From contig BLLK01000055.1 of the NCBI GenBank assembly GCA_021927905.1, positions 1 through 64,000 on the forward strand: a DNA stretch of 64,000 bases, written 5' to 3'. This document shows positions 1 to 64,000 of this stretch, piece after piece. Both the position numbers and the translations under genes were made by a program. Position 1 is the stretch's first letter. Every line of letters begins with the position of its first letter. The notes beneath the pieces were generated by a model. The model was not told the DNA's origin. It worked only from the letters and a program-made list of their open reading frames with translations, and ran no database searches. The stretch comes from Chaetoceros tenuissimus (Eukaryota; Bacillariophyta; Thalassiosirophyceae; Chaetocerotales; Chaetocerotaceae).

Positions 1-2237
1 TGCTGGAGCCGATATCATTACTTGAAAGAAAGGCTCCTCGCCAAATTTCTCTTTGACTTTGAAGTTGCACTTCTTCACAAAGTGCCATAATGAGCGATCA
101 AGATAGGACTGTTGGATGCCGGCCTAAATGTTAAAACACTGAAGAAGAGAATATGCAATTGAAATCAATTTACGGACCTTGTATGTCTTGCCTAGATTCG
201 ACTCTGGACGAAGAAATCCATTGAGAGCAATCTCTCGAAAGAGCTCCTTCATTGCTTTTGATACATATCCTTGTGGAAGTCCCATCATGATTTCCCTTTC
301 TTTTACGGAATAGGTTGACTTGAGAAATCCACCATCTTCAATGGCTTCAGCTTCGTCATTCTCTCGTCATCAATTCTTGTACGTGAAGCCATTGAAGTAT
401 TCGCCTAAGAAACAAAGTATGTATGCATTAGACATGTACTCCTACAAACAGACTTATCCATACAGCAAAACATACCTTCCAAGTCATGTGTCCCTCCTCA
501 CATTCAGTGGCAAGAACAGAAACACCCATAACCCAACCATCCTCAAGAAGTAGTCTAGGGGTAGCGAGATCTGTTGCTACTGTACTTGTAACCAAATCAG
601 TTTCATATGCTTCTGTCTCGTTCGTTACGTCAATATTCATATTGTCTTCATGAACTGGGTAGACGTTGCTCGTTGTTTTATCAGATTCTGTTCCTTTGTT
701 TGTTTCCCCCTTCTCTGTTGCAGTTGTAGGAGGCATCTATGTCGCATAAAAGGTTAAAAGGTTTGAGAGTCTATTCACATCTTTAAAATATAGCAATGTA
801 AGACTTACATTAGTCCAATAAAATCTATTCCTCGCCATGGGGCTGAAATCTTTTCCATCAAGCTGAATTGGTGGCAGCCCATGTTCATCATGTTGACGGT
901 AATAGGTGCTGACATTATCCGAATCTTTAAAGAGCACATTCTCCGACATGAATAGTACTGGGTACTCCCTATTTTTTCGCTTAAATTGCAAATCATTCAT
1001 GTCTCTAATAAGAAGACCTACTTTAGGGAGGTACCTTGATTGAAATTGGTAAGAATGCATCGTTTCCATGAGTGATTAAAAACTGTTTTGCTGCCTCACC
1101 TTGCATTGTAATTTTCACGGCTTCTATATGCGTTGACTTCACTATAGTTCTGACAAGGAGCACCTGGATTCATTTTCCAACAAAGAAACGTAATTTTTCA
1201 AGATATGCCTTAGTATATCATTGCTCTCTTGTTACATACAATTACATCGACTCAATACTTACCTGCTACAACTAGATCAAAAGGACCATGCTCATCAATC
1301 AATTTCCACAGTAATTTAGTACACATTGTATCTTTCTCTCCACCATAAATCTCTTCAAATGACTCGATATAAATATGATCAATACCATCGTCTTTGTGAT
1401 TGAACTTGCTCACATACACAGCAACTGGATCATGCTCGACATGAATCATTTTTGCAATCGGAAGCTTCAACTTTTTGAGGACAACTGCAGCGGTTCCTAT
1501 TCCCGAAAATAAATCAAGCACAATTAAAGGATGATCAAGTTCCTTCTTTTCAATCCTTTGATGATACTGTTGTTTCACAGTCATCTATAAAAAAGGTTCA
1601 TGAGAATAAAAAAGGAAGAATATTCAACCTCACCTAGGTTTGTTCTACTTACATAATCTGGATACGTTTCAATTTTCCAAATCCACTGATTGAGTACATC
1701 GCGAAAGTCTTCATTGTGTCTTTGCACTTCCTTTTTCCGTTCACTGTTGTACATTCTTTGTATATCACTCAACGGTTTAGCCTCTTCTAATTTTTGCTCG
1801 CAAGTATGCGAGTTTAAAATAGCTTGCTGCATAGGAGACTCATATTTTTTTTGACAACCTATTCTAAAGTTGTGACAGCAGGCTTTGTGATATAAATAGT
1901 GATTGCCATTTTCAACAATTGAATTGCCGCAGTTGTTCAAGACTTTGCAACCGAGGTTGGGATCAAAGGTACGCATGATTTTGTCCTCAGAGCATTTGCA
2001 ATTTAAGCAGCATATAGCATAGCGAGGAACGTATTCACATTCATCTGCATTATAGTATGGGATATCCATTAGTGTAGCGCTCGTATCACTCATGGTATCC
2101 TCGAAATCTAGTTCATTATTGGTGTCAATCTCTTCATTTTTTGGCTTTTTGCCCGCTCGTTCCTCAGGAGGGCTGTCTGATGCGCTTCTCTTAAGATCAG
2201 CTTCGTCATCTGACGAATCAAAAGATGTAGCATTCAT
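1..2237 (-). CDS. DNMT3-like DNA (cytosine-5) methyltransferase, partial
   Basis: Methylates cytosine in nuclear DNA (family role). Runs off the left edge, so the C-terminus is missing. Exons by GT-AG and phase: 2237-1653, 1584-1263, 1163-1100, 1034-809, 736-476, 360-178, 123-1. Residues 1-195 are acidic with a KKPK basic patch, then a Cys-rich ADD-like zinc region (CCLNCKC, CQKKY). The catalytic part shows motif I VLDLFSGIGT, motif II HVEHDP, FDLVVAG, and motif IV GAPCQNYS split by an intron, with the nucleophile near Cys306. Exon 6 holds a MMGLPQGYV motif. Oddity: the 476/360 join is phase-correct, but the acceptor at 405-406 would expose EYFNGFTYKN, which fits the family better yet is off by one base and followed by two stops. 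An in-frame ATG at 2336 is a possible earlier start. The methyltransferase call is firm; the DNMT3 subfamily is less certain. Confidence 0.85.
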
Positions 2238-2757
2238 TTTGCTACAAAATAGATTATGTCCGTAATTTATTTTCAAGTGCAACAAGTTGAAAAAGTTTGG
2301 AGAAATTTGGCGAGAGCCTTGCTTTGGGGTTCTCATCCATCTCCTCAGTAAACCCTTTCCAGTTGGTACTTCAGGAACTTGAAGGGTATCCGCATGTTGG
2401 AAGATCCTTTCTTATCTTTCCTCGTTGTAAGAAACAATTCAAAAGACATCAATCAACATCGACTGGAGCTTCTTGTTTCAACATCAACCATCACCGGAAG
2501 TGAACGAAGTGCCAATCTAATCAATCGGGTCCCTCTTGCTTTGTGTTGTGATCTGTTAGGCTTCTTGCATTAGATAAGATATCAAAATTCGATACAAAAG
2601 AAAGCAAGTACGACACATCCTAGCTATCTATTATTCATTTGCTACATATTCAATTGAAAGGACTTTTATGTAATAAGAGCCATCCCCATTCCATCACAAT
2701 AGAATACAAAAAGACTAGAACCACCATTCCTATTCATATCCATATACTTATAGAACC
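2238..2757. other. Intergenic promoter region, methyltransferase/aureochrome
   Basis: This spacer lies between the start of the minus-strand methyltransferase and the ATG of the plus-strand aureochrome, so it should hold both promoters. Short open frames at 2297-2573 have no recognisable content and look like chance. No repeat or RNA gene was seen. Confidence 0.5.
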
Positions 2758-4360
2758 ATGAGCGAAGAACAAATGAACAATGTAAACATTCAACCACCAA
2801 CTTTTGTGGCACCCCTTTCACAATCAACACAACATGCAGTTCAAACCAGAGGAACACCGGCAACACTTAACCTAGATGATATCTTTGGTGACTGCTTCTT
2901 CACTCCAGATGGAGACCAAATCTTTCTATCCGAAAATCCAGGTGCTCTAGATGGAACTGTACAAATTTCCGGAGAACAAGTTGTATCCACAAACGCATCA
3001 CGGCCCAATGAATCAGACACGAAATCATATGTACAAGTTCCATTCGCGGGTGGAATCAATACTACTGGTTTGAATCAAACTGGACCTGTGAGAGCTACTA
3101 CCATGGGACCAGCGGCTACCAATCAAGAACAAAAGATTTTGCCAATGGCTCAGCCGCCTCAACAGAGGCATCATTTGCAGTATGCCATGGTCAATACTGG
3201 TGGTAAGAGAAGGGCGAATACTGGAGGTAGAGATCGGAAAATGAGTGATCAGCAAAAGTCTGAAAGACGGTAAGTGCAGTTATGTGAGCGTAGCGAACAG
3301 TGCGAACGAGCGGAGCGGAGTGAGCTCTGTCTATTCGAGTGAGCGAAGCGAAGGAGTGTGTTTTTTTTTGGGAGACACACAGTTTTATACTACAGTGTCT
3401 TTCCGAGAGAGCTTCAGCTCACGAGTGCGTTCTTCGGGAGACAAACAGTTTTATATTACAGTGTCTTTCCGAGAGAGCTTTAGCTCACGAGTGCGTTCTT
3501 CGGGAGTCACACAATCATTATGCACATAGGTCTTTTTAATACTTTACTCTTTTCTCACCATTCATTCCTTCATTTTCAACAGGGAACGAAACAGAGAACA
3601 TGCAAAACGATCTAGAATCCGAAAAAAGTTTTTGCTAGAATCACTTCAACAGTCAGTGACTCTCCTCAAAGAAGAAAATGAAAAGCTACGCAAATCCATT
3701 CGACAACATCTAGGTGATAATGAAGCAAATCACTTATTGGAAAAGGAAAACTTGGCACAAGCTGCTGCGGCATCTACATCCCTTATTGCATCCAATAGTA
3801 AAGATGCAAATAAAGTTTTGGATGATCCTGATTTTAGTTTCATCAAGGCTCTTCAGACCGCTCAACAGAATTTCGTTGTGACGGATCCTTCTCTACCAGA
3901 TAATCCAATCGTTTATGCTACTCAAGGTTTCTTGAACTTGACTGGATATACTTTGGACCAAGTATTGGGGAGAAACTGTAGATTTCTACAAGGACCTGAA
4001 ACAGATCCAAAGGCTGTGGAAAAGATTCGACGATCCATTGAAGAAGGGTCAGATATGTCTGTCTGTTTGTTGAACTATAGAGCGGATGGAACTACCTTTT
4101 GGAATCAGTTTTTTATTGCTGCTTTGAGAGATGCAGCTGGAAACATTACAAACTATGTGGGTGTTCAGTGCAAGGTGTCGGATCAGTATGCTGCAAATGT
4201 CTGTAAGAAGCAAGATGAAGAATTTGCGCAGGCGGAAGCACAAGCGCAAGCGGGTGATACTGTCAAATCAGAACCGATGACTACAGATTCCTTGAATGTT
4301 GCTGCAGCCGTGGCTGCACCTGCAGTACCAATGAAAATGGAAGAAGCTTCAAACCCTTAG
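2758..4360 (+). CDS. Aureochrome: bZIP-LOV blue-light transcription factor
   Basis: Blue-light-regulated nuclear transcription factor of photosynthetic stramenopiles; the family binds TGACGT-type sites and senses light through flavin in the LOV domain. Two exons, 2758-3269 and 3583-4360, give 429 aa; the junction codon falls inside the basic region. Residues 1-160 are Gln/Asn-rich and disordered. The basic region is SERRERNREHAKRSRIRKK with the bZIP N-x3-A-x2-S-R pattern from Asn174, followed by a leucine zipper to about residue 215. The LOV domain spans about 255-360 and has GRNCRFLQGP with the adduct-forming Cys near 293 and FWNQF. The bZIP-then-LOV order is diagnostic. The tail is Ala/Glu-rich. 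Which AUREO type it is cannot be fixed by eye. Confidence 0.96.
3370..3515. repeat. 66-bp tandem repeat inside the aureochrome intron
   Basis: Units start at 3370, 3436 and 3502 with a 66-bp period: two near-identical full copies and a partial third, with a GGGAG start and the core CTTTCCGAGAGAGCTT. Just upstream (about 3281-3357) the intron is rich in GAGCGAAGCGA-like words. Both blocks are more GC-rich than the flanking intron. Confidence 0.85.
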
Positions 4361-5074
4361 TGATGATTTGGATGTGCTAGTAAGGAAAGCAGTATATGAA
4401 AGTGACTTTGTGAACTTTTGAGGAGAAGCTCAACCAATAATTATTAGAGAACCTTTAAAATTTTAAAACACAGGGGAAGAAATATTCGTGATGCAGTATT
4501 TCATATGTAGTGCGTACTACCGTTAACTCGCATGTTAGAAAAAAGTATACTGAATTGATAATTCATCCAGTGTGAAAGTGAAGACAGTTCCAATTGATAG
4601 TGTCTCATCATTGCTTGATTCTGAGAATAGTGAAAATGGTTCAGAAATCGTCAAACGATGAGTATTCAAGCCGACACGCAGTAGGAAATGTAGTTTGGTT
4701 GGAGCAAATACAACGATAATTACATGCAAGCCGGACTATAAGTAAATATATTTTTATAGCATACATTATGAAGCTTCTATCAGTGATGTACCTTATTCAT
4801 TAGAGTAGATTTTTCATATTACAATGACGTCGCATGACCTTTCAGCTGAGGCGTCAAGTGAGTCGTGGATGGTGGTGGCAAAAAATGGAAAAGTAATGAT
4901 GGAGGCAAAACAACGAAAAGAATCTGACACATGACACATGAAATATAAACATCAACTCAACCATCACAAATCAACTGCGTTACTATACCTACCAGTCCAT
5001 TGGGTACAGATACAATCCATATTAACACACGAAACATTTGAACAAACTCTTTACTGATACGACATTCTCACAAG
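4361..5074. other. Intergenic region with a TGACGTCG site
   Basis: Holds the aureochrome 3' end and the promoter of the small coiled-coil gene. TGACGTCG at 4825-4832 matches the bZIP/aureochrome core TGACGT, and GAGGCGTCAAG lies about 25 bp further on. A short direct repeat GACACATGACACATG lies near 4924-4938. No other gene was seen. Confidence 0.45.
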
Positions 5075-5401
5075 ATGTATGCAAGCAACAAGGAAAACAT
5101 TGTACCAGCCACCAATCTATCTCAAGATGCTTTTCGTTCGTCAATTCCGAAGAAACTGTCAAAGCGCTCGGCTGCTCTTCAAGACAGTTCTGCAGCTGCT
5201 GATTGCGTGGATGAGTCATTGGAAGCAAGACTTCAAAAGGCACTCAAGGAAATTGAGCAATTGAAACAGGAAAAGGAGGAGTTGCGGGCACAAGTTCAAA
5301 GCTGGAAAGCTATTACCGACTCAAAGAACAAAGCGCTTCAAGAAAAGGACCTGCTACTCTCCAAAAAGGAAAATGAGATCGACTGGCACATGCAGTTTTG
5401 A
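5075..5401 (+). CDS. Small coiled-coil protein with KEN-box
   Basis: Not assigned to a family. 108 aa from the first ATG. Residues 6-11 read KENIVP, which fits the KEN-box (KENxxP) recognised by the anaphase-promoting complex, so the protein may be destroyed at the end of mitosis (inference). Residues 48-103 form a heptad-like coiled coil rich in Glu, Lys, Leu and Gln (LEARLQKALKEIEQLKQEKE). A basic stretch KKLSKR lies between them. No signal peptide or membrane segment. The ATG is about 240 bp downstream of a TGACGTCG site. It could be a subunit of a spindle or centrosomal complex, but that is a guess. Confidence 0.65.
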   Translation: MYASNKENIVPATNLSQDAFRSSIPKKLSKRSAALQDSSAAADCVDESLEARLQKALKEIEQLKQEKEELRAQVQSWKAITDSKNKALQEKDLLLSKKENEIDWHMQF

Positions 5402-5643
5402 ACGTGTTTGATTGAGATACAAGAAAATCAGTTCCATAGATGTATCTCCATCCTCCATCGACTGTCAATGCCGTGAGAGGTTGTTCTTTGAATAGTGTTC
5501 TCACACTCAGATTAGTGCAGATAGTATTTTGTAAATACGTAGAACATGTATACTATAATTCAACATTATATTTACATATACAGTACAAATCAAGGAGTAC
5601 AATGTAGATACAAGGGAAAAGGACTATTGAAATATTTCAAAAA

Positions 5644-8600
5644 TTAGGCATGCATGGATCTTGTCCCACTTTGATTCAAAGTCTGCTCGACATCTTTGAG
5701 AATGTTTTCCATTGCATTCTGATCATAAAATCTATAGTGTAAAGAGTATTCTGCGTGGCATCGACATGAGCAGCAGGTCCGCAACCTGCATCGTCTACAC
5801 ATTGGACCATTTTTGCATGGACAATTACTACGAAAATGCTTCTTATCTGGGTAATGATTGTAATCGGTTCTTCGTCCTTGAATCTTTTCGATAGACCTAA
5901 AAGTAAAGTCAGTTAGATTTGCATATTTGGAATTTCATGCTTTCAATTGCCAACACTTACAGAAAAGCATTCATCTGGAAACCAGATAGAAAACGTCCCT
6001 CGTCACTGTAACAGCCAGCACAGAGGTTATAATCTTTCTGCAGAAGTTCCTCGCATCCCTCACAGTGCATGTAAATATTTCCCAACTCTTGAAAGCATAG
6101 CGAGCAAAAGAAGTCATTACCAAAGGGATCAATGGATGTAATTTTTTCATGAGCATCGGCATTGGGCTTGATTATCAATTTTCGATGTTGATCTTTGTAA
6201 ATGCCACCATTACTTGCAATTTTGAATAGCTCAATTTGATCCCCAAAGAGTTTCCTAAGGCTACCTTGGAGAGCTGTTAGAATCTTGATGGAGTTTTCGA
6301 CAGTAGCATGGTCTATGAAATCATTGAAAATAAATGAGATGACAAATGGCTGGAATTTTAATCATAAAAGTGGAGTTTTGCTTACCACCACGAGCAGAAG
6401 CAATCTTGAACTGAGCTAGTTCGTATTTTACTCTTTCCACAATTGATACCTGAGGTATCGCTAAAGACTGCTTCAAATTGTCTCTAGCAAGTTTCGCACT
6501 ATTGACCGTTTGAGACACTTCTGCCTTGATACCTTCCAAAGTAGTACCAAGATACATCCAGTCCCAAGCTACACTAGTGCATTTCACCTCGGAGGTAATG
6601 TTGTTTTCTTCCACAACTGATTTTCGCACTTCTTGATGACAATCGTTTTGTTCAAGAGCTTTATAAGACATTTTTCGGAAGGCATGGAGTCTACCCTTAT
6701 TAATGTGTAGCATTTGACCAGGCTTTAGAATAAAGACACATGGGGAATAGCTATGACAAAAGTAAAATAAAAGTCAGTAACCTCTTGAAATCATACATAA
6801 TGGAAGGGAAGTAAAAGACCTTGAACCTCTAATTCGACTTACTTATAGTCGTCGCACTCCGCGATGGCACTTTTTGTAGGCCAAAGGGGCTTTGTATTCT
6901 AAAATTAAAGTAAAGAAATAAAGAGTGAGTAAGTAGTAACTTCATCCAAATACAAAAGAAGATGATGTAACTCACATTGTGATGCGGTAGTCCATAAAGT
7001 GCATCAAATGCCTCCGGACCTCTTTTTTTGCGTCCATCGACACATTGGAGAATACTAAGCGCATGTCTTTTGTGGTCGTCATCCATCCGCCGAAGCATAA
7101 CTACTTCATTGTACCCTTCAAGACACAAGTGACCTGAATCCACCGTTCCATAACCATCCTGGTGAAAATGGGTGAACGAACCAGGGAACGTTTGATAAAA
7201 ATTTGGTCCCATGAAAGGTCTTCCATTGGAGTTCACCTAATATGAAAAAGATGACGTGAATAAGAAGAATCGGTAAACCCACAACTGTCGCCTAGGTTTC
7301 ATGTCGAGATCCATGGAATAAAGGGAAAAAACAAACGGAACTTACCGAATGCATCATGCAAGCACTTCCTCCAGGAAGAAGTTCAGGGAACAAAAACTTC
7401 TTCATAAAATCATCATATGTTTCAGGGAGCATACCTTTTAGGTCGAAATCGATCATATAGAGAGTCTTGTTTTTCGCATCAAACTCTTCATCGCCACCCT
7501 TGAGATTTTTGTATTTCACGATGTGGTCAACATTTGGGTCGTCAAGATTTTCTTGAACTTTGCAAATTTCAAGGAAGTCTCTAATCCGCATAGAAATATC
7601 ACCATTAACTTCCGTAAAAAGCTCAAAAGATTTACTCAATCCTCCCTCCTCACTACTCTTTTGGAAATCTTCTAGAGAAGATCCATTTATCCTCAACTCA
7701 TCAATTTCATTCTGATTGAATTGGTTTTTCTCAAACATACGAAAGCGGTGAAATACATTATCTCCAATCCTAGCCTCTATGAACACAGGGTCCCAAAGAT
7801 ACTCGTCGCGTGGTTCGTTAAACAGTCCTTCAGTGATTACTGCAAAGTCGGTGCGTTCCATCATTCTCAATAGGAAGGACATGTCCTCGTCTAAACAAAA
7901 GTTGTCTTGTTTGATTTTTGCTTCTTTGATTCTTTTGCTGTCAAAGGAACCAAGTAGAACACGCGTATTTTCGTTAAAAGACCATTTACAGAACTCAGTT
8001 TTTGGAAAAGTATTCGAATCAGGAGGATCAACTTTGTCAAGAAGCTCAAGTCCATCAAACTGTAACCCTGAAGAGTAAAATTGACCGACAACTTTCTTTT
8101 CACTAGTGCTGTTTGAATTTGATTTCTTCCCTCTCTTTTTGGAAGGCTTGCACTCAACCTCAGCCTCTGTTTCATTCTTTTCCAATTTCCTTTTTCTTCC
8201 TTTCTTTTTCGGCGGAGATGATATTGGCAATGACTCGTCATTAGAAATTTCACTTGGATCAACTCCTTTCAATATCACAGAAACATCAAAACAAACTTGT
8301 TTTGGTTTACCACATTTCTGTCCCTTCTCCTTCAAAAATTGCTTCAATTCTTTACTATCGCACTTCCTTTTACTGAGAGTTGCAACCATCCGATTGTCTA
8401 ATGAAGACTGTTGTCGACTAACTTCCACTTCATCACCATTGCCCGTGGTATGCTCCCCATCATCATTTACATTCCCTTTTGAACATTCTTCTTGTACAAT
8501 TTGAGTATCTTGAGCATCAACATCAACATTGGCTATGCTATTCATCGATAACTGTTGGTTACTACTATCCACTTCATCCTCATTCTCTGTAGTTTGCTCT

Positions 8601-9250
8601 CCATATCCATCATGTTGAATCTCCAAATTCTCTTCCTGTTTGATTGCAACCTGCCTTGAACGCAGTGCAGGATGTATCCCATCACAATGTCTATAATCTT
8701 GAACATCATCTACATCCTCTTGTTTGATGTTTACAATCCGTTCCTCCAATACATGTTCTTTCCTATTAGAGGATACCCCTACATTGGATGAATCTTCATT
8801 GGCACTCAGATATTCCGATCCATTATCCTCTTCTATAGCCGATTGATATTCAGCACTTGCACATTGATTGTACAAACTTTCTTCTGCATTGATTTCAGTG
8901 TGATTGGGTATCAGTGGTGGTAGATTGTGTGAAGTCTTTCCGTTTATAGATACTGTTGGTGGATCTACGACTACTGTATTTCCATGTTGATCAGTTGTTC
9001 CCAATCCGGGCATGAATTCACATCGATTTGTTTCTGATTGTAATTGTGTTTCATTCGTCCCTTCCATTGTAGTTTCATTCTGTACAGGAATGGTAGTGTT
9101 ATCTTCTACATTGGAATCATCTTCTCGACTAAAGAGAGAGGTGTCATCTGCTTCCGTTGAATGTTTGATGGCATTCCATTGAGCATCTTCATTGTAACAA
9201 TTTGATTTCAATCTTGGACTCCTTCTTGGTTTTGAAGGAGTTTGACTCAT
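5644..9250 (-). CDS. JmjC-domain protein, putative histone demethylase
   Basis: JmjC proteins are nuclear Fe(II)/2-oxoglutarate oxygenases, most of which demethylate histone lysines. Six exons (9250-7346, 7236-6976, 6898-6843, 6750-6386, 6312-5961, 5896-5644) join in phase to give 1063 aa. Residues 1-~470 are acidic and disordered, with SPPKKKGRKRK and KPSKKRGKK as nuclear signals. The JmjC core shows HFHQDGYGTVDSGH, giving the metal ligands His660 and Asp662, and GRLHAFRK with the third ligand His763. Downstream are two Cys clusters: CSLC...CEGCEELL...CAGC, and near the C-terminus NCPCKNGPMCRRCRLRTCC. The frame continues upstream only to a TTG, so ATG 9250 (MSQTPSKPRRSPRLK) is chosen. The substrate cannot be read from the sequence. 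Confidence 0.88.
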
Positions 9251-9844
9251 TTTATAGTCTTTTGATTGTGATTGGTTGATTTCAAAATAGTTCAATTGGA
9301 GGGAAGGAAGGAATCAAAGAGTTCTCACTGGTTGATGGTTGTCTATCTATTTAGCTCTACTAGTAGTATTGGTATCCAACGGCCAAGTTGTCTTTTACTT
9401 TCAAACGTTGGTACTCTCGTCTCAATAATAGAGGTATATGCAATGATATTCAAATGAATTGTTGAAGAGTACCTTACGTAGAGTAGTACAATAGATTCAG
9501 ATGGTTAAAGTTGGATTTAAAATAGGAGCTGTGTGCTGTGTTCTGTGGCGGTTCCCCTTCTTGTCACATGATATAACGTCTTTCTTTTAACCGTTCATAA
9601 CGTACTTTTTCGTGCTCATCATTTTGGCACTGATCCTGATACTATCCTGATACATGCTTATTACTCATACACTCAAGAAATGCTTCGCGCGGTCCAGTTG
9701 AACTGTAGTTTTGGATCTCATAGTGAATTCATAAAACTTGACAAATATATACTTTCCAGTAGTACATAGCATTGGCTCTATTATCATTGGAAAACAACCG
9801 TCAAGAACTCTTCATTCTCCTTTGGATCTATTCGACTTGTTCCT
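9251..9844. other. Intergenic region
   Basis: Promoter side of the JmjC gene and 3' side of the glycosyltransferase. No gene, repeat or RNA signal was seen. Confidence 0.4.
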
Positions 9845-10963
9845 TCAAGAATATAAGTTTACTCGTAAGTTTGAATTAAAATAAAAGTGGAAAAACCCAA
9901 CATACAAAAACATACCTCCTTGAAAAATGACCCATTCCCAAGTAATACGAATATAGTAATCAGCTAGGCCCCAACTCTTTTGAAAATCAGTTACATGACT
10001 TTGTATAGATGGTTGACATCTTCCACCTCGCTCGCAAAATTTGATGAGACCCTGATTTGAGAAATAGGATTCTCCCGTATCTATTCCAGTAAAGTGCAAA
10101 TATCCGACATTTGGTTTTTGGATTAATTTTTGGGGTTTGGCTCTGTAGCCATGTCCAATGTGATTGTGCCATTCCATAGGTAATTGACCGACAAGATGTG
10201 GATAATTCTCTTGAAATATTGCAAGCATGGTTTGATCACTCATTTTTGTATTTGTTTTTGTGAAATTCACTGAATTTAGTAATGGAAAGAAATTTTGGAA
10301 CTTGAAACAGTTCATGACCAAAAATCCAGAGTTTTCACGCCAAGAAAAGAAGGTATGATTGGTATTCTCCTTTACAGAATGAATTAAACCATTGAGATTG
10401 GAAAGGAGTACTACATCTGTGTCCATATATAGAGCAGTGGAGAGACCAATGTCGTTTGTATATTGAAATATGAAATCTGGAGCAAAGAGACGGAGATATC
10501 CACCTATACCAATTCGTTCATCAAATGTGGCGCCTGCTTTGACAAGTACATCTTGGATGATTTTTTCTTTTTCTTGAATTTTCTTTTCGACATTTTTTAC
10601 GTGGATGACAATCTCATTCCTCCATTTTGTGGAATTCAAAGAAGCTGCGATAAGTCTATTTTCTACAGCAGAGCAGGCTTTTTCATCGCAAATGATGTGA
10701 ATGTTCAAATTGTAATCCAATGGAGCATTGAGAAGAATACTCTTTAAATTCACTTCCCATTCATCCAAAAATCCTTTCGCATCACCTCCTAGACATTGTA
10801 CGACATGAAACGTTTCTCTTATAGATTGGTCTTCGAGTTTGACTATTCTTGTTTGTTCCAAAGATTCTCCTTTGGTTTCCATCACCATGAAATGGGAAAG
10901 ATACAATAGAAAAAATGTCAAGACGACAATTGGGAAGATTGAAAATACATTCAAGGTATTCAT
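9845..10963 (-). CDS. Family-8-like glycosyltransferase, type II membrane protein
   Basis: Likely a Golgi enzyme adding a sugar from a nucleotide donor to a glycan. 372 aa from ATG 10963; the frame extends upstream only to a TTG. One membrane anchor lies near the N-terminus (FPIVVLTFFLLYLSHFMVM), followed by a lumenal catalytic domain. The DxD metal/nucleotide site is ALYMDTDVVLLSN, and GIGGYLRLFAPDF plus SGFLVMNCFKF match the GT8 layout (GxxSRL/YxRL, then DTD, then N-x-G/M-N). A conserved HFTG motif follows (YLHFTGIDTG). The last ~20 residues after FQG are low quality and may be intron read-through: a GTATGT donor occurs there, so the true C-terminus may lie on another exon. Acceptor and sugar are unknown. 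Confidence 0.82.
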   Translation of the reverse strand: MNTLNVFSIFPIVVLTFFLLYLSHFMVMETKGESLEQTRIVKLEDQSIRETFHVVQCLGGDAKGFLDEWEVNLKSILLNAPLDYNLNIHIICDEKACSAVENRLIAASLNSTKWRNEIVIHVKNVEKKIQEKEKIIQDVLVKAGATFDERIGIGGYLRLFAPDFIFQYTNDIGLSTALYMDTDVVLLSNLNGLIHSVKENTNHTFFSWRENSGFLVMNCFKFQNFFPLLNSVNFTKTNTKMSDQTMLAIFQENYPHLVGQLPMEWHNHIGHGYRAKPQKLIQKPNVGYLHFTGIDTGESYFSNQGLIKFCERGGRCQPSIQSHVTDFQKSWGLADYYIRITWEWVIFQGGMFLYVGFFHFYFNSNLRVNLYS

Positions 10964-11510
10964 TTCTTTCTTCCAAATATTCAAATTGAATGAGCTATCT
11001 GGTATATGTAAGCAAGGGATGAAGGAACATGGAAGATGTGATGAAATGAAAATGTGTGTGTATAGTGCTCATGGCTCGAAGAGCCAGCGGTCAGACTGAC
11101 GACTCCTCCAATGAGTTTTAGGTTTTAGTAGGTTTAGGATTTTCTACAAGTAGTAGGTATTTTTGTTGACGGATTACGGACTGACGTATTATTTAAATAA
11201 TGTACTATTCAGATATTTTAGAGAGAATGAGAACGAAAATAGCCAGAATCAACATTCAACTGTCAGAATACGATGTGCACCTTTTCAGGTAGTAATTGTT
11301 ACAAAAATAAAAAGAAAAATGTACTCATGATACCGATGCTATCCACGGACCAGCTTTGGTGGAAATATAATGATGGAACGATTACTATTTGTGTGGTTGT
11401 TTTCGTCTTTCCTTCCCTCCAAAATTGATGGAAGGTTCTTATTTGGCTCTTCAATGTTGTATTTTGGCTATGTGTCCATCATCGCTACTCTACTACTACT
11501 ACGTACTACT
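10964..11510. other. Intergenic region left of the transposon
   Basis: Contains a perfect short hairpin at 11072-11086 (TGGCTCGAAGAGCCA) and a nearby palindrome GTCAGACTGAC. A run of CTACTAC/GTACTACT words abuts the left TIR. No gene was seen. Confidence 0.45.
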
Positions 11511-11555
11511 CAGGCAAATCTTATGTGTTTTTTTCGACGTCATATCTAGTGTCAA
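11511..11555 (+). repeat. Left terminal inverted repeat
   Basis: Starts CAGGCAAATC; the first 33 bp are identical to the reverse complement of the right end, and the rest is imperfect. It includes the palindrome GACGTC in a CGACGTCAT context. Confidence 0.93.
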
Positions 11556-11615
11556 CCGTACGTAACTTTTTCAGTACGGCTTTGGAGGGGGAGAAAATGA
11601 ATTTTTGTACGTACA

Positions 11616-11680
11616 GACAGACAGACCATTTCAATAGGCCATTTAAGAGAGACAGACAGACCACTTGAATAGGCCATTTA
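11616..11680. repeat. Subterminal 30-bp direct repeat pair
   Basis: Copies at 11616-11645 and 11651-11680 match at 28 of 30 positions. Each begins GACAGACAGACC and ends AATAGGCCATTTA. They lie about 105 bp inside the left TIR, a place where transposons often keep transposase-binding repeats (inference). Confidence 0.8.
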
Positions 11681-11920
11681 GGACATTTTCTGGTTTCATT
11701 GACGCCAGTACTTTCAATACGGGATGAAGTGCTACGCAACACATCTTGCACAAAACACAAGCGCAACCAACACAACAACTAATCACAACTAGCTTTCATT
11801 GCATGTCAGTATCTGCTTCTCAACCCAAGTCCCATTGTGAGCCAGCTACATAGTATCTTTAAATTGCTGTATTTGCCCTGGTTGTGTTTATTGAGCTGTT
11901 CTGTTTCTTCATTTGAAAGT

Positions 11921-12030
11921 CAAAGGTTACTTCGTGTTTCGACTTTCAACTCTTTGTTTGGTACTTTTGCACTACTGTGGAAGAGCATCCAAACGATCTG
12001 TTTATTTTCAAAGGTTACTTCGTGTTTCGA
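11921..12030. repeat. 22-bp direct repeat upstream of the Ulp1-like gene
   Basis: Identical 22-mers at 11921-11942 and 12009-12030 (core CAAAGGTTACTTCGTGTTTC), 88 bp apart, just before the protease ATG. This may be a promoter element of the transposon gene. Confidence 0.75.
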
Positions 12031-12082
12031 ATCTCGACTTTTCTTTCGGTGCTCTGACAGTAGTGCTTTAGTGTAACCCATC

Positions 12083-13414
12083 ATGGACCGGAAAGGAGGA
12101 AGTACACAGTCAGCTCACAACATTGGACGTATATTCAATTTTTTTCGTGGGTCCCATGGGAAAAAGGCAATACAACTACTTGATCAAGAAAAACATTGTA
12201 CATATGAGTACATTGATTACTATAAGTGCAAACACTCTCTAAGAGATACAAGTCTTATCTGTTTAAGATCTGAAAAAGAATTGATCAACGATGAAGTGAT
12301 CCTCATAGCCTTATCTATCCTAACGGATCAATTTTACGAACTCGAGCAGGCATATGCATGGGAAGGAATTTTTATCATTAAGGACCCAATATTTGCACAC
12401 CAACTACTCGCTATCAATTGTTCTGATCCAAGCAAGAAATCATTTAAGATCGGAAACGTTCAACTAAGTCACGATGAACTTGCAAAACATGTTGGTGGAT
12501 ATTTTGGTAAAGCAAGTAGTAGGAATTTAAGAGGATGGACATTAGAAAATGACCTGGATGGATATGAAATCAATCAGTTAATATTCCCTTGCTGCATTCC
12601 TCATAAGCATTGGTTTATGGTTCGCATCCTTCTTGATGAAAAAAAAATAATGTGTTCTAGTTCGGACTACAGATCCATTCTTTTTGGGAAAGAGGAATTA
12701 CCCGAAGAATTTTCCTCATTCCAATATTCCTTCAATGAAGAGTTTCTGTGCTATATGAAAAGTAGAAAGAAGACGAAGAAGGTTTTGAATAGTTGGTGCC
12801 AAAAGTTGAAACTTTATTCCAAGAATGCAAACGTCCAGGATTCTCTCATAACTCTATTCATGTGCTACACAATGAACCAGACCGCGTCATTTGTTTTTGA
12901 CCAGTTTAAGATTGATGACCCAAACATGCGCCTAGAATGGAAGTTATGTTTTGATCACGAGGTCATCCAAATTGATGGATCTAAATGTGACGGTGGTTTG
13001 TACTGTCTTCATATGATTGATACAACGTTACGACATTATAGAGGTGACACAAAATATTTCAACAAGATTGAGAAGAATGGCAGGGGCACTCTTTTAAATT
13101 ACATCACAAATCTTAATTTTGTGACTCGGAAATTTCTAGCTTTAGAAGAAGATGATGATGATGACGATGAGGTGCAAATTGTTGAAGAAACTATGAGTGT
13201 TAAGGAAGTAATTACAACTATTGCCTCACCAAGTAGAGCAAATCCTAACCGAAAAGCCAAACTACTCTCTCAACCAACACCTCGTGAGTTACCTAATCCA
13301 GATCTAACTGAGACATTGAACACAACGAAGATGGGTGCAGTTGGTACCAAGTTATTGAAGTCTATTTTTCTTGATTACAATGCAGATGATGAATCGAAAA
13401 AAAATCTTCCGTAA
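12083..13414 (+). CDS. Ulp1-like (C48 family) cysteine protease of the transposon
   Basis: Predicted de-SUMOylase-type peptidase encoded inside the element. 443 aa. The C48 signatures appear in order: LINDEVILIALSIL (the 'lnDevi' segment, ~67-80), HKHWFMVRI with His176, SSSD with Asp195, and VIQIDGSKCDGGLYC with Gln296 and Cys302, so the triad and oxyanion Gln are all present. An unusual Lys replaces the usual Asp before the active Cys. After ~350 it becomes acidic (EEDDDDDDE). At about 13390 an A8 run precedes a stop; another frame stays open from there to 13763 with an acidic continuation (FRNYLREFGAYVLTNAP), so a one-base slip or alternative reading may have shortened the protein. Its role in transposition is unknown. 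Confidence 0.85.
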   Translation: MDRKGGSTQSAHNIGRIFNFFRGSHGKKAIQLLDQEKHCTYEYIDYYKCKHSLRDTSLICLRSEKELINDEVILIALSILTDQFYELEQAYAWEGIFIIKDPIFAHQLLAINCSDPSKKSFKIGNVQLSHDELAKHVGGYFGKASSRNLRGWTLENDLDGYEINQLIFPCCIPHKHWFMVRILLDEKKIMCSSSDYRSILFGKEELPEEFSSFQYSFNEEFLCYMKSRKKTKKVLNSWCQKLKLYSKNANVQDSLITLFMCYTMNQTASFVFDQFKIDDPNMRLEWKLCFDHEVIQIDGSKCDGGLYCLHMIDTTLRHYRGDTKYFNKIEKNGRGTLLNYITNLNFVTRKFLALEEDDDDDDEVQIVEETMSVKEVITTIASPSRANPNRKAKLLSQPTPRELPNPDLTETLNTTKMGAVGTKLLKSIFLDYNADDESKKNLP

Positions 13415-13677
13415 TTATCTCAGAGAATTTGGTGCATATGTGCTGACTAATGCGCCAATCGAATCAACACCGGATGAGGATTTGAAAATCATTGCTTACA
13501 TTTTAATTGAGCACAATCACCTGAGAGAATTCCCAGAAACAGAGAATGAACCATCAGAAGAAATTCCTGAAACAAAGATTGAACAATCTCAATCCTGTGC
13601 AATTGTCCATCTTCATAGCCATACAACCAATCATGATTATTCAAAGTCTGTCTTTGGCAAGGGTCCTCGCAATACAG

Positions 13678-15645
13678 TTAGAGAAAATCGTGAAAAGGGT
13701 TTGTTTCAGGATAGTATTCCTCTACGATACCTGATGTCTCACTGTTCTCTGCCTCTGAAATAGAGCTTCCCCTAAAGCCAAACGTGGGTAAGTATTTAAA
13801 TATCAAATGCCCACAGTTATCTCGGAATTTATCAAAATTCTTGAGGATACCATCAATAGCTATGATGTGATGATCTTTAAGTTGCCCAACTTCTTTTGCC
13901 AAATTATACATAGTCTCAAAATCCTTGCGGGACTTTCTATATTCTGCCTCGCTTTCTATGGAAGTAAACCATGAAAGTATGAATCCACGGATATCCTTTA
14001 GGCATTGTTTTGTTTCAAGAGTAGTGCTACTGTCAATAATAACATTCTTTAGCCACTCCTGGATCACAAGATGATACATGTCCAGCCTGTGTTTAATTCC
14101 TGTTGAGTAATCGCGCTTATTGTCGGTGCCCATTCTAATGGCATCAATCAAAGCCATCTCTGCATCACTCGCTACACAAAGCATACGCTTTGTAGTGGAG
14201 GTACCAAAAAGATATGGCATTGCTTCGGCAATAGGCCAAATATATGCTATGGTTTGTTTCGAGGGCATAAAACAATGCATAGTTGTTACTGTTTTCATGT
14301 GCCCAGTGACAACCGTAAATGAGAAAAGATTTCTTCTGAGTCTATTCAAACTAAATGTCATGTCACATGAAGAGAACTCAGGGAACATCTTCATGGAACG
14401 GATTTGGTCATCTGTAGCCCAGCAAATTGAGACCAATACTTTTGTGTTTTCATCCAAACTCAATTGGCTTCTCATTTCATATATTTCACTACGGTATTTA
14501 TTCTCAAGAGCTAGATGGACAGCATTATTACTGGACGAAACAACTTCCTTTGATTTTCTAATACGGTTATACACAACTAAACCTGAGTCTGGTTCATGAA
14601 AAACGTAGACATATGAAATGTCATCCATTGATTCCATCATAGCTAGCAGCCGTTCTGCATCTTGTCCATGAGGTATTTTTTTAACTTTGGCAAAAATATC
14701 ATCCAGCTCTTTCTCTTTAAAAGAACGAATAGTACTGTGCGAGACGTAAAGGTTGTATGTCTTTTGTACTAGCCCTACTATAGTATGGCATGGAACGTTG
14801 AGTTGAACGTTATACTTTATAAACGTTTGTATCTCAGGAGTCAAATCATTTTTTGCAGCAGTCAAGTGCTCTGGATCTAAAGGTAAATGATGTGTGTGTT
14901 GAATAGGCTTGTTGGCAAATGAGACATACCATAAAGCATCATTGGGATCTGAATGATTGGACTTTTTATCACAAAACACTGTGAACGCAAATTTACAAGT
15001 AGTTTCAGTTGTTTCAGAACGTGAAGTTGAAGTCTTGTTCTTTTGTCCATTTATGCGTCTCTTCTCATTACGAGGTTGAGACATACTGCATTGGCTTAAG
15101 GTATTATGTGAAGACCTACTGCAATGCCTTTTGCTTATAGGCTGATGTTCACGACCTTCAATTGTCATTGGTTGTTGTAGCTTGTCATTGAAATTAGCTT
15201 TTGAAGTGGAAGTTTGTTGGCATATGTTATGTTTACAACAGAATCGTATGTGATGATACTGTGTTTTGTTGTTGCTTTGTTTTCTAGGAAGTATTTCAGT
15301 CCCTTGTTCTCTAGCTTTGGCTTTTAGGAATTGGATGATGGAATCTTTCATTTCTTTTGAATGACCTTTGAAATTTTCGATACGGAAAGCAGCATTTTTT
15401 GGGTAATGATGAACATCCTGTAGAATTTGTGAATCAGCCAAGAAACGTTTACTTTGTTGTATACATTCAATTAGATTTATTTCTCTGTTCTTGGACGTAC
15501 AGCCAGCAGTTGGTACTGCATGAGGTGTCACAACACCACAATCATCTCGGTACCAAACTGAGGAACGCAGAGATATAACAGCATCCCACGTTTTAGATTT
15601 ATCTATAGAGGAAAACAAATCATTAATTTTAGAAGATGATGCCAT
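13678..15645 (-). CDS. MULE-type DDE transposase
   Basis: Cuts and rejoins the element ends. 655 aa from ATG 15645 (MASSSKINDL); the frame is open further upstream into the TIR, so that longer start is not used. The N-terminal ~280 residues are basic, with CCKHNICQ, CRSRS-like Ser/Arg stretches and NEKRRINGQK, probably for DNA binding. The MULE domain follows: SSCDMTFSL with the first Asp (~428), LCVASDAEMALIDAI with the second Asp (~494), KHRLDMYHL as the C/D-x2-H-like segment, and SISEAENSE with the catalytic Glu (~631). No SWIM zinc finger follows; the protein ends about 25 residues after the Glu. The 3' end faces the protease gene tail to tail. Confidence 0.88.
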   Translation of the reverse strand: MASSSKINDLFSSIDKSKTWDAVISLRSSVWYRDDCGVVTPHAVPTAGCTSKNREINLIECIQQSKRFLADSQILQDVHHYPKNAAFRIENFKGHSKEMKDSIIQFLKAKAREQGTEILPRKQSNNKTQYHHIRFCCKHNICQQTSTSKANFNDKLQQPMTIEGREHQPISKRHCSRSSHNTLSQCSMSQPRNEKRRINGQKNKTSTSRSETTETTCKFAFTVFCDKKSNHSDPNDALWYVSFANKPIQHTHHLPLDPEHLTAAKNDLTPEIQTFIKYNVQLNVPCHTIVGLVQKTYNLYVSHSTIRSFKEKELDDIFAKVKKIPHGQDAERLLAMMESMDDISYVYVFHEPDSGLVVYNRIRKSKEVVSSSNNAVHLALENKYRSEIYEMRSQLSLDENTKVLVSICWATDDQIRSMKMFPEFSSCDMTFSLNRLRRNLFSFTVVTGHMKTVTTMHCFMPSKQTIAYIWPIAEAMPYLFGTSTTKRMLCVASDAEMALIDAIRMGTDNKRDYSTGIKHRLDMYHLVIQEWLKNVIIDSSTTLETKQCLKDIRGFILSWFTSIESEAEYRKSRKDFETMYNLAKEVGQLKDHHIIAIDGILKNFDKFRDNCGHLIFKYLPTFGFRGSSISEAENSETSGIVEEYYPETNPFHDFL

Positions 15646-15805
15646 GTTTGTTTCTAATGTAAGAGTATGAAGTATATCTATGGTGCTGGATATGTATTTG
15701 TTGATTAGCCAAGCAATGTTGAGCATTTTTAAACTATTTCCTGACCGTTGATATTTTTTGGTAACAAATTGTGAATTCGGATATAGAATAAAAAAAGGGG
15801 GTGTA

Positions 15806-15851
15806 TTGACACTAAATGATGACGTCGAAAAAAACACATAAGATTTGCCTG
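15806..15851 (-). repeat. Right terminal inverted repeat
   Basis: The reverse complement of the left TIR, perfect over 15819-15851 and similar inward to 15806. The element's outermost base pair is C/G; beyond it the flanks read GACTGTAGTAGC on the right and CGTACTACT on the left, which do not match as a target duplication. Confidence 0.93.
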
Positions 15852-16049
15852 GACTGTAGTAGCTAGCAGAAGATGCGAACAAGCAACAAGAAGATCCAAT
15901 CATCGCGTATCGCGTCGACAGAACTTTACCATCAATTACAATACGATAACTACAACTCAACTACCACTGCAAGGTAATCAACTTCAATCCAATAAAAAAA
16001 TCATAGCTCAAGACAACACCAAACACAAGTTACCATCTCCCTAATAAAC

Positions 16050-16790
16050 ATGAATTCCATAGTAAGAGCAATCCCAAAATTGAGACAACAAATCCTCACT
16101 AAGAAACAACACTACAAAAGAACCCTCCCGTCTTTTTCATCATTTTGCAATGCTACTCAGGTACTAGCAGCCAAACAAACCATCCAATTACCAACCCTCG
16201 GCGATTCAATCACAGAAGGTACAATTGTAGAATGGACTGTAGAAATTGGACAAAGTGTCAAAACCGATCAAGTTATTGCATTGATTGAAACAGATAAAGT
16301 AACCATTGACATCAAGGCACAAACTGATGGAGTGATAGTACAACAGTTTGCAAATGTCGATGATGAAATTGAAGTTGGTGCTGATTTATATGCCATTGAT
16401 ACCGATGCCGATGTAACGTTTACCATTGGTGCAGAAGATTTGGATGCTACTGCTGTACATGTCGATGATGGATTAAATGAGGATAAAGCCGTCGCTGCGA
16501 ATGAGCAGATTGGATCTGAAATTCAAGTAAAAAAGAGTCGCATTCCATCTATACAATTTTTAGGAAAGGAGGGATGGAAACAGAAATTGAGTACACAGGG
16601 AGATTCGAGGGAGATTGCTGCTTCGGATTCGACATTGAATGGAGCAATTACTTTACAAGATGGGGATGGAGTTCTGCCTACTAGCTATGGTAGAGCAGCC
16701 TTTTCGGAACGTGAAATGCAAGATTTACTTCTTGGTGGAGCAGAAGAAGCACCATATGACTTGTATCAGCAACCCGTCAAGTATGCATAA
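16050..16790 (+). CDS. Stand-alone lipoyl-domain protein, 2-oxoglutarate dehydrogenase E2-like, no catalytic domain
   Basis: 246 aa. A basic, Arg/Lys-rich mitochondrial-type leader (~1-35) is followed by a clear lipoyl domain (~45-120): LPTLGDSITEGTIVEW and ETDKVTIDI, where Lys in DKV carries lipoate. This matches the dihydrolipoamide succinyltransferase (E2o) type. The acyltransferase core is absent; the protein ends only ~120 residues after the lipoyl domain. That tail contains RIPSIQFLGKEGW, which recalls the 'PxIxFxGKR' segment of KGD4/MRPS36, the adapter that ties E3 to the E2o core (inference). It may therefore be a lipoylated adapter of the 2-oxoglutarate dehydrogenase complex. The gene starts 199 bp from the transposon's right end. 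Confidence 0.8.
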   Translation: MNSIVRAIPKLRQQILTKKQHYKRTLPSFSSFCNATQVLAAKQTIQLPTLGDSITEGTIVEWTVEIGQSVKTDQVIALIETDKVTIDIKAQTDGVIVQQFANVDDEIEVGADLYAIDTDADVTFTIGAEDLDATAVHVDDGLNEDKAVAANEQIGSEIQVKKSRIPSIQFLGKEGWKQKLSTQGDSREIAASDSTLNGAITLQDGDGVLPTSYGRAAFSEREMQDLLLGGAEEAPYDLYQQPVKYA

Positions 16791-17164
16791 ATAATTGAGT
16801 AGGATCAGTTTTCTAGTAGTTTTGGAACGGAGTAGAGAGACAAGACGATAGAGCTTCATGGAATATTAGGAACAAATTTTGGAAGAATGGTAATTTGAAA
16901 TTTTTGATAACAGTAGTAACTGAAAATTGCAAAATTATGGTAGAAGAGATTAGGTTAGAATAATTATTTCGGCCAATCTTTCTGTAGCCACTTTCACTCA
17001 TCAATAAAAGAATCTTCATGATATCGTGAATGAATATCTTAGTAGTATTTAGCAGCGGTGTCTACATGTACTGAATAGAGGGAACTATAAATACAAGCGA
17101 CTTTACTTTCGTCTCATATTACATGTTACAAAATTATGTTCCGAATTCTTGCAAAAAAGAGGTA
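16791..17164. other. Intergenic region between convergent genes
   Basis: Shared 3' region of the lipoyl-domain gene and the ankyrin gene; AT-rich, with no gene seen. Confidence 0.4.
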
Positions 17165-19159
17165 TTATTTCTTGTTAACATTGACTGAAAGAACTGGTAT
17201 CTTTTGCAGCAAAGCAATGCAATCTCTAACGTCTTTTGAATGTCCACAGCATGATTGCTTATTAAAAGCATTCTCGATAACCTCACGCTTCTCTAAACTT
17301 GAAGAAAAGGTGAAGCCTCTCTCTATGATCAATGTAATAATATCATTCGCATCATCAGATTTGTGATTACAACTATTGGTAGAAGGATTATCGTGACAAA
17401 GACCATTGTCAAGAGCCCATTTCACTCCGTCAATTCCGTGATAGTGTGCTATCTTTGAGAGAAGAATATACTTATTATTCCGGTCATTGGAAGTCCATGG
17501 AAACTTCAAACTTTCTCGTAGATATTTGACAATGTCCATGTTTGGCAAAATATCAAAGACACTTTCAATTGATTTGTATCTGATTTCTTTGCCTTTCTCA
17601 AAGACATATTTTATTCCGTCGATCCATGGTTTGTCTTGATTAGGGATATGCTCCTGATGAGAATAGTAATTTGAAAGCAATTCTCTCAACAAACTGTTAT
17701 CGAACCTTGAATACTTTCCAACTAAGCACTCAAGGGCTGATAAATCTCGAAGTTTACAGCACGCATCCAGTACATTATAGACCCGATCGGTGGAACCATC
17801 ACCATATTCACAGCCATTGTCAACGAGGTATTTCAGTTTCACTGGACAGTAGTTCCTTTTTGTTGGCCACATCAATTCAAAGTATTCACCATACTCATTG
17901 AAATCATCTGAGGACCATGGGCAACCATCCTCGTGGGCAAATTGAATCATTTCAAGAGTGCCCTCAGAGACTATTGTTGGCATGATGTTTTCACTCCACT
18001 CAGCGCCTACACTCCGCAGAAATTTGATTACTTCAAAGTCAGTAATAGGATGCTCGTTGTCAATGATGAGGCAGTTCATGCTGACGCTATATCCTAGATC
18101 GTGGAAGTAACGATACATTTCGACACTTCCTGCGTTAGCCAATGCATTGTCAATATCCCAAGTACTGAGATTTTGTTCCTTGTCTCCATAGTATTGAATC
18201 ATCTCAATAGATTTACTTTCAATTGCATACTTTATATTCCGCTCACATTCTTCAAAACCCAAACTGTACAACCACTTTAACACATCAACTTTTCCGTTTC
18301 TAATTGCACATGTGCAAAAGTCAGTCTCTTCTAAACCAAAAATATCCAATTCTGTTAGACATCCGATACTCTTTAGCCATTTCAATATTTCCATTTGACC
18401 ATATTGAATCGCTGGAAGACAGTATTTCTGAAGCCATGAATAAGTTGCAAATTGATCTTTGAGATATTTAAGGACGTGCAAATTACCTCTTGCCACTATC
18501 TCGAAAGTGTCATCAATGTTACTAGGAATCACTTCATCCTCGTCGTACAGCATATGAATGAAAGGAAACAAGTCGTAGCCACTTTCAACAGAATATTGTA
18601 AAATATCAATACTGCCCTTCACTGCTGCCGCTGTGAATAATTTGTCCTTCTCAGCTAGACTATTGCAAAATTCTTCATTGCAATATTTGGCGGTCTCTAG
18701 GGATGCTGTAGCTGCATCATAGGTCATAAAGGATCTTTCCTCACTATCAAATTCCTCTTCATGTGCATTATACACCTTTTTAGAAACTGTAGCAACCAAA
18801 GCATAGTGACCTTCACCTATAAATGCGATACATTTCTGAAGCACTTCATCCGGTAAAGTATACAATGGCGAGTTCATCTCATTCATATGATACCTTTCCT
18901 TTGCTTCAATGTCTTGCTTGTAAGATTTTACGGCATCTGCACTTTCTTCTTGTACATCCTCCAATGAAATAATGAGTTCCATTTCTGGAAATTCTTTGTA
19001 GAAGGCATTTATCTTTTCAGAGAAAGCTGAAGATCTTTTGTGGAAGTCAAACTCTCTTGAAGAAAAGACAGCTTCATTGTCATTAGTTGTTTTGGCTGTA
19101 GGAAGAGGAAATGTTCTCGCCTTTTTCTGAGGTGGCTCGGATATGTGTTCAGAACTCAT
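17165..19159 (-). CDS. F-box-like/ankyrin-repeat protein
   Basis: 664 aa. A basic KKAR patch near the N-terminus and a charged helix (~60-100) precede an F-box-like segment LYTLPDEVLQKCIAFIGEG (~100-118). After residue 150 come many degenerate ankyrin-type repeats, seen as 'xxGxxExLKWLxSxGC' units (MEILKWLKSIGC, KVDVLKWLYSLGF, TLEMIQFAHEDGCPW). This arrangement is a large expanded family in diatoms; such proteins may act as substrate adapters for SCF ubiquitin ligases (inference). Single exon. The target is unknown. Confidence 0.82.
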   Translation of the reverse strand: MSSEHISEPPQKKARTFPLPTAKTTNDNEAVFSSREFDFHKRSSAFSEKINAFYKEFPEMELIISLEDVQEESADAVKSYKQDIEAKERYHMNEMNSPLYTLPDEVLQKCIAFIGEGHYALVATVSKKVYNAHEEEFDSEERSFMTYDAATASLETAKYCNEEFCNSLAEKDKLFTAAAVKGSIDILQYSVESGYDLFPFIHMLYDEDEVIPSNIDDTFEIVARGNLHVLKYLKDQFATYSWLQKYCLPAIQYGQMEILKWLKSIGCLTELDIFGLEETDFCTCAIRNGKVDVLKWLYSLGFEECERNIKYAIESKSIEMIQYYGDKEQNLSTWDIDNALANAGSVEMYRYFHDLGYSVSMNCLIIDNEHPITDFEVIKFLRSVGAEWSENIMPTIVSEGTLEMIQFAHEDGCPWSSDDFNEYGEYFELMWPTKRNYCPVKLKYLVDNGCEYGDGSTDRVYNVLDACCKLRDLSALECLVGKYSRFDNSLLRELLSNYYSHQEHIPNQDKPWIDGIKYVFEKGKEIRYKSIESVFDILPNMDIVKYLRESLKFPWTSNDRNNKYILLSKIAHYHGIDGVKWALDNGLCHDNPSTNSCNHKSDDANDIITLIIERGFTFSSSLEKREVIENAFNKQSCCGHSKDVRDCIALLQKIPVLSVNVNKK

Positions 19160-19498
19160 CTCTTTCTAACTTGTATCTATCTACACAGAGTCTAGTGTTG
19201 ACGATATTGAATATGAGTAATATGCTTTGCTGTAATGAAATGTCAGTGGTTTTGTTTGCGATGGATTTATATTATATACAATGACGGACTGCCTGACTCG
19301 ACTCGACTCTCAACCGGGGGACCCGGCGACGAGAGAAGACATCTCATCTTCGGCCCATCATCACTCATCCATCATTTTTTCACACATCTTTATCTCCACC
19401 ATCCATTTTCACCACTTAATCAAATACATAAAATAAATAGTTGTAACGATCATATTACATCAACAGTTCCATTGGAACACTCCAACACAACTTATTGC
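19160..19498. other. Divergent promoter region
   Basis: Lies between the ankyrin gene and ELP5, which point away from each other. An in-frame open stretch from 19235 is low-quality sequence (Pro/Ser/His-rich) and is taken as 5' UTR. Confidence 0.45.
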
Positions 19499-20728
19499 AT
19501 GATGACAATATCCACATCCACACCTCAAAATACAACTCCATTCACATCTCTCTTTCAATCGACTACAAGACCAATACCCACCTCTACCAAACAACAGCCT
19601 ACAACTCCCTATCTCATTCTATTCCAACATTCCCAACAACTCACACAACGAATCATTGCAGCAGAACCTTCTCAAAATTCAAACATTTACAAAAATGCAA
19701 ACTTGCAAACACCCAAAACCATCTGTAACAAAGATACAAGAGGAGATTTATTCATTCAACAGGCATGGACCGAATGTGTACAGCGATGCAATGGAAGAGT
19801 CATTCTCATTCAAGATGGAAATATAAATTTCCAACAAGATAAAGCATTTAACACTTGGAATCTCATGAAACGACATGGTGTAGTGATTGATTTATGGAAT
19901 CGTGATTCATGGGAACTACAGGATGATATTGAGATGAATCAAGATATCAAAGTTTTGACGGCAAATGGGATACTGTTGGAACATGTACTGCAAGTCATTC
20001 AAGATGCTTCTCAATATATAGAAACAGTCAACAGTGGTGACAATAATGAGAATAGTGAATTGCCTATACCAATCATTTTTGAAAGTAGCACACCGTTCCT
20101 CATACATCATGGAATGGAACGACTCATTTTATTATTGACAAAAATCAAACAAACGTTTCGAAACGTGGGTCCAATTTTTATACCATCCCTTATGGAATTG
20201 AGTACCCCTTTGGAAAATCGACAATTGGAAGAGATTGCAGATGCAGTCATGACTCTCAATGGAGGAAAAGTTTCCATTGTTAAACGAAGTGCAAGGAATG
20301 GTGGAATGATTTCAACTGGATTCTCAGGGGGATTGAGGTTGATCAAGGAGGTTCAACAGTTTGAATTGAAGGGAAATAATGCTGCTACTGAATTGGTGCT
20401 TTTGAAGAAGAATACAGATGTATCCATGAATCATAGTGAGAATCAAAAGAATAACAAGACCAAGATCAAGAGTGGAGATCAAGACAATACAGATATTGTT
20501 GCGAAGCAAACCCAAGGACTGGAAATTCGTCCAACCCCAGATGGTCACAAACACAAAACTAGTCGACGACCTGTGTTGAAACATGAAAATGAGAAGGAAA
20601 CAGTTAATGAATCTCGTAGTACTCCAGAAAGTATCCAAAAACAAGCACCGAGGATTTTCATGGAAGAGGATGATCCTGAATTTGATGATTTGGATGAAGA
20701 AGATCCAGATGATGACTTGGATATATAA
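19499..20728 (+). CDS. ELP5: Elongator complex subunit 5
   Basis: Elp4-Elp5-Elp6 form the accessory RecA-like ring of Elongator, which modifies wobble uridines of tRNA. 409 aa from ATG 19499. The middle (~90-300) reads as a RecA-like fold: GRVILIQDGNINF, a VVIDLWNRDSW strand, ESSTPFLIHHGMERLILLL and IKQTFRNVGPIFIPSL. The C-terminal ~25 residues are very acidic and end DEEDPDDDLDI, typical of the Elp5/IKI1 family, preceded by PRIFMEEDDPEFDDL. There is no Walker A motif, as expected for Elp5. The acidic tail and fold order make this fairly secure, though the family diverges fast. Confidence 0.8.
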   Translation: MMTISTSTPQNTTPFTSLFQSTTRPIPTSTKQQPTTPYLILFQHSQQLTQRIIAAEPSQNSNIYKNANLQTPKTICNKDTRGDLFIQQAWTECVQRCNGRVILIQDGNINFQQDKAFNTWNLMKRHGVVIDLWNRDSWELQDDIEMNQDIKVLTANGILLEHVLQVIQDASQYIETVNSGDNNENSELPIPIIFESSTPFLIHHGMERLILLLTKIKQTFRNVGPIFIPSLMELSTPLENRQLEEIADAVMTLNGGKVSIVKRSARNGGMISTGFSGGLRLIKEVQQFELKGNNAATELVLLKKNTDVSMNHSENQKNNKTKIKSGDQDNTDIVAKQTQGLEIRPTPDGHKHKTSRRPVLKHENEKETVNESRSTPESIQKQAPRIFMEEDDPEFDDLDEEDPDDDLDI

Positions 20729-20770
20729 CTTTAATTAGGCAATTAGCTACTGGTTACATCATACTATTTT

Positions 20771-21553
20771 TTAAATTTCAGTAGATGTTTCCACTGGATC
20801 CTCTGGAGCAACTTGTACTACTTTCTCATCTTCAGGAATACCATCAGATGCTTTCTCTTTTGTAGAACCTCGATCATCTTCAACATTATTCACATCTTCG
20901 TCAAGCACTGTAACATCCTGAGCTGTTGTATTCTTGTAGATATCGGCACCATCATCAGATTCATCCTTTTCATCATTCTCTTTTTCCGCTTCTTCTATAT
21001 CTCCTTTATCTTTTATGGAATCATCTTTCTTGATCTCATCTTTTTCGTCTACTTCTGATTTCATCAAAATATCTTTCTCCTCTGCACTGGTATCATTTTT
21101 TGTATCTTCTCCACTTTCTGTACCTGCAGCAGTCTCCATCTTTACGTTGTAGTCAGTGGTTTTGGTTTCTTTTTCGCCATCATCTTCATCGTCATCGTCA
21201 TCATTCTGTGCTTCTTCTTTTTCTGCAGCTTCTTCTTCGACCAGATTTTCTTTAGATTCATCTGTATCCGATTCATCCTTCTCCTCTTCGTTGTCTTCAA
21301 TCGTACTCTTGTGCCCTTTATCCGTCATTATATTCATATCTACAGAATCAATATTTACTTTTGAATCAGCCAAAATGTCTCCAGTCACAACTGCACTTTT
21401 TGACGAATCTTTTGCAACTTTGAAGTAAACATTGTAACTTGTAAGAGATTTGTTGATGGAGTGAATCACTGCTATGGAAAATAGAACCACCATAAGGATT
21501 GTTCCAAAGTTTGAAGATTGGATTGATCGTGCTCTCGTTGGACTTTGTACCAT
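20771..21553 (-). CDS. Acidic single-pass membrane protein, unknown function
   Basis: About 260 aa from ATG 21553 (MVQSPTRARSIQ); an upstream in-frame ATG at 21739 would add a Pro/Tyr/His-rich stretch that looks non-coding. A short basic N-terminus is followed by one membrane segment (FGTILMVVLFSIAVIHSI, ~16-33). The rest is almost wholly Asp/Glu/Lys and disordered (EEEKDESDTDESKEN). Topology suggests a type II protein with the acidic region in the lumen or outside. It is convergent with ELP5, only 42 bp apart. No family recognised. Confidence 0.65.
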   Translation of the reverse strand: MVQSPTRARSIQSSNFGTILMVVLFSIAVIHSINKSLTSYNVYFKVAKDSSKSAVVTGDILADSKVNIDSVDMNIMTDKGHKSTIEDNEEEKDESDTDESKENLVEEEAAEKEEAQNDDDDDEDDGEKETKTTDYNVKMETAAGTESGEDTKNDTSAEEKDILMKSEVDEKDEIKKDDSIKDKGDIEEAEKENDEKDESDDGADIYKNTTAQDVTVLDEDVNNVEDDRGSTKEKASDGIPEDEKVVQVAPEDPVETSTEI

Positions 21554-22668
21554 TTTTTTTAAGTAAAGTTTTGGAGAGTAGACTATGTGGAAAAATGGAT
21601 TGAATGGAGGATGCGGTGTTGGTAATGGGTTGTATGAATTTGATGGTAGATACCTTTTATGTGATTGAGATGGATAGTGATTCAAAAGAAAAAACTTCCA
21701 GTTCGGGGTTTTATGACTTTTATTGACACGCTCATCCATGTTTCCCTCAAGGTCATTGTCATAGAAATAGCCTTACTTACAAAACTAAATATCAGAACAA
21801 CCATCCCACATCCACACTACTTATGAGAGAAGGTTCCGTCTTATCCCTTGTATCTATTTTTAAGCAGGTCATGTTGAAAATAAATGGGAGTATTTTTAGG
21901 GACGCGCAGAGAAGAAGTTTGTAGTGGAACACAGTTTTGGGTTGGAAGCTTTTAAATAACGACATTTTTTCATTTGAATTTGGTTTGGTGGGTAGATTCA
22001 AAGACGGTAAAAGCAATAATAACTGTCAAAATTCAAGTTTCATTTCGCATTGGTGTACGTAGACTACTTTTATGCTACTGTACCAAACTGTACGAGCCTG
22101 ACATCGCTTGCTGATTACTCATCTAGATACTCAACAAAAATATTTAAAAAAACTTTATAAATTACGTTGTATGTTACGTATATGAATCAGATATGTACCT
22201 CATTATCTATGTTTTCTGATCCTTATTTTCACATTCTTCGCATTTCCAAATAAAGAAAAGAAGACAGAGATTACTAATACTGTTGAGATCTATTCTTACT
22301 ACTTATTGCGATAGTTATTTATTCCATTTAAACACAATCATTGCTGCCTTGCAAAAACACGGACAAGATAGAATGTTAATTTCGTTCCTGTCTCTTCAAG
22401 TATTTCGTTCTGTCTCTTTAAGTTACAAGACCTTTGATACCCACTATAGCCTTTGACTCTTCTAGTCCTTACCAGTACCTACACAAATGAATACGGTAGC
22501 AGATAAAAATCATGTTGATTGACATTGTTTAAATCGGCTGAAACGTTCCAGTCCCATCTGACTCCGAGATGCGCAACACTGAATCTATCCATTCCCATCA
22601 TATTTGAAACAGATGCGCGTAACATGTTCAGAACAATTATTTCATAAAAAGCATATTGTTTGAAAAGA
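21554..22668. other. Intergenic region with short repeats
   Basis: Contains a 35-bp sequence (21752-21786) repeated at 25311-25345, and a tandem pair TTTCGTTC(C)TGTCTCTT at about 22380-22422. No gene recognised. Confidence 0.45.
21752..21786 (+). repeat. Dispersed 35-bp repeat, copy A
   Basis: Matches 25311-25345 at 31 of 35 positions (shared core GCCTT[A/G]CTTACAAAACT). It lies about 200 bp upstream of the acidic membrane protein gene. Confidence 0.65.
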
Positions 22669-24513
22669 ATGCAAGAGTCTTTTGCTAAACTCAAAAGTCT
22701 TTTGAAGAGAATTGAAGACACAATTGTCCCAGCACAAGAAGAGGAGTTGTGGTTTGATGATGACTTTTTTATTGCAATCAGAGAAATCATTGTCAATGGC
22801 GACATCACCGAAGAAAATGTATCAAGGATAGTAGCAGAAGCTTTCTTTCGATTAAAATTCTCTTGTAATATACCTACTTCTAAATATTATAGAAAAGGAG
22901 AAAGGGTGCCATGGTTCATTAGAAATGCTCTGATTGAAACAAAGACAATTCTTTCCAAAATCGAGCATCATATTCTTCCCCTACAAGAAAAACAGCTTTG
23001 GAAGGATGAATTGTTCTTTCAAGAAATGAGGGAGATAATTTCTAATGGTAGTATCACCAACAATATTGTTTCAAAGGCTGTGGCGAATGCACTTTTTCGG
23101 ATTAGATTACACCAACCAAGCGTATCGGTAGTAAAGGATCTGATACAGGCATTCCCCGATGCATTGGCCTTTCGAAATGCTAATAATCACCTTCCGATCC
23201 AATCTCTAGTATTTTATCCAAAAGGAATCAAAATTGTAGACGGTATTCATTACATATTACCCCTTGCATTGGAAAGCATGAAGCATAATATAGGAGGTGA
23301 AAATATGCGCGGGGGACTCTTGAACGAGTTGTGGAACAGAAAAAATCTTCTGCAAATCCTGTCAGCTTCCACCAATGATGATAAATTGAGACTGAATGTA
23401 ATCAAGAACCTTCGCTCGCACGGGCTGCTGAAGAAAGAAGATATTGTTCGATACAGTTTGCTTTATTACTCATGCTTGGGAAAATCATCTTTCCTTAGAT
23501 TTCAGTATTTCCTAGCTTGGGATCCTCAAGCACTTGTAAAGACAAGGCTTGGTACATTGTCATTGCTTCATTCTTTCATTTTGCTTCCACCGAGATCGAT
23601 TAGAATGGTGTCTTCTCCGTTAGAAGCTGACAAATGTTTTAAGCGTTGCTTGAAACATTCTTTGGAGTATTACAATGCTTTGCTATTTCAAAAAGATGAT
23701 GATGGAGGCAAAACAGCGTTTGAACTGGCTATTGAAAAATTTGGTGAAACACCGACAATGATACTTTTGAGGGAAGTTTTCACAGAAGAAGCTGGACATT
23801 CCCTTCTACATGAAGTCATTTTGCATCAACCTAATCGTTTTAATCTCTTCTTGTCATGGTTTCCATGGATGTATCGCTTACGTGATGAATATGGAAAAAC
23901 GGTTCTTGAAATGCTATTTATATCAGGTACAGATATCTTGAAGAAGAATCCTGCTCTTTGGGTCAATCCAAATGAAGCTGAGAAGGAATTGGTTGAAAAT
24001 CATTCCTCTGCTGTAATTCCATCTGCTGCAGTGGCAAGACGGAGCAAGAGACTTCGTACTCTTAATAGGGGAAGGTCTTTAAGAAATGGTATATACTTCT
24101 GCAAAGACAATGGGAACCAATCTGAATTTCAAAGTGATTTAGCAAGTCATGGTGAAGCAAGGACTTTCGATCACGTGAGACAGGTGATCAATGAAAGAGA
24201 TGAATTCCCTCTTTTGCATCAAATCATTGAGCACGAACCAAATTATTTCAACCTCTTTCTATCATGGTTCCCATGGGCTTATCATACACGTGATGATCAA
24301 GGACGTTCTGTATTGCAAATACTACTCTCAACAACATCTGGTCGGGATTTACTGAAAAAGAATCCTGCTCTCTGGACAACTTTGAAATGGACACAACTGG
24401 AGGAGAAAGATCCATTGACTTCTCTTATTCCTTTCGTAGCGATTGCAAGTGGTAATGATGGCATATTGAATCTATCCTATCAATTTTTGCGTCAACACCC
24501 ACCAGTTCTATGA
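22669..24513 (+). CDS. Diatom repeat protein, ankyrin-like, with two duplicated modules
   Basis: 614 aa from ATG 22669; the frame opens with a TTG just upstream. No catalytic motif. Two internal duplications are plain. Near the N-terminus, IVPAQEEELWFDDDFF (~20) repeats as ILPLQEKQLWKDELFF (~105). Near the C-terminus, FNLFLSWFPWMYRLRDEYG repeats as FNLFLSWFPWAYHTRDDQG, each followed about 25 residues later by LLKKNPALW/ILKKNPALW. The alternating helix pattern (LLHEVILHQP, LPIQSLVFYP) suggests a helical-repeat scaffold related to ankyrin-like families expanded in diatoms. Function unknown. Confidence 0.72.
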   Translation: MQESFAKLKSLLKRIEDTIVPAQEEELWFDDDFFIAIREIIVNGDITEENVSRIVAEAFFRLKFSCNIPTSKYYRKGERVPWFIRNALIETKTILSKIEHHILPLQEKQLWKDELFFQEMREIISNGSITNNIVSKAVANALFRIRLHQPSVSVVKDLIQAFPDALAFRNANNHLPIQSLVFYPKGIKIVDGIHYILPLALESMKHNIGGENMRGGLLNELWNRKNLLQILSASTNDDKLRLNVIKNLRSHGLLKKEDIVRYSLLYYSCLGKSSFLRFQYFLAWDPQALVKTRLGTLSLLHSFILLPPRSIRMVSSPLEADKCFKRCLKHSLEYYNALLFQKDDDGGKTAFELAIEKFGETPTMILLREVFTEEAGHSLLHEVILHQPNRFNLFLSWFPWMYRLRDEYGKTVLEMLFISGTDILKKNPALWVNPNEAEKELVENHSSAVIPSAAVARRSKRLRTLNRGRSLRNGIYFCKDNGNQSEFQSDLASHGEARTFDHVRQVINERDEFPLLHQIIEHEPNYFNLFLSWFPWAYHTRDDQGRSVLQILLSTTSGRDLLKKNPALWTTLKWTQLEEKDPLTSLIPFVAIASGNDGILNLSYQFLRQHPPVL

Positions 24514-25522
24514 ATTTAAGGTCTGCGATGGTTTTCCTTTTTCCAGTTTACAAACGCAAGATGACATCTCGAGATGACTGTGTACTGACACTACTATTAG
24601 TGATAGCAATAACCAAGTGTAATATCAAAATTCGTTGCAACTTCAAGCTCAACTTAGACAGATGATGGGAGGTATGCAGACTCATTCTTTTCAACATTCT
24701 CTCAATCCATTGCGCTAAAATACTTTGTCGACCAAATGTCTAAATTCTTTCATTCATATACGAGTTGAGTGTATTCCATCGAGATCTCGGTTTTCTATTT
24801 CTCCGATATTGGGGTTCTTTGACACTGAATCGAATCCATTTCATACGCCTAGTGGTTATCGAAGAATTCACATACTACTAATGGTGATGTATCTTATGGA
24901 ATTCAATTTCAACTTCACATTTCTTGCTTTATATTTTTCACTCAATACTCTGTTCATTTGTTCTGTTGTATCCAAGAACGGATGATATTCTTGACTGGCA
25001 AAAGAAGCAAAGATGGGACAGCATGCTGAATGAAAATGTTGCTGAATCGATTTTTGATGTTGCCGAATCTATCTAGGTACCATGCCCCTCTCCTCCCTCC
25101 CTAAGAAGAGAAATGAGATTCTCATTCCTCTTCTTTTCAATTCATGGAGTGATCAGCGAGCGACGGAAAAAGTCTCGCCATCAAACCTTATAAGCAAAAG
25201 TGTCTGTAACTAAAATGGAAACTGTTCAATATTTTTTCTATCAAGAAGTATATACGTAGTATGGTTGAAGAATCGTCAATTGTTCGATAAGGTAGATGCT
25301 TGAATAAGACGTCATTGTGAAAGAAATGGCCTTGCTTACAAAACTATTGTAGGACAACACACGCAACACAGGAAAAGACGAATAAAAACAAATAAACAAA
25401 CGAATACTATCATACGAGTATGTTGAACACTCGCCAATAGACTGAAACCTTTTTCCATTTCACCACATCTTGGACAGATAAAAGAGAGCAGAGAAGGCAC
25501 AACAAGAAACCATAGGTACATC
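24514..25522. other. Intergenic region
   Basis: About 1 kb with no convincing gene. An open frame at 24725-24985 is hydrophobic, chance-like sequence. It holds copy B of the dispersed repeat. Confidence 0.4.
25311..25345 (+). repeat. Dispersed 35-bp repeat, copy B
   Basis: Second copy of the sequence at 21752-21786, in the same orientation, about 180 bp upstream of the TPLATE-like gene. Confidence 0.65.
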
Positions 25523-28500
25523 ATGCAAGAAGCTACTCCAGCCCCCATCCTTGATCCATCACAAGAAGCAACACTGGATTCACATCTAGCCACTCTTGAC
25601 AATGATACTTCAACCTATCTGCAAATATGCAAATCCTGTCTCTACTTCAACCAACTGAATTTTCCTATAAAAGACAAGCATACTACTTCATCCATTATTA
25701 AAATCATCACATCTCTTCAGAAATATAACACAGATCGTAGATGCCGAATACTTCTTTTACACACCCTATCTCAATTCTCTCAAAAATTTGTTGATACTAA
25801 TCAAGATGTCCGGATCCAAGATGAAATCATGGATGTTTCCTTGTATCTTGTACAAATTGGACTCGAAGATGACGACGGAGTCTCATCCGAAGCCATGGTC
25901 GCATTGACTTCTCTCTTGTCTACAGACTTGAAACAGAAAATTTTACAAGGGTTACAGTCGAGATTTTACAAATTGTTGAATCGAGCTCATTACATGTCAC
26001 ACAAATATCAAATGAAATACATTGCTATCCTTCATGAAATCATTTTGTACTATATTCAAAGCAATCAAGGGAATATTGGTAGATGGTATGAACAGTCGAG
26101 TCAATTTATTGAAGAATATGTGAATCATGTCTTGATTCCAAATGTACATCATTCCATGGTGGCTATTTATTCGTTACAATTCATTGACAGACTTCCAGTT
26201 CATGCAGTTTGGTCGCATAAGTTGTATTTGTTGTCAATTCATACCCTTCACAATGCTTTGGAATCACTAGATGGACCTATACAGGAACAAACCGTTGTAG
26301 TGAGGGCATTGTTCCAGGCCTTGACTTTGGAGAATTTGCATGTAGAGGATACTCTGAAAATTCAAATGTTGGAACGTATACTGAATTTTGTTTCTGAGTT
26401 ACCATCTACAACATTGGACTTGGATCAGAAGGAGAGAGTACCACTACGTCTTGGATTCATCAGTGATATTGCCATGATATTCTGCAACAATATGTCATTG
26501 GATGCCATCTCGATATTTTTATTATCCAATACAGTCAAAAACATTATATCAAAGAATGATACATTGGGTCATGAATTTATTTACTCATTTTGTTCCATTG
26601 CATATACTATTGGAGATTCTTTGACAAAGAAGAAATTAACTCCCAAAGATATGGAATATAGAGACAACTGGTGTGCTATTTCATTGGTACTACTACAATC
26701 GTTCATGCCATGTCTTTTATGGACTGATTCGTTGCGTATTAGAGAGAGTACATTATTCGCAGCTCAACGATCATATGTGCAAGTTTTACATTCCATGTTG
26801 CTGATGCAAGGATCACTTCCTAGGAGTAATTCCATCTATCACCATTTCATACTGTCCGAGAATCAAAGCGATTATGCCAACTTGTCCAACATGGATGGAG
26901 TCATCAACAATTCTACATTGATGAATAGAATACGAATTTTATTGGACAAGATTGTTATTGAAATATCAAATTCAAGTGCTGTCCTACACATCCGACTATC
27001 TTTGCTGTGCATACTAACAGATGCGTGGATATGTCACTGTCAGTCGTTGATACAGGGTGAAAACTTGATTACTTTGAGTCAAAGTGGTCCAATTGATGTT
27101 GATCATGACATTGTGAATTTGAATGAGAGGCATGCACAAAATCTTGTTTCTGCTTTGGGAAGCGAAATATCTAAATTGATTGTAGAAGAAAAACAACGGA
27201 ATCCAAAACAAGCGTCTACGCAATCCGGTATTTCATTGAGATCCTTGCTTGCAAGTATTTCCTGTGTTGAAAGTATAGGGTATATTGCGCAGTTATGTGC
27301 GAATTACTTTAGCATACAGAAGGAAAGTGTAGATGAAGAAGAAAGTGCAACTTATCTGGTATCTATTTGTACTCTTATTTTGAAAGGACAGGGAAAAGTT
27401 GAAGAGGTTGATGGAGAATCTGATCATGCAGAACGAAACACTGATAGAACTGATTCTCCGCCACGTTCTCCACGCAGTAAAGCGCGTATAACTGCTTTCA
27501 CATCGGAGTGTTCGAATGCTGCAAGTAGACTTCGGAACTTTGCGGGTATCAACGACGGAGATGTTGAACCAGAAAGATTTGACTTCAATTGCCTTTGCCC
27601 TCTTTTGAAACGTAAGAGCTTTGGATCTGTTTCAGACCATAATGTCGAATGGGAGAATCAATCAAGCCATGTCAACATGAATTGGTTCTTTGATGACTGC
27701 TTCCCTATTGTTGGGCCACGTGCAAGTATACTGCAAGACTATGAAGTAGTAAAATGTTTCTTCTCTGACATATCGATAGCGGAATGTGAAGATATTGATC
27801 GCATTCTTTACCTTCAACGATGTCGTGACGAAATCTTCAATGCGTATACCAAAATATCTCGTCAAGAGGAAAGAAGCAACCATGATACAAGAAACGGCAA
27901 AACCATTGATCATATCATTGGAATGAAAGCTGTTGACATGGTTGGATGCTCGGAACCAATTTCATGCATTGCATCAGCATCTACGAAAATCCACAAAAGG
28001 TTGAATCATCACCAAGAATCCATCTATATGCTAAGAGTGCAAGTCACTAATGTCACCCCAGTAACCATTGATAATCATCTACAACTCGTGGTATACATGT
28101 CACTCAAGAAGAACGAAGTATCAAGGAAGAAAGAACTCCCACGTTTGACCATCATTGATTACGTATACACTGAGCCTCTTGAATCAGGAGATTCCTTCAC
28201 TTGGGAAGTTGAAATGAAACCGTCAGAAGTGGATGCATATGAAATAAGGTCTTCCATAACTGTCATTGGTGTTGATAAAGAAAATGTAAATGGAAGCTCT
28301 TTGAAACAAAATGTGAAGTTGCAAAACGGCGCCCTTCTAAATGAATTGTTCCCCGAAGTACACATGCAAAACAATCCACAGGTTTATTCCACGAATGGTA
28401 ATTTTGACATGAGAAGCTTTATCGCCGTATGGCAAAGTCTGAGAGCTACAACATCTTTGAATATTGATAATGAAGACGAGCTGAAAAGACTTATTCCTTT

Positions 28501-28699
28501 TCTCGACAAGGAAGAGGCAAACACAATTCGTGTAGGAATAGTTGAAGTCAAGGTTCATTCCTTTCGTGATTGCTTTGGAAGGGTCATATCTGTTGTGATT
28601 TGCCCAGGACCTTCTTCTATGTTTGATGTCTTTATCAGAACAAATGATGAGCGTTTTCTAAAGGAGATTACGGATAGACAATGCTCATTCAATGATTGA
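25523..28699 (+). CDS. Adaptin-like coat protein, probable TPLATE subunit of TSET
   Basis: 1058 aa, single exon. Residues 1-~620 are helical and HEAT/adaptin-like, without ATP or metal motifs. A disordered linker follows (~630-680, SPPRSPRSKAR). The C-terminal 250 residues look like an appendage: a beta-sandwich strand pattern (YMLRVQVTNVTPVTIDNHL, then LVVYMSLKK) followed by a platform-like segment (LLNELFPEVHM then FDMRSFIAVWQSLRA). This order, and the 'LTELLLP...FFRLWPSL'-like region, resembles TPLATE, the ancient endocytic TSET coat subunit. AP-complex large chains are the main alternative. The assignment is from memory of the family and moderately sure. Confidence 0.6.
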   Translation: MQEATPAPILDPSQEATLDSHLATLDNDTSTYLQICKSCLYFNQLNFPIKDKHTTSSIIKIITSLQKYNTDRRCRILLLHTLSQFSQKFVDTNQDVRIQDEIMDVSLYLVQIGLEDDDGVSSEAMVALTSLLSTDLKQKILQGLQSRFYKLLNRAHYMSHKYQMKYIAILHEIILYYIQSNQGNIGRWYEQSSQFIEEYVNHVLIPNVHHSMVAIYSLQFIDRLPVHAVWSHKLYLLSIHTLHNALESLDGPIQEQTVVVRALFQALTLENLHVEDTLKIQMLERILNFVSELPSTTLDLDQKERVPLRLGFISDIAMIFCNNMSLDAISIFLLSNTVKNIISKNDTLGHEFIYSFCSIAYTIGDSLTKKKLTPKDMEYRDNWCAISLVLLQSFMPCLLWTDSLRIRESTLFAAQRSYVQVLHSMLLMQGSLPRSNSIYHHFILSENQSDYANLSNMDGVINNSTLMNRIRILLDKIVIEISNSSAVLHIRLSLLCILTDAWICHCQSLIQGENLITLSQSGPIDVDHDIVNLNERHAQNLVSALGSEISKLIVEEKQRNPKQASTQSGISLRSLLASISCVESIGYIAQLCANYFSIQKESVDEEESATYLVSICTLILKGQGKVEEVDGESDHAERNTDRTDSPPRSPRSKARITAFTSECSNAASRLRNFAGINDGDVEPERFDFNCLCPLLKRKSFGSVSDHNVEWENQSSHVNMNWFFDDCFPIVGPRASILQDYEVVKCFFSDISIAECEDIDRILYLQRCRDEIFNAYTKISRQEERSNHDTRNGKTIDHIIGMKAVDMVGCSEPISCIASASTKIHKRLNHHQESIYMLRVQVTNVTPVTIDNHLQLVVYMSLKKNEVSRKKELPRLTIIDYVYTEPLESGDSFTWEVEMKPSEVDAYEIRSSITVIGVDKENVNGSSLKQNVKLQNGALLNELFPEVHMQNNPQVYSTNGNFDMRSFIAVWQSLRATTSLNIDNEDELKRLIPFLDKEEANTIRVGIVEVKVHSFRDCFGRVISVVICPGPSSMFDVFIRTNDERFLKEITDRQCSFND

Positions 28700-28872
28700 A
28701 ACTAGAATACTAAACTGGTGTAACATCTTGTTTACAAACTAATTACATGATTTAGAATCGAATGATTCGTTTCTGTCCCCCTAGTATTATACAGAGTAGT
28801 ATGTTCAAGATTCTAAAAGCCAATGATGACTAATACACAATAACAGTACAACTAGCTAGATGCAACTCATAT

Positions 28873-29202
28873 CTATTTGCGCTCGCTCTTGGTGCGACGA
28901 GCAAGGTTCTTGGTGTCCTTCTTCTTCTTAGCAGCAGTTTTAGTGGACTTCTTCTTGCAAAGTCTTTGGCTGCTGTACCAATGTGGCGTCTTCACCACAA
29001 CTTGATTAGGGGGCATTGGCATATTCCCAGCATTCATTCTTAATGCTGTGAATTGAAACTAAAGTGAAATGAGTGAGCAACTCGACTCTTCGCTTCTTGA
29101 CCGATTGAAAGCGTATCATTGCTGACTCCTCAAACTTACCGGCTTACGAGGTGCTTGTGGTTGCCCTTGGCGTTTTGCGTCATTCTTGGTGCGTGGTGGC
29201 AT
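28873..29202 (-). CDS. Small basic protein, two exons
   Basis: 82 aa from exons 29202-29140 and 29058-28873, joined in phase by GT-AG. The N-terminus is MPPRTKNDAKRQ; the second half holds VVVKTPHWYSSQRLCKKK and then a Lys/Ala tail ending NLARRTKSERK. The strong positive charge suggests an RNA- or DNA-binding or ribosomal-type protein. No family recognised. Confidence 0.6.
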
Positions 29203-31024
29203 GATGATGTAACAAAGTATGTGATAGTAAAAGATATTGAGCGTCACTTGAGTGTGCCTCAATTCAAACTGATTCTTGATGGAAAGATTTGTGTGAGTAG
29301 TCGGAGTTGAGGTGAAAAAGAACTTTTGTTGACACCGATAAGCAATCAACGATGGATGGATTCATTCCCCTTTCGTCTCCCCTTCTCGTAAAAGGCAAAA
29401 CAGCAGCAAATTTATTCCAAGCAGCAGCACAGAAGGCAACTACTCGTACTACACATAATTATCAATTTCCTCCTCAAACGCAACCCTAGAGTAATGAATG
29501 AACAACATTTCCTGATTAATAGCTGACCAAAATACCTTGAGCTGTGAATCGCTGCCTAATATCCTCAGAATTAAATACATCTTTCCAATCATGTCTAACT
29601 AGGATTAGGGTTAGATAGGGTTGCAACTCTGACTTTGCCTCGAGTACTTTACTCCTTTTCATTAGAACTACTGCCAGCAACATGAAGGAAAAAATATATA
29701 AATGAATCAACAAATTCAGCATTTGAGAACAACTTTGGATAGCTCATTTTTTATACAAACCCAGTCTTCAGATGCAACCCTTAGAGTTAGGGTCAGGTCT
29801 ACGTAAGAACTTCAACATTGACAAGAAAGAAGGAAGGAAAAAAATGAATGAACATGATCAGAACCTAGCATTGCTTTCTTGAATATACAAAGCATTCAAC
29901 ACGCCTGAGTGACAAAGTTTGAGAAATCTGAACCCCTTTCAACTACCTTGGTGATTTGTGCAATCGCATGGCGCACATACGTGATGAAAGAAGGATTGAA
30001 AAAATGAAAAGAGTACTCTAGCTAGCACAGCATTCTTGTTGAAATGAAAAAATTCCGAACATTAGATCACTATCAATGATCAGATGAAAGCAATTATTTC
30101 TTCTGATTCTTACTGCTTCTATTGCAGCATGTCTCAAAGCCACAGGTAAACATTTGATCGAAAAGTAGAAAACTCAGCCTCTACTCAGCCATTCCGAGTT
30201 TCATTCGTGTTGAGAAAAGATACTATTTGAACTTGGAAGAAATACTGGCGATCTGATTTGAAAATATCCAGAGTACTTTGGAAAAGGCATTATTTCTGAG
30301 CATCTTTTCGCATTTACTCTCGCTGTTTGTACAGGATTGGAAATTCTACTATTTGAAAATCAAATGATTCTTCTACGGTAGTTTGTCTGCATATTCCAGC
30401 AGGTCACGTGCGTGAAACCTTTTTTCGTGCAAAGCATTCCTCTTTGCTATAAGAGATAGATTTGAAAAGTCACATTATTTCTAAGCCAATTCTAAAATAA
30501 AGTGGCTACTTTGAACCTTGTAGTAGTTGTATATTTGCTCTCTACTCTTCTGATAGAGCTTCTTCTTTGTTTTCATCTCGTTCATGACATGGTGGAGGAG
30601 GAACTTGCAGCTAATAACAATATTTTGAAAAAAAAATTAACGACAAGACCTTTTTGATGATGAAGAAATTCCACCTGCACAAGGAAAATTTTTCTGACAA
30701 TGTGCTGTATATAAAAAATACCAAGATTTTTTTCAAAACTAAACTACTATTTGTTTTTAAAATAAACAATGGAAACAAAAGAAATAAAAAAAAAAAAATG
30801 CAGAACATCGATCATCGCTTGACATGCATGCTTTTAACCTATATCAAAATGCAGAATCTATTGTAAATAGTACGTAGATGAAGATACACAAAAAGAAAGT
30901 AAAAGAAGCAAGTTGCTTTGAAATCTTCGCTAATAACCACTCCAACAGATTGAACTTTTTCTTGTTTCCAATTTACATGTCAATACATCATGAACTGAAT
31001 TCATTGGGATGAATAATAAGTAAA
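29203..31024. other. Longest gene-poor stretch of the window
   Basis: About 1.8 kb with no supported gene. Short telomere-like words occur (GATTAGGGTTAGATAGGG near 29600; TTAGAGTTAGGG near 29785), too short to be a telomere tract. AT-rich with poly-A runs near 30790. Isolated box-C-like RTGATGA words were seen, but no paired D boxes. Confidence 0.4.
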
Positions 31025-32245
31025 ATGTCTTTTCTTAAAGAAACATTGAAAGAAGCGGTCTTGGCACCAATGGTTCGAGGATCTGAACTTGCATTTCGTC
31101 AATTGGTTCGGAAACATGGAGTGAAAGTCTGCTACAGCCCAATGTTGCGAGCTGAGGAAGTTATTGATGCTTATAAGAAATGGAAAAGGGGTGCTTCGTC
31201 TATATCTGACTTTAGACATGAAGATGGGGCATTGTTGTTTCATGATATATGCCTCGACAAGGATATCCTTGTCATACAATTGTGTGGGAGCGATGCAAGT
31301 GATTTGTATGAAGCTACAGTGATATTACTTGAGCTTCAAATATCACAAGATTTACAATTGATTGGCATCGATCTTAATTTGGGATGCCCTCAAAAGTGTG
31401 CAGAGGATGGTAACTTTGGAGCTTTTCTTGTAGAGAATTATCCTGATCTTGCAATCGAATGTGTATCTTCTATGAGAAAAGCTATAGATCTTTTTGAGAA
31501 AAGTGTACAAGGAAGAGATAAATTAGGTTACAAGAAACCATTTTTATCATGCAAAATGCGGCTACTGGAAAGCAATGAAGAAACAATATCGTTTGGCAAA
31601 AGGCTTGAGGACACAGGTATCGATATGCTCGCAGTGCACTGTAGACATAGAATTGATAAATTTGGCGGTGAAGCTATCATTTCGTCTGGAAAGAAACTGG
31701 TCGAATCTCTTTCTATTCCCATCATCATCAATGGAGAAAATATTCGCAATCTAGAAGATGTTGAAACCCTGATTGAGGAAACTAAAGCGCACGGATGTAT
31801 GGTAGCACGGGCATTTCTCCAAAATCCATGTCTTCTCAACAATTCAGCGTGTATTGATCCGTCCTTTCTTGCATCTAATTACCTTGACTATGTGGAACAA
31901 TTTCCTCCACCTTCTCCATTGTATATTCAAAAACATCTTCGATGGATCTATCGAATCTATTTGCAACCCAAGAAAAATGAGATTCTGGATTATGAAAACT
32001 GGAAGCATCGCTTATGGAAATTTTTGGCTAGACCATACTTATCTGAACTGGAGCAATTTAGACATTTCATTGCATTATATTCAAAGTTGAACAAATCACC
32101 TCTACCAGAATCTTTGAGTTACATAAAAGATCCTTCTTTTCACAGTATTAGGCATCATAAGTTACAAGATGATGACGTTGACTCAGATGAAGGTTTTGGG
32201 GATGCTTTCAATACACAGGCTATCGAACTACTTTTTCATAGCTAG
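31025..32245 (+). CDS. tRNA-dihydrouridine synthase, Dus1-like
   Basis: Reduces specific uridines in tRNA to dihydrouridine using FMN and NADPH. 406 aa, single exon. The Dus signature is clear: VLAPMVRGSELAFR near the N-terminus (FMN site), VIQLCGSD, and IDLNLGCPQKCAEDGNFGAF with the active-site Cys in NLGCP. AVHCRHR takes the place of the usual HxR(T) segment, followed by IPIIINGENIRN and the phosphate-binding GCMVARAFLQNP. The helical C-terminal domain (PSPLYIQKHLRWIYR) fits eukaryotic Dus1/Dus4-type enzymes. No zinc finger or dsRNA domain as in Dus3/Dus2. Confidence 0.92.
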   Translation: MSFLKETLKEAVLAPMVRGSELAFRQLVRKHGVKVCYSPMLRAEEVIDAYKKWKRGASSISDFRHEDGALLFHDICLDKDILVIQLCGSDASDLYEATVILLELQISQDLQLIGIDLNLGCPQKCAEDGNFGAFLVENYPDLAIECVSSMRKAIDLFEKSVQGRDKLGYKKPFLSCKMRLLESNEETISFGKRLEDTGIDMLAVHCRHRIDKFGGEAIISSGKKLVESLSIPIIINGENIRNLEDVETLIEETKAHGCMVARAFLQNPCLLNNSACIDPSFLASNYLDYVEQFPPPSPLYIQKHLRWIYRIYLQPKKNEILDYENWKHRLWKFLARPYLSELEQFRHFIALYSKLNKSPLPESLSYIKDPSFHSIRHHKLQDDDVDSDEGFGDAFNTQAIELLFHS

Positions 32246-32679
32246 AAAATAGTAGTAGGGGGGTTCAAATTATATCAAAGTGATGAGGGAAAATTCGTTT
32301 TAAACATCTTCACTAAAATTCCATAAATAGAGACTCGACTCTATTTTGTGCGCACTTTTTTAACCGGATAATTGAAGGAAAACAAAGTGTAAGAGTTCCG
32401 ATCTTGTACTTACGTAAGTACGTTGATTTTTATGAAAGCGGGAGCAAATCTAAAATAGCCTGAAAGTATACTTCAAATGATTGAATTATAGAAAAAGGAT
32501 AAAAAGACATTCCCTTTTTCTGGAAGAAGGCTGGAATCTGGAAGCGTCCTACTATCCCCCCCCCCACAACAGCAGTCAAACAACAACACAAAACCCCAGG
32601 CCACCAGGCAAAGTCTGTATAACATTATTTTTTCTATGTTAAACACAAGTATTTGCTAACCTATCCACTTCACCTAAAC
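32246..32679. other. Intergenic region
   Basis: Promoter side of the kinase gene. A C-only run of about 10 bases lies near 32567, followed by CAACA-rich leader. No gene seen. Confidence 0.4.
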
Positions 32680-34099
32680 ATGTCTTCCCAAGAACAAGAT
32701 GAAATAGACATTAGGCTTCATTGCAAGAAGAGCTTGCGTAGAATGTCAACTGGTTCGTCAATAATAATCGATGGCAAGTCTATCCTAGATGATGATTCCC
32801 AACGAATCTCTGCAAGAGGTAAGATAAACATCTGTGAAGGAAATTAAAATACTACTGTGCGAATCTTATGTCTTTTTTGTACACCTAGAACTAGAGCAAG
32901 GTCCAAAGCTTGGACAGGGAGCATTCAGCGATGTACGAGAGGTTCGGAGACTGAGTACAGACGCTCACTCAATCATAAGTCAAGAAGAAGAACATTCTAT
33001 GGGTAGTTACAGTTCTGGAAGAAAATTGATACAAGGAGCCATGAAGTATAGTCGTCAAGAATCTATTGAAGAAGACTCAATATTTCTACATCGTCGCTTG
33101 CCGCAAACAGTACATAGCGAAATTACTACTGGATCCCAAGGTGGTTCTACTGTCTTTCATGAAGACACTGATGCAGTATCTAGGTCGTATTACTATGCAA
33201 TGAAAAAATTACGGCCGGATTTATCAAAGTCAAGAGCCAAGTCTGGAGCAATTGATCTAGCTGTCGAAGCCCAATTTTTAGCATCTTTGTCGCATCGAAA
33301 TATTGTGCAACTAGGTGGTATAGGTGACGATCCAGGAAGTAAGGATTTTTTCTTGATGGTGGAGCGATTAGAGACAACCCTATCAAGTGAGATTACTCTC
33401 TGGAAGCGCGAACAACAGACTATAAATACAAATCGCTTGAATGATAGTAGATCTCGAATACAAGATTCTTTGCAAAATCATCTCCTGAATCGAATGAAAC
33501 ATGCACATGACTTAGTTTCAGCCATGTCATACTTACACGAGAAGAGGTTAGTTTTTTGAAAACATGTGAAAGCAATCGGTGACTATAGTATTTTCTTACA
33601 ACTCATCTAACACATTGTCTCTATTTTAAATAATAGAATGATTTTCCGTGATTTAAAACCCGACAATGTTGGATTTACTCATGACCACATCATCAAATTA
33701 TTTGACTTTGGTTTAGCTAGAGAACTTAAACCTGAGCGTAGAATGGGAAGAGATCAATTCTTTCTGAGCCGAGCTGGATCCCCGAGATACATGGCACCTG
33801 AGGTAATGAGATCAAAACCATATGGACTTCCCGCAGATGTATTTTCATTCTCAATTTTACTTTATGAAATGTCCCATTTGAAGAAGCCTTTCCGTAGTTT
33901 AAATGCCAAGGAGCACGAGAAGGCAATACTAACATGGAGAAAGAGACCAAAACTATCCAAGCAAATTCCAAAGGATCTCAGAAAACTAATGAAAAAGTGT
34001 TGGAAGCATCATGCAAACGAAAGGCCAGATATGAGTGATTGTTACAGAGATCTTGGATCTTTTCTGGATTCGAATCAAATATCAATTGAAAAAAGTTGA
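32680..34099 (+). CDS. TKL-like protein kinase
   Basis: 419 aa from three exons (32680-32818, 32889-33546, 33637-34099), phase-consistent. N-terminal ~46 residues are regulatory (RRMSTGSSI). The kinase domain shows the Gly loop KLGQGAFSDV, then an insert of about 75 residues rich in Ser/Glu before the YYYAMKKLR lysine. Next come LSHRNIVQL, the catalytic loop IFRDLKPDN, LFDFGLAREL (DFG), SPRYMAPEVM (APE) and DVFSFSILLYEM. The His of HRD is replaced by Phe; Asp, Lys and Asn are kept, so activity is expected. The order and the DVFSF..LLYEM motif suggest the tyrosine-kinase-like group common in diatoms. Substrate unknown. Confidence 0.9.
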
Positions 34100-34395
34100 G
34101 ATACTAAAAGATGAATGATTTTTTCTTCTGAATCTTTTTGAAGTAGTACATACCATATTTACTCTTATTTTATTCTTTACGTTCTTATTATATACAATGA
34201 CGACACGGTCAACGTCATTCTGCTTTCCCTCTTCCTTCCCTTCTCTTTCTTTTCTCAAGTACCTCAAGTCTCGACCATTGAACAATCCTTTTCCCTTTCC
34301 AACTCCTTTTCAACCTAATGTGAAATGAAATAGAGTTCAAATAGAACGATCAATTTTGTAGGGAAGAATTTAAACCATACATTTACTTTTCAAAT

Positions 34396-36029
34396 ATGGC
34401 ACCAAAGAAGAACAAAACAGAAGAGGTATCCGGCGCAATGAGAGCTGCCCGTTTCGGCCGTGTCAAGAACAACCTTTCCATGGTAAGACTTTCCTCGCCA
34501 TCTTTTCATACATATATGTCCATATCGTACCAAAAAGAAACGATTCCAAAATAATGTGATTTCACAGTCTTTCGTATATGATATTGTTTAGTCTGTTTTT
34601 GTTGATTAGCAATTTTGTTCTTCAGTCGCTTACCCGTCGTTTTGAATTCTTATAGGGATTTGTCGGACTTCCCAATGTTGGAAAATCAACTCTTACAAAT
34701 CTTTTGGCAGGAGCTGCACATGCAGAAGCTGCAAATTACCCGTTCTGTACAATTGATCCTAACGTAGTTACAGCGGTTGTCCCTGATCAAAAGTTCAAGT
34801 ACCTTGCAAAAACATTCAGTCCACCAAGTGTTGTTCCAGCTGTGTTGAAGGTAGTTGACATTGCAGGTTTGATTCGTGGTGCTTCCGAGGGAGCAGGGTT
34901 GGGAAATGCTTTCTTGTCTCATATTGCAGCTGTAGATGGTATCTTTCATTTGGTGAGAGCGTTTGATTCAGATGAAGTTGTACATGTCGATGATAGTGTA
35001 GACCCTATTCGCGATCTTGAGACCATCCAAGGAGAATTATGTTTGAAAGATTTGTCTACTTTGGAATCTGTTTTGGAAAATGAAAAGAATGCAGTTCGTA
35101 AGGCAAAGGGAATTGCTAAATCGACTGATCCTCCACTTAGCGAACTTTTCATGGGTGCTTACGAGAAATGTCTTGATTTACTTAAAAAGAACACACCAGT
35201 CCAGGCAGGAGAATTTACTTCAGGAGAAGTTGATTTGATCAAGGACTGGTCATTGATTACTACCAAGCCGCAAATCATTATTGTGAACTTGAGCAAAAAG
35301 AATTTCATTAGAAAGGGTAGTAAGTGGCTTGGAAAGATCCAAGAATGGGTCAAGGAGCATGGTGATGGACAAATTATTCCAATGAGTTGTGAATTTGAGC
35401 AAGAATACTTTGATTTGAAGGATGATCCAGCAGCAGCACAAGGTGAGTACATGATAGATATTGAAAAAAGAATGCAATTGGAGCCAAAGAAAAGGAGGCT
35501 CATGACAAAGTAGTGCATATTTCAAAAACATCCGAAATTGCCACCTTTCGCTCGCTTGATTTCGTTGTCGTAACACGACACCAAGCCATATCCATGCCAT
35601 TTGTACTGATGAATTTGTTTCACTTTTACAGCATACTTGGATGAATGCACTCAGCAAGCTCGCGATCTTGGACTAAAGGGACCTGGTTTTGTGTGTAAAT
35701 CAATTGTTCCACGTTTGATTAGATCTGGACGTCAAGCACTTTGTCTTCAATCATTTTACACTGCTGGGCCAAAAGAGGTTAGAGCGTGGACTATCCAACA
35801 GGGAACTCTTGCACCACAAGCAGCTGGAGTGATTCATACTGATTTCGAAAAGGGATTTATTAAAGCTGAAGTTGCAAACTTTGACGATTTCAAGGCATTG
35901 CATGGTGGGGCAGCAAGTATGGCAAAGGTGAAGGAAGCAGGAAAGTATAGACAAGAAGGAAAGTCTTATGTTATGCAGGAAGGTGATATTGTAGTCTTTA
36001 TGCACAACACTAACAAGGCAAAAAAGTAA
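34396..36029 (+). CDS. OLA1: Obg-like ATPase 1 / YchF
   Basis: Conserved P-loop NTPase that binds ribosomes and prefers ATP. 423 aa from three exons (34396-34482, 34656-35442, 35632-36029), all phases consistent. G1 is FVGLPNVGKSTL (~31-42), G3 is VVDIAGLIRGASEGAGLG, and the G4 position is NLSKKN instead of NKxD, as in the ATP-preferring YchF group. The central coiled-coil follows (LCLKDLSTLESVLENEKNA). The C-terminal TGS-type domain includes LQSFYTAGPKEVRAWTI and GDIVVFMHN. The first intron falls just before G1. Confidence 0.97.
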
Positions 36030-36138
36030 AGTAGATAAGTTTTATTAAATTACTTAGTGTTGAATATACATGGCTGGACAATATTAACGTTTGAAAGGAA
36101 AAGAAAAGGAAATATAAATAAATACTGAGAGTTCTTGT

Positions 36139-36621
36139 TCAGTTATTGGCCAAACCAAATCCAGTACAAATACACTTTGTGGCAAAAGCATTCATAAACA
36201 TCCGCTCTTCCCATCTGCACTCAGCATCTCCAAAGCCTTCACATGGACCTTTTGTATTGAAAGCACTGGCAATCACAAGTACAAGAAGGAAAACAGGGAC
36301 TAAACAAAGAATTCCAAAATGAATGAAATTTGTTCTTTGAATACGATGCAATTCCTCGCTCAGTCTTTCCCTACGTTGTTCTTCGTATGCTGCCTCTTCT
36401 TCCTCTGTCCAAAACATTTGCCCAGCACGATTATCATTCAATCGTTCTAGGCGAGATACATATTGAGAACCAATTGCTTGGTCTCCCTCTTCAATATTGA
36501 TTTCTGTCATGTCATCATCTATCTGACTTGTTGCTTCTTCATTATCTTCGTTTCTTTCGGTCTGCACCGGTGCAGATTGTTCCTCGTCTATACTTGTATT
36601 TCTTATTTCAGCTTGTGTCAT
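36139..36621 (-). CDS. Single-pass membrane protein, unknown function
   Basis: 160 aa. The N-terminal ~95 residues are acidic (EDNEEATSQIDDDM, then WTEEEEAAYEEQRRERL). One membrane helix lies at ~103-121 (FGILCLVPVFLLVLVIASAF). The C-terminal ~38 residues carry four Cys (GPCEGFGDAECRW, CICTGFG), likely disulfide-bonded in a lumen. No signal peptide, so a type II or tail-anchor-like topology is expected. Convergent with OLA1, 110 bp apart. No family recognised. Confidence 0.68.
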   Translation of the reverse strand: MTQAEIRNTSIDEEQSAPVQTERNEDNEEATSQIDDDMTEINIEEGDQAIGSQYVSRLERLNDNRAGQMFWTEEEEAAYEEQRRERLSEELHRIQRTNFIHFGILCLVPVFLLVLVIASAFNTKGPCEGFGDAECRWEERMFMNAFATKCICTGFGLANN

Positions 36622-37117
36622 GTCAAAATGGTTAAAAGAATTTGGTGTTTGGGTGTAGATGGAAAATGTAATTTATTTGTCAAAAATTTCTTGGAACTCA
36701 ACAGGTGTAGATTTAAACTAAAGATTGTTTACTTATTTGTGGATTGAGAGGCAAATGTAGCACCAAGGAGGGACTTGTATTTGATTCTGGTTGCCTTGAA
36801 GCTCTTTTTAACTACGGTATCTACGTGATGCTCATCTTTAAAAGGTGCAAAGGTGCTTTTTTTCTTTACAAAAGCACAAGGTGACGAATTTCTGAGAGTG
36901 TCTATCATGAAACAGAAAAAGAAGGAAAGAAAAGAAGCATTACCAATGACTCACTCGCGGCTCAACACACCGAAAGAACGAAAAATGAATGGATTTCTAC
37001 AATCTTATGGTAAAGAATAGACAACTATTGAAGGAAGAAGGTTGGGAACATACTTTGTCGTCCTTCCATTTGTTTTGAATCGTTGCACCTCGAATTCCAA
37101 TTGCGCTCAAATTGAAA
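36622..37117. other. Divergent promoter region
   Basis: Between two genes that point apart (membrane protein and COX16-like). No gene or repeat seen. Confidence 0.4.
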
Positions 37118-37682
37118 ATGACTCCTACAAAATTACCAAAAAACAAAGCTCCTCCCAGCACATTCCTTTTCATGAAAGCTGGTCTACCACTCATGCTATT
37201 CACCATTGGAGCTAGTTATGTCGTCAAATCGGGAATAGAGGGAAAACAAAGAGAGGCCGATGCTTATAAAGGAGCTAGTAGCAAGTAAGTACACGAGAAA
37301 GAAGGGAATATCTGCAACATTACGACATTGCATTTCTCATCATACGTACATCTTTTTGCTCTTTACTTGCATAGGTCTGAACGACAAGCAAGGCTAGAAC
37401 AGGAACAAAATGATATGATGGAAAAGATTAGTAAAATCCGTAAAACAGATTTTGATAATACGCGAAGAATTGAAAGACCCGAAGAAATTCTAGAGGTGAG
37501 TTTTACGGTTGATTTTTTTGTATATGCAAGGAAAAATGAATTTTGAATTGCTGTCTAGTAGTAAAGTGCTCATCTCACCACTTTTGTCATTCCATGCCAT
37601 TACGTAGCGACGTAAACAAGAAAGAGAAAGAAGAAATCGTTGGTATAATAGAGCATGGAGGTTTGTCAGCTTTCAAAAGTAA
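37118..37682 (+). CDS. COX16-like cytochrome c oxidase assembly protein
   Basis: 120 aa from exons 37118-37284, 37375-37495 and 37608-37682 (phase-consistent). Residues ~15-40 hold one membrane helix (FLFMKAGLPLMLFTIGASYVV), then a charged helix (KQREADAYKG, RLEQEQNDMMEKISKI) and IERPEEILERRKQERERR. The short FxxxGLPL membrane segment with a charged matrix tail fits COX16, a mitochondrial inner-membrane factor for complex IV assembly. The match is by layout and a few residues only. The last exon could instead splice at AG/GTTTGT near 37660. Confidence 0.55.
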
Positions 37683-38445
37683 TTGTAGATGAACTATACA
37701 TGAAAAGAAGGAACAACTATCCCTTGGTTTTGCGGAGAAATGAAATGCGAAAGAAAGAGAATGATTGATTGAAAGATTCGCGGTGAAGGAACGTTTTGAT
37801 TTTTATAGCAATTACATGATTGACTCATCAACATGCTGAAACGTCGAGGAAATGATCAGAAAAATGAACTAAAAAGTCTTGAATTTCGCATCTAGATTGA
37901 ATACATATGATGATACATTCTTGTTCTTAACATAAATAAGAAATGATTGGACGAGGTTTCTCAAGTATGTGGGACACTGCTCTATTTCTCAATCTAAAGT
38001 GAGACCACAAAGACTTAAAAGCCAGCAGCCACCGCATGTATTTTGTTTATGAAAAGCATTTCTTGATTTGCTAGAATGATTTTTTATGATACCATATTGC
38101 ATTTTGTAAATTCGTCTACTTGGTTACAGCTTCATTTTTGAATTAGGCATTCAAGCATTGGCTAGATGAAGATGAATTTACTCGTAGTGTGACAAACTGA
38201 AAAACTGAAAAGACACCAAAAGTAGGTACGTACTTGTACATCGTTACATAAAGGAAAAAATCTCTGAAAACAGGAGAGAGAGAACAGAGACAACAGAGAA
38301 GCAGACCAGAGAGAAAAGAAGAATTAGAATTGAAATTCTATCAGAACAAAAAGTACATCATGCCCAAACGTCAAGACGAGGAAAGAAGAAGTGATTTAAT
38401 ACAACAACATTACTAGTATTTGCCTTGTGCGAACTTGTTTGAAGC
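37683..38445. other. Intergenic region
   Basis: AT-rich, with a GA-rich stretch near 38275-38330. A short upstream open frame begins at 38360 (MPKRQDEERR, 18 codons), which could act as an uORF for the next gene. Confidence 0.4.
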
Positions 38446-40876
38446 ATGAGAAGGCGAAGGAATACGTTGGAAAACGTGAGAGAAGAAGCAGAGCAAGCTG
38501 CATTTGACACGGCTTCTGAAATAAGACGACTTGTAAATCAACAAAAAATGAATGCTATATGCTCTGCACAAGATTTTGATACGAAGACTGCATATTCAAC
38601 TTTAGGTTTCCAATCAGTGGCTGTTTCCTCGCATTATGAATCGCCTCATAGATTCACAAAGAGTCCTTCGCGTAAAAAGCATCGAAGCATCGACACACAG
38701 AAGAAAATGTACAATACTCCTCTGCGAGGGCAAGGGCGAAAAGATAAAGACGATGAAATGTACCAATCGCCTAGCAGATCCATTGCAATGAAATCTAAAA
38801 CTCCTTATTGGTTGTGTTGCTGCTGTGGAACTGCGTTTGACGATGAAGAAAATGCATCCATACACGAAGAATTCTGTGTACAAACAACCTTTGAGATCGA
38901 GAAGACGACATCTGCAATTTCTGTGAATAAAAATCAACATGGATTTGTGCCAAGTACTGGTGCTATAGAAATCCCTCACCACCTTTCTTTGATGGTGTTT
39001 ATGAGAGATGAGTCACTCTTTGCGGCTGTTACTGCGGCAAGCAAATACGCTTTGGAACAGAAAGAAGTAGAAGCAGAAAAGCATCTTCTTCTCATGGCAA
39101 AAGATAAAGCGTATTATCAATTCATGGATACCTTATCTACTAACAATTCAAAGAAGAAAAAGAAAACCACATCAATTCTAAAATCAGTGAGTAAAGGGTG
39201 TGTGGAAAGATTACAGCATGCCCATACTCTGATCAAAGAAAAGGAACAGAAGGAAAACAATGCATTTACAACACAGAGGACTGTAAATGGACCGAAGGAT
39301 CATGTCTTTGATTCTAATACATTGTACATTAATCTAGTTGTGAAGCAGTCTGTTCAACTTATTACGCATAAGCTTGAACGTCTTGCGAAGAACAGATGGG
39401 AGCAAGTAGAAAAGTATGATGGCGGAAATGGCAAAAATGGGGTAGTTTTCCGATGGATCAAGAAAGAAGCCCAAGAAGGATTATTGAAGCTTTTTAAAAT
39501 GTCCATGAAACAAGATTTTGCACCAAGTGTGGCAGCTACAAATTTGGCTACATATCTGTTCCATATTGGTCCAAAGCAGCTAAAGGTAGGATTCTGTGTA
39601 AATGATTCTTCCTTTGTACGTTTCAAAATCTCTCATGATTACATATTTTGTCACTAGAGAATGTTTGGTACAGAAATATCAGCATGTATTGTGAGTAGAG
39701 ATGGAGCGTACTTTGTACTTAGTGTCAACGTACTCTCGATCGATTGGAGTGAATTGATGAAGCATTTTTATCAGATCGTTCGTAAAAAGCAAGCCATGAG
39801 AAAGAACCAAGCCACAAATGACGGCAAAGAATCAAGTGGCACCTTATTTGATAGCATTTCTCTTTTTAGTGCGATGGAAATTGTTTTCGCGTTTTTATAT
39901 CAATTATATTGGCCAATAAGTGTTACTTTCTGCACTATTGTGTATAGAACTTGGCTTCGTTCAACAATAAATAGATTCATACTCACAGCAATGACAGACA
40001 GTCTCTTCAATTATATGGAAGAAAAGGGCGTGGAAATGGATCTAGAAGTTGTCGAAGGGAAGAAACAAGCAGCATTTAGTTATACGATCTTGAGACAAAT
40101 TGAAAAGGATAAGGGTAAAGTTGTAGAAGAAACTGCGGAGGAAATTGTATTACGTGGAAACCTGCTAGGACAAAAGGTTATACTTGACTTGGAAGATATT
40201 GGACCTTGTCCAGTAGAATTTGAAGCACCTAAAAGCTTGGAGACAGTAGTACTTCAAATTGACTTGCCCATCGGATATCGTGCATTAAGACGAGCTCTTC
40301 TCCAGCATCAGGATTTTATGACTAAGGCTATTTTCGAAGATGGTCTACACTACAAAGATATCTCTCACGAGCCTTGGGATAAGTTTGATGGCTATATCGG
40401 TAACGTCGATATAAAGGAAGATATACATGAATCAGACTTTGTAGGTGCAAAGAGAAAGTGTCAATATTTAATGCCTGCTAGTACTTTCGCAAAGGCAAAT
40501 ATGGCATATGAAGAGATCGAATTGAAGGCTTATAATGATTATTTCTTTACTTTACTCAAAGAAATCAGAAATCCAGATGGTAAGAAAACTTGAATACAAC
40601 TGATTTTGTTTCCAATGACATGTTCTTCTTTTAAATGTTTCTCATCCTTTTTTGTTAAAAGTTCCATATGGGAAAACGTTCATAACTTTATCTCAAATAA
40701 CTATAGTCAACATTGGTCAAAACCGCTGTCATATGGAGTGCAGTGTTGAAGCTAAATTTCCAAATGGACCACCCTTTGTGCAAGGTCAAATAAGAAGTGC
40801 CATGAGAGCAGGGACACAGCAAACCTCTGTCATTATCAGTGAAAACATTGAACGATATGTGAACCTAATGACTTGA
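38446..40876 (+). CDS. Zinc-finger and VASt-domain membrane protein
   Basis: About 758 aa from exons 38446-39585, 39658-40579 and 40662-40876, joined in phase. Residues ~120-145 form a small zinc finger (LCCCCGTAFDDEENASIHEEFC, quoted in part as CCCCGTAF). A hydrophobic stretch near ~445-470 (AMEIVFAFLYQLYWP, VTFCTIVYRTW) may be a membrane hairpin. The C-terminal ~170 residues form a VASt (VAD1/StAR-related) domain: SDFVGAKRKCQYLMP, ending in VPYGKTFITLSQ, CHMECSVEAKFPNGP and IEN-like ENIERY. VASt domains of the Lam/Ysp2 group carry sterols at membrane contact sites; the same is inferred here. No GRAM domain was recognised. Confidence 0.8.
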
Positions 40877-41382
40877 GATCTAGTTGAAAATATCTTATGC
40901 TTTATCAATACGTTCAGTTCAAATGCGCAATGTCTCTAGAAAAGAGTTTTTGTAGTAGAACAGTATTACACAATGTTGTAACGATTTCTTTGCTGAAACT
41001 ATAGAGCGTAAAAGAAGCATTTGACATGATGCCATAGGAGGGAGGCATCTTTGTTGGCAATAATCCATGGGTCAATATGTATAGGTTTACTGGATTAAAT
41101 GCCCTGGAGAGACCATGATTTTAGATTTATAGGATGGAGTCGAAAATATTTTGGAATAGTGGGGATTCTAACCTAAACCATTTTGGGATCTATTGTGTAA
41201 ATAGTACACGCTGACTAACATCAGTCGTCATTGAAAAATCATCGCGGCAATTGATCGCGGTTTCCTTTTTTCAACAAACCATCAAAATTTTCCTTTTACT
41301 TGCACTTCTTTACTTTACTCATACAATTTCAATTAGCTACTTCCACAGAATCCGATAGAGGTCATTGAGAATATAAAGAAAC
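40877..41382. other. Intergenic region
   Basis: Promoter side of the plastid lumen protein gene; no gene or repeat seen. Confidence 0.4.
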
Positions 41383-41985
41383 ATGAAGATTTCATTAGCA
41401 GCGGCGTTTACACTTATTCCACTCTCTGCTCAAGCCTTTAGCTTAAGCAATAACAAGCATTCTGTACAGGAAGTGTCGAGCACAAGTTCAATAGATGATA
41501 AAGTCTCGAGGAGAAATGCATTAAAGGTTCTCATTGTGCCAGCTGTGGTTGCTACAACTGCATCTTTTTCAAAGCCAGCTTTTGCTGATGTGACCAATAA
41601 AGTAGCATCCCAGTCCAGTCTTCGCTATATCAAGAGATCAATCAAAGAGTTTGAGAAATTGGATTTTTTTGCTTCCCAGAATGACTACTCCCAAATTAAA
41701 CAAGGGATTCGCGCGCCTGGTCTCTCTGAAATTAGAAAGAACGCACAAGTATTGATTAAAGCAGGTGAAGATGGAGAAGAAGCAGAAAATTTACAGAAAG
41801 CATATGATACATTCATCAAGGATGTAGAGGCATTGGATGGTGCAGCTTCTTTGGGTTTCAGAGGTAGAAAAGGCGTAGAACTTTACCCAAGTTATCAAAA
41901 GGCAATTAAAAGTCTTCAAGATTTTCAAATTGTTGCAGCAAAAAGTGTAGAAATCCCACTAAAGGTTGAATCATCGTCGGAGTAG
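41383..41985 (+). CDS. Thylakoid-lumen PsbQ/Psb31-like photosystem II extrinsic protein
   Basis: 200 aa with a three-part leader typical of secondary plastids: ER signal (~1-18), an AQA/FSL plastid motif, then a twin-arginine lumen signal SRRNALKVLIVPAVV ending AFA/DV at ~68. The mature part is about 132 aa and all helical (SLRYIKRSIKEFEKLDFF, IRKNAQVLIKAG, LQKAYDTFIKDVEALDG, YQKAIKSLQDF), consistent with the four-helix bundle of PsbQ and of diatom Psb31. The size (~14 kDa) favours Psb31. Role: stabilising the oxygen-evolving centre. Subunit identity is not certain by eye. Confidence 0.8.
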   Translation: MKISLAAAFTLIPLSAQAFSLSNNKHSVQEVSSTSSIDDKVSRRNALKVLIVPAVVATTASFSKPAFADVTNKVASQSSLRYIKRSIKEFEKLDFFASQNDYSQIKQGIRAPGLSEIRKNAQVLIKAGEDGEEAENLQKAYDTFIKDVEALDGAASLGFRGRKGVELYPSYQKAIKSLQDFQIVAAKSVEIPLKVESSSE

Positions 41986-42018
41986 AAATAATAACATCGG
42001 TGGCTAAATGAATATGGT

Positions 42019-42966
42019 TTAAATTAAATTTGACGTTTGCACAATCTCATCATACGTATCTAAAATGTTTTGAGATTTCCCAAGTGCACCCGCAACGCAA
42101 GCACCAGCTACAGCAGTTACCTTTACAGGCGGCTCTAATGCAACTCCAATAAAACCAGGTGATACCGATGCTGCAGCTCTGAAAGGTGGAGAACTCAACA
42201 AACCTTCAACAAGACGTCCATATCCGTCAGCAACACGTGGTGGATTGATTCCGAAACTATCTCCTCCATAGATAAAAGTAGGTGCTACAATTGTATAAGA
42301 GTCTGGGAAATTGCTCTTGATTGCATTCTCACTGAAAGCCTTTCCTTCCATGTAATTCTTGAAAAAATCTACACCTCCAACAGATTCTCTAACTTCTGGA
42401 GCAACACTGATGTAAACAAAGTTTTTCACTCCAGCTGTCTTGGCTCCACTGGCAGCAAGCCCTGTTCCACTGTTTACAGTTTTCACATCTTCTGAGGAAC
42501 CAATCGCACCTACAGTAGAGATGACAGCCGTACAGTCTTTTGCCAAATCTGCCACAGTAGCTTCTACATTTATGTTGGGAGATGAAAAGTCCAAAGCAAT
42601 AGTTCCATCTCTTCCATCTCGAGATGTGGCAATGTAATCTATTCCCAATTCTTTTAGTTTTTTACATACTTCTTTTCCGACAAAACCACTTCCGCCAATC
42701 ACAAGGACTTTCTCGGATGATCCCTCGGCTGCAAATGCATTATCCGGTTGAGAGAGAAAGGTAATTGCAGCAATAGAAGATCCTGCTACCTTGATGAAAT
42801 TTCTTCTAGAGGACTCGACACCCTCACTGTTTCTTGTACTTAGCTTTTCAGAAAAGAGTGCAGATGAAGAAGTATGCTGATAGAAAGGAGAGTGATGTTT
42901 GACAGGACTGAATGCATGGGAAGATCCAAGTAAAGCAGAGAGGAAGAATAGCTTGAAAGTGTTCAT
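42019..42966 (-). CDS. NAD(P)-binding SDR with thylakoid-lumen-type targeting
   Basis: 315 aa. The leader has an ER signal with SHA/FSP at its end, then SRRNFIKVAGSSIAAITFL and NAFA/AE, a twin-arginine lumen signal. The mature part is an atypical/extended SDR Rossmann fold: VLVIGGSGFVGKEVCKKL (GxxGxxG), IALDFSS, AVISTVGAIG, FVYISVAPE and YMEGKAFSE, with the YxxxK-like pair. It resembles NmrA/NDUFA9-type plastid SDRs that help photosystem assembly. Its stop is 33 bp from that of the PsbQ-like gene, on the other strand. Substrate unknown; activity in the lumen would be unusual. Confidence 0.82.
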   Translation of the reverse strand: MNTFKLFFLSALLGSSHAFSPVKHHSPFYQHTSSSALFSEKLSTRNSEGVESSRRNFIKVAGSSIAAITFLSQPDNAFAAEGSSEKVLVIGGSGFVGKEVCKKLKELGIDYIATSRDGRDGTIALDFSSPNINVEATVADLAKDCTAVISTVGAIGSSEDVKTVNSGTGLAASGAKTAGVKNFVYISVAPEVRESVGGVDFFKNYMEGKAFSENAIKSNFPDSYTIVAPTFIYGGDSFGINPPRVADGYGRLVEGLLSSPPFRAAASVSPGFIGVALEPPVKVTAVAGACVAGALGKSQNILDTYDEIVQTSNLI

Positions 42967-43384
42967 ACTAGATTAATATCACTGCAGTAAAATAAATATA
43001 TTTGTGAATAATGGAATGCAATTGCAAAAGAACTATTATCACATGTAGTTTAGGAGTGAATAGTAGAAAAGCGGAGTGTGCGTGAAATTGACCAATGACG
43101 CCTCCCTCTTTTCGTGCGTCACAAGTAACATTAGAACCATGTTGAGTTGGGTCGTACGGTATTCCCAAACTACGAGTAATAAGTGTCGACGTACGTAACA
43201 AAGAAGAGAAAATGAAAAGAACAATTTTGATGACACCATTTACAACAATAAGTGGAACATTCTTCGCCTTCATTCTTTATTATTTCATCTGGAAGAAGCC
43301 ACCAACCTACATACTATAACATATATACATATAAGGTACATAGATAGACGCATAGATACAAGAGATAGAATAGAAACACATACC
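42967..43384. other. Divergent promoter region
   Basis: Between the SDR and the lipase, which point apart. No gene seen. Confidence 0.4.
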
Positions 43385-44665
43385 ATGACGAGACATATTC
43401 CAAAAAACATTTTTTACCGATTCTTCCTTTTCCTCTTCTTTGCTTTAATTCTTCCATCGACAGAAGCGCAGCTAAGGGGATCTAATGCACAACCTGTGAA
43501 GACAGAGAATATTGCCTCATCCACTCATATCCCATCTTTGCATGAGACTCTTGAACTCGCACATCTTTCTGCAATGGTCTACTATTTTCGGCACGCGAAT
43601 CCATCCAACTGTTCCTCATTTTCAGCCATCTACCAACAATATCTAAGTAATCATCACACAGCTATTTTCACAGGAGGCACTTTCACTTGTCACATGTATG
43701 AAAGGGATGCACAAGATACGCAAGTACTAATTCTTTCCAAAGAATCTCATGATCACCAGTCTTACATTGCAATCATATATGCAGGTACAGATGATTTCCG
43801 TACCGCCCTTACCGATACTGACATTTTACTCAAACCATTTGGACCTGTTGTAAATGGAACGTATCCACTCATACCCGATCCAAATATTAAAGTACACGCG
43901 GGATTTAATAATGCTGTTTTCACCAATGGTTTATACGACAGAGTGAAAGATGTAGTGAACAACGTTCATCGCAATGGCTATAAAATATACACAACAGGAC
44001 ATTCCTTAGGAGCGGCTGATGCCATTTTGACAGCTATGGCTTTGAACATTGAACTTCAATATGAGATCCAAAGTATAACTTTTGGTTGTCCAAAGACTGG
44101 TAATACCTATTGGAGAGAATTTGTTAATTCTAAATCTTCTGTGGGAATTTACAGGGTAGTCAATGGGTTAGATCTTGTACCAAGATTGCCTGGGATTCGA
44201 TTTCATCATGTAGGGCATACTCTCCAATTGGATTCACATGATGCAAAGGCTTATTGGTTGCACAATGGAAGTTTGGAGTTGGGATACAAAGGGGTGCCTT
44301 TTGGTTGGAATACTTTACCATTTGCTTTGGCACCAGCAGCTGCAATTGAACATATGATGAGTCATTATATACGATATTTGGAAGAAAGGAGTGTCAAGGA
44401 TTGGGATATTTTTTATTTTCACAAATTTGAAACAATTGATAATGGAACACAGACAGATGATGATGTTGGGCCAGATGGAATGGATGATGATATTTGGAAC
44501 TATTTACCAGATGATGATTACGAATATGAACATGATGAGATGATGATTGCAGAAGTTTCATTCCTGTATCTACAATTTATGCAACAAGAGAATAGACTAC
44601 AGAGGGATGAGATATCTTCAATACCATTGTTTGCTTTAGATGATGCGACTTCGTCATTCGAATAG
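43385..44665 (+). CDS. Secreted class-3 (alpha/beta hydrolase) lipase
   Basis: 426 aa. An N-terminal signal peptide (FYRFFLFLFFALILPSTEAQ) is followed by a Lipase_3 domain: VHAGFNNAVF, then the nucleophile elbow TTGHSLGAADAIL with the active Ser, SITFGCPKTGN, and YRVVNGLDLVPRLP with the catalytic Asp. The His is probably in RFHHVGHTLQLD or GHT. The C-terminal ~90 residues are acidic (DDDVGPDGMDDDIWNYL) and not part of the fold. Likely acts on acylglycerols outside the cell or in a vacuole. Confidence 0.92.
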   Translation: MTRHIPKNIFYRFFLFLFFALILPSTEAQLRGSNAQPVKTENIASSTHIPSLHETLELAHLSAMVYYFRHANPSNCSSFSAIYQQYLSNHHTAIFTGGTFTCHMYERDAQDTQVLILSKESHDHQSYIAIIYAGTDDFRTALTDTDILLKPFGPVVNGTYPLIPDPNIKVHAGFNNAVFTNGLYDRVKDVVNNVHRNGYKIYTTGHSLGAADAILTAMALNIELQYEIQSITFGCPKTGNTYWREFVNSKSSVGIYRVVNGLDLVPRLPGIRFHHVGHTLQLDSHDAKAYWLHNGSLELGYKGVPFGWNTLPFALAPAAAIEHMMSHYIRYLEERSVKDWDIFYFHKFETIDNGTQTDDDVGPDGMDDDIWNYLPDDDYEYEHDEMMIAEVSFLYLQFMQQENRLQRDEISSIPLFALDDATSSFE

Positions 44666-45402
44666 TTCTTGTATCCTTGCAATTTGTGTTGAAATTATGT
44701 CCAAGACCTATCGGAAAAGGCATTGTTCTTGTATTCATGATTTGTTATAGTTTCGCCAGATCTACAATCGAATACCTTTCAGAAAAGCTTGAAAATAGTT
44801 GGAGTTGTGGAAGAATTCAACTTACGAAAAAGCGCCGGTATACTCTCGCTAACATTCCATTTCACATCCACATTATCTGTCATGGTAAGTAGAACCATTT
44901 GGGAATGTGAAATATGAGGATCTGTAGTAGTGATCACAACTATTTCGGAATATGAAATGTGAGCTTTAGTAATGTGCATCACTGGTGTTTATTCAGTCTC
45001 AACCCTACAGAATGAAACTATGACTGAATCTCATGATAGGTAAATGAATTTTTCTCTTGCTTCAAAGAGTAAAAAATCCTCAAAGGAAAAATGTTTGTTG
45101 GAGTAGAGACAGGGAATGTTTTGACAGTCAACGGATTGGTGTGTATGTAAAAATATGCTTCAAAATGGAGAAGCGACCACTAAGCGAGGGGGTTTTCTCT
45201 GAGGTAAAAGAACAGCAAGAAAAAAGAGTATTCTAAAAGTGGTGGAGCCTGTCACTGGTTTGGTTTTCTATGACCTAGTTGATTCTTTACCAACTACAAT
45301 AAACGATGCAAAAATGGGACGAGAAAATAAAATAACAGACAAGTCTCCAAATTCATTGATATTCATTTTTCTTATATTTAAAATGAAAAAGTAAGATATA
45401 AT
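44666..45402. other. Intergenic region between convergent genes
   Basis: Shared 3' region. Short related words GAATGTGAAATATGAG and GAATATGAAATGTGAG occur near 44905 and 44950. No gene seen. Confidence 0.4.
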
Positions 45403-48400
45403 TTAAAACGTCATTTCGGTGTAAGTGGATATGTCATCTCTTCCTCTCCTATTTTGACTGGAAGAGTCACGTCGAATTGAATGAGCAGGGCTTCTTGGTA
45501 TTCTTGCCGATCTTCGAGATGAGGCACCAACCGAGTCAGCATCACCTTCATACTCGCGTAATCTCTGTTTCAATTTTATGTTTTCCTCTTGTAGAGCTGA
45601 ATTTCGCCATTTGTCATTTGATGAAGATCTGTATTTGTTGGAACCTCTTTCAAGGTCATGCTTTAAAGTGACATTTTCTTCTTGCAGCATATTAACCTTC
45701 ACAGTAAGTTCCTTTAACTGATGCCTGTACTCATTTCCTAAACGTCGTTCTCTTTCTTCAGCTACATCTCTCATCATTGGTGATTCTGACTCATCTTCTA
45801 ACGCTCTAATTGTATTTTGCAACCGTTCAACTTCTTTTGTGTAGGCAAATTTTGACTCTTCGATCTGCATCTTGAGTGAGGCTATTTGACGTTCGTACTT
45901 CTTAGCTTTACCCTGGGCATCCATCAATTCCTCTTGAAGCTCCTCTACCTCTGCACGTCTAGTTACTGAAACAGTCTCCATACCACTCTGAAGTTGATCT
46001 AGTTCTTCCTTCATTGACCCTGACATGCGTTCATGTGCAACAAGAATTTGCTCCAAGGATTGTATTTTAGCATTTTTATGTTCCATTTTTGCTTCCAGTT
46101 CAGCTTCGATTTCACTTTTCTCAATTTCAAGGGAGCGAATTTTTGCGAAAAGTTCAGCCTCCATTTCATTATTTCTCTCTTTACATGCCGAAAGCTCTTT
46201 GCGTAAACTGTCGATTGTCAAATCCTTATTTGTCTGCATCAAGCTCAACTTCCTTTCCGATTGAGAAATCATCGCCTTTTCAAACTGAGTTCTACCCTGT
46301 TCAGCTTCGTTTACTTGTTTCTTTAATTCTTCAACCTGTTTCTTCATTTCACGAATTCTTGTACTTTCGTTGTCATTTACACTCAAGGCATCTTGAAGTC
46401 TATTTACTTCATTTTCTAACTTTTTATTCTCTGCTTTGAGCGACCTAAGCTCCTTACTCATATCATCTCTAGGTGAGCTCCCGGCTTCCCTTGCCTCCAA
46501 TTCTTCGTCTTTCTTTTTCAAAGCTTGATGAAGGCTTCGTACCTCCTCTGACAAGGCTTCGATGACATCATTATCCCCACTCTCTGCCGATAGTTGCTTA
46601 CTACGAAGTTTCTTTACTTCATCCGTCAAAGCAAGAATTATGTCATTTGCATCACTATCTCCCATGTTGCTACTTCGGAGTCTTTTCACTTCATTTGTAA
46701 GTGCAGCGATGATTTCGTTCTGCTCATCAATGTCATTCTCAAGATCTCTACTCTTTTCTTTGACCGTTTCGATTACTCTTCTGTACTTTAATTCCGAGGA
46801 CTCCTTTGCTTTCATAGCAGCGTCACAGGCATCACGTTCCTTGCGCACCTCATCTTGCATTTGCATCTCCATTTCGTCTAGGCTGAGCTGACAATCCTCC
46901 AATTGTTTTTTCAACTTTTGCTCAGTTTGCTCATACATCAGTAAGTCTTCTTCTAATTTCGCATATTTTTCTTCTGCCCTATTCAAATCAACCTCCAATT
47001 GTGCATTTTCTTCGAGAACTTTCTGTAGTTGTACTTGAGATTTGAGCTCTATAACTTCATCTGCCTGGTTTCTAATAGTATGGATCTTCATTTTGTTGAA
47101 ATTCTCTCGTAATGATGATACCTCGGCTTCCAAGTCAGGTACCTTTTCTGCCTCGAGCTGAGCTGTTCGTACCTTTCTTCGGAGCTCGCGCACTTCGTGT
47201 TGCAATTTCCCATTGCTCTCTTCAACTTCATCTAATTCATCCTGGAGACGTTCAAGCTTAGATTGATTTTTCACTTTGGACTTTAAATTTCTTATCTCAT
47301 CTTCAAGTTCCCTCCTTAATCCCCGTTCTCCTTCAATTTCGGTATTTAAAGATTTGATCCGAAATTCGTATCTTTCAGCTTCTAGAATCTTCTCAGTTTT
47401 CTGCTGTTGAATTTGACTTTCTAGCTGTTCCACTGCAAATGGCATGCTAGTAGATTTTCCGGAAGTTGTCATTTGCTCTGCAAGTCGCTGACGCAAGTTT
47501 TCGACTTCTTCATCTAGTTCAATAATTTGACCAGCAAACATCTCACTTTCTTGTTGAAGTCGCGAGTATTCTTCCCACGATGGGCCATCACCATCATTTT
47601 GATATGCAGATGCACCACTACTACGATGCTTAAATTTATATTGCGCCAATTCTTCTCGAAGGGCCGACAATTGCTGTTCCTGAGTGATTGATGATTTGAC
47701 AAGAGTCGCGATCGCCCCATCTCTCTCTTTCAACTTTACCTTGTAATGATTTAATTGTTGAGATGAGTTCCCAGCCATTGGATTACCGTTAGTTGCACTA
47801 TGTCTCATTTGCACAATTTCTGCCTTGAGCCTAGTGATTTCTGCAGACATTGTCGATTTTGTAGCTGTGAGATCTGCAATGTTCTTTCTTAACTCGTCAA
47901 TTTTGGAAGAATCACCAAAAGAAGATAAGAGGGCACTTCGAGTTGGAGATTTCGATCGTCTTACTTTTTGCTCAAGTGCGAGGACCTTTTTCTCAAGTAG
48001 TCTCATCTCTCTCTCGTTATCTTTAAGTGCAGCATCGCGATCCGAGATTTCAGTCTCAAGGGCAGCAATATCTTCTTCATATCTCTTTTCTTTTGAGGTG
48101 TAAAAAGCACGCTGTTTTGGAGATGACTCATTGCCCTCTTGTGCACTTCGCAACTTAGATTCCAGTTTGTTTATTGATTCTTCGTATTTAGCTACTACTT
48201 CATTTCTTTCTTGCTGAAGTTGAGTGATTTCATCTTCTAGCTGAATGATCTTCTCAGTCTTCTTTTCCATCAACATTTCATTTGAGACTTTGTCCTCAGC
48301 CACAGACTCCTTATAAACTTTCAATTCCATTTCCAATGAAGAAATACGATCATCCTTTTTCTCAAGTGCAACATCAAGATTCTCTTGGTTGAATTCAGTA

Positions 48401-49896
48401 GTCTGTTTTTCTAGATTCTGCACAATACATTTCAACGAGTCATACTTATTTGTCATGGATTTGACTTGATCCTTTTCAGACTCAAGTTGTTTCTTAAATC
48501 TGTCATTTTCAACCTTGAGTTTCTTCGCCTCGGACAAAGAAGCCTGCAATTTTGTTTCAGACTTGGCCAAGTCACTGGTAAAAGTGTGAATTTGTTTATT
48601 CAAGTCATTGATTGTTTTGTCTCTGGTCTCTACCATTTCTTTCAAATTATCAATCTCCTGCAATCTAGTCTCTAAATCCTTGATATTATTTTTCATAATA
48701 GCTTCACCTTCATGCATTCGCACAACAGTTGCCCTTGATTCAGAAAGGTTGGACTTGATTTTTTCCATCTTTTCTTCCATTTCTTTCTTTGCTAAAATTT
48801 CTGATTTGAGTTCAAGTTTCACCTCACGGAATCTCTCGAGCTCACTTGACTTCATTTGCTTCATTTCTCTTTGAATATCTTCTAATTCCTTCACTGCAGC
48901 TTTATGCTTATGCTCAAGTGTAGCCAGTGAAGACTGAGTTTCATGAAGCAAGGATTCTTTTTGTCTCAACTTTTCTTGAGTTTCCTCGAGCTGCTTCCAG
49001 TTTTGACGAATTTCATCTGTCACTGAGTCACCTGACGATTTCTGTGGCGAATTAGGTTGGTTTTTATTTACGTTGGCAGCAGGATCTTGAGGCACGTTTA
49101 TTTCCAAAGACTTGATTTTTGCATCATCTGACTCTACTAATACATGTGATAAGCGAGACTTTAGATGATCTCGTTCACTCACAGTTTCTGTCAATTCCTT
49201 TTCCAAAGACAGGATACGCTTCTCATCACTTTCTGCCTTTTTTCTATATTCTTGAATAACATTAGTTCTATCCATTTCCACATCTTCGCGTTCATCTTGC
49301 AATTGAAAAAGTTGGTTCTTGAGATCGGTAATGGACTGTTTCTGAAATGCATTGTCTTGTGCAAGTTTCTGAATTGTATCTTCTCTACTGTTTATTGCGT
49401 CTTGCATGTTTCTCATTTGATCAGACATGGAAGCTATCTCTTTCTTCTTATGCTTTACGATTTCCTTTTGTTCCTCTATTTGGGCAGATAGTTGACTACA
49501 TTGGTTCATGAAGGTCAGTTCCATCTCAGCAGTTTTCTCGGTAAGTGCAGCATTGGTCTTTTTCAGATATGCAATAATTTCATCTTTGGATTGGCCATCA
49601 GTTGCATTATGGATGGACCTATCGAGAGCAGCTGGAGACGGCATTCTCGCAGGTGGTAGTTTAGTACGTGATTCTGATCTAGATTGACGCTCACTTTCTT
49701 GAGGTTGGTTAGACGGTGCCGGGGACTGAGATCTCGTACGAAGGTTTCTCATTGTGTTTCCTATCCATTCTCTTGTACCACTTCTTCCTGTTCTCGTGCT
49801 CTTGGATTCATTAGCTTCGTTAGTTCCAGGTGACGAAACAGATGGAGGCGGTTGATCATCGTCGCTACCATTGTCTGGAGACGAAGGGTCCATCAT
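45403..49896 (-). CDS. Giant coiled-coil protein, 1497 aa
   Basis: Single exon. Residues 1-~110 are Ser/Pro/Arg-rich (TRTGRSGTREW, RTRSQSPAPS). From ~115 to ~1430 it is almost unbroken heptad coiled coil (e.g. LDEVEESNGKLQHEVRELRRK). One region repeats three times: IIALTNEVKRLRS, IILALTDEVKKLRS, VIEALSEEVRSL. The C-terminal ~60 residues are basic, Ser/Arg-rich, and end STYTEMTF. No motor, ATPase (SMC) or membrane signature. Likely a scaffold of the centrosome, Golgi or cytoskeleton; which one is open. Confidence 0.82.
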   Translation of the reverse strand: MMDPSSPDNGSDDDQPPPSVSSPGTNEANESKSTRTGRSGTREWIGNTMRNLRTRSQSPAPSNQPQESERQSRSESRTKLPPARMPSPAALDRSIHNATDGQSKDEIIAYLKKTNAALTEKTAEMELTFMNQCSQLSAQIEEQKEIVKHKKKEIASMSDQMRNMQDAINSREDTIQKLAQDNAFQKQSITDLKNQLFQLQDEREDVEMDRTNVIQEYRKKAESDEKRILSLEKELTETVSERDHLKSRLSHVLVESDDAKIKSLEINVPQDPAANVNKNQPNSPQKSSGDSVTDEIRQNWKQLEETQEKLRQKESLLHETQSSLATLEHKHKAAVKELEDIQREMKQMKSSELERFREVKLELKSEILAKKEMEEKMEKIKSNLSESRATVVRMHEGEAIMKNNIKDLETRLQEIDNLKEMVETRDKTINDLNKQIHTFTSDLAKSETKLQASLSEAKKLKVENDRFKKQLESEKDQVKSMTNKYDSLKCIVQNLEKQTTEFNQENLDVALEKKDDRISSLEMELKVYKESVAEDKVSNEMLMEKKTEKIIQLEDEITQLQQERNEVVAKYEESINKLESKLRSAQEGNESSPKQRAFYTSKEKRYEEDIAALETEISDRDAALKDNEREMRLLEKKVLALEQKVRRSKSPTRSALLSSFGDSSKIDELRKNIADLTATKSTMSAEITRLKAEIVQMRHSATNGNPMAGNSSQQLNHYKVKLKERDGAIATLVKSSITQEQQLSALREELAQYKFKHRSSGASAYQNDGDGPSWEEYSRLQQESEMFAGQIIELDEEVENLRQRLAEQMTTSGKSTSMPFAVEQLESQIQQQKTEKILEAERYEFRIKSLNTEIEGERGLRRELEDEIRNLKSKVKNQSKLERLQDELDEVEESNGKLQHEVRELRRKVRTAQLEAEKVPDLEAEVSSLRENFNKMKIHTIRNQADEVIELKSQVQLQKVLEENAQLEVDLNRAEEKYAKLEEDLLMYEQTEQKLKKQLEDCQLSLDEMEMQMQDEVRKERDACDAAMKAKESSELKYRRVIETVKEKSRDLENDIDEQNEIIAALTNEVKRLRSSNMGDSDANDIILALTDEVKKLRSKQLSAESGDNDVIEALSEEVRSLHQALKKKDEELEAREAGSSPRDDMSKELRSLKAENKKLENEVNRLQDALSVNDNESTRIREMKKQVEELKKQVNEAEQGRTQFEKAMISQSERKLSLMQTNKDLTIDSLRKELSACKERNNEMEAELFAKIRSLEIEKSEIEAELEAKMEHKNAKIQSLEQILVAHERMSGSMKEELDQLQSGMETVSVTRRAEVEELQEELMDAQGKAKKYERQIASLKMQIEESKFAYTKEVERLQNTIRALEDESESPMMRDVAEERERRLGNEYRHQLKELTVKVNMLQEENVTLKHDLERGSNKYRSSSNDKWRNSALQEENIKLKQRLREYEGDADSVGASSRRSARIPRSPAHSIRRDSSSQNRRGRDDISTYTEMTF

Positions 49897-50551
49897 GTTG
49901 TTTCAGAAGAATAAGTAGCTGATATATGTCAAACTTTGGAATGGATTAAGCTTTTCAAATGGTCCAATTCAACAATGCTTTTCTATGAGTAATAAACTTT
50001 GCAATACTTGCAAATCTCTTGGGTAGCAGGATTTAGAGAAGAGGAACTGCGATATAGATAATGAATTGTATAATGAATTGTATCGCATCAATTTCTACTC
50101 ACTACTCATGGGTATGTTGCATTTACTTGTGTTTTTTAGTTCATTCGTCCACTGCGCAAAACTAAAAACTAAAAATATCGAAACAAGACCACGAAATAGT
50201 CGTGTGAGAGGCTAAACGTGTCCTTTGACTCCTAAATCGAAACAACAGACAACAGACACTCTTTTCATTACACTTGTTTGCCCCTTCTCCTTTCTACCGA
50301 TAATGACGAAGATTGAAAGCATCCAACATCAAGAATGGGTAGTTCCACACGGAATGAACGGATCACATACATCACCAAACAATCCAATCTCCCTGTTTTG
50401 ATGAATAAGATACATTGTATCAGCATCATCAAGCATCGACAGTATTGTAGATATTGCAAACATAAGAAGTGATTACATTGAATTCAACAGATATTTAGAA
50501 TAACATTCAGATATATATTATAGGCGAATTATTTCATAAAAACAAGCTACA
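49897..50551. other. Divergent promoter region
   Basis: Between the coiled-coil and the secreted-protein genes, which point apart. No gene seen. Confidence 0.4.
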
Positions 50552-52186
50552 ATGAAATTTCTACACTTGTCCACAATTTTATCGACATTTGGCCTAGCAG
50601 CATCAAGTCATGTTGTCTCAGGATCAAATTCCAGACTTCCAATGTCTCTTTCATCAGTTATCAACGACCTCGAAGCAGAAGGAGCAACAAAAGTTACTAC
50701 ATTTGCATTCTTAACCTCTCGAGGAATCACAAAAGGCAAGAGAGCTGCACTCCTTTCGTCTCTTTTTGGAATCACTGGAGAAGGAGATCACGATGAAGAA
50801 GTGAGAGATGGTGTGACCACTGCTTTTGGAAAAAAGATGGGTGAAGACCATACTGATGATGAAGACGAAGATGAGGATTCTCTAATTTCCCCACATATAG
50901 GAGTTGCTATTGCAAACCCACTTCCTAATGCTGCTGTCAATGAGATCGCTGCAACCGTCCAGGCTTGTGGAGGTAATATTGTTTTTGTTGCATCTATGGA
51001 AGATCTTTCTAGGGGAGAAGGATTATTTGATAAACTTGCACCTGCTATGGAACGTCTTTTGAATCAAGCAAAGCCTGAGTTTGAAGAAGGAGAAGCAGCA
51101 GCCAAGAGAACATTGGTCGTTGTCATTGAAGGAGCAGCGACACAAAATGATTTGTTGGATGCAAAGGCAAAACTAGAGAATGTGGCAGCTTCTGTCCTAC
51201 AGAATATTGTTCAGCCAAATACCGGTCGTCGGGCAACTACTCTCCAGCTTGTTTTTGATTCAGTTGAGTATGTAGCTTCTTCTGGGTCCGTCGATGAGTT
51301 GCTTGAGGATATTGGAAGCACATGTGATCCAGCATCAGCAGCAAAGAATGTTGCTGATAGTGTTTATCAAGATGCGAATACTGTGACAACTGTTGCTGGA
51401 CTTCATGGTTCTCCCCTTGATTTGGCTTCTGCGAGGAAACTCTTGCCACTATCTCGCAAGGCTGTAGACTCCTGTATTTCTGTTGTTTTGGCAAATGCCA
51501 GTGATGATGATGGAGATATGATCTTAGTCAAAGACTTTGGAGCACTTTGCGATGCTGCAGTCAAAGCTTCCTTGGAACAATTTGATGTTGAGGCTGGATC
51601 GGGGCTTCTTGAAAAATCATCTGTTGCGAAGAGAATCAGATCGGAACTTGTCGAGGAAATGTATTCTGATCTTGAGAGTATGTATGAGGAACAAATCAAA
51701 CTTTTGAAGGGAGCTGCATTTGATTCATTCACAAAAAGTCTGTCGAACCTTCGTCTTGGACCAAATTTGGCGTCGGATATGGAAAAACTTGCTACGGATG
51801 CAGTGAAACTTTTCTCAGACACTGCAAAGACTCTTAGAGCGAAGAAGGCAAAGACTGTTTTCTGGCCAAAGGCTGACGCGGAGACTTCTCAATTGAAAAA
51901 GGAACTCAAAGAATACATCACTCTTCGTCTCCAGAATGCAAAAGCAGCTGGTAAATTCAAGCCACTTCCACGCAAGGGAGTAACAATGGGATTCCACTGG
52001 CTACTACCTAAGCCATTTGGAAATGATTACAGATTGGAACCATGGCAAGTACATGCAAAGGATGACTTAGTATACATTCCAAAGGATAAGATTACTGATG
52101 TTAGCAAGGAGGATGTTATGACTGGAGACTGGAGAGATAGTGTGGTACCTTGTCCAACAGCAAATGAAATGATGTATTTGAAATAA
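50552..52186 (+). CDS. Secretory-pathway protein of unknown function, 544 aa
   Basis: Starts with a signal peptide (FLHLSTILSTFGLAASSHVV). An acidic stretch DDEDEDEDS lies at ~105-115. The middle has alternating strands and helices (IGVAIANPLPN, GGNIVFVASMEDL, RTLVVVIEGAA), like an alpha/beta domain without a clear P-loop. A long helical region follows (VEEMYSDLESMYEEQIKLL, FDSFTKSLSNLRLG), whose layout faintly recalls the helical half of RHD3/Sey1 dynamin-like proteins. The C-terminus ends PWQVHAKDDLVYIPKDKI. No KDEL or membrane helix. Probably lumenal or secreted; no assignment made. Confidence 0.75.
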   Translation: MKFLHLSTILSTFGLAASSHVVSGSNSRLPMSLSSVINDLEAEGATKVTTFAFLTSRGITKGKRAALLSSLFGITGEGDHDEEVRDGVTTAFGKKMGEDHTDDEDEDEDSLISPHIGVAIANPLPNAAVNEIAATVQACGGNIVFVASMEDLSRGEGLFDKLAPAMERLLNQAKPEFEEGEAAAKRTLVVVIEGAATQNDLLDAKAKLENVAASVLQNIVQPNTGRRATTLQLVFDSVEYVASSGSVDELLEDIGSTCDPASAAKNVADSVYQDANTVTTVAGLHGSPLDLASARKLLPLSRKAVDSCISVVLANASDDDGDMILVKDFGALCDAAVKASLEQFDVEAGSGLLEKSSVAKRIRSELVEEMYSDLESMYEEQIKLLKGAAFDSFTKSLSNLRLGPNLASDMEKLATDAVKLFSDTAKTLRAKKAKTVFWPKADAETSQLKKELKEYITLRLQNAKAAGKFKPLPRKGVTMGFHWLLPKPFGNDYRLEPWQVHAKDDLVYIPKDKITDVSKEDVMTGDWRDSVVPCPTANEMMYLK

Positions 52187-52618
52187 ATAAATAAAAATAG
52201 ATAGTCTTTCACTAAATAGTTTCAAAAGCAATTTGAAGTTATGAAATGTTAAAATTATTAGTACCATTCTAATTGTTGTTTCCTGATGCATTATTCCTCT
52301 TTTTAAAACAAAAATAATCGTTTGATGAATTCTTCTACAACCCTGTCCACACAGATAAAGATGGCTTTGAAAAAAATCAATGACGTACCGTACGTACTAA
52401 TTCAATTTTAAGTCTTAATTTATGATTTGGATAGATAGAATCCCTCCAAAATGAAGCAATCCACAGCCACTCAAAGTGTCAATGAGAAGACGAGAAGAAC
52501 GCAATGGCAAAGCTAACAAAACGTAGCAATAGCCAGTAATGCAGATAGATGAAAACTTGGGACACAGTTTGAATACGATTGACCAAACTTTTTCTTGTTC
52601 ATTCAACCAGCAACTACC
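52187..52618. other. Intergenic region
   Basis: Promoter side of the G-patch gene; GTACCGTACGTAC palindromic word near 52385. No gene seen. Confidence 0.4.
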
Positions 52619-53458
52619 ATGGCATATGCAGCAGAACTTTGTGGATCCAAGCTAAAGGCTAAGCTTTCATCTACACTCAATGAGTCGGTTGCAGCTCCCA
52701 TTTCTTCATCTTCGTTTGCAGCAAAGCAGATGAAAAAGATGGGGTGGACTGAAGGTACAGGTCTAGGAAAGAAAAGAGACGGTATTGTTTCTCATATCAA
52801 AGTTAAGAAGCGTGAGGAACAAGAAGGCCTCGGGATTGATAAAGAAAGAACAAGAAATATGGGCGTTGAAGGAATGTGGTGGAGTACAAATGTTAGCAGT
52901 ACTTTGATGAAACTTCAGCAAAAGAAGAAGGACGACAATGAAAGTGAGAAGAAAAAGTCCAAAAAAAGTAAGAAGAAAGAAAAGAAGTCGAAGAAAAAGT
53001 CAAAGGAAATTAGTATGAAGGTTTACACAGACGAGGAATTATTTAAAGCGACAGGTGGAGCAAGATTCGGTATGAGAGCACAGAGTCGTGCTACTGGCAA
53101 GTGGGCCAGAACTGAGAGCTCTAATGATCTGAAGAAGTGGGAAGAAGAAGTCAAAAATCAGATTGAATGGAATGGACTTGGGAAGGCAAAGGTCTTACTG
53201 AGTCAGACTAGTTCCATGACTACTGAAGATAGTAATTTGTCTAAAAAGAGAAAAAGAGGCGAGATCACTGACGAAGAGAAAAAGGAAGATGACATCCAAA
53301 CTTCCGATGAGACTGCACAGATTGTTTCTGATACAAACAGTTTAGAGATAGCGGAGGAAAAGAATGACACAGTCGTTGAGAAGAGGAAGAAGAAATCAGA
53401 GAAGAAGGCTAAAAAAGCAAAGAAGAAGAAAAGCAAGAAAACAAAAAAGGAATCATAA
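52619..53458 (+). CDS. G-patch nucleolar protein, PINX1/GPATCH4-like
   Basis: 279 aa from ATG 52619; the frame begins upstream only with TTG. The G-patch lies at ~30-80: AAKQMKKMGWTEGTGLGKK, then GLGID. After a Lys/Ser block comes YTDEELFKATGGARFGMRAQ and ATGKWARTE, a second motif seen in GPATCH4-like proteins. The C-terminus is Lys-rich (KKAKKAKKKKSKKTKKES), a nucleolar-type signal. G-patch proteins activate DEAH helicases such as DHX15 in ribosome biogenesis or splicing; the partner here is inferred. Confidence 0.82.
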   Translation: MAYAAELCGSKLKAKLSSTLNESVAAPISSSSFAAKQMKKMGWTEGTGLGKKRDGIVSHIKVKKREEQEGLGIDKERTRNMGVEGMWWSTNVSSTLMKLQQKKKDDNESEKKKSKKSKKKEKKSKKKSKEISMKVYTDEELFKATGGARFGMRAQSRATGKWARTESSNDLKKWEEEVKNQIEWNGLGKAKVLLSQTSSMTTEDSNLSKKRKRGEITDEEKKEDDIQTSDETAQIVSDTNSLEIAEEKNDTVVEKRKKKSEKKAKKAKKKKSKKTKKES

Positions 53459-53712
53459 TTTTCATAAAAGTCGTAAACATAATGTACACTAACTACCATA
53501 TCCATATGAATTTCGTTTCTTCATTTTCCTCAGTTGGTGAGAATTTACTTTTATTTTCCAATACTAAATTTATTTTACATCACAAAAGTTGAGAAGAAAT
53601 ATCCCAATATCTTCACCGCCACTCTTCTCTGAAGACTGCGAAACTACATAGATTCCAAAATAGATCATTTCCAACAGCAGCCTTCAATGCATTCATTCGG
53701 GATCGTTCAAAT

Positions 53713-54730
<1,018 letters not shown>

Positions 54731-55281
54731 GTTGCTATTCAATTATGACCTTATGGAGAGACTTTTACAATTTTGGGTACAGTAGTCAGCTAGAAACGTG
54801 CTTGATTCTATTTTTGATTCTTAGCTAGAAGTTACCACGTTTATCTATCGTTCCACTGCTTTCATGTTTCCTCTGCCCTCTGTCTAGCTCTCTTATTACT
54901 ACTGTTCTTTTGTTGAGAACACTACAGATGTTGTGTAGACCGTACGTAAACCGTCGTAGTAGTCTCGTCCGTCGTCGTACGATTTGTATGCAGCTAGCTA
55001 GCTAGGAGACACTCCATTGCCACCAACAAATCTCGGAGAATTAGAATATCTAAAATGACTAGAAAAGGCCTAACCCTAATACCGACTTGACTTGGACTAA
55101 CTTCCATCATAGACGTACTGTAGTGCTCGTATCTTCTTTCTTTTTTCTCTCACGATTGATTGCGGTGTGATGATACTCATATTATCATTATATCAGTACA
55201 CCTAACCTAACTCACATACAAAAATCAATTCATTTCCAACTCATCGTCAAATAAAAGTATACAGTTCACTATAGTTTGAAC
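54731..55281. other. Divergent promoter region
   Basis: Between RAB2 and SDS22, which point apart. Rich in GTACG/GTCGT words around 54940-54985. No gene seen. Confidence 0.4.
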
Positions 55282-56511
55282 ATGGCGGAAAAGGGAGATT
55301 CAGGAAAGATTGACCAAGAAGAAAATAAGTCAGCTATCGAGAAACATGCTGTCGTGAGCGAATTACCTATGGAATGGACTCAACTCGGTGAAGGTGCGAA
55401 AAATGTGCGTCCAGTGAGGTATCCATTAGACGTATATGAATATTCAAATGAACCAGATGAGACATATCTTGAAATTGTTGGGACAGCGGGAATGAAAATT
55501 ACAAACATGGGCAAAGATCTCTACCGAACATGTAATCCAAATCTCACGCATCTCATATTTAGATCTCATTTGATCAAAAAGATGGAGGGTATTCGAGACT
55601 TTCGTCACTTAGAAGTTCTAGAGTTATATGATAACCAAATTGAATATCTTGATGAACTAGGTGATGACACGGAGGAACCCAATGCGGGAGAAACCATTAA
55701 GACGCTCGATATGAGTTACAATGTGATTCGTTCTATGGAAGAAGTTCGATTTTGTCCTAATCTTGTCGAACTTTATTTGGCAAATAACAAAATCAAAGTC
55801 ATTTCGGGTCTCGAAAATTTGACGAGCTTGAAAAAGATTGACCTTGGAGCAAACAGAATTCGTAAGATGGAACCGAAACAGTTTCAAAATTTAGTGAATC
55901 TCGAAGAATTATGGCTGGGAAAGAATAAGATTGAAATGATTGAAGGAGTTTCGAATTTGAAGAGTCTCCGTAGGCTTGATGTGCAATCCAATCGGCTTCT
56001 GACTGTAGAGAACCTAGAGGGTTTGGAAGATACATTGGAAGAATTCTATCTTGCACACAATGGTATTGATAATGAAGGGGCTATGAAGGCATCTGGTTTA
56101 ATGCTTGAATTCAAAGAACTCGCTACCCTTGATTTATCCAGAAATAGACTCACTTCATGTGAACCATTTGCACACATGATAACTTTGAATGAGTTATGGT
56201 TATCATCCAATCAGATTGCAACATTTGACGACATTGAACCAATATCCAATCTAGGAACGAGAACAGGAGCGTGTCTTTCCGAGGTGTACATGGAACACAA
56301 TCCTATATATAATGACTTTGAATATAGGAAAAAGTTGAAAGAAATCATTCCATCACTTGTTCAAATTGACGCTAATGTCATTGGTGCAACTGGGTATGGA
56401 AGTGCCATGCCAAAGAGCCCAGCAGAAATAATTGAGCAAATGCGAGTCCTTCAACAGAAAGCGATTGATAGAGCACAACAAGAGAAAGAAGAAGGAAACG
56501 ACCAGGAGTGA
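55282..56511 (+). CDS. PPP1R7: Protein phosphatase 1 regulatory subunit SDS22
   Basis: 409 aa from ATG 55282; a TTG precedes it. After a ~90-residue N-terminal extension come about 10 SDS22-type 22-residue leucine-rich repeats (LEVLELYDNQIEYL, LVELYLANNKIKVISGL, LEELWLGKNKIEMIEGV, LRRLDVQSNRLLTVENL, LNELWLSSNQIATF). An LRR-cap region follows (YMEHNPIYNDFEYRKKLKEI). SDS22 binds and holds PP1 during its maturation and steers it in mitosis. Single exon. The N-terminal extension is longer than in the yeast protein. Confidence 0.95.
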   Translation: MAEKGDSGKIDQEENKSAIEKHAVVSELPMEWTQLGEGAKNVRPVRYPLDVYEYSNEPDETYLEIVGTAGMKITNMGKDLYRTCNPNLTHLIFRSHLIKKMEGIRDFRHLEVLELYDNQIEYLDELGDDTEEPNAGETIKTLDMSYNVIRSMEEVRFCPNLVELYLANNKIKVISGLENLTSLKKIDLGANRIRKMEPKQFQNLVNLEELWLGKNKIEMIEGVSNLKSLRRLDVQSNRLLTVENLEGLEDTLEEFYLAHNGIDNEGAMKASGLMLEFKELATLDLSRNRLTSCEPFAHMITLNELWLSSNQIATFDDIEPISNLGTRTGACLSEVYMEHNPIYNDFEYRKKLKEIIPSLVQIDANVIGATGYGSAMPKSPAEIIEQMRVLQQKAIDRAQQEKEEGNDQE

Positions 56512-56902
56512 GACTGTCTCTACCTTCAGATTAATTGAAATATATAGATTTAATAAAACTTTTTAATTGGATTTTTTAAGGAAGTACCAGAGTCCTAAGG
56601 ATTACCTTCTACAAAAGTAAGAATATGATTTACAAGTTATATTTGTTCAAGAGAGTTTCATTATTTGTTTGAACATCAATAATATATATTACTCCTCCTA
56701 AAAATGGTCTATCTATGTAGCCATCTAGCTAGAATTTTAGCACGCCTGTGTGGCGCCGCTGTCCCGCCGACCCCCGCGGTCTCTTTTTATTATTTCACTT
56801 TGCACCGCACTTGTACGTTTCTTTTGCATTCCAACTACTTACTTAATAGCAACCTTTCCTTTGACGATACTTCAGTAGGATCATTTCAAGTAGTCATTTC
56901 TG
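56512..56902. other. Intergenic region
   Basis: Contains a GC-rich patch near 56745-56790 (GTGGCGCCGC, CCGCCGACCCCCGCGG) unlike the AT-rich surroundings, just before VPS25. No gene seen. Confidence 0.4.
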
Positions 56903-57612
56903 ATGAGTAGTACATTCCAAGTAAGTGCGATGAAAAGCTTTAGCAATTTGCGATTAATAGTTATCAAACGAAACCGCCTCTAATGTATGTATCTACCCAT
57001 CCTGGACCTTTCGTGGTTTCAGTTTCCAGAATTTTATTCTTTTCCACCCTTCTTCACAGTTCAACCAAATATAACGACACGTGAAAAACAAATGGCATTA
57101 TGGAGAGAATTGATATTGTCATACCATACAAGCAAAAAGATTAAGACTTTGGTAGTCCATGACTGCCCATTATGGAAGAATTCTGCAATTAGACGAGAAT
57201 TGAGTCATGACGATGTAAAAACTGTGATTGCAGATTTTGTCAAGAGGTATGTGGATTATATGGGCAGCTTTGAAAAAAATTGTTTTGAAGTTTAGTAAAC
57301 TCATGCCGTAATTGTTTTCATTGCAGTGGTCATGGTGAATGGGAAGACGATACACACACACGTTGCCGGATTTTATGGCGTAAACCGGAACAGTTGGCAT
57401 CTGATATTTACACTTGGGCAGAAACAAATGGATATATAAACAATGTTTGTACAGTATATGAGCTTCATAGTGGAGAAGATGTAGATGGTATGAGTTTTGA
57501 TGGTTGTGATGAAGAATTATTAAGGAGGGCATTGGCAATTCTCGAAGATCAAGGAAAGTGTACCATGTTCAAAGGCGAGACTTCGTCGGAGGATGGTATT
57601 AAATTTTTTTAG
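56903..57612 (+). CDS. VPS25: ESCRT-II subunit VPS25
   Basis: Works in sorting of ubiquitinated cargo at endosomes. 175 aa from exons 56903-56920, 57023-57246 and 57327-57612, all in phase. Hallmarks: FPPFFTVQPN (the PPXY-like segment that binds VPS22/36), REKQMALWRELIL, CRILWRKPEQLASDIYTWAE and the second winged helix ELLRRALAILEDQGKC. The tiny first exon encodes only MSSTFQ; it is inferred from splice signals. Confidence 0.93.
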
Positions 57613-57801
57613 ATTTCTAAACAGTTCTTGCAGGATGTTTCTAAATACTGCAGATAAATGAAAATTCATAGTGATATAACATATGATGCCATGTTGATAA
57701 TATTGTATTACAAAGAAATAATTACTTGACCAAAGATTCATTTATAGAGTTTTTCATCATGATGTAGCCATATGTATCTTAACAATTTGTCAGCATCGTT
57801 T

Positions 57802-58188
57802 CTATTGACATGTAACAGTCTTGACGTACTTTCCATCAATCATTGGGTACGAAGTTTTGCATCGAACAAAATCACCTCTGTCAATATTTCCAAATGCATC
57901 AACTCCCTTTCCTTTTCCAGCAGTAGACATTCCTGCTCTTTCGCAGGCTGCACCTCTCGCTGGTCCAGGAGCTGCAAATTTACATGTTCTTTCATCATCA
58001 GTCATTTCTTTTGGTTTGTCTGAATTTAATTCTGCATTCATGAATGCGTCCATATCAAGACCAAAAGCCGGAGAAGTAAACGTTGAGGCTGTTATAGCTG
58101 AAGCATGAAAAAATGATCTTCTGTCAACCGAGAATGCATACGATGAAGTCAGCACTGTTGTAGCGAAAATGATTGATATTGAACGCAT
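57802..58188 (-). CDS. Small thylakoid-lumen protein with four cysteines
   Basis: 128 aa. The leader has an ER signal, the SYA/FSV plastid motif, then a short twin-Arg signal DRRSFFHASAITAS ending AFG/LD (~43). The mature ~85 residues contain four Cys: ERTCKFAAPG, AACERAG, FVRCKTS and the penultimate VTCQ. Two disulfides are likely. The CKF....C pattern is a little like the lumenal photosystem I subunit PsaN, but similarity is weak. Function not assigned. Confidence 0.72.
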   Translation of the reverse strand: MRSISIIFATTVLTSSYAFSVDRRSFFHASAITASTFTSPAFGLDMDAFMNAELNSDKPKEMTDDERTCKFAAPGPARGAACERAGMSTAGKGKGVDAFGNIDRGDFVRCKTSYPMIDGKYVKTVTCQ

Positions 58189-58711
58189 TGTTGAAAGGCA
58201 GGAGCGAATAGAGAGTTCTGGAAATTGTAAGTACGGATGTTTATCTTTTCTTTATGCAACAAATAATAATTTACCCACAATCCACAATTGCTCAGACGGA
58301 AAAGATGAGTTAAAACTTATGTAAGAGAAATAATATTGTTGAATTTCAATTGCATTTCAGTTTTCATTATTTCTAGTTTGATGAAAGCACAATCACACTC
58401 ACCCACATCATACCACATCACAAAAGAAAACCACGTTGTGAGAGAGAGCTATTTCAAGTCCCATCTTTTACTCTTCCGTGGCTACTTGACGTCATTGGGC
58501 ACATTCGATGAGAACAGATAGAAGATACCTAGCTAGAATATATATATTAGAAAACACAGTGGCGCCTTCACAACCAAAAACTATCACCTGCTAAATTTTA
58601 TTTGACCATTAGTTCAATTTCTTTCCTTTCTAAAATTCGACCAGTTCTTCCTTGCAACTAACTATTGGTTAACATCTCGAATAAAGCTTGAGCTACAACA
58701 AGCAAGGTGAC
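58189..58711. other. Divergent promoter region
   Basis: Between the lumen protein and the rhomboid gene. A TATATATATTAG word lies near 58540. No gene seen. Confidence 0.4.
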
Positions 58712-59804
58712 ATGTCTCGCTTCAGTGAAACAATGAGGAAGATACCATTGTCAACGATGACTTTTGGTGGCATCTGCATACTTACCTATATTCTACAAAT
58801 AATATTCAACCTAAAGCTGTCTAATTATACCATGTATCCATACGCAGTCATATATAGGTAAGACTGCAAGAATATTGAGGCATCCTCGAGCGAGACTATT
58901 GTATTTACTGAATGCATCATTTTTTCATTCTTCTTGGAAATAGGCATCAAATTTACAGAATGATAACCTCCGCATTCTTCCATGGAGGACTCATGCATAT
59001 TGGAATGAATATGTTATCTTATGCAGCCCTTGGGAAAACTTTGGAAAATCATTTAGGGACACTTTTCTTGGCTTTCACAGTAGTCAACTCGGTGGTGTAT
59101 TCTTCTTTCTTATATTTATTTATTTCAGTTATCGCCTCTATGATCGGCTATAGCACATGGATGACCACACAAAGTCTTGGATTCTCTGGTGTCCTTTTTC
59201 ACTTATTAGGTCAGTAGATTCGAAATAGTATGGTCTGATTGCTTCAGCTTATTTACTTACAAAATTACAATCTGATGTATGCACCATAGTTCTTGAATCG
59301 TATCGAAATCCAAATGCATCACATTCAATTTTTGGAATCATAACAGTATCATCAAAGATCTATCCATGGGCAATGCTCCTTGTCATTCAGTTTTTGTTAC
59401 CAAATATTTCATTCCTCGGTCACTTCTCTGGAATCTTGACTGGTTTGCTTCAATTGAATGGATATTTAAAGTATACGATTCCATCCCCTGAATCATTGAG
59501 AATGTATGATGATTTGGAAGGTCTCACTTTCATTACAAATTGCCCCAATTTTGTGGATACGCCTTCAAATGATCAATATGTAATGTTTATGAGAACATCA
59601 GGGGAAAATGCAAGTGTTGGACAAATGTTTCGCGGAGCAATTATTGTGATTCAAAATCTATGGGACACCATCATGTTTATAGTATTGGGTAGAAGAAGAC
59701 AAGACGATGAAAGACCAGTCCATGAAAGTTATTCCATATTGAATGAAGATGAATGGAACGGTATTCCATCTCAATCAGAAATTCAGCAATCGGAAATGGT
59801 TTAG
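58712..59804 (+). CDS. Rhomboid-family intramembrane protease, RHBDD-like
   Basis: 308 aa from exons 58712-58857, 58944-59209 and 59290-59804, phase-consistent. Six hydrophobic segments. The first exon has one helix (TFGGICILTYILQIIF), then QIYRMITSAFFHGGLMHIGM NMLS (the loop His and HxxxN-like motif). GFSGVLFHLL carries the catalytic Ser, and FLGHFSGILTGLL the catalytic His. A soluble ~110-residue tail follows. Fits rhomboid proteases of the RHBDD1/2 type, which act in ER membrane-protein quality control. Substrate unknown. Confidence 0.9.
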
Positions 59805-59910
59805 AGAAATTGTAGAAACTGAAAATGTAATAAAATGATGCAGTAATATTTCAATCAATATCTAAACTTTTCGACATGTTTATTGTTTAATGAAATTTGT
59901 GAGCCCCACT

Positions 59911-60465
59911 TTAACTTTGACTTCTTCCACCTCGTCCTCCCCTACCGCCTCTTTGAAAGAAAAGCAAAAAGCTAAGTAATCAGCATTGCAAAATGATGCG
60001 AAACACTGTGTTTACAAACGTACCTTCCTCCTCTCCCTCTACCTTCACCACGTCCTCTCCCAGAACCTCTACCTCTTCCTCTGCCTCCTCTACCAGGTCC
60101 TCGTCCTCTACCTCTTCCTCCACCTCTTCCTGCAAACTTTCTACCGTCATCTTCTGGTACTTTATCGACAACATCATCTGGTAATCTCAAATATTTCACT
60201 GAATTTCCACGGATATAACAATCAGTCAATTTCCAAAATTTCGTTCCATCTACTGAAGTACAAATTACATCTTTCAGATTGATATTCATCCATGAGTCAC
60301 AATTTACTAAACGACCATTGTATGTATCGCCTGACTTCAATTCCACCAGCATGGGTGAATTTTCTGCTGCTCTTAATAGTGATAAAGGTAGCTACGTTCA
60401 AATGGAACAAAGTGTCAGTGTAAATGTTAGAAAGATCTGAGATTACAAATCAAAAATCATACCAT
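59911..60465 (-). CDS. LSM4: U6 snRNA-associated Sm-like protein LSm4
   Basis: Part of the LSm2-8 ring on U6 snRNA and LSm1-7 ring in mRNA decay. 136 aa. Exons 60465-60463 (the ATG only), 60391-60024 and 59950-59911; summed length divides by three. Sm1 is [23 protein letters not shown] (quoted in part as [10 protein letters not shown]), Sm2 is [14 protein letters not shown]. The C-terminal RG-rich tail ([11 protein letters not shown]) is the LSm4 hallmark. The ATG-only exon, read as [13 protein letters not shown] across the splice, is typical of LSm4 N-termini. Confidence 0.94.
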
Positions 60466-60978
60466 ATTAGTAATTATGTTTCGAAGATATCTTTGCGTGT
60501 TGAGTTTTGATAGAAAGGGTCTTTTGTGTTTTTACGAATGTGCTTTTGCGTCGATATGCTGGAATCCCAAAATATGTTATGCTTAGAACTAGCGCGAGGA
60601 TTTAAATACAGTCCAAATGGAGGGATAGTGAAGAACAATTCGAAGTTAGATCAAACAGTTTCGAGTTTTGTTATTGAAGCATCATCAATCATCAATCGGC
60701 AGAGAGAAAAACGAAAAACAGCATAGGGAGTAGGGAGCCGTTCTAATAAAGAATCATAGCAAGCTCGATAGCTACCAACCTCACACAAAGCACAAAGGGT
60801 TTCATCTTTCATCTGCCCCTTCAAAAACTAATGACTAATGCTCTCTTGGATTTTACGATGTTATAATGATTCTTCATTTTCCATTTCAATTTGAAAAACG
60901 TTGTACATATATTCCTGTCACCTAAAACTAGAAGATTTGTATTCTCTATCGTGGATTTTGACTGGACTGTTTTTGTTT
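60466..60978. other. Divergent promoter region
   Basis: Between LSM4 and ALG14. An open frame at 60526-60726 has no recognisable content. No gene seen. Confidence 0.4.
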
Positions 60979-61773
60979 ATGGGCACGATGAACTTCATCA
61001 TGAGTCCTCTCGATGAGTTCAAGACAGATGTGAATGTCATGTTACTCTTTGGAAAAGAGTTCCGTATCGTATTGATTAAAGTTTTGGGGATATTCTGTCT
61101 TTTCCTTAGCATGATTTTAATAAGGATCTTCCTTGTCCTTCGTGAAATCAAGACACAGAGGCAGATGAGAAGGATTATCTCTAGCCAAATGAATATGAAA
61201 AGAACAAAGACATTGGTTGTCCTTGGTTCTGGAGGCCATACCACAGAAATGCTACATTTATTGTCATCTATTCAACATGAAGAAGTTTATTCACCAATTG
61301 ATTATATAGTCGCATCTACAGATACGACGTCCGTGAAACGAATAGAGGCACTGAATTCTTCTAATTTGGGGAAAGGAAAAAAGAAAATGAGTCTTCCTCC
61401 GCATCAAAATATATACCAGATTCCAAGATCGAGAGAAGTTGGACAGTCATACCTTACTTCGATTTTTACTACTTTGTATTCAATATTTTACACTGCACAC
61501 TTGATTCTTTTCGAAATTCAGCCTGATTTATTGCTTATCAATGGTCCGGGTACCTGTCTACCCGTTGCATTGTGGACTTTTGTAGCGAGAGTTTTACGGT
61601 TGTCACGAGGAAACATCATTTTTATAGAAAGTTTCTGTAGGGTCAAAACTTTAAGCTTGACTGGAAAGATTCTTTGGATCATGGGAATCACTGACATGTT
61701 CATGGTGCATTGGCATGAGGTACTACAAAAAGATATGATTCTGCTGGATTGTTTCATCGAACATGACCCATGA
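60979..61773 (+). CDS. ALG14: ALG14, UDP-GlcNAc transferase membrane subunit
   Basis: Anchors ALG13 to the ER face and forms the enzyme adding the second GlcNAc to dolichol-PP-GlcNAc. 264 aa if ATG 60979 is used; the frame is open further back to TTG 60901, so the first exon or true ATG is unclear. One N-terminal membrane anchor (VLGIFCLFLSMILIRIFLVL), then LVVLGSGGHTTEMLHLL, DYIVASTDTTSV, IPRSREVGQSYLTS, LLINGPGTCLPVAL, IIFIESFCRVKTLSLTGK and HWHEVLQKD. The whole chain matches ALG14. Confidence 0.93.
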   Translation: MGTMNFIMSPLDEFKTDVNVMLLFGKEFRIVLIKVLGIFCLFLSMILIRIFLVLREIKTQRQMRRIISSQMNMKRTKTLVVLGSGGHTTEMLHLLSSIQHEEVYSPIDYIVASTDTTSVKRIEALNSSNLGKGKKKMSLPPHQNIYQIPRSREVGQSYLTSIFTTLYSIFYTAHLILFEIQPDLLLINGPGTCLPVALWTFVARVLRLSRGNIIFIESFCRVKTLSLTGKILWIMGITDMFMVHWHEVLQKDMILLDCFIEHDP

Positions 61774-61935
61774 TACGAGTACATATCAACGCTAGTGTAT
61801 ATTGAAGTTACTCTGCTCTCCATATTTTTAGGATTGGTAATTTTTTGTAATAATAGACATGACTATTATCTTTATCTATAATTCACTCTAGTACTCTGCC
61901 AATTTATATAACATTAGGAAACTAGTTGCTCATTT

Positions 61936-63228
61936 TCACATCTTTTGTGTAACATCGTCCACAAAGTATAGCGTGAGAGTAAATGTTCGCTCCTTCTCAT
62001 TCCAATTTGTTACAAATTTTCCTTCTTCTCTATCAATCTTTTCATTTGGAATCTTAAATGCAACAGTCTCATATGGTTCAGCCGCAATCAAAAGATATTG
62101 GTACCTTCTATCTGGTGGTGATTCTTTTCTCTGTTCAAATGCAGACATGAATCTATGACGTGGTTGACAATTAGCGTCAATCTCTGGAAAATGCAATTGG
62201 AAACTGAGACATCTTTGATTTGTTTCGTGGTGTCTTGATTTTGAAATTTCATATCCTGGTCTACCAATTTTGACACGTTGCACTGTTTTTGTTGTTGTTT
62301 GGACTGGAAGTGAAGGACCAACATCTTGTTTTCCTTGCAATTTTGCTTCCATAGCTGCTCTTCGAGCTAAACCTGCTTGGTGCTTCTTTCCCTGTGTATG
62401 AGCAAGGTAGTTTCTGTGTTTTGAAGAATCAATGTTATGTGTTGGTAAATGGAAAAGGGGAACGAAATTTATTGATCAAAGAATGACTCACCCCTCATTT
62501 GTATGCAATGTCAAACACAATTTACATTCATATGTCCCCAAATGATTTCTCATTAGGTAAGGGTCTTTTGCTAGATCGACTGTTTCAAGTGCGAGCTGTC
62601 TTAATCTTTCCTTTCTTTCTCTTTCCGACTGTTGCTCAGAGCTGACGCCACCGCCACCAAACTTTGAACCGACTCGATTCTGCCTATCAACGCCTCCTCT
62701 CATCCTCACACGTAAGGAAATATGATGCACAGTTTCTGGCGAAGGGCTCTCTGAAAACTTTTGTGTAAGATGTTCATACTCATTTCGGCCCAATACCTTC
62801 CCGTTTAGAACCACGTATGCCAAATTACTAAAGTTGACCGATGAATTTGAAAAAGAAGTAATACAACTACTGCAATTATAGTTTGATTCAGAATCAAGTT
62901 CCCCCGTTCTATTATAGCTCGCTTCTCTTGTGTGTTCATCGCAATTTTGACATGCTCTATTCTCAACATAACGATTCAAGTCTGTTCGCCGACGAACTAG
63001 TCTACCGGCTTCTTGAACCAATTTTCGATGGACACCGATGGTGAGACGGGACATTTGATAGTTCACACTTTGTGCATCATCGAACTCTCTATCTATATGT
63101 GCAGCTCTCTCTAGGAGTGAACGTAAGAAAGTGTCGTAGGATGCTGTTAATGGAATATTTGCTACGGTAGATTTCCCGCGTGGTGTTCGGAATACATAGC
63201 TTATTTGAGAACTGCTTTGAGGATCCAT
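61936..63228 (-). CDS. SF3A2: Splicing factor 3A subunit 2 with an N-terminal ubiquitin-like domain
   Basis: SF3A2 is a U2 snRNP protein needed for branch-site recognition. Exons 63228-62492 and 62413-61936 give 404 aa. From ~180 on it is canonical: DRQNRVGSKFGGGG, RERKERLRQLALETVDLAKD, YECKLCLTLHTNEG (matrin-type zinc finger), YLAHTQGKKHQAGLARRAA, VKIGRPGYEISKSR, RHRFMSAFEQRKE and YLLIAAEPYETVAFKIP. Residues 1-179 are extra: SYVFRTPRGKSTVANIPL and YDTFLRSLLERA, then after ~90 inserted residues YVVLNGKVLG and SLRVRMRGG. These read as the strands and helix of ubiquitin, ending in Gly-Gly at 178-179, just where other SF3A2 proteins begin with MDRQ. The insert holds CQNC and CSSC, a possible zinc ribbon. 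Confidence 0.95.
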
Positions 63229-63613
63229 GATGCCACCTTTGCCATCTATTTCAATAATGGTTGTAAAGTTGGTATTTGAATAATTTGAGACGCACTAGCG
63301 AAGTTATGGTGATCTAGGAAGGATCAGATCAACAGCGCCTATCTAGTAGAGTAATGAATAGTGGTGAGTGGTAAAGGTACCATATCTTGTTTTTTTAAAA
63401 GGAAGATAGAACTGAAACTGTACGTGCTGTAAGTAGCTAGTGTCCTAGCTTGGTAAGTAGTATTTGGGGGCGAAAAAGAAAATAATTTTTTTTCTTTCAA
63501 TTTTAATGGAATTTTCTATTTTATGATTTTCTATTTCCGTGGTTGAGGTTAGGGAGAGGAAATCAAAAGGCAGCATTGCTATTGGCTAAAGATTCTTCAT
63601 ATATTAGATTCCT
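63229..63613. other. Intergenic region
   Basis: Promoter side of SF3A2 and 3' side of U2AF65; no gene or repeat seen. Confidence 0.4.
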
Positions 63614-64000
63614 CTACTTTAGATTGCCTCTAGCATAGTCACTTTCCTCAAGATGTGTCACGTGTACTACATTATTTCCAAACTGTCTTCCAGACAGTTC
63701 ATTCTTTGCGTTGAATGCATTTTCAACAGTTGCATATTCCAAAAAGATCTTTTTAATAGCAGATGAATTGACCTTATCCTATTGAACCACCAAATTGTGA
63801 GATTCAAATGAGACTCAGGGACAAATGCAGAATCGCATAGATATGTTCGAAAACGTACTTACCTTTGGATGAGGAATTTTCATACTGATTAATTGACCAA
63901 ACTTTTCACATTCCTCTCGAACTTCTTCTTTCAATCCTTCATAGTCTTCTTTAGATGCAAAGTCTTCATCAGTCACCATGTTATGGAGCACCAATATTCT
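63614..64000 (-). CDS. U2AF2: U2AF large subunit, C-terminal part
   Basis: Binds the polypyrimidine tract and SF1/SF3b at the 3' splice site. Only the end of the gene is in the window; exons 64000-63863 and 63778-63614 join in phase. RILVLHNMVTDEDFASKEDY, then VREECEKFGQLISMKIPHP and, in the last exon, KIFLEYATVENAFNAKNELS, GRQFGNNVVHVTHLEE form the third, UHM-type RRM of U2AF65. The stop follows ARGNLK. Confidence 0.92.

Follow-up and report, generated by a model that had tools for sequence, protein, structure and literature searches.

Structure of the SF3A2 locus

The window, by which we mean the whole stretch of 64,000 nucleotides of Chaetoceros tenuissimus DNA that was analysed, contains a two-exon SF3A2 gene on the minus strand at positions 63228-61936. 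Its first part is an open reading frame of 246 codons (63228..62488, minus strand), in which a long N-terminal extension and the canonical start of SF3A2 share one open frame. Exon 1 (62492..63228, minus strand) encodes extension residues 1-179 and SF3A2 residues 180-246, the last codon being completed by exon 2. The intervening intron (62414..62491, minus strand; GTGAGT...CACAG, defined by eye) is 78 nt long and interrupts codon 246 between its second and third bases; exon 2 (61936..62413, minus strand) supplies the remainder of SF3A2 and the stop codon, with the Pfam SF3A2 domain (PF16835) at 61981-62268.

The identity of the core is clear. Residues 181-246 align without gaps to residues 2-67 of human SF3A2 (70% identical, E 9.2e-26), a segment that includes the first zinc-finger Cys pair; homology resumes without a break across the 78-nt intron, between human residues 67 and 68, and exon 2 matches human SF3A2 from residue 68 on (E 3.3e-48). 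The match to PF16835 has an E-value of 9.6e-38 and 128.7 bits (cut-off 27). An initial annotation of this DNA, made from its letters, had described a single frame that joins a long N-terminal extension to canonical SF3A2, and the open reading frame and the alignment to human SF3A2 bear this out; the reading frame coordinates and the motifs that it quoted are likewise present in the sequence and its translation.

A search of the 41-Mb genome (41,027,912 bases) with PF16835 returned a single SF3A2 match. As far as the assembly shows, the cell's SF3A2 must therefore come from the fusion gene. The genome search gave no second copy of the extension or of SF3A2, the one other match to the extension having an E-value of 1.42. 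Relatives of SF3A2 were also sought in IMG/VR and GTDB by protein and alignment scans and by degenerate DNA patterns of the zinc-finger stretch: 164 stretches in IMG/VR and 38 in GTDB matched a pattern, and none was confirmed as a relative of SF3A2, these being viral and prokaryote collections that are uninformative on diatoms.

The gene directly upstream (63614-64000, minus strand) runs past the end of the window, and its upstream exon matches human U2AF 65 kDa (E 4.5e-26). The U2AF 65 kDa-like gene and SF3A2 are arranged head to tail on the same strand with approximately 385 bases between them; both factors act at the 3' end of the intron. Elsewhere in the genome two U2 snRNA genes of opposite orientation are separated by about 3 kb (G000:C44:1066549 and 1063462).

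Coding capacity of the extension

One way to gauge whether the 179-codon extension is coding is to compare it with a random model. Dinucleotide shuffles of its 537 bases contain on average 10.1 in-frame stops, and none of 20,000 shuffles was free of them. Judged by codon use, the frame of the extension is the best of the six, in a score that penalises stops in the other frames; the score itself is 0.006 bits per codon, under those of all 13 training ORFs from the window (0.042-0.303) and of the SF3A2 core (0.141). The codon periodicity of the whole extension was matched by 50 of 2,000 shuffles. On this evidence from sequence we consider the extension very probably coding and translated.

Likeness of the extension to ubiquitin

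Inspection by eye reveals several likenesses to ubiquitin: TPRGK in the place of TLTGK, a helix, LNGKVLG in the place of FAGKQLE, and VRMRGG in the place of LRLRGG. The proposed ubiquitin-like fold would have its first half in residues 8-47 (63088..63207, minus strand), with the order strand, strand, helix (FRTPRGKSTVANI..YDTFLRSLLERA), as found in both predicted structures and on an ungapped profile diagonal (both below). The second half would comprise residues 136-179 (62692..62823, minus strand; AYVVLNGKVLG ... HHISLRVRMRGG), which carry the tail diagonal of a ubiquitin-like (UBL) profile. The order of ubiquitin's strands, as originally claimed for the extension, holds only when an insert of approximately 85 residues between the two halves, which the initial annotation did not mention, is skipped.

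Profile searches give a mixed picture. Neither the ubiquitin family profile (PF00240) nor any other Pfam ubiquitin entry matched the extension, whether it was taken whole or with its halves joined. We assembled a UBL profile from 25 sequences of the same genome, namely 23 of the 30 ubiquitin-family loci plus SDE2 and SF3A1; the seven loci left out contained stops or were under 58 residues long. A gapped local test with this profile was at chance, since 2,573 of 4,000 shuffles equalled or exceeded the combined score of 19.7 (shuffle mean 20.9), as did 441 of the 519 window segments. The ungapped tests are post hoc, having been designed after the sequence was seen and the gapped test had failed, and their register was set by eye. 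They were judged against shuffles and against 7,637 stop-free 179-residue segments from all six frames of the window, the tail being anchored at the boundary.

In these ungapped tests the first half has its best diagonal at residue 9, and the tail has its own at 168-179, ending on Gly-Gly. The score of the first half was equalled by 643 of 50,000 shuffles and by 678 of the 7,637 window segments, so it is not special against the window. The 10-column beta-3 element was at chance (30,084 of 50,000 shuffles; 5,037 of 7,637 window segments), and a 20-column beta-3/beta-4 piece had its highest score in the extension away from its expected place. The post hoc score of the tail at the fixed boundary was equalled by 55 of the 50,000 shuffles, and 7 of the 7,637 segments from the window also equalled it. 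The sum over the whole architecture, also post hoc, was equalled by 7 of 50,000 shuffles but by 29 of 7,637 window segments.

A comparison by hhalign used the 23 genome UBL sequences without SDE2 and SF3A1. The extension aligned to this profile in the expected register, residues 12-34 on columns 4-26, with P 0.071, and the joined halves gave P 0.043; 31 of 600 shuffles (extension) and 33 of 600 (joined) equalled these scores, as did 59 of 822 97-mers of the window, and in an N-terminal register, with limits of our own setting, none of the 822 did. As controls, the UBL of SF3A1 gave P 4.5e-6, and the SDE2 leader, which is followed by the hallmark GGKGG, gave P 0.029, hardly better than the extension. 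The test would accordingly also miss the leader of SDE2.

Structure predictions by AlphaFold without an alignment were of low confidence (mean pLDDT 40.8 for residues 1-179 and 38.4 for residues 1-246). Both low-confidence models contain strands at 8-14 and 20-26 and a helix at 31-47/48; in neither did strands form in the second half of the proposed fold. Foldseek, with E-values up to 10 admitted, gave 674 matches for the first model and no E-value of 0.001 or below among them; ISG15 appears in the title of 28 among the best 50 of the 674 matches (one protein repeated), the best with E 0.2 and probability 0.63. With the second model ISG15 was again on top, not significantly (E 0.61, probability 0.21). 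A fold unrelated to ubiquitin, which had been named at the outset as what would speak against the idea, did not emerge, with the proviso that confidence in the models is low and that none of the fold matches reaches significance. Of the ubiquitin identity first proposed, the likeness of the tail, VRMRGG to LRLRGG, stands; the sequence tests are weak or at chance, and Pfam gives no ubiquitin match. Taking sequence and models together, we lean towards regarding the extension as a divergent beta-grasp, or ubiquitin-like, domain.

An insert with a cysteine quartet

The insert occupies residues 51-135 (62824..63078, minus strand; limits set by eye), between helix 1 and YVVLNGKVLG. We take it to be translated because its frame is free of stops (true of 86 of 20,000 shuffles), because its codon periodicity is matched by just 19 of 2,000 shuffles, and because of the arrangement of its cysteines. 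The only four Cys of the extension are found here, as C93-x2-C96 ... C119-x2-C122 (62863..62952, minus strand), a zinc-knuckle-like pattern; when four Cys were placed at random, two CxxC motifs arose in 69 of 200,000 placements. The quartet may bind zinc.

The possibility that residues 51-135 are an unspliced intron is unlikely on the same stop and periodicity counts and for want of a good donor: no site matching five or six of the six GTRAGT positions occurs before codon 134. Pfam matches to the insert were all under their cut-offs (DUF7121, E 0.012 with the whole extension and 0.03 with the insert; DUF7836, 1.3 and 0.033), and a LIM protein in the PDB matched the query with an E-value of 1.8. 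An insert of some 85 residues within a ubiquitin-like fold is unusual, and it counts against the explanation that we favour below.

The junction between extension and core

Homology to human SF3A2 begins at D181, which corresponds to human D2, so that V180 stands at the position of Met1, immediately after ISLRVRMRGG. That a Val occupies the place of the Met had been remarked from the sequence, and the human alignment agrees; equally, the observation that a ubiquitin-type tail meets the canonical start of SF3A2 proved exact, with VRMRGG (LRLRGG in ubiquitin) abutting it directly. The codon of V180 is GTT, and initiation there is for this reason unlikely. The proposed cleavage site, Gly178-Gly179 (62692..62697, minus strand), lies before Val180 and hence directly before the position of human Met1. 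In the available text of a plant survey, the motif printed MDREWGSKPGSGG... is ascribed to all but three of 83 SF3a2 sequences (PMC10049718).

A proposed precursor and the alternatives to it

The explanation that we favour, and to which we give about an even chance, is that SF3A2 is made as a precursor whose divergent ubiquitin-like leader is cut off after Gly179. The precursor would consist of a divergent ubiquitin-like domain with the CxxC...CxxC insert after its helix, then ...VRMRGG, then SF3A2 without a Met1 of its own. A ubiquitin-type protease of the USP family would cut after Gly179 and release an SF3A2 that starts Val-Asp-Arg-Gln. The USP family (PF00443) has 31 matches in the same genome, some of them fragments of one gene; the presence of USP genes, like the gene structure, the open frame, the position of the Gly-Gly and the single SF3A2 gene, is read directly from the DNA. 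A cut at the Gly-Gly itself is plausible, at odds that we put at about even from the sequence.

The structure of the spliceosome suggests why such a cut might be made. In the human spliceosome, according to the portion of the source available, the N-terminus of SF3A2 reaches into the active site, and its N-terminal domain is present in mature and late B-act complexes and not in early B-act (PMC5835773); SF3A2 and CWC24 are described, in the accessible part of a further report, as shielding the 5' splice site in B-act (PMC10208982). A folded leader at the N-terminus of SF3A2 should obstruct its entry into the active site, an obstruction that we infer, and this would be a reason for a cut at the Gly-Gly and would make removal of the leader necessary. 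By analogy with Sde2, whose own cutting licenses it, the cut may license SF3A2 for B-act spliceosomes.

A more far-reaching reading, which we hold to be possible and yet rather doubtful, is that a diatom translates a core, constitutive U2 snRNP subunit in an inactive form, its masking leader being a split ubiquitin-like domain that contains the zinc-knuckle insert. A deubiquitinase cut at the Gly-Gly would then be the licensing step that lets the SF3A2 N-terminus into the active site of the spliceosome, and splicing in its entirety would come under the control of a ubiquitin protease. Were it true, the cut would gate splicing generally, since SF3A2 both recognises the duplex of U2 and intron and extends to the 5' splice site in B-act spliceosomes; the exactness of the SF3A2 N-terminus would become explicable by test, and the Sde2 principle would have been used again on another spliceosomal protein.

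Three alternatives to cleavage deserve consideration. The one that survives best, while still unlikely, is that the extension is translated and retained as a lineage-specific N-terminal domain, of beta-grasp or other fold, which includes the zinc-knuckle insert. Such a domain would bind some component of the U2 snRNP, and the RGG would be a linker of RNA-binding type and not a cut site. The open frame of the extension and the weak ubiquitin statistics (gapped profile, hhalign shuffles) are consistent with this, and SF3a is already known to contain a UBL that stays in place, the SF3A1 of this genome having a C-terminal ubiquitin-like domain in an ORF that ends VRGR. Two considerations point the other way: the Gly-Gly directly precedes the canonical start position, and a folded domain should block the N-terminus from the active site that it is reported to enter (PMC5835773).

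The second alternative invokes two products. Met176 (62701..62703, minus strand) is an in-frame ATG four codons before Val180, with A at -3, and is a possible start of a short SF3A2 beginning MRGGVDRQ; SF3A2 would be made mainly from it, on transcripts with a downstream 5' end, and the long frame would be a minor isoform. A 14-codon upstream ORF (63245-63201, minus strand), which overlaps Met1 out of frame, may regulate how often the long start is used and could make its use rarer. Against this, 15 ATGs occur in any frame between 63614 and 62700, and 11 of them, from 63245 down to 62777 and including Met1, are upstream of Met176; ribosomes that scan from a 5' end lying above Met1 would be unlikely to get that far, and because of these 11 ATGs the short isoform would need a transcript start of its own. 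Met1, moreover, has both A at -3 and G at +4, and the 175 codons before Met176 are open. We regard this arrangement as improbable.

Least probable, by a little, is that the extension is coding and not ubiquitin-like, the GK after a strand, LNGKVLG and LRVRMRGG being coincidences drawn from a 64-kb window: the missing Pfam ubiquitin match, the gapped profile score at shuffle level and the 29 of 7,637 window segments that equal the architecture score are in its favour, and against it are the match of the tail, which falls precisely on the boundary (7 of 7,637 segments), the failure of all 822 window 97-mers to equal the hhalign score in the N-terminal register (limits author-set), and the place of ISG15 at the head of the fold comparison for both models, short of significance as it is.

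Comparison with known systems

Cleavable ubiquitin-like leaders are known from ribosomal proteins and from Sde2, a regulator of splicing at selected introns. The genome itself carries ubiquitin fusions in which ubiquitin and GG are followed by tails of ribosomal type, presumably eL40 and eS31. They resemble the SF3A2 precursor proposed here in that Gly-Gly directly precedes the mature protein; they differ in that their leaders match PF00240 strongly, whereas the SF3A2 leader does not match it. There is also a small family of diverged ubiquitin fusions in the genome (G000:C48, C32, C18 and C34), with several substituted copies, each followed by a basic tail of GGGKK type. Algal ubiquitin fusions are the subject of PMC6332867, in the main text of which, so far as available, the terms 'splicing' and 'SF3A' are absent.

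The closest parallel is Sde2. According to the accessible sections of the respective reports, Ubp5 and Ubp15 cut away the UBL of Sde2 at GG-K, a removal that is necessary for function (PMC9508853), and human SDE2 is cut at its diglycine despite a tail that reads PRLCGG (PMC5131917). As in Sde2 and SDE2, a spliceosomal protein would here carry an N-terminal ubiquitin-like leader ending in Gly-Gly. The differences lie in the cargo, which here is a constitutive U2 snRNP subunit; in the residue after the Gly-Gly, which is Val in place of the conserved Lys of Sde2's GG-K; and in the insert of about 85 residues with CxxC...CxxC in the SF3A2 leader. No Pfam match to the SDE2 domain was found in the SF3A2 fusion, which with its GG-V in place of GG-K does not belong to the Sde2 family proper. 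A separate SDE2 gene is present in the genome (G000:C34:3706144), with a leader, GGKGG and an SDE2 domain; the same gene (G000:C34:3704644-3707826) also encodes a SPRY domain (E 6.3e-25), which follows the SDE2 domain and precedes the SDE2 C-terminal domain. The profile Sde2_N_Ubi_yeast (PF13019) had no match in the genome and missed even the SDE2 gene, so it is powerless here.

A further comparison is with SF3A1, which has a ubiquitin-like domain within the same SF3a complex. There the domain is C-terminal, whereas in SF3A2 it would be an N-terminal leader. The C-terminal ubiquitin-family match of the genome's SF3A1 has an E-value of 0.00056 and 20.1 bits, under the cut-off of 25.4. Since SF3A1 retains a ubiquitin-like domain of its own, the leader of SF3A2 is an addition and not a swap. 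The idea that the leader is a displaced ubiquitin-like domain of SDE2 or SF3A1 was rejected, both genes being present with their own.

Judged by title and the start of the abstract, none of the matches listed in a search of the open-licence literature was a publication on a ubiquitin-like leader of SF3A2. By comparison with these systems, the leader would most likely add a new variant to the known principle of Sde2 and the ribosomal fusions.
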